Shown here in pieces: positions 1-21,183 of a stretch of 21,183 nucleotides of DNA. Source of the stretch: a virus; the IMG/VR virus record IMGVR_UViG_3300046517_000971, positions 1 through 21,183 of that record; one strand, given 5' to 3'. The position numbers were made by a program, and so were the translations under genes. The notes beneath the pieces are model-generated. The model saw only the letters and a program-made list of their open reading frames with translations, was not told where the DNA came from and ran no database searches. Positions within the stretch are counted from its first letter, which is position 1. The number at the start of each line of letters is the position of its first letter.

Positions 1-3000
1 AACCGGCTGCCAAAATGGCTCACCGGCAACATCTTGTATCTTCTCAAGTTTTGGCTTCCATTCTCGGAAAGCCCCATGGCCCTCAATCGTAAAGCTGCCT
101 TCGACGCCCGCAGCCTTGGCAAGATCTCTGAGATTGTTGACCATCTCCTTGTAAACCGCGGCCTTTGCAAGCCGTGCCGTGGCAAGCGGCAAGGCCCGGA
201 TGGTACGGGCAATCTGCACCTGTGACGTAGCGGCCTCTATCTCAGACGCACTGGCACCGGCTTCCTTCATGCGCTGCTCGACCAATCGCTTGCCTGCCGC
301 CTCGGTCTCCTCCGCGGTCAGATAGCCGCGATGCAGCATCTGCGATGTCTTGGTAAACACATCACGGCCAAGCGCATTCAAGGCGCGTGGCGACACGCTC
401 CCGCTTTCATTTGCCAGAGCTATGTTCAGCATCATGCGCGGTGCATAAGACGGCAGTCCGTCGCCTTTGACCATTTCGACATCAAGAGCATGTGCCCAGG
501 CCGCTTTCGAATCTTCCATGAGATATTCGACCATGGCGCGCTCAGCAGGCTCAAGCGTAGCAAGACCCATGTGCGGGCTCATCCTGCCTTCCTGCTCCAT
601 CACGCTTTGCTCGTCGACCCGATCCCACTGCACTTTCTGTGACTCGGCATCGAATCGCCGTACAATTTCCCTGTCGACTCGCAGATGATTGTAGTCAATG
701 CGGGCCACTGCATTCATGGCATCCTTGGTGATCCGCATTGCATCACGATGCAGATTATCCCTGGTACCAAAATTGGTCGCCATGGGATCTAGCCCACCGT
801 GAAGATTGTTCGCAATGCTGTACAATTTGCTCATCGCCTCGCGCCCGGCCGCCACCACGCTCCCTGGCGGCGGCGGAGGCTCCTCGGCCAGGCTTGGCGT
901 CGGCATGTCACGTGTCACGTCGGCACCGAGCGATCCGGGCTTGGGCTCCCGTGCCAATATCTCCTTCGCCTGTGCAATCTCGAGCTTGGTCGGGCCGGGC
1001 TCGGCCAGCGGCTCGCCCTTGGCGGCACGGACATCGTCGTGCGGGTATGGGTCTACATAAAGGTTCGGCGGTGGATTGAATGGCTCAGTCTCACGAATAA
1101 TACCCGAATCGAGAACTGCAGTTTGTCTGTGCGGACCATGTCGCGTGCCAGGTTCCTCGATATTGTCGATATAAAGAACGTCGTGACCCTCGGCACGCGC
1201 CCTCTCGATCTCGCGTGTCATGTCCTTTTCGTCGTACCAGCCTTCAAGCCCCTTTTTCTTGGTGCTCGCAGAAATGCCTTCGCGCTTCGTCCAATCAATG
1301 GTTTTTGGATTCTTTGCATCGACATTGACCGGTGTTGTAATGTCACCATAATCACGAGCCAGTGCCTCTGATGGGGCAAGAAATACCGCACGCTCGCTCT
1401 TGCCCTTACCCATTTTTGACAATTGATTTATGTCGAATAGTTCAGTCGTGCCGATGAAATGCCCGCCTTGCCGATGCTGTATCGCATCAATATACGGCCT
1501 GTACGCCTCTTCCGCCTTGGCCTGGTCTATTCCGTGCGCCCGGTACCAGGCGCCCTCAGCCTTCTCGGCAAACTCGAAATGCGCGACCTTGTAGGCCGTC
1601 TGCTTGTCCATGCCGCCCTTGATCAGCACTTCCATGACGTGCTGCTCGACGTTCTCATGGATCGTGAACGGCTCGGCCGGGTCGAACCGCACGCCGTCCA
1701 CTTCCATCATGCGCGGGAAATGCCGGTCGATGTACATGGTCGGATCGTGCAACGGGACGGAACCGCCGGCACTGTATGGCACGTCATACTGATCGTTGAT
1801 GACCGGCTCGTCGATGTTCCGTTTCGTCACCGGATCGTTCAGGATGGCATCAATGTGCGGCTCGCCGGTGCGGGCGAGCTCGGAACGTGGCGTACCCTGT
1901 GGCATCGGTGTGTTCTGGACCGGGACAGTCTTGGTGGGCTTGAACGGCACGCCGTTCTTTTCAGTGATCTGCAGGAGCTTGTCATCGAAGATCACGAAGT
2001 TGCTAGTCGGCTCTCCCCCAACGATCTCATCGCGGATATATTTAATTGAGTTCTGTAACTGTGTATCGTCTGGTCGTTCAAGCAACAGTCCTTCTAGTCT
2101 GGCTAGTTCCTGCTTAGCTTCGTTACGACTACGTTTTGGACGCGAGCCTGCATCAAGATACTTAATGCCCGGAATGCCCGCATCGCGCATCATGTCGGCC
2201 GCACTGATCTCATCGAAATCATACTTGGCAAACTGTCTATAGAAGTCATCGAATTGTAATGACGGCACTTCCTTGGCTGTCGCACCTGCACCCTTCAGGG
2301 CATCCAATGTTTTCTGGATTGCCTTGTTCTGATCACCCAGCAGGCCATCAAGCATCAGCCCGGACTGGGCATTCTTATTTTCTGCCTTGATGGCATCCCT
2401 CAACCGCTCGAATGCCTGCAAGACGAACGGGCTTTGCTCGTGAAGCGGCTTGAACCAATCGATCATATGCTCGCGATCGGCAAGAATGCGGACGCGGTAA
2501 GAGATGCCTCTTAGTGGATTTGGAGTATCTCCCATTTCCAGCATTTCGGCGGCGCGATTGTAATGCTCTGCATTAAATTCTCTATTTACTTTCGACAAGC
2601 CTTTTTCTTCTAGGTTTTCCTTTTCCTTTCTACGAAGATACGCAATGGCGTCTTCACGGGTTGGCTGTGTTTCAAGTGCATGACGAGCAAAAACAGTAGG
2701 TGTATTATTGGTATCGGAACTAGAAAATTCCTTCAGATACTCCGCATGAACATCTGCCGACTCGGAAATGTAAATACCGCGTCCGAAAACCTGCGCGCCC
2801 TGCCCGGTCCCGATTTTGGACGAATCGAACTCACTAAACTCATGTGGCGATGCGTGCCACCCATCCACTGACGGCAGCGCCACCTCATGTCGCAGAAACG
2901 AATCATTCTGCGCGTCATGCACCACCTCGGCCGGGTGAATGCCACGCTCGTCCCACAGCTCACGCAGGTTCTTCTCGACAAGGGATGGGGCGGCGCGGGG

Positions 3001-3726
3001 CCATGGCCACTTCCCAGCATTTCCTGGACCGCTCGGGCCGCCAGGCCCCATAGTTGGAAATGGCTCGTCATATCCTGGCGCATTTGGGTAACGTGGCTCA
3101 GCTAGAACATCCGCCCCGGCCTTGAAGTCGCCCTGCGTGGGCAACTCCCCGATATGTTGCACCCGTGGCGTGCCGTCACGGTCGGTAATGACGCGCGAGA
3201 TGCTTGCCGCCTCACCCGGCTTGGGAATGCCGGTCGGGTGCGGACTGCCCATGAGTGCATCGGGTATGTGTGCAACGTCCGGCGGCACACCAAACCCGAC
3301 AGACGCCTCTTGCGCGCCCGTGAACATGGCATTTATTCCACGGAACAAAACCGCCCCGTACTTGAACTGCTGAGCAAGGTACGCATAGGCCGCCGATCCG
3401 CCCGGTCCCAATCCAAGGGCCTTGATCTGCTGTATTTGCTCGTCTGACAGTCCGATTTCTTCTTCCCCAAAGCCGGTCTTGAAACCCTCGACAAACCTCT
3501 TGCCGACGCCCTCCGCCATCCGCATCTCAGGCGAAGACGCCATAGCGGTCTCGGGATCGACCTTGCCACGCTCCCACAGGTCGGACAGGCGCTGCTTGAA
3601 ACCCTTCATATTGAGCGGCTCGGGTGCCGCCTGTTGCTGTCCAACCGGTTGCCAATCATCAGCCTCCGCTGCCTGCTTGCCTTGACCAACCGGCTGCCAG
3701 TCGTCCTGCGTGTCTGTGTTGGCCAT
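1..3726 (-). CDS. Polyvalent internal virion protein with ART-like domains (3' end outside window)
   Basis: A giant frame starts at ATG 3726 (one base shared with the previous TAA) and stays open to the left edge: 1242 codons visible, C-terminus missing. It occupies the T7 gp16 position, the large protein ejected with the DNA. Seen in order: a repeated DDWQPVGQ near 8-30; an ADP-ribosyltransferase (ART)-like domain at ~287-590 with 'WHASPHEFSEFD' (His291), 'KIGTGQGAQVFGRGIYI' (Tyr319), 'GIKYLDAGSR' (~519-528) and a closing 'NFVIFDDKL'; a second ART-like segment at ~754-880 ('GHFIGTTELFDI', 'KNPKTIDW', 'ARAEGHDVLYIDNI', 'AVLDSGIIRE'); a Pro-rich linker near 945; and a long helical region to the window edge with 'GDGLPSYAPRMM'. 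The first domain matches the ART type known from phage polyvalent (DarB-like) proteins. Activity is inferred. Confidence 0.8.
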   Translation of the reverse strand, partial: MANTDTQDDWQPVGQGKQAAEADDWQPVGQQQAAPEPLNMKGFKQRLSDLWERGKVDPETAMASSPEMRMAEGVGKRFVEGFKTGFGEEEIGLSDEQIQQIKALGLGPGGSAAYAYLAQQFKYGAVLFRGINAMFTGAQEASVGFGVPPDVAHIPDALMGSPHPTGIPKPGEAASISRVITDRDGTPRVQHIGELPTQGDFKAGADVLAEPRYPNAPGYDEPFPTMGPGGPSGPGNAGKWPWPRAAPSLVEKNLRELWDERGIHPAEVVHDAQNDSFLRHEVALPSVDGWHASPHEFSEFDSSKIGTGQGAQVFGRGIYISESADVHAEYLKEFSSSDTNNTPTVFARHALETQPTREDAIAYLRRKEKENLEEKGLSKVNREFNAEHYNRAAEMLEMGDTPNPLRGISYRVRILADREHMIDWFKPLHEQSPFVLQAFERLRDAIKAENKNAQSGLMLDGLLGDQNKAIQKTLDALKGAGATAKEVPSLQFDDFYRQFAKYDFDEISAADMMRDAGIPGIKYLDAGSRPKRSRNEAKQELARLEGLLLERPDDTQLQNSIKYIRDEIVGGEPTSNFVIFDDKLLQITEKNGVPFKPTKTVPVQNTPMPQGTPRSELARTGEPHIDAILNDPVTKRNIDEPVINDQYDVPYSAGGSVPLHDPTMYIDRHFPRMMEVDGVRFDPAEPFTIHENVEQHVMEVLIKGGMDKQTAYKVAHFEFAEKAEGAWYRAHGIDQAKAEEAYRPYIDAIQHRQGGHFIGTTELFDINQLSKMGKGKSERAVFLAPSEALARDYGDITTPVNVDAKNPKTIDWTKREGISASTKKKGLEGWYDEKDMTREIERARAEGHDVLYIDNIEEPGTRHGPHRQTAVLDSGIIRETEPFNPPPNLYVDPYPHDDVRAAKGEPLAEPGPTKLEIAQAKEILAREPKPGSLGADVTRDMPTPSLAEEPPPPPGSVVAAGREAMSKLYSIANNLHGGLDPMATNFGTRDNLHRDAMRITKDAMNAVARIDYNHLRVDREIVRRFDAESQKVQWDRVDEQSVMEQEGRMSPHMGLATLEPAERAMVEYLMEDSKAAWAHALDVEMVKGDGLPSYAPRMMLNIALANESGSVSPRALNALGRDVFTKTSQMLHRGYLTAEETEAAGKRLVEQRMKEAGASASEIEAATSQVQIARTIRALPLATARLAKAAVYKEMVNNLRDLAKAAGVEGSFTIEGHGAFREWKPKLEKIQDVAGEPFWQPV

Positions 3727-5426
3727 TATTTCTTTCCAAGCTTCTTGCCGTCCGTATCGTAAATATCGCCATCTGGACTGCGATATTGCTGACGGCTCGG
3801 ACTGAATTGCCAATCACCTGGCGGCCTGAAAGCACCCTTGAACCGCTCATCAAAGACCGGCTGCTTCAGTCCAGAACCTGACTGAGGTGCTGCCGGCGGC
3901 GCAACTTTTTCTGCCGGCATGACCGATGGTCGGTTCTTTTGCTGGATTGCCTGATCACGCAGTCTCTGCTGCATAGGAGGCTGAGCGTACTGCAACATAT
4001 TTTCGGCCTTGCCGAAGTAATCCGGCGATGCCGGATTGTAGGCCTCCTGCGGATTCTTACCGGCCTTGCGCAGTTCGTTTTCCTTCAGCTCTGCCGCAAC
4101 CCTGGCACGGGATTCCCGGTCAAGACCTTCCGGGGTCCGATAGATCGGATCTGGATCAATAACCGCCGACCATTGCTTGAAGAACCGTTCCCTCGACTGC
4201 AGCAGCGTCTGACCGGCATCGGTCTTCACCGTCCTGAACTCATTGCGAAGCCTATTCAAGTCAGAAACGGTCAGCTTGTCGACATGCTCGTATATCTGAT
4301 TGACGTCGGTTATCGTGCCATCGGCAATTTTCTTGGTCAGGTCCATGTATGTTGGACGCGACTCCTTGGCCGGCGGATCGGCCTTGTTCATTCGATTGGT
4401 CAAGGTCCGCAACTGGTTTTCCATGGCCCGAAGGGCACCGGCTCTCTGGGCGGCACCTTCAGGATTGTCCCTGAGAATCTGCTTCAATCGCTGGAAATGC
4501 TCGGGACCGACGACGATCTTCCCGTTCTCGTCTGTCGTCGACACGGCAAGATCGTTCATGTCTCGGTCGAACTGATCCCTCGATATCCGGTTTTGAGCCG
4601 CAACCACCGCCTTGGATTGGCTGTCATTCACCCTCTTGTAGTTGGCCGCGGCTTGCTGAAACTGCTTCAGTTCACCTGGTTTGATATACTGGGAGTACTT
4701 TGGATCATTGGCAAAATCCGGTATCTCGCCGGTCTTCTCGATATGACCGAGCGCTGCCGACTTGACGATTTCCTCATTGCCTTGCTGCATCATGATGGTC
4801 TTGAGCCTGTCGGCCTTGGCGCCCTTCAGGCTCGGATGCGACACCATGCCATCGATCGATGTCTCATAAGTTTTGAGTGCGACATCAAGGCTGGTAGGAT
4901 CATTGCGGACCGCATTCGACAGCGTGTTCGTAGTCTGCCGTAGATTGACATCAGCGGCATCGGCCGCCTTCGATGCCATGTCGGCACCGGTCTTCCTGAA
5001 GAAGTGATTGCGTAGCTGATCCGTATAATTCTCGGCCCACTGCTGGCTTTTCTCGGTAGTGAAGCCTTGCTTGAACTGCTCAAGCGATGGCTCGAGCTTT
5101 TCTTCGATCCACTTCTTGTCAACACCCGGCTCGTTCGGGTCTTTCATATTATTGATAGTCTGATTCCAGTCTTCATCCAGGCCGCTGAGCATGTTGGCGC
5201 CATGCACAGCACCAGCGGACTTTTCCGCATGGTCTTTGTAATCAACATACGCGTCACCGGCGAGCTTGCCGGCATGTGCGATAGCCTGTCCGCCTGATGC
5301 AATGGACGAGCCGGCTTCGTTGTATTCGGCACCGACACGGCGAGCCGCTGCGGCCACCGCCGTAACGCCGGTCTCAGTCGGGCGCAAGTTGAGCGCCGGT
5401 GTATTATACTCTGCTATTTTCGGCAT
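3726..5426 (-). CDS. Internal virion protein, gp15-like
   Basis: A 566-residue, almost entirely helical, charged protein in the position of T7 gp15, an ejected core protein that lines the periplasmic conduit. It has no signal peptide and no membrane segment. An early Ala/Gly-rich part (residues ~21-65) precedes long helices ('EKLEPSLEQFKQGFTTEKSQQW' region, ~109-130). The Pro-rich C-terminus ends in a short aromatic motif ('GDWQFSPSRQQYRSPDGD', ~538-555). T7 gp15 is 747 residues, so this one is shorter. The ATG at 5426 is preceded by TGAGGA, in which TGA is the previous stop. Its own TAA overlaps the next ATG (TAATG). Assignment rests on order, size and composition. Confidence 0.72.
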   Translation of the reverse strand: MPKIAEYNTPALNLRPTETGVTAVAAAARRVGAEYNEAGSSIASGGQAIAHAGKLAGDAYVDYKDHAEKSAGAVHGANMLSGLDEDWNQTINNMKDPNEPGVDKKWIEEKLEPSLEQFKQGFTTEKSQQWAENYTDQLRNHFFRKTGADMASKAADAADVNLRQTTNTLSNAVRNDPTSLDVALKTYETSIDGMVSHPSLKGAKADRLKTIMMQQGNEEIVKSAALGHIEKTGEIPDFANDPKYSQYIKPGELKQFQQAAANYKRVNDSQSKAVVAAQNRISRDQFDRDMNDLAVSTTDENGKIVVGPEHFQRLKQILRDNPEGAAQRAGALRAMENQLRTLTNRMNKADPPAKESRPTYMDLTKKIADGTITDVNQIYEHVDKLTVSDLNRLRNEFRTVKTDAGQTLLQSRERFFKQWSAVIDPDPIYRTPEGLDRESRARVAAELKENELRKAGKNPQEAYNPASPDYFGKAENMLQYAQPPMQQRLRDQAIQQKNRPSVMPAEKVAPPAAPQSGSGLKQPVFDERFKGAFRPPGDWQFSPSRQQYRSPDGDIYDTDGKKLGKK

Positions 5427-5435
5427 CAGATGTCC

Positions 5436-5912
5436 TCAAAAGACGGCAGCAACGCTGATCGCGGCGCCCACAAACTTTCCAACCGCACCCCAAGTGTCGG
5501 CCTTGGCGGCTTCGCGCGAGGCTGCCGCCATCAAATCATAAGACTGTGCCTGCTCCTCATAGCCGGCTTCCTCGATCAGTCCTTGCTGGCTGATCACGGA
5601 TTTGGTCAGCGATGCTTGCGAGGCACTCTCGCGCAGGATGTCAAGCGCAGAACCGGTCGCCGCGAAGCCGGACGCCCCAATTTCAGCTTCTTGGCCGCCA
5701 ATCTGTTTGTAGGAATCACGCTGTTGTTGAAATTCCTTAATGTCGGTCGATTCTTTAGTGTACTGCTCATTCAGCCGTGCCAATGCGGCGGCCTTGTCAT
5801 AGGCTTGCGCCTCGAGCCGCGAGCCCTTTGCCTTGTAGAGCGAACCAATGCCGCCAAAGATATCACTTACCGCATTACTGGCGGCGCCGACTGAGCTGCT
5901 GCTGATCGCCAT
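5436..5912 (-). CDS. Internal virion protein, gp14-like
   Basis: A 158-residue helical protein in the position of the smallest ejected internal core protein (T7 gp14). It is Ala/Gln/Glu-rich with an N-terminal Gly/Ala/Ser segment, a central 'QQQRDSYKQIGGQEAEIGASGFAATGSALDILRESA' block (split: IGGQEAEIGASGFAATG near 71-87) and a hydrophobic C-terminus (GAVGKFVGAAISVAAVF) fit for membrane insertion. The 'G.....G.SG.....S.LD' signature is typical of this protein. T7 gp14 is 196 residues and forms the outer-membrane part of the DNA-ejection conduit. The ATG follows the nozzle stop by 2 nt. Confidence 0.8.
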   Translation of the reverse strand: MAISSSSVGAASNAVSDIFGGIGSLYKAKGSRLEAQAYDKAAALARLNEQYTKESTDIKEFQQQRDSYKQIGGQEAEIGASGFAATGSALDILRESASQASLTKSVISQQGLIEEAGYEEQAQSYDLMAAASREAAKADTWGAVGKFVGAAISVAAVF

Positions 5913-5914
5913 GA

Positions 5915-8900
5915 TTACGCATCCTGTGTTTGCAAGTGCCCACCGATTGCAGCAATGTTGGCCGGATACGGCCGTATAATGCGCCAGCAGAGCATGGCAT
6001 CGAAGGAATTAGGATCGATGAGATTATCGCGATGGATGCCGGTGAACTGCTCGTTGACGGCCAACGCTCTGCCATTTTCGGCCTTGAACAACATCGGCTG
6101 CAGCTTGGAAAAGTCAGTTCCAGCGAAGATGCCGCTCGCCACCGCACCCTCGATTTGAACGGTGTAGTACTGATTACGCCGCAGCTTGCCGAATGCCGGC
6201 CCGCTACGAGCACCCGATTCCGCAGGCGCATTTGGTCGCACGATCTGACCGTCACTGGTGAAGGTGAAGCCGACCAGCATCTGCGACAAGGTGAGCGTGG
6301 AGGCGAATGCCGCGGTAAACAAGCCATTTGCCGTCCCGACATTTATGCCGTCGCCATACGGGACCGTAATTTGCCCGTTCGCCACCAAATAGTCGCCGCA
6401 GTCGAGCCCGCCCAACCAAGCCGTCACGGTCTCGCCGTTGAGCGGCCAGAGACCGTAGAGCGTCAGCCCACCGAATGGCGCCGGCGTAACCGAGCTGCTC
6501 GACACTGCATCGGGTGTAATGGCATCGTCAAGATAAGCTGCCTGCGACAGTGCTGCACCCTCATCCAGGATGTCGCTCATTCCCTCGATGTGCCGGATTC
6601 CCGTCGCTGCATCATTCGTCACCAGGCTGAGCGCATCGAGCGTACCACCGGCCGACGACCCGGACGAGATGAACTCGACGGTACGGCCGGAACCGAGTGT
6701 ATGCCTGTGCCAGCCGCGCATTTCTGCCGGCTGCGACGACACGAGTGTCTTGCGTCGATAGGTGATGCCAACCAATGCCCCGTCATCGCGCCGCAACCAG
6801 ATGATGGGCGTCAGCTCGTGCTGGAACGCAATCTCGGCAATGTTGCCATTGGTCAGGTGCTTGGCATGCTCGGCAAGATTATCCGCCGCAAACTTGCCGG
6901 AATAGACATCATGGAAGAATTCGAGCAGCGAGCGCCGGAATGCCTGCACGACCGCAAGCGTAAGGCCGGTGCGGCGCGGCTCAATATTGGCGCACTTGTG
7001 CGCGGTGGCGCGATGCGCCTGGATCGATGTCGGCGTGAGCGGATTGTTGAGCGATGACGCCTGCACCAGCCATTCACCAGCACCGGTACCGCACACAATG
7101 CCGAGCTGGTCCGGTTCCATCCACAGAATCGTGTTCACGTCCGCCGAGTTAAATGTATACGAAATGGCATTGCTATCAGCCACCGTGCCGTCAGGCGCAG
7201 TCGGCGCAAAATTGAAGATGTCATTGCTCTTGCTGCCGTCGAACCTGTTGCCGACCAGGCCGGCAAGCCATAGTCGGCCCTCGTGATAGGTACCGCAGGT
7301 CGGCCAGCCGGTCGTATTGGAATAGAGCCCAAGCCTCCAATTGCGGATCGATATGGTGTAAAGCAACGGATCACCAAGGATTTGAACATTGACGCCACTC
7401 GATGTGCCAGTACCTGGCGGATTGAAGAACTGCAGCTCGCAGTCCGCCATCGTACTGCTGAGAAGGATGGCGCCGGCTCCAAGAACAATCGAAAACGTCG
7501 TCTGCACCCAGACGTAATTCCAGGTCGTCACCTTGTTATTCGATGTGATCGTAATTGGAGTAAAATCGAGTCCTGGATCAATGGGGCCACCACCAGGCGG
7601 TGCTACAATCGAGAAGCTGGTGCTGCCGAGTAGCGTACCATCCGCCGAATTCACCGGCGCCGTTGCCTTGGCACGCAGGTTGAGCGTGACCATAACACTC
7701 CAGCCATTGAGGCCAAAGTCGAGGATAGATGGAAAGAAGAACCCCGCATCGGTTGATGGCCACACAGTGCAGGAATCGATCGCCTGCGCCGATGCCCCGC
7801 TGTAGTTCTTGCCAACATAACCGGTACCGGACGTAACACCTCCAGCAAATTGCTCCAAAGCGCTATGAGCGCTGTCTTGTGAGAAATTGCCATCAAAGGC
7901 ATTGGCCAAGCCACCAACAGCAAGGACCATATCTCCAATATTGACCGAGCCAGCAAGCGAACGACTAATCTCATTCGTCAATGACGTGATCTTGCCCCAA
8001 GTCCAAATCGCCGCAGTCGGCATCAATGACCATGCCGTCACCACTGTTCCAGGAGGATTTCCACTGTTACCGTTCGCCAGCGAGCGCCAGTAGGTGCCAG
8101 CATAAGCGACAACATCGCCAAGCGCATAAACCGTAGGAACCTGCCAAAGTGATGGTTCGGAATAAAGACGCACCATACGGCCAATATCCGTACCAACAAA
8201 TCCGTTTGGCCCGATTGCCTCACCGGCTGAGACAGCAACCCAATTAGCCGGACTACCGGCCGGTACGTTGCCCTGATTGCCATCAGTAAGAGAACGATAG
8301 TTGATTGCTACACTGGTAACAAAATCTCCGATCGAATAGGCCCGCGCCACATCGAAAGCCGCGAACGACAAGGTCAGTCCAATAATGCCGTTCACGGCTG
8401 ATGGCGTTGCTTGTACGCCATTGGTAAACACATCAAGGTAAGGACCATCCTTGAAACTAGCGGCAGCAAGTGTAAATGTCGCAAAGTTGTTACCGCTTGG
8501 TGCAGTCGCCACTTTAAGTACGTAAGGGATTACGCCAGAATTGAGAATGACCGCGCCCGGTGTCGTGCCCTGTTGAATCGGAATATCGGCTCTAATGACA
8601 CGCAACGTGATCCATGATCCGGTGATGTACGGCGATGTAATTTCCAACACGCGCGTGACGTTGCCGGACACGAAGGCGCCGAGCGTCGAACCGTCGATAT
8701 TGGCGCCCGTCACCGCATCTGCGATGGTGAACTCGGTTGCCGACGTGACCGTGATCTTGAATGGCCGGTTGTGCAGCAGCGGATTGTTGACGCCAAGCGC
8801 ATTGAAATAGACGGTGTTGCCGGTCGTCCAGCCATGTGCCAGCGTGGTGGCGACCTTGGCGGGATTGGCGGCCGATATCGATACAATGGCCTGCTGATCA

Positions 8901-9196
8901 TTCGTCATCGCCAACGAGTTGCCGGCGAAGAACCGCAAGAAACCATCCGTGAATTCGATGTCGTAAGGTGCGGTCTGCTTGAAGTCGAATCGCTGTGTAC
9001 GGGCCGGCGCACCACCGCGCGAGACAGCCTTGATGTGCGTGCCGGGCCGTCGCACCCACGCGCCGGTCTCGAGCGGGAGGCCGTTCAGGCAGACCGTCAT
9101 CAGACTGCGATAGTCCTGACGATCGTATCTTCCTTGAGCGAGTTTGCTTACCTCACCGCCAATGAACGTGGGCTGCACGTATGACGCATCAGCCAT
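5915..9196 (-). CDS. Tail tubular protein B / nozzle (gp12-like), multidomain
   Basis: A 1093-residue distal tail nozzle protein. The N-terminus 'SYVQPTFIGGEVSKLAQGRYD' with 'YRSLMTVCLNGLPLETGAWVRRPGT' is the TTPB hallmark. So is the later block 'GTYHEGRLWLAGL', 'LWMEPDQLGIVCGTGAGEW' (about 650-720). Residues ~104-186 ('LAHGWTTGNTVYFNALG...FTIADAVTGA') look like an FCCH-type domain as annotated in many phage nozzle proteins. Residues ~281-322 and ~350-392 are two modules of the same CBM-like type as in TTPA. Residues ~425-600, with 'AFDGNFSQDSAHSA' and 'GYVGKNYSGAS', resemble a jelly-roll or F5/8-type ligand module. The protein is longer than the usual ~800 residues because of these insertions. 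The start ATG at 9196 lies 2 nt after the previous stop with a weak SD. Confidence 0.88.
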   Translation of the reverse strand: MADASYVQPTFIGGEVSKLAQGRYDRQDYRSLMTVCLNGLPLETGAWVRRPGTHIKAVSRGGAPARTQRFDFKQTAPYDIEFTDGFLRFFAGNSLAMTNDQQAIVSISAANPAKVATTLAHGWTTGNTVYFNALGVNNPLLHNRPFKITVTSATEFTIADAVTGANIDGSTLGAFVSGNVTRVLEITSPYITGSWITLRVIRADIPIQQGTTPGAVILNSGVIPYVLKVATAPSGNNFATFTLAAASFKDGPYLDVFTNGVQATPSAVNGIIGLTLSFAAFDVARAYSIGDFVTSVAINYRSLTDGNQGNVPAGSPANWVAVSAGEAIGPNGFVGTDIGRMVRLYSEPSLWQVPTVYALGDVVAYAGTYWRSLANGNSGNPPGTVVTAWSLMPTAAIWTWGKITSLTNEISRSLAGSVNIGDMVLAVGGLANAFDGNFSQDSAHSALEQFAGGVTSGTGYVGKNYSGASAQAIDSCTVWPSTDAGFFFPSILDFGLNGWSVMVTLNLRAKATAPVNSADGTLLGSTSFSIVAPPGGGPIDPGLDFTPITITSNNKVTTWNYVWVQTTFSIVLGAGAILLSSTMADCELQFFNPPGTGTSSGVNVQILGDPLLYTISIRNWRLGLYSNTTGWPTCGTYHEGRLWLAGLVGNRFDGSKSNDIFNFAPTAPDGTVADSNAISYTFNSADVNTILWMEPDQLGIVCGTGAGEWLVQASSLNNPLTPTSIQAHRATAHKCANIEPRRTGLTLAVVQAFRRSLLEFFHDVYSGKFAADNLAEHAKHLTNGNIAEIAFQHELTPIIWLRRDDGALVGITYRRKTLVSSQPAEMRGWHRHTLGSGRTVEFISSGSSAGGTLDALSLVTNDAATGIRHIEGMSDILDEGAALSQAAYLDDAITPDAVSSSSVTPAPFGGLTLYGLWPLNGETVTAWLGGLDCGDYLVANGQITVPYGDGINVGTANGLFTAAFASTLTLSQMLVGFTFTSDGQIVRPNAPAESGARSGPAFGKLRRNQYYTVQIEGAVASGIFAGTDFSKLQPMLFKAENGRALAVNEQFTGIHRDNLIDPNSFDAMLCWRIIRPYPANIAAIGGHLQTQDA
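8021..8356 (-). repeat. Two CBM-like modules in TTPB
   Basis: 'AYSIGDFVTSVAINYRSLTDG' cut at 20: AYSIGDFV ... YRSLTDGNQGNVP ... NW and YALGDVV ... YWRSLANGNSGNPP ... AW. Both match the module seen five times in TTPA, so the same unit has been placed in both tail-tube proteins. Confidence 0.7.
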
Positions 9197-9198
9197 GG

Positions 9199-10854
9199 CT
9201 ATAGCCTACAAGTCACGTAATCATCTTCAGGCGGTTCTTCGGCTCCCGTCTCGATTCCGTTCACAGTTCGTGCTTCTGTCATTACTGTACTATAAACCTT
9301 AGCAATAACACCCAACTTCGCACTCGACTGCGTGAGCGGCTCACACACTTCCAACCCAATACGTGCGCCCAACCCCTCACAGAACATCGGGTCCATGGTC
9401 GACACGTCGGTCACGTCCGCGACGAACCGGTACATGATCGGATCGGAATCACGGGTGACGATGAAAACGCTTTCCAGGTTCCAGTCCGTATAGGCGAGAC
9501 CTGACGGGGCACCCAGGAACGAAGCTGATCCAGCCTTCGGATCACGCGGTGCCTCACGCAGGAAGCCGGCCGGCAGCCGATAGACGTTCTTGGTCGACAA
9601 TTGCGACGACGGACCGGATCCGACCGGATAGGTCGTGCTGAACGCCGTCAGACCGACACCGCTTGGAAACGACGAGCCGCCGATCTGCGTCCACTCATCA
9701 TTGCCGCCGCCTTGCACGAACACCGTATCCCATGGCGACAGCGTTCCGGTATTGGTCCAGAACGCCGGTGAGAAGGTCGGATCGTGATTGAGGTTTCCAC
9801 CCGCGATCGAGGAATAGATCACGCCGTCCGAGCCGGTAGCGGTCGCAGCCGCACCATAAGTCGTGCCACTCGACCACTCGGCCACGAACGTAGTGGTCGG
9901 ATTGTTGCCGAGATTCAAATCTGTCAGGCTCATGTAGAACGTGCCGAGCGTGAGCGGCTTCCAGAATGTCGAAGCTGCCGCGTTCGGGAAATTGCCGGTG
10001 TTGTTGGCAAGGATCGACAGATACTCGATGCCACCGAACATCACGAAACTGCCGAGCGCATAGGTCGTGCTCTGCACCCACTCGTTGACGGGCGAAGACA
10101 GCGGCGGCACCAGCGTGCTGGTCGACGGCACGGACTGCGACTGCAGGATCAGCGTCGGCACGAGCTGCCAGAACGTCGCGCTCGTGGCCGGCGAATGGCC
10201 AATATTGCCGTTCTGCAGCGACGAATAGATCAGCCCGTCACTGTTCAGAACGGTCTGGCCCTGCGTATAGGTCGTACCACCAGCCCATGCCGGGAATACC
10301 CGCACTACCTGGTTCTTGAAATAGATGGTCGAAATCGACCACTCGTTCGGCAACGCCGGGTGGACCGCATTGCCGCTGACGAGCGACAGATAGGTATTGT
10401 AGGTACCGTTGCCGAGCAGCAGATAGACGACCTCACCCGAGAAGTAAGTTGTGCTGCCGTCGTACCGGCTGACCGTCAATGGGCCGAAATACGGCTCCCA
10501 GGCAAAGGCTGACAATTCCGGCTGCAGACCAAGATTGTCGCGGATCTTGGAGATCCAGAGATATCCGGTCTGGTCACTGACCACCGAACCCATGAAATAG
10601 GTGGTGAACGAGCTCCACAGCGATGGCACGAGCATCAGCGTGTTGGAGTCGATCGGCCGCAGAATGGCCTTGCGGATGGCAAATCGCCAGACATTGCGGC
10701 GCAGCTCAGCTTGCCGCAGCTTGTCATACACGAACGCCGTCCGTGTCGCCCGCTGGCTATTCTCGGCAAAGCCCTGGATGGGATCGAGCAAGGGTTGACC
10801 GCAATGGTCAAGAGCCCGATTGGCGATGTCGGTCGCGATCAGGAATGCGCTCAT
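9199..10854 (-). CDS. Tail tubular protein A (gp11-like) with inserted CBM-like modules
   Basis: This is the adaptor between portal and nozzle in a short-tailed virion. The N-terminus 'IANRALDHCGQPL' plus 'RTAFVYDKLRQAELRRNVWRFA' (residues 9-58) and the C-terminal part with 'YRLPAGFLREAPRDPK', 'YRFVADV' and the 'CEGLGARIGLEVCEPLTQS' helices (about 425-540) are the TTPA fold. The usual protein is about 200 residues; here it is 551 because residues ~79-366 contain five complete modules of ~42 residues, each with W-x4-TTYxxG....V, Y-x-S, a GN-x-G/N-x-P-like turn and a C-terminal FW or EW. The modules start near 79, 131, 189, 258 and 326, and half modules lie near 172 and 303. They resemble chitin/carbohydrate-binding modules of the CBM5/12 type. 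The ATG at 10854 is the only reasonable start and lacks a clear SD. Confidence 0.88.
   Translation of the reverse strand: MSAFLIATDIANRALDHCGQPLLDPIQGFAENSQRATRTAFVYDKLRQAELRRNVWRFAIRKAILRPIDSNTLMLVPSLWSSFTTYFMGSVVSDQTGYLWISKIRDNLGLQPELSAFAWEPYFGPLTVSRYDGSTTYFSGEVVYLLLGNGTYNTYLSLVSGNAVHPALPNEWSISTIYFKNQVVRVFPAWAGGTTYTQGQTVLNSDGLIYSSLQNGNIGHSPATSATFWQLVPTLILQSQSVPSTSTLVPPLSSPVNEWVQSTTYALGSFVMFGGIEYLSILANNTGNFPNAAASTFWKPLTLGTFYMSLTDLNLGNNPTTTFVAEWSSGTTYGAAATATGSDGVIYSSIAGGNLNHDPTFSPAFWTNTGTLSPWDTVFVQGGGNDEWTQIGGSSFPSGVGLTAFSTTYPVGSGPSSQLSTKNVYRLPAGFLREAPRDPKAGSASFLGAPSGLAYTDWNLESVFIVTRDSDPIMYRFVADVTDVSTMDPMFCEGLGARIGLEVCEPLTQSSAKLGVIAKVYSTVMTEARTVNGIETGAEEPPEDDYVTCRL
9757..10620 (-). repeat. 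Five inserted CBM5/12-like modules in TTPA
   Basis: The repeats share the order W-x(3,4)-T-T-Y, G-x-x-V, 'Y-x-S(L/I)', G-N-x-x-(H/N)-x-P and an end with F-W or E-W. The clearest are 'AWAGGTTYTQGQTV', 'EWVQSTTYALGSFV' and 'EWSSGTTYGAAATAT'. Carbohydrate binding is a family-level inference. The repeat itself is read directly from the translation. Confidence 0.75.
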
Positions 10855-10878
10855 AGTGTGTCATTACGGACACACTAT
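10853..10878 (-). promoter_or_regulatory. Perfect hairpin over the TTPA start codon
   Basis: Two perfect 10-bp arms (ATAGTGTGTC and its complement) flank a 6-nt loop. On the transcript the 3' arm runs into the start ATG (10854-10852), so the first two bases of the start codon are base-paired. No Shine-Dalgarno sequence is visible in the 38-nt gap between the repeat protein's stop and this ATG. It could control TTPA translation or mark a transcript-processing site. There is no T-run for intrinsic termination. Confidence 0.6.
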
Positions 10879-10892
10879 CGTACAGCAACGCA

Positions 10893-12107
10893 CTAGCGGT
10901 TCATCAGGCTGCCCACATTGGCTATGAACGGATAGGTGAAATCGACCGGCACGACCGGTGGCGGCAATGGTGCATCACCAGGTGGGTGCTGCAGCCACGA
11001 CATCAGCACGGTCGGATAGGGCGGGTTATACGGCGATCTGAAATCAAAGTTCATGGGCGGCGGCCGTACCGGCGCCGGCTGGAACTGAGCCTGGAAACCA
11101 GTAACCCAGGTCCGTAGCCCAACCGGATATTCAGGCCCCTGCGGCACCGGATAGCTGTAATTCGGCGGCGGCTTAGCGAACCGGATGGCATCGTTGATCC
11201 AGGTCCGCAATCTGACCGGATATTCGACATCATAGGCCAGCCGGTAATCGTAGCAAAACGGCGGCGCCGGCGAGATCGGCAGCGCCACGTTGACGAAGGT
11301 TCGCAGCCCAATCGGATAATCAGGCCCTTTCGGGACCGGATAGTCGTAGCAAAGCGGTGGGACCAGCAAGACCGGTGTCTTGACGGCCGCATTGAACCAG
11401 GTCCGCAGAGCAGTCGGATACTCGACCGTGCGCGGGACCGGATAGTCGTAATTGAATGGTGGTGGAGTTACGACAACCGGTGTCTGAACGGCCGCATTGA
11501 CCCACGTTCGCAGACTGTTCGGATATTCGACGGTGCGCGGCAAGCTCCAATCAAAGCCAAGCGGCGGCATCGACGGTGCCGACTGGAACTGCACCACCTG
11601 ATTGACCAGGGTGCGCAGACTGACCGGATATTCAGTCTCGCGCGGCAGCGGGTAATTGTAGTTGAACGGCGGAATTGGCGAGATCGGCAACGACACGTTG
11701 ACGAACGTGCGCAACGCCGTGGGATACTCGATCGTTCTAGCTGGCGACGTGTCGTAATAGCTGATCGGTGGCCGCGGTGAGATGGGCAACGAAACGTTGA
11801 CCCAGGTCCGCAATTGCACCGGATAGTCGACCTGACGCGCAAGCGAGAAATCAATGTTAGAAATCGGCTTGACCACAGCCGCCGCAAACATCGGCGTCTG
11901 TATCCACGTCCGCATCGCGGTGGGATATTCGACGGTGCGTGGAACCGGGTATTCGACAGGCCGGACCGGATTGACGACAGCCGGCGTGGCATAGAGCGCG
12001 GCATTGTAAGGGATATTCGTATCAATGAGATACGACGGCCCCTGCAGCCGCATGAAGATAGGCGACCGCGTAACGAGATTGGAGAGCTGGGTTAGAAGAA
12101 GCGACAC
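10893..12107 (-). CDS. YPxxLRTW tandem-repeat protein
   Basis: A 404-residue protein, nearly all of it about ten tandem copies of a 31-37-residue unit from residue ~56 to ~385. Each unit has a core '(E/D)YPxxLRT(W/F)' followed by a short hydrophobic stretch, a Pro-rich linker and an aromatic 'YDYPVPR'-type end. Cores occur at residues 60, 94, 127, 159, 194, 229, 263, 295, 326 and 363; the last copy is degenerate (PYPTVLMSW). No membrane segment, signal peptide or catalytic motif is visible. The start is GTG at 12107, preceded by GGGAGAG. It lies directly before the TTPA gene, so it may be a virion or tail component, perhaps an elongated or solenoid-like protein. I have an unverified impression of similar repeats in hypothetical proteins of other uncultured phages, and I do not assign a function. 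Confidence 0.85.
   Translation of the reverse strand: MSLLLTQLSNLVTRSPIFMRLQGPSYLIDTNIPYNAALYATPAVVNPVRPVEYPVPRTVEYPTAMRTWIQTPMFAAAVVKPISNIDFSLARQVDYPVQLRTWVNVSLPISPRPPISYYDTSPARTIEYPTALRTFVNVSLPISPIPPFNYNYPLPRETEYPVSLRTLVNQVVQFQSAPSMPPLGFDWSLPRTVEYPNSLRTWVNAAVQTPVVVTPPPFNYDYPVPRTVEYPTALRTWFNAAVKTPVLLVPPLCYDYPVPKGPDYPIGLRTFVNVALPISPAPPFCYDYRLAYDVEYPVRLRTWINDAIRFAKPPPNYSYPVPQGPEYPVGLRTWVTGFQAQFQPAPVRPPPMNFDFRSPYNPPYPTVLMSWLQHPPGDAPLPPPVVPVDFTYPFIANVGSLMNR
10955..11954 (-). repeat. Coding tandem repeats, ~93-111 bp period, about 10 units
   Basis: DNA encoding the YPxxLRTW units of the 404-residue protein. The successive core spacings are 34, 33, 32, 35, 35, 34, 32, 31 and 37 codons. Copies are clearly diverged at the DNA level. 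A subset shares nearly the same block, for example three copies around the 'NVxLPISP' linker. The array is in frame throughout, which fits old in-frame duplications followed by divergence rather than recent slippage. Confidence 0.85.
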
Positions 12108-12124
12108 CTAGCTCTCCCAAAGCA

Positions 12125-12415
12125 TTAGCCAGAAGCGAACAGAAGTTCTACAGCCAGCCCTAACGCCCCTTGTGCCGTTCTTGGCGGAGAATCAAAGGTC
12201 CAGGTTACTTTTTTTCCTGACAAGGTTGTCGTAAATGGGATTAAATTATCATTACTGTCTGTAGCCGATCCTCCACTCGCACTGAAGATTACCTGTGGGG
12301 ATGGATTGGCTACAGGAGTTGCCCGAATATCCTCCGTAAAATCAATGGTGACAGAAGTCAAAACACCGTCAAAAACAACTACGCGGGTGAATGGAAACTT
12401 TTCACGAACTGCCAT
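12125..12415 (-). CDS. Small beta-rich phage protein (unknown)
   Basis: A 96-residue protein starting MAVREKFPFTRVVVFDG. It has alternating strands through 'VTIDFTEDI', 'PQVIFSAS' and 'KKVTWTFD', so it is probably one compact beta domain. The longer frame starting at 12475 overlaps the previous gene and is rejected. The start is set by a perfect AGGAGG. It could be a neck or tail accessory protein, given that the tail genes follow. No family is recognised. Confidence 0.6.
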   Translation of the reverse strand: MAVREKFPFTRVVVFDGVLTSVTIDFTEDIRATPVANPSPQVIFSASGGSATDSNDNLIPFTTTLSGKKVTWTFDSPPRTAQGALGLAVELLFASG

Positions 12416-12420
12416 CATTT

Positions 12421-12426
12421 CCTCCT
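12421..12426 (-). promoter_or_regulatory. AGGAGG ribosome binding site that decides a start
   Basis: A perfect AGGAGG follows the previous TAA. The next gene has two adjacent ATGs: the first is only 2 nt from the SD, the second (12415) is 5 nt away. Spacing favours the second. Confidence 0.6.
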
Positions 12427-13095
12427 TTAGTAAACCGAAGTTGGAACCTCTGCCCAAGACACGTCGAGATACCATGCCACACCGAAGGTCGTCACGTTCA
12501 GCACGCGGCTCTCGATGATAAATCCCTCGTTCAGGGCCATCACAAGTGGATGCGTTCCGTTCACATCATCAACAGCATCATAAGGACCCCAAGTAGAGGG
12601 CTGATTAGTAGAAACGGCTGTATTGACGAGAAATGGAAATGTCGCCAATGCATTCGCGTCCTTCGTCAGAGTTCCACCCGTCATACCAGCCGCCGCACCA
12701 GCAAGTGTCAAATGCCGAACGGCTGCACCGCCTGGATAGGCGGCCATTCCAGTTGTTTTCTTCACAGACGATGTTGGGGTGACGGTATTCGTCGTATCAA
12801 CCGCCGTAAATCCAGTAACCTTAAAAAGGTCAACCGAGTTCTCTTGCGCCGTACCAGCGGCAATCTGCATAATACGAATAGTCATGCGCGTAAGAACAAG
12901 AAGATTGCTTGCCGTATTGCGGATTTCAAAAAGTCTAGAGTTCGCGGCCTGAACAGAGGTCGAAACAATGCGAACCGACGTTCGGTAGTGACCGAGTGCG
13001 CCATACTCTAACGCCTTTTGTGTCACATTCATTGCACGAAGGGTTGCGCCAACTTCGGAAACAACGCCACTATTTCCCTGCACCTGAATAGCCAT
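12427..13095 (-). CDS. Beta-rich virion structural protein (unknown)
   Basis: A 222-residue protein beginning MAIQVQGNSGVVSEVG. Strand-rich with a Gly/Ala/Thr centre ('AAVRHLTLAGAAAGMTGGTL') and a C-terminal half reminiscent of phage structural proteins ('EGFIIESRVLNV', 'WYLDVSWAEVP'). A protein of this length and start ('MAIQVQ...G...EV') commonly accompanies short-tailed phage accessory genes and could be a head decoration or tail-spike-base component. The ATG at 13095 has TTAGGAGAG upstream. Its TAA directly precedes the AGGAGG of the next gene. Confidence 0.65.
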   Translation of the reverse strand: MAIQVQGNSGVVSEVGATLRAMNVTQKALEYGALGHYRTSVRIVSTSVQAANSRLFEIRNTASNLLVLTRMTIRIMQIAAGTAQENSVDLFKVTGFTAVDTTNTVTPTSSVKKTTGMAAYPGGAAVRHLTLAGAAAGMTGGTLTKDANALATFPFLVNTAVSTNQPSTWGPYDAVDDVNGTHPLVMALNEGFIIESRVLNVTTFGVAWYLDVSWAEVPTSVY

Positions 13096-13104
13096 GTTTC
13101 TCTC

Positions 13105-13413
13105 CTAATTCCAAACCCAGGCAACTGACCATTGCCCATATGGCATTGGACCGGCACCGACTGGTGAGGGCTCCTCATCTTGAGCCACCGCATAGATCGT
13201 GAATCCCGTCCCTGGCACGATATTCCCGGCCATGATTCGCGGTCCATCCGCGACATGCTCATCGGCGCTGTGATCACCCGTTGCCGTTGGGACAAGCCAT
13301 GCCTCGACCAGCGAATTCGCCACAATCCCGGTCTGCCCCGTCACTAGTACAGTCGTATCGCTGGAGCCAGGAAAGCCCCCGAAATTCACCGTCGCCGTCC
13401 CAGTCGCACCCAT
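13105..13413 (-). CDS. Conserved small structural protein (unknown)
   Basis: A 102-residue protein beginning MGATGTATVNFGGFPGSSD, with 'VEAWLVPTATGDHSADEHVADGP' in the middle and 'GFTIYAV' plus 'GQWSVAWVWN' at the end. This combination (AxTATVDFG-type start, 'EAW..P..T.DHS.DEH' block and C-terminal W-x-V-x-W) recurs in small proteins of phage tail or head regions that I know as uncharacterised. It is beta-rich. I use the ATG at 13413; GTG at 13416 is an alternative. Its stop TAG is embedded in the next gene's SD (TTAGGAGAG). Confidence 0.7.
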   Translation of the reverse strand: MGATGTATVNFGGFPGSSDTTVLVTGQTGIVANSLVEAWLVPTATGDHSADEHVADGPRIMAGNIVPGTGFTIYAVAQDEEPSPVGAGPMPYGQWSVAWVWN

Positions 13414-13417
13414 CACA

Positions 13418-13513
13418 CTACCCGTCGATCGCCCTCTTTATTGCCAAGATTACCAAAAGAACGAATGGCAACGCCAACCACATAAGACACACTGCAATGA
13501 TAATAGTCTCCAT
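13418..13513 (-). CDS. 31-aa single-membrane-helix peptide
   Basis: A short gene fills the otherwise empty space between the zinc-ribbon gene and the next one. The ATG at 13513 overlaps the zinc-ribbon stop by one base (GTGATGG) with TGAGG 5 nt upstream. The frame closes with TAG at 13418, one base before the next gene's GTG. The peptide reads METIIIAVCLMWLALPFVLL in its first 20 residues, then five more apolar residues and a basic end (KRAIDG). It is a single uninterrupted membrane helix with a positive C-terminal side. It might be a tiny membrane-active protein such as a holin-type or accessory peptide, but nothing beyond topology supports that. Confidence 0.6.
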   Translation of the reverse strand: METIIIAVCLMWLALPFVLLVILAIKRAIDG

Positions 13514-13863
13514 CACGGCCTCAGTATCTTCATCGGATCGAACGCCTTGCCCGTGGCCTCACAATCCTTCGCGATGTCAACCAACTTGTCGAACGGCACA
13601 TGCACGTAGCCGGGTTTACTCATGTTGAACGCACAGACATCGCAGATATAGTGGTTGCAGTAGATGCAATGATTGCGCGCCCGCACCCGGTCAGGATTCA
13701 TCACCACGACAGCCTTGCAATGCGAGCAGGTCTGCGTATCGGCCTCGAAGGTATGTCCTTCCCGACATAGGAATGGGTCATAACCGGCCCGCACCGCAAC
13801 GTCCTCAGGCAGGCCCGGCGAGGCCCGATGGTCGACGAGCAGATATCCTGGTTTCTTCAACAT
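13513..13863 (-). CDS. Zinc-ribbon phage protein
   Basis: A 116-residue protein beginning MLKKPGYLLVDHRASPG. It has the metal-site series 'FLCREGHTFEADTQTCSHC', then 'NHCIYCNHYICDVCA', that is two C-x2-C knuckles and a further C-x2-C, giving enough ligands for one or two zinc ions. The N-terminal 'GYLLVDHRASPGLPE' and this ribbon form a pattern that recurs as a small conserved protein in the structural gene clusters of many phages. Its role there is unknown to me. The frame extends upstream for 60 codons, but that part overlaps the previous gene. The ATG at 13863 overlaps its stop (TGATG). It is followed by the tiny membrane peptide gene. Confidence 0.8.
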   Translation of the reverse strand: MLKKPGYLLVDHRASPGLPEDVAVRAGYDPFLCREGHTFEADTQTCSHCKAVVVMNPDRVRARNHCIYCNHYICDVCAFNMSKPGYVHVPFDKLVDIAKDCEATGKAFDPMKILRP

Positions 13864-14639
13864 CACATCACCATTGCGCCCATGAGTTGCGGTAGCGGCG
13901 TCACTTGTTGCTGCATCGGCGAACCTGTCCACGTCCTCCCCTGTACTGGATAGACCGTCTCTTTTCCATATGGCCATTCTGGTTGCGGTGGAACAGGATT
14001 CAATACTGGTGCCGACATGAACGTCGCCACCAGCATTGACCAATTCTCGCCAGGTCCTGACGTAGTGCCCGTTCCATGAATTGATGTATTCGCGCTAAGA
14101 ACCTGCTCCTCGCCCAATGCGCCCAGAGTACTGATGGCCAGATGAGTCCAGTTTCCAGTAGGCGTAGTCGTGAAGACGTTGCTATCGCCACCGTAGGCAA
14201 TCGCGGCCTCGGCAGAATCCGATAATGTGCCAGTAGGTCCGCTATCCGCATTCAATCCAGTCCCGGTGGCACTCGACGTTTTATCCACAATAGGGTTGGC
14301 AATGCCGGCTATCTCCCAGATGAACAGGTCACCGTAGGCGGGATTATTGCCACCAGAATAGGTAATTGTGACACTGGTGGCGCCTGCTGTGGGGACCGGA
14401 ATATACGCGCACCAGTAGCGTGCTGGAATTCCCGGAGCATCTGTCGGATTGATAATGATAGATGCGGCGACGTTGCCGCTGTCTTTGACCGAGATATTTG
14501 TCGAAACCCCAGCGGCGTCGTCGAACTCGCCGGCCATAGCCAGAAACGAGCCAGCAGTCATCGCAGTAATGTTGACGGTTAAAGAGGCTTGTGCAGCACC
14601 GAAAGCACCGTTTGTGCGCTGGACGAAGCTGATGGCCAT
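13863..14639 (-). CDS. Beta-sandwich virion protein with YPVQGRTW tail
   Basis: A 258-residue protein. Residues 1-210 are rich in Thr, Ser, Gly and Ala with alternating strands ('MAISFVQRTNGAFG', 'GATSVTITYSGGNNPAYGDL', 'WSMLVATFM'), like the Ig-like or jelly-roll decoration proteins of phages. After that a Pro-rich linker leads to a short tail with 'YGKETVYPVQGRTW' (about 224-237), the same YPxxxRTW core that is repeated ten times in the 404-residue protein downstream. The ATG has TAGGG upstream. Its stop overlaps the next ATG by one base. It is probably a surface or tail-associated protein. Function is inferred. Confidence 0.65.
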   Translation of the reverse strand: MAISFVQRTNGAFGAAQASLTVNITAMTAGSFLAMAGEFDDAAGVSTNISVKDSGNVAASIIINPTDAPGIPARYWCAYIPVPTAGATSVTITYSGGNNPAYGDLFIWEIAGIANPIVDKTSSATGTGLNADSGPTGTLSDSAEAAIAYGGDSNVFTTTPTGNWTHLAISTLGALGEEQVLSANTSIHGTGTTSGPGENWSMLVATFMSAPVLNPVPPQPEWPYGKETVYPVQGRTWTGSPMQQQVTPLPQLMGAMVM

Positions 14640-14651
14640 TTGCCAACCCTA

Positions 14652-15020
14652 TTAGCTGGCAGGCTCTCGAATGAAGGAATTGAACGACGACGCAATTGCA
14701 AGATCAATATGGGCATCCGTCACCAGTGCCTGCTGGGTCGCGCGATTGCCGCTCGTCAACACCACAGTTCCGGCGGCCGTTGCATCGTTGATGACGTTTG
14801 TGTCATTGGCTACTGTATTTGAAAACAACGCCACCCAATTTGGCGATCCATTTGGGCTACTTAGAACGCGCGCACAAAAATCTGCACGTTCTCGATGAAA
14901 AGCTATCGCCCAGCCCTCATTGCTGACGTTGACGCAAGCCAACGTCAATGATGCCTGCACGCGGTTCTGAAACGTAATCTCCTGCGAAAGCTGATAGCTG
15001 TCGCTGTGCGTGACTGCCAC
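14652..15020 (-). CDS. Hypothetical phage protein (GTG start)
   Basis: A 122-residue mixed alpha/beta protein beginning (M)AVTHSDSYQLSQE. I chose GTG at 15020 because TTTAGGAG lies 6 nt upstream and no in-frame ATG is near. The nearby ATG at 15022 is out of frame. There are Cys at positions 29 and 49 and no recognisable motif. It sits between two structural-type genes and is probably a virion or assembly component. Confidence 0.6.
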   Translation of the reverse strand: MAVTHSDSYQLSQEITFQNRVQASLTLACVNVSNEGWAIAFHRERADFCARVLSSPNGSPNWVALFSNTVANDTNVINDATAAGTVVLTSGNRATQQALVTDAHIDLAIASSFNSFIREPAS

Positions 15021-15029
15021 ATCGGACTC

Positions 15030-15539
15030 CTAAAGAGGCTCGTAAACGATGTGCGCACTGATGGCATTGGACGAGCCACCGGTGAACTGCGAATAAACGC
15101 TCTCGCCCAGCGATGCCGTATTGCCGATCTGAGCCCATTCCTCGCCGCGCGGAACTTGCCAGCGGAAGATGCCCCCAAAGGCATTGAAATTGAGCTCAAG
15201 CTTGGTGTCGCTGGTGACCGCCGAACGTTGCGGACCGGCCGCGGCCGCCACGAAGGTCACTGGCGGTGCTGCCAGCGCAGCCGTGGACGGATGCTTCGGA
15301 CCGTCACTGTTGGGAGCCGCAAGTGCGGTCGGCGTTGTCTCGACAGTCGAGACCCTGGCCAGCTGCATGATCATGGCACCGGACGTACCGGCAAGGCCCA
15401 TGCCGGCAACCTCGCTGATATTGATCAACTGCGTGCCCGAGCCGCCCTTGATCGCCATGTAGGTGGCGTTCGTGAGCGCGCCCGTGTCCGCCTGAGCGGT
15501 CGGGGTGAAGTTGGGAGCGTGGAAGACTCTCTGTGCCAT
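15030..15539 (-). CDS. Probable virion protein, beta-rich (unknown)
   Basis: A 169-residue protein starting MAQRVFHAPNFTPTAQ. The centre is Ala/Pro-rich low complexity (about residues 70-100). The C-terminal block has 'GGIFRWQVPRGEEWAQIG' and ends with 'AISAHIVYEPL', a strand pattern I associate with small phage structural proteins. The ATG at 15539 is preceded by TAGGAG, whose TAG is the previous stop. It is likely a head or tail accessory protein. The assignment is by context only. Confidence 0.65.
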   Translation of the reverse strand: MAQRVFHAPNFTPTAQADTGALTNATYMAIKGGSGTQLINISEVAGMGLAGTSGAMIMQLARVSTVETTPTALAAPNSDGPKHPSTAALAAPPVTFVAAAAGPQRSAVTSDTKLELNFNAFGGIFRWQVPRGEEWAQIGNTASLGESVYSQFTGGSSNAISAHIVYEPL

Positions 15540-15548
15540 GGCTGGCTC

Positions 15549-15827
15549 CTATTCCGTCAACTTCCGCAGCTTTGCGATATGCTCGTCGAGCGCATCCTGC
15601 TTGGACTGGACAGCAGCCTGCTGCTGTGCCAATTGCGCCTGCTGATCTGCAATCGCCGCCTGCATCGTCTTCAGCGCAGTATTCTGGCCTATAACGTCCT
15701 CAAGCAACGCCTTGACCTGTGCGATGAAGTCGGCCGGCGTCTCGTGCAGCATGGTCACGATCTTGAGCAGCGCCGCCATGTTGTCGACGGCGGCCGGACC
15801 GGTTGCTCCCAGGCTTCCAAAGCTCAT
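15549..15827 (-). CDS. Small coiled-coil phage protein
   Basis: A 92-residue protein. A Gly/Ala N-terminus is followed by a helix 'NMAALLKIVTMLHETPADFIAQVKALL' (split here by TP) and then a Gln-rich segment (IADQQAQLAQQQAAVQSKQ) that should form a coiled coil to the C-terminus. The coiled coil suggests oligomerisation, for instance a tail or neck fibre joint or a chaperone-like role. The ATG at 15827 has TAGGGA, built on the previous stop codon, 5-8 nt upstream. No specific family is recognised. Confidence 0.6.
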   Translation of the reverse strand: MSFGSLGATGPAAVDNMAALLKIVTMLHETPADFIAQVKALLEDVIGQNTALKTMQAAIADQQAQLAQQQAAVQSKQDALDEHIAKLRKLTE

Positions 15828-15835
15828 GACCGTCC

Positions 15836-16156
15836 CTATGTGCTCAGTATCGCCGCAACCCTGAAACCACCACCCAATGGTACAGCGACATATTCAGTCT
15901 GACCTGCCGCCAGGCGCGAACTCATTCCGGCCCCGATCGCAACAGCGGTCGGATTGGTATCGATCTCGTAGCAGCAGATCGTATCGGTATGCAGCCGCAC
16001 GAACCGGGTCTTGGCATTGAACACGGCACCCTGCGTAGTAGCGCCGGCATTGCCTACGCCGTAGGACGCAAGTTTCGGCCCCAACGGCATCTGTCCGACC
16101 CTTCCGGCTGGACCGACCGCGATCTCGGCATATTCCGTGACGTTGAGGAATGCCAT
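15836..16156 (-). CDS. Small beta-rich structural protein (unknown)
   Basis: A 106-residue protein beginning MAFLNVTEYAEIAVG. It has alternating strand pattern, 'TRFVRLHTDTICCYEI' in the centre, and 'YVAVPLGGGFRVAAI' at the C-terminus. Small proteins of this appearance sit among the head/tail accessory genes of many uncultured phages. The ATG follows the previous stop by 7 nt, with a weak GTAGGG upstream. It is probably a virion component. The exact part is not identifiable. Confidence 0.6.
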   Translation of the reverse strand: MAFLNVTEYAEIAVGPAGRVGQMPLGPKLASYGVGNAGATTQGAVFNAKTRFVRLHTDTICCYEIDTNPTAVAIGAGMSSRLAAGQTEYVAVPLGGGFRVAAILST

Positions 16157-16163
16157 GCCCTAC

Positions 16164-16418
16164 CTACGCAGCGATCGATGCCCACGGACTGCCGAGCGGT
16201 CCCGACTGCCCCGGTGTTCCAAGTAAACCGGCCGTGTTCGCCGCTGCGTTGACGGCCGTGATGTAGGCTACGTCCGCCGCAGACAGTGCCGCGATGTAAG
16301 CCGCCAGATTGGCCAGCACGAATCCATAGGTCGTGAATGCAGCCGCCTTGGCTACCTGTCTGGTCTGCTCTGCCGCCAAGACCGCAACAATAAATGTCTG
16401 TTCCTTCAAGGTGGCCAT
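16164..16418 (-). CDS. Small Ala-rich helical phage protein (unknown)
   Basis: An 84-residue protein starting MATLKEQTFIVAVLAAEQ. It is Ala-rich and helical for about 55 residues, with a Gly/Pro/Ser tail ('GTPGQSGPLGSPW'). The frame continues upstream for another 34 codons, but that extension overlaps the previous gene by 102 bp and is shadow. The ATG at 16418 overlaps the previous TGA by one base and has GGAGG upstream. The helix is moderately hydrophobic but interrupted by charges, so I do not call it a membrane protein. Confidence 0.6.
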   Translation of the reverse strand: MATLKEQTFIVAVLAAEQTRQVAKAAAFTTYGFVLANLAAYIAALSAADVAYITAVNAAANTAGLLGTPGQSGPLGSPWASIAA

Positions 16419-16657
16419 CAAAGACCTCCAGTACCGAGTGCTCGTAGCAAGGTCTGGTATGGCTCCTTGCCGACGCCGGCATTGTTGGTGTTGCAACTGG
16501 CAATACACGCTCGCGCCCATACAATCTCGGCAGCATTGAGCGCCACCTGACCGGCCGGGCTTTGTGCCGCAGAAGTCTGCGCTGCCTGACGCACGCTTTC
16601 GGCTGTGTTGCAGGCTGTGTCATGGGCCAGATTGCCGCTGTGCGTATGTCCGCCCAT
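16418..16657 (-). CDS. Small Ala-rich phage protein (unknown)
   Basis: A 79-residue protein beginning MGGHTHSGNLAHDTA, with two or three His near the N-terminus, Cys at positions 16, 51 and 55, and a Gly-rich tail. The MGGHxHxG start resembles the tips of small phage structural proteins, but I cannot assign it. The ATG shares a base with the previous stop (TGATGG), with GAGGAG about 9 nt upstream. Confidence 0.6.
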   Translation of the reverse strand: MGGHTHSGNLAHDTACNTAESVRQAAQTSAAQSPAGQVALNAAEIVWARACIASCNTNNAGVGKEPYQTLLRALGTGGL

Positions 16658-16896
16658 CAGATAGGCTCCTCAAGTTTTGGCTCAGCCTCTACCAATGATG
16701 GTGTCGCCTCAGCCTCGCACTGCGCCTTCAAAGCTGCCGGATCGGCCAACCACGCATTCTCGAACGCCAGACGAGCAAGAGCGGCCGACGAACCAGCCGT
16801 TGCTCCATGCGCCTGCTCGACCAGCCGATCGTATTTGCGCAGCACAGCGCCGCCAGTTGCCTGCAAGCCAGCCAGATCGTTCCAGTGAAAAGCCAT
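16657..16896 (-). CDS. Small helical phage protein (unknown)
   Basis: A 79-residue protein beginning MAFHWNDLAGLQATGG. It is predominantly helical and Ala/Glu-rich with an acidic C-terminus (EAEPKLEEPI). The ATG at 16896 overlaps the preceding TGA by one base behind GGGG. A GTG three bases upstream is the alternative start. It belongs to a run of three coupled tiny genes (this one and the next two). I recognise no family. Confidence 0.6.
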   Translation of the reverse strand: MAFHWNDLAGLQATGGAVLRKYDRLVEQAHGATAGSSAALARLAFENAWLADPAALKAQCEAEATPSLVEAEPKLEEPI

Positions 16897-17477
16897 CACG
16901 GCCCCTGTACGTAGTCCACCTGGATGTCCGCAATGGTGTTTGTGACCGTCGGCGCAGTCGTGGCCTTGCCGACGATGTCGAAGTAGCCGCCCGGATCAGC
17001 CGTGAACTGCGTTGCCGACAGATTGACGAACGCCTGCCAGAGCGGAAGATTTTTCATCGGCGTGGTGAAGGTACCGCTGGTATTGTAGGTAATTTCCCTG
17101 GGCGGTATGACGATGGCAGCAGTCAGAGCTTGCGCCGCCCCGAACATTTTGTTGTCGACCGGGCCGGACACCTGAACGATGCCGCCGGCAAGTGACTGCG
17201 GCGTGCCGTCCACGGTCGAATCCGAGAACGCTACATCAATGTCCATGGCGCCTGCGGTCGATGCCTGGAAGATCGTCAGCACGACACGCTTGATCTTGGC
17301 GGTAGTCGGGAAGCGGACAAATCGGTAGATGTCGCCGATGCCGGACCCGGTGAACAGAGCGGTCAAATTGTCGTTGACCGACTTCAGAAAGCCGCTGGTG
17401 CCCTCACCGGACGTGACTTCGACCAGCGGAGTGGAATCCAACGAGGTAATGGAAGCTGATTTGATAAGAAGGGCCAT
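16896..17477 (-). CDS. Probable head-associated structural protein
   Basis: A 193-residue protein rich in Ser, Thr, Val and Ile, with alternating beta-strand character throughout and no membrane segment. Features include 'DIYRFVRFPTTAKIKRVVLTIF' (about 49-70) and 'GAMDIDVAFSDS' (about 76-87). The overall look is that of a beta-sandwich virion protein such as a capsid decoration protein. It is the second gene after the capsid gene, where phages of this layout often encode a ~190-residue conserved structural protein. The ATG at 17477 is preceded by TATAGGAG, in which the previous gene's stop TAG is part of the SD. The function is inferred from fold propensity and neighbours. Confidence 0.7.
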   Translation of the reverse strand: MALLIKSASITSLDSTPLVEVTSGEGTSGFLKSVNDNLTALFTGSGIGDIYRFVRFPTTAKIKRVVLTIFQASTAGAMDIDVAFSDSTVDGTPQSLAGGIVQVSGPVDNKMFGAAQALTAAIVIPPREITYNTSGTFTTPMKNLPLWQAFVNLSATQFTADPGGYFDIVGKATTAPTVTNTIADIQVDYVQGP

Positions 17478-17486
17478 CGTGGACTC

Positions 17487-17711
17487 CTATAGGACGGGCG
17501 TAGTGGTGAAGATCGGACCGCTTTCGATCAAGCGCTCAAAGGCTTCCAGCGCCTTGACCAGGTCCTTGCGGGTCAGCACGGCGGCATTGGTATCGGTCGT
17601 GTTGAACCGAAACTCGATGTCATCGGCATTCGGCGCCAAGGCTCCGACCGTGAAGCTGTTGATCTTGAAGCCGTCATCGCCGCGCTTGATTGAGAACGAG
17701 ATTGCAGCCAT
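17487..17711 (-). CDS. Small protein downstream of the capsid gene (unknown)
   Basis: A 74-residue protein beginning MAAISFSIKRGDDGFK. The first ~50 residues look like beta strands, followed by a helix (LTRKDLVKALEAFERLIES) and a short hydrophobic tail. There is no signal peptide or catalytic motif. It starts 7 nt after the capsid stop behind a near-perfect SD, so it is probably made in quantity together with the coat protein. A head accessory or decoration role is an inference from position only. Confidence 0.7.
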   Translation of the reverse strand: MAAISFSIKRGDDGFKINSFTVGALAPNADDIEFRFNTTDTNAAVLTRKDLVKALEAFERLIESGPIFTTTPVL

Positions 17712-17713
17712 GT

Positions 17714-17720
17714 CCCCTCC
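17714..17720 (-). promoter_or_regulatory. Strong ribosome binding site after the capsid stop
   Basis: TAAGGAGGGG follows directly from the capsid stop codon and lies 2-5 nt before the next ATG (17711). The stop codon's A residues extend the Shine-Dalgarno sequence. It is among the best SD matches in the window. Confidence 0.6.
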
Positions 17721-18647
17721 TTACGGCACAACGTCCGCGGCGGCCGAAGTGTCGGCACACAGCACCTGGAGGAGCCGACCGGGCTCGAGCCGGGTCGCCC
17801 CGGAGCTCATGCCGGTCCAGAGCTGATAGGGCAGGCTCGACAGGTCACGGCGCTGCGACACGTCGTTCTGCACATCCTTCCAGATGCCCAGGTAAATGCC
17901 GGTCTTCACCCAGGTAATGTTCTGGCGAACGTTGGCGCTCGACGTGAGACGCTCGGAGTAGATGATGTCGAAGCCCATGAACCGGGTGACCTTGCCCTCC
18001 ACGAGCGTGGGTCGGTCGGCACCGGAGAAGTCGGTCGACACGACCTGCACCTGGTTGAGCAGATCGGATTCGCCCTGTGAATTGGTAATCCAGGTCAGAC
18101 TTTCCTGGTCGACATCGACCTGCGCCTTGCGGAAGATGCGCTTGGCCTCGATCATCTTGGCGACGGTCAGGCCGGACGCGGCCGAGGAGCCGAAAGTGCT
18201 GGCGATCTGGAACAGGCCGGAGGCGTTGAAGACTTCACCTGACAGACCGCCAGCGTCGGCACCGATCTGGGCAGTACCGAACGCGGCACCGATCAAACGG
18301 TCGTCCCACTCGCGGGCGACGGCAGCGGCGGCGACGTCGGAATATTGTGAGGTCGGATCGGTCAGCAGCTTGAGCTTGTCGAACGAATCGATGAGCTGGA
18401 CCGCTTCCTTGTCGATCGGGAACACCCACCTGCGGGTGAAGTCCACATCTTGCCGGTCAAGCGGTGCGAAGCGCCCCGAGGGCGTCTTCATCTGGATCGC
18501 CCCGATGTACTGGACGGGCGATGCCTGCTTGCCGATGTGGAAACCCTCCATGCAACGGCCGCGCAGCTTCGACGTGCGCTGCTGCAGCTTGACGTTGAGG
18601 ATGGTTGAGAATTGGGTGACGTACAGCTTGAAAAGGTTTTCAGACAC
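17721..18647 (-). CDS. Major capsid protein (Phage_capsid_2 type)
   Basis: A 308-residue major coat protein that forms the icosahedral shell. Recognisable blocks in order are: N-terminal 'LYVTQFSTILNVKLQQ' (about 8-23), 'LRGRC..GFHIGKQASPVQYIGA' (about 28-50), 'RRWVFP..KEAVQLIDSFDKLKLLTDP' (about 72-98), 'SAASGLTVAKMIEAKRIFRKAQVD' (about 155-179) and 'YLGIWKDVQNDVSQRRDLSSLPYQ' (about 253-276). This series is characteristic of the coat proteins found in many uncultured short-tailed phages, and the length is normal for them. The start is GTG at 18647, with GGGAG 6 nt upstream. No earlier ATG gives a plausible N-terminus. It follows the longest intergenic gap, as expected for a strongly expressed gene, and precedes small genes that are probably head-related. 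Confidence 0.93.
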   Translation of the reverse strand: MSENLFKLYVTQFSTILNVKLQQRTSKLRGRCMEGFHIGKQASPVQYIGAIQMKTPSGRFAPLDRQDVDFTRRWVFPIDKEAVQLIDSFDKLKLLTDPTSQYSDVAAAAVAREWDDRLIGAAFGTAQIGADAGGLSGEVFNASGLFQIASTFGSSAASGLTVAKMIEAKRIFRKAQVDVDQESLTWITNSQGESDLLNQVQVVSTDFSGADRPTLVEGKVTRFMGFDIIYSERLTSSANVRQNITWVKTGIYLGIWKDVQNDVSQRRDLSSLPYQLWTGMSSGATRLEPGRLLQVLCADTSAAADVVP

Positions 18648-18925
18648 GGCGCGCTCCCGCCTTGGACGTGGTTCGAGTGAGCACCGACTGCTGTCGGTGT
18701 TCGCGTCGACCGTGTCCGCTAAGCGGGGGTCGTCAGATTCCCAGAAACCGTGTCCTCTCGGGGGCTTTACTCACCCGATCGGCCTTGTCCTTTATGCGGC
18801 GTAACCGCCAGGGGACCGGAAACACGGGCTTACAGACTTTGGGTTATGAGCGGCGATCAGAGGGGACGGACCGCCGCCCGAACTCAACCCGCATGGCTTT
18901 CACATGCGCGTGGAAATTTGCGGTT
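18648..18925 (-). other. Gene-free leader upstream of the capsid gene
   Basis: This is the largest stretch without a gene. Only frames of about 30 codons or less occur on the minus strand, none with a convincing ribosome binding site. In the direction of transcription it has several short inverted repeats: 18798-18809 (4-bp stem), 18716-18726 (5-bp palindromic arms) and 18682-18699 (7-bp stem, TGCT/AGCA loop). It ends in GGCGGGAG, 6 nt before the GTG start of the capsid gene. The region could carry a promoter or a structured 5' leader for capsid expression. I see no convincing -35/-10 pair and no T-rich terminator. Confidence 0.5.
18682..18699 (-). promoter_or_regulatory. Hairpin in the capsid leader
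   Basis: A perfect 7-bp inverted repeat (CACCGAC / GTCGGTG) flanks a 4-nt loop, about 35-50 nt before the capsid start codon. On the minus-strand transcript it would form a GC-rich hairpin. No run of U follows, so it is not a typical intrinsic terminator. It could be an mRNA-stability or processing element, but its role is not known. Confidence 0.35.
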
Positions 18926-19198
18926 TCATCTTTTCGGTCGCAACGCACCGGGACGCATAATCTTGCTCTTGACGAACAGCCGGCACCAATACGACGGCAC
19001 GATATGGCCATCGACCAGCTCACACGCATTGGGCAATTGAAAATGCTTGCAGATGCCGCAATGCTCGGCCTCATTGCCCCTGGAATAGTTGACCGATTCC
19101 TTGGTCCGTTTTCCGCCGGGCGCAACATCGTCAGCAAAAATAGGAGGGCGCTTGTCAGGCTCCTTATGAGCCTTCATGTATTTAGTGAGAGGAGCCAT
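18926..19198 (-). CDS. HiPIP-like Cys4 (probable Fe-S) phage protein
   Basis: A 90-residue protein whose C-terminal half reads like a high-potential iron-sulfur protein. A conserved-type tyrosine (VNYS, Tyr38) precedes C47-G-I-C50, then 'KHFQLPNAC' (C59) and 'ELVDGHIVPSYWC' (C72). The order C-x2-C-x8-C-x12-C, with 'PNAC.LV.G.I.P..WC..F' around it, is the HiPIP arrangement that ligates a 4Fe-4S cubane. The N-terminus is basic and lacks an export signal, unlike periplasmic bacterial HiPIPs. I use the ATG at 19198; an in-frame TTG at 19204 is possible. Its stop is followed by the 278-bp gap before the capsid gene. Fe-S binding is inferred from the pattern. A zinc-binding Cys4 protein is the alternative. 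Confidence 0.65.
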   Translation of the reverse strand: MAPLTKYMKAHKEPDKRPPIFADDVAPGGKRTKESVNYSRGNEAEHCGICKHFQLPNACELVDGHIVPSYWCRLFVKSKIMRPGALRPKR

Positions 19199-19204
19199 GT
19201 TCAA

Positions 19205-19393
19205 TCATTTCTTGGCTTTCGCGTGCTTGCTGCGCATCCGATTCGCACGTTTTGATGCCGTGGCTATGGCTACACCCTCAGGCACGCCAGCCTTGATCAT
19301 GGCGTTGGCCTGCTTCGCGGCACTCGCAGCCGCGGGCGTGCCGGCTAGCTTCTTGTTATGCCGGGCCGCAAAGGTCTTGGCGCTCCACGGCAT
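19205..19393 (-). CDS. Small basic Ala/Lys-rich phage protein
   Basis: A 62-residue, strongly basic protein beginning MPWSAKTFAARHNKKL. The pattern (a W near the N-terminus, a 'KHN' or 'RHN' motif, then an Ala-rich helix with 'AKQANAMIKAGVPEGVAIATASKRAN') recurs in small conserved phage proteins that I know only as uncharacterised. It is probably a two-helix protein and might bind nucleic acid, but no motif proves this. Its ATG overlaps the preceding stop by one base, with GAGGAA upstream. It sits directly before the HiPIP-like gene. Confidence 0.6.
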   Translation of the reverse strand: MPWSAKTFAARHNKKLAGTPAAASAAKQANAMIKAGVPEGVAIATASKRANRMRSKHAKAKK

Positions 19394-19575
19394 TAGAATT
19401 CCTCGTGTATATGCCTAACTGTGTGCCACGGCAGGATTACGCGAACATCGTGGTTGATGCCGTATTCGCGACCACACGAACATCTCAGGTATTCGCACTG
19501 CACGCTAATGCGCCTGCACACAACGAACTTGTGCCAAGGAAGCCACAGACAAAGCATTTCTCGAAACGACAGCAT
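19393..19575 (-). CDS. Small zinc-ribbon-like phage protein
   Basis: A 60-residue protein with a hydrophobic N-terminus (LCLWLPWHKFVVC) followed by Cys27, Cys32 and Cys34 in the segment QCEYLRCSCGREYGINHDV, and ending near ILPWH. The combination of 'HKFV', Cys pairs, 'CGREYGINHD' and a terminal 'LPWH' matches a widespread class of tiny phage proteins that look like single zinc ribbons. The ATG lies 4 bp after the previous stop. Its own stop overlaps the next ATG by one base (TAATG). Metal binding is inferred from the cysteines, and the biological role is unknown. Confidence 0.6.
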   Translation of the reverse strand: MLSFREMLCLWLPWHKFVVCRRISVQCEYLRCSCGREYGINHDVRVILPWHTVRHIHEEF

Positions 19576-19579
19576 ACCA

Positions 19580-20059
19580 TCACTTCTTCAGCGACTTCTC
19601 GGCATCGAGCCGGCGCAGTTCATGCTTGGCGGCCTGGAACCTGTCGTTCACCTCCGTGTATCCACTAGCCATATACTTGGACTGCAAGTTAGTGTCTGGA
19701 TGGGCACAGACGGCCTCATGGGTGATGACGCAACGATCTGGCTTACATGCGAACGGACATCCGTTCGGGGCGTGGTGAATACCATCCAGCCAATTGTCCG
19801 GCGGCCCTTTCTTGGCGATCTTGTGCTGCACAATTGCTTCGTTCAGGCGGGTCTTGGCGGTCTTCTTGCGGCGCGTGGCGGCGCGTGACAGTGCGTGAGG
19901 CTTGCCCAACTCTGGGCCAAGCAGGGCCATACCAGAAAGTGGGCTAAGCTCAGCTCTGGCCTTGATATTGGCGGCACGGGCAGCACGGGCCTTCTCGAGC
20001 GCAGCCAGCAAGCGCTGCCGACGCTCGTCTACGGGCGTGGTTTCGGTCTGCTGTTCCAT
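19580..20059 (-). CDS. Hypothetical phage protein with Cys-rich C-terminal half
   Basis: A 159-residue protein starting MEQQTETTPVDERR. The frame extends further upstream, but the extension overlaps the previous gene by 78 bp. The ATG at 20059 overlaps the preceding stop by one base and has GGGGG 7 nt upstream, so I take it as the start. The N-terminal ~75 residues are a basic, Ala/Arg-rich helix. The C-terminal half contains CPFACKPDRCVITHEAVCAH, four cysteines plus histidines in about 20 residues, which could bind a metal, followed by a charged helix ending in EKSLKK. The function is unknown. It lies in the small-gene block between scaffold and capsid genes. Confidence 0.65.
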   Translation of the reverse strand: MEQQTETTPVDERRQRLLAALEKARAARAANIKARAELSPLSGMALLGPELGKPHALSRAATRRKKTAKTRLNEAIVQHKIAKKGPPDNWLDGIHHAPNGCPFACKPDRCVITHEAVCAHPDTNLQSKYMASGYTEVNDRFQAAKHELRRLDAEKSLKK

Positions 20060-20328
20060 CACGCGGCCCCCTTCAATTGGCTTTCCAATGCCTCGGTCTT
20101 CGCAGCCTGGCCCTTCTGATATGGCATCCACTCGCAATACTCATTTGGCCGCGTCCAGTCATCGTCCTGTATCAGCGTTACATTTTCGGCCGGGAACGTA
20201 GTCCCATTCTCCGCAATCACCATGAGGTTCACCAACCTGTCCGAATGAACCTTGCAGATGATGGCCGCAGCCGGACCAATATTGGCCTCGTAATACCAAA
20301 CAACTCGTCCAACGGTCGGTGTAATCAT
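20059..20328 (-). CDS. Conserved small phage protein (unknown function)
   Basis: A 89-residue protein beginning MITPTVGRVVWYY. This N-terminal pattern (PTVGRxVxYY, then a short hydrophobic strand and 'VHSDRLVNLMVI') recurs in small uncharacterised phage proteins, usually near other small genes. It looks beta-rich in its first half, and the C-terminal half has aromatic and charged residues (DDWTRPNEYCEW). I chose the ATG at 20328 over the GTG three bases upstream because GGAGG lies 7 nt before the ATG but only 4 nt before the GTG. Its ATG shares one base with the scaffold stop codon, so it is probably translationally coupled to it. No enzymatic motif is visible, and I do not assign a function. 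Confidence 0.7.
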   Translation of the reverse strand: MITPTVGRVVWYYEANIGPAAAIICKVHSDRLVNLMVIAENGTTFPAENVTLIQDDDWTRPNEYCEWMPYQKGQAAKTEALESQLKGAA

Positions 20329-21183
20329 CACGCGGCCTCCTCGACATAGCCGGAAATCAGCCGAGTGAGCTGTTCAAACTCACGGCGCGCTTCCGGCTCG
20401 TTCTGGCTGAGCCGTTGCGCCCATTGCGGGTTAGCCACGAGCTCGTTGAGCCTGGTCTGTGCGGTCTGTTGGGTGGTCATGAATTCTCCTCCCTGCTTGC
20501 CGGCAATGTAGGCGTCCTCGGTTGTGCCGGCTCCGACCTTGCGGAAAATCTCCATCACGCGCGAATAGCCCACGGCCTTCTCGAGTATCGCAACGTCATC
20601 GGCCGTGACTTTGAGTTTCTGAGCACCCTGCACAGCGGTCTGCCGGTTGTACTCATAGTTGTTGCCCCAGTCCTTCTGAAGTTGCGCCTTCTCCTCGGTC
20701 AGCTTCTGAGCCATGGCCTCGGATTCGCGCTTGTCGCCTTCCTCCATGAAGCCGACAAATGCCTGGCTGAGTGCCGCCGCACTGGTGGTCGGCAGATGCA
20801 GCTCGAACGCCTTGGTCCGCATGAACTCGGCAAAGCTCTGGTCGAGATCGGATCCGTCCGAAAACTTGACCTGCGAGAAATCATAGCCATTCTTGTCGAC
20901 CGGTGCTCCGAACCGCTGATACACCGCCTTCCAGCCAGCCTCATCGTTAACATCTTCTGGCAGCTTGAGCAGACGACTGGGCGGCACGCCAATGAACTTC
21001 TCGGCCTCCATGTGACCACGCGCGGACGCCATGAACGCCTTCATCGGATCCGTCAGATCGTAGCCCTTCTTGAGCGCATAGGTACGCATCTCGGCATCGA
21101 GAACATTGTGCCACGGAACGGTCGGAGGCGCGGTCACATCCGTGATGTCGCCGGGCGGCCTTACAGCGGGTGCGGCAGCCGCT
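20328..21183 (-). CDS. Phage capsid scaffolding protein (5' end outside window)
   Basis: Probable scaffolding (capsid assembly) protein, the internal template that coat subunits assemble around before it leaves the prohead. The frame is open to the right edge with no stop, and an Ala/Pro-rich stretch lies upstream of the first in-window start candidate (GTG at 21137), so that GTG is probably internal and the gene is 5'-truncated by the window. The visible ~285 residues are highly charged and helical. In GTG numbering they include a Glu/Lys-rich helix near residues 132-155 followed by KDWGNNYEYN, a 'WG-x-Y-x-N' signature I associate with phage scaffolds. The C-terminal helix region ends in SGYVEEAA. 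The position a few genes upstream of the capsid gene fits the role. The stop overlaps the next ATG by one base (TGATG). The assignment rests on composition, motif and position, not on a search. Confidence 0.75.
   Translation of the reverse strand, partial: AAAAPAVRPPGDITDVTAPPTVPWHNVLDAEMRTYALKKGYDLTDPMKAFMASARGHMEAEKFIGVPPSRLLKLPEDVNDEAGWKAVYQRFGAPVDKNGYDFSQVKFSDGSDLDQSFAEFMRTKAFELHLPTTSAAALSQAFVGFMEEGDKRESEAMAQKLTEEKAQLQKDWGNNYEYNRQTAVQGAQKLKVTADDVAILEKAVGYSRVMEIFRKVGAGTTEDAYIAGKQGGEFMTTQQTAQTRLNELVANPQWAQRLSQNEPEARREFEQLTRLISGYVEEAA

Follow-up and report, generated by a model that had tools for sequence, protein, structure and literature searches.

Background

ADP-ribosyltransferase (ART) domains of the ART-PolyVal type are known from phage polyvalent proteins (Iyer et al. 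2017, PMC5512222; PF18760). These proteins are predicted to be delivered with the DNA, their ARTs have an active site of His, Tyr and Asp, several ARTs can share one protein, and GNAT and ART domains can occur together. Two other described systems are relevant to the present locus: the T7 gp16-type ejection proteins (PMC8954989) and T4 Alt, a head-packaged ADP-ribosyltransferase. According to a survey from 2022, just about 3% of podoviruses carry ARTs (PMC9503650).

Here we describe P0001, a protein encoded at the gp16 position of a short-tailed phage. In our judgement it is fairly likely to be an ejection protein, built as a conserved frame that carries cargo at fixed places, with an intact ART and an ART-like domain lacking His and Tyr as its cargo in this phage. 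This reading draws on profile identity, residue conservation, presence and absence of modules and divergent base composition; packaging, ejection, activity and targets are inferred.

Genomic context of the gp16-position gene

The window, meaning the whole stretch of DNA analysed, is a short-tailed phage contig from a metagenome and comprises the entire record of 21,183 bases. P0001 is encoded by a single long minus-strand ORF (positions 1-3726), running from an ATG at 3726 off the end of the contig, which cuts its 3' end and leaves 1242 residues visible. Upstream lie a 566-aa gp15-position protein (3726-5426, minus strand), a gp14-like internal virion protein (5436-5912, minus strand; phrog_418, E 6e-10), two tail proteins (phrog_376 and phrog_394) and, farther off, the major head protein. 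As this gene order is that of a T7-like short-tailed phage, the label gp16-position is fair, and the first-pass annotation, which had placed the protein there, was right to do so. The relatives L002-L004 and the phage Caudoviricetes sp. vir555 (BK063671.1) share the gene order. In vir555 the 1974-aa protein after phrog_418 also carries an ART of the type described below; unlike P0001, it has no visible HENVE frame and a different body (phrog_9880).

P0001 thus resembles the T7 gp16-type proteins in following gp14-like and gp15-position genes. Unlike T7 gp16 it has no detected transglycosylase domain, and the C-terminal body encoded in the window is not detectably gp16. Neither the cut C-terminus of P0001 nor that of L130 gave a PHROG match, gp16 C-terminal homology being found in the relative L013 only, hence we call the protein gp16-position and not gp16.

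All motifs quoted by the first-pass annotation are present, but on the minus strand: WHASPHEF (residues 290-297), FGRGIYI (314-320), YLDAGSR (523-529) and NFVIFDD (576-582) in a first segment, and GHFIGTTELF (755-764) and SGIIRE (874-879) in a second. The whole protein matched PF18760 (ART-PolyVal) with 34.9 bits, above the cut-off of 31.2, and comparison with a library of defence proteins gave no match.

Elsewhere in the window, the tail proteins at 5915-9196 and 9199-10854 (minus strand) both match phrog_14646 and phrog_6278 and show a weak likeness to carbohydrate-binding module 5/12. A 404-aa protein at 10893-12107 (minus strand) is made of repeated units like RTVEYPTALRTWVN; it has no PHROG match, and no tandem repeat was detected in its DNA.

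Segment 1 is an ART-PolyVal-type domain

Segment 1 (residues 287-599; 1930-2868, minus strand) occupies what we call site B. Taken alone it reached 18.9 bits against PF18760 (E 0.0027), under the cut-off of 31.2. Against a profile of its own family, residues 284-598 scored 229.9 bits; it should be noted that the window's own sequence is among the 67 rows of this profile. When viral contigs were scanned with four relatives, the family came to at least 588 confirmed relatives, and PF18760 was matched above cut-off in 17 of the 50 records searched, which comprised family members and controls.

His291, Tyr319, Tyr330, Tyr523, Asp525, Ser528, Arg529 and Asn576 are identical in all 67 family rows. 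The invariance of Tyr523 and Asp525 is partly ascertained, as both fall within one search pattern, while His291, Tyr319 and Asn576 lie outside it. His291 is moreover kept in 79 of 79 relatives inspected, which had been selected without requiring His. The published ART-PolyVal active site consists of His, Tyr and Asp (PMC5512222), for which H291, Y319 and, probably, D525 are the counterparts here. In the family these residues are placed in strands 1, 2 and 5, respectively. In the AlphaFold2 model of segment 1 (pLDDT 86.3, pTM 0.74) strands bear His291, Tyr319 and Asn576, with D525 after the fourth strand and N576 in the fifth.

A Foldseek search of this model against BFVD returned 22 predicted viral proteins at E < 0.001, several of them named ART-PolyVal, and the ART-PolyVal matches ranged from E 2e-12 to 7e-5 at a probability of 1.0. 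The BFVD targets are themselves predicted models, and their likeness to segment 1 is partly one of sequence. Against solved structures (PDB) the model gave no fold match. Judged by profile and predicted model together, segment 1 can certainly be assigned to the ART-PolyVal type. The one clear ART domain of the first-pass annotation is borne out by the family-profile score and by the resemblance to predicted phage ART-PolyVal proteins, and the His and Tyr, proposed there as the residues to follow across homologues, are retained in 79 of 79 and 67 of 67 sequences.

The same annotation regarded a charged insert of about 50 residues after YLDAGSR as unusual. The insert (residues 530-574; 2005-2139, minus strand) is 45 residues long. 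In relatives where the motif search could measure it, the distance from YLDxxSR to the next strand is either 7-17 or 39-70 residues, which puts P0001 in the long class. Compared in this way, the insert is a regular length variant within the family and is ordinary rather than unusual. In L002, the nearest relative, the insert at this place is unrelated to that of P0001, though the surrounding domain is closely similar. The gene is most AT-rich in the charged insert (GC3 0.39 over residues 531-574) and in a variable helical stretch within segment 1 (residues 331-405; 2512-2736, minus strand; GC3 0.31).

Segment 2 is ART-like but without the catalytic His and Tyr

Segment 2 (residues 753-880; 1087-1470, minus strand) lies at site D. 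Alone it matched PF18760 with 24.0 bits (E 7.1e-5), under the cut-off of 31.2, so we name it ART-PolyVal-like only. In Pfam the domain first described as probable thus outscores the one described as clear (24.0 against 18.9 bits).

L046 and L051 supplied the best partners found for segment 2, in each case their second ART; both are themselves PF18760 matches with Trp at the Tyr position, and a scan with these two returned only themselves. Aligned with them, segment 2 has Ile758 in place of His, Phe782 in place of Tyr, and Gln868 on the last strand. This alignment is weak (hhalign probability 3.7%), so the residue assignments depend chiefly on the match to Pfam, which begins one position after the His column. 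Modelled alone, segment 2 was predicted with a pLDDT of 49.5 and gave no meaningful fold match.

No relatives of segment 2 were found in viral contigs. Nothing convincing came from phages (best E 5e-3) or plasmids, and a match in Rhizobium phage B1VFA looked spurious by eye. A scan, run without a positive control, of 297 genomes from the order of the Xanthobacteraceae MAG discussed below likewise gave no convincing relative. Searches of solved structures returned nothing by sequence, and nothing by fold for either segment. Direct homology between the segments was considered and rejected, as the segment 1 profile scored segment 2 at -1.9 bits and hhalign gave a probability of 7.5%; from these comparisons, segments 1 and 2 appear related at most through PF18760.

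Hence the second ART-like domain of the first-pass annotation stands as a profile match, while its active-site His and Tyr do not. In segment 1 the BFVD matches speak for an ART fold, and H, Y and D are conserved; segment 2 has I758 and F782. From the residues assigned, we take segment 2 to be an ART-like domain that is probably dead or altered in catalysis.

The annotation had further suggested two host targets as one option, a reading in which both ARTs of the ejected protein would be active. Both segments do match PF18760, and multi-ART polyvalent proteins are known (PMC5512222) and recur among the records we fetched. With Ile and Phe standing where segment 2 should have its His and Tyr, two host targets do not follow, and we consider two active ARTs quite improbable.

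A conserved frame with modules at fixed places

Between the two segments lies a conserved domain, here called HENVE (residues 612-752; 1471-1893, minus strand). Ten other viral contigs and one genome contig carry it at 52-95% identity, these relatives having been collected by searching with the HENVE region itself. Only the region around this domain is common to all relatives. The domain is HExxExH-like and belongs to no Pfam family; it is possibly a metal-binding enzyme, and distant short or solo homologues occur in Hyphomicrobiales genomes (L136-L139).

The spacing of landmarks is nearly constant across the relatives except at module positions. HENVE and IDQ lie 42 residues apart in the window, and so they do in all relatives covering this stretch except L003 (122). 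From IDQ to PYPH there are 28-29 residues in all relatives against 157 in the window, where segment 2 lies between, and segment 2 is absent from all ten relatives that extend through site D. The distance from GIHPAE to VPY is 83-84 residues without a domain at site B (L012, L014), and 388-391 (window, L002) or 228 (L003) with one; the landmark spacing thus leaves site B empty in L004/L012, L130 and L014. Altogether L004/L012, L013, L014, L016, L130, L131 and L132/L134 are frame orthologues without either ART.

Three further sites vary. Site A (2995-3096, minus strand) is short in the window and holds AT-rich segments of 87-105 residues in L002 and L003 (GC3 0.33-0.50 against 0.65-0.86 for the frame). 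Site C, near residues 705/706 (1610-1612, minus strand), is empty in the window and filled by a module of about 80 residues in L003. Site E (residues ~925-955; 862-954, minus strand) has no module in the window and is filled in L003, L014 and L132. In L003 site B is occupied by an ART-like segment of another kind, site C by an unknown module and site E by a GNAT-like domain (E 0.003); the site B segment and the site C module, the latter ART-like by eye, have no profile support. Site E of L014 holds a Zeta_toxin-family kinase (51 bits) and a ParB-like stretch recognised by eye. L132 and L134 are 94.6% identical in DNA over 3609 aligned bases; L134 has two adjoining gaps, together 372 bases, at site E, and L132 thus has about 125 extra residues, a module of unknown kind. 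Hence P0001 appears to be a frame for delivery whose cargo can be exchanged, as close relatives lack both ARTs or carry other enzymes at these places. As in polyvalent proteins, several disparate domains share one polypeptide: two ART-like domains and HENVE in P0001, to which relatives add a GNAT-like domain or a zeta kinase.

Two observations by the side concern module placement. A stretch resembling the L132 module was seen by eye in L133, upstream of the HENVE domain. In L014 (8122-14697) the stretch behind the zeta-kinase region, still inside the ejection-position protein, matches phrog_10691 (221 bits) and phrog_21, 'portal protein' (113 bits).

At its N-terminus P0001 carries a tandem motif, DDWQPVG...DDWQPVG (residues 8-29; 3640-3705, minus strand), and none of 300 shuffles scored as high. 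L002, L003, L004, L014, L016, L130, L131, L132 and L134 each have a tandem motif of their own, mostly spaced by 11-16 residues, in forms such as SDxDVFG, PPFDPxKPF, SDEWPGT and WSxDPTP. The motif differs between near relatives yet stays duplicated; L013 is without it and L133 is borderline. Perhaps it acts as a docking or packaging signal.

Base composition of the modules

Third-position GC in the window is 0.52 in the modules and 0.68 in the rest, and at fourfold sites the values are 0.51 and 0.68 (Fisher p 7e-5). In a circular-shift control, which keeps local correlation, the observed GC difference was reached in 20 of 1241 shifts. The trend is the same in L002, L003 and L132 (0.33-0.53 in modules against 0.65-0.86), and the kinase region of L014 is not AT-rich. 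The AT-richer modules would fit acquisition from elsewhere.

The ART segments might be passengers, that is, insertions that are neutral or decaying and now serve no function, as the loss of active-site residues in segment 2 and the differing modules of near relatives could suggest. We regard this as very unlikely, as segment 1 retains every residue invariant in its 67 relatives and the reading frame is intact.

C-terminal bodies, proposed delivery and likely host

The cut C-terminal body of P0001 (residues 960-1242; 1-849, minus strand) is collinear with L130 and L014, and no PHROG match was found for this body type. The C-terminus of L013 is gp16-type and matches, at 259 bits, phrog_342 (internal virion protein with endolysin domain); that of L132 matches phrog_6651, also an internal virion protein. 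One N-terminal frame thus precedes three kinds of C-terminal body (L013, L132, L130), and two of these are of internal virion protein types. As hhalign detected no relation among the three, nor between the body of P0001 and those of L013 or L132, the part in common is the N-terminal half. From its gene position and the internal-virion-protein C-termini of its relatives, it is plausible that P0001 is delivered with the DNA. The only genome contig with a close frame belongs to a Xanthobacteraceae MAG, which indirectly points to Alphaproteobacteria as the likely hosts.

We propose that the frame comprises the tandem N-terminal motif, the HENVE domain and the C-terminal body, and that P0001 would be packed in the head and ejected together with the DNA. 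At entry, segment 1 would spend host NAD+ to ADP-ribosylate at least one host protein, and segment 2, as a non-catalytic or altered relative, may bind the target, NAD+ or the ADP-ribosylated product. Little NAD+ is expected in the periplasm. The T7 model assigns the N-terminal part of gp16 to the periplasm (PMC8954989), and as the cargo of P0001 is N-terminal, it would need another topology or cleavage to reach the cytoplasm.

This topology problem, along with the late structural position of the gene, speaks for ARTs that act in the producing cell or the virion instead of at entry, e.g. on the phage's own ejection proteins or against superinfecting phages. However, the cargo is absent from orthologues and hence not needed for virion assembly, and T4 Alt is a precedent for a head-packaged ART acting on the host (PMC5512222). 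We find action in the producing cell or virion unlikely and prefer action at entry. Our working model, in which an ART delivered with the DNA would modify host proteins, follows T4 Alt in this respect; unlike segment 1, which is of H-Y-D type, T4 Alt falls in the R-S-E clade (PMC5512222) and outside the ejection-channel gene position.

Implications

An ART in a phage protein predicted to be injected, and several ARTs per protein, are already known, and exchangeable cargo in gp16-position orthologues is a variant of the polyvalent-protein theme. P0001 differs from the described polyvalent proteins in that its cargo is held at set positions of a gp16-position frame whose orthologues include naturally empty ones, and in that its second ART-like domain is without His and Tyr. 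More tentatively, and with somewhat more doubt than confidence, we suggest that the gp16-position protein is a general delivery frame in a family of short-tailed phages, probably of Alphaproteobacteria, in which host-modifying domains (ART, GNAT, zeta-type kinase and unknown modules) recombine at several dedicated cargo sites faster than the frame diverges.

For ART-bearing polyvalent proteins injection has been predicted, yet they are usually compared with very different proteins. If the suggestion is true, ejected effectors become comparable between near-identical phages. Near relatives that differ by whole modules, together with the natural empty versions, would form matched pairs for the effect of an ejected domain on the host, and such pairs may also bear on whether N-terminal cargo gets to the cytoplasm.
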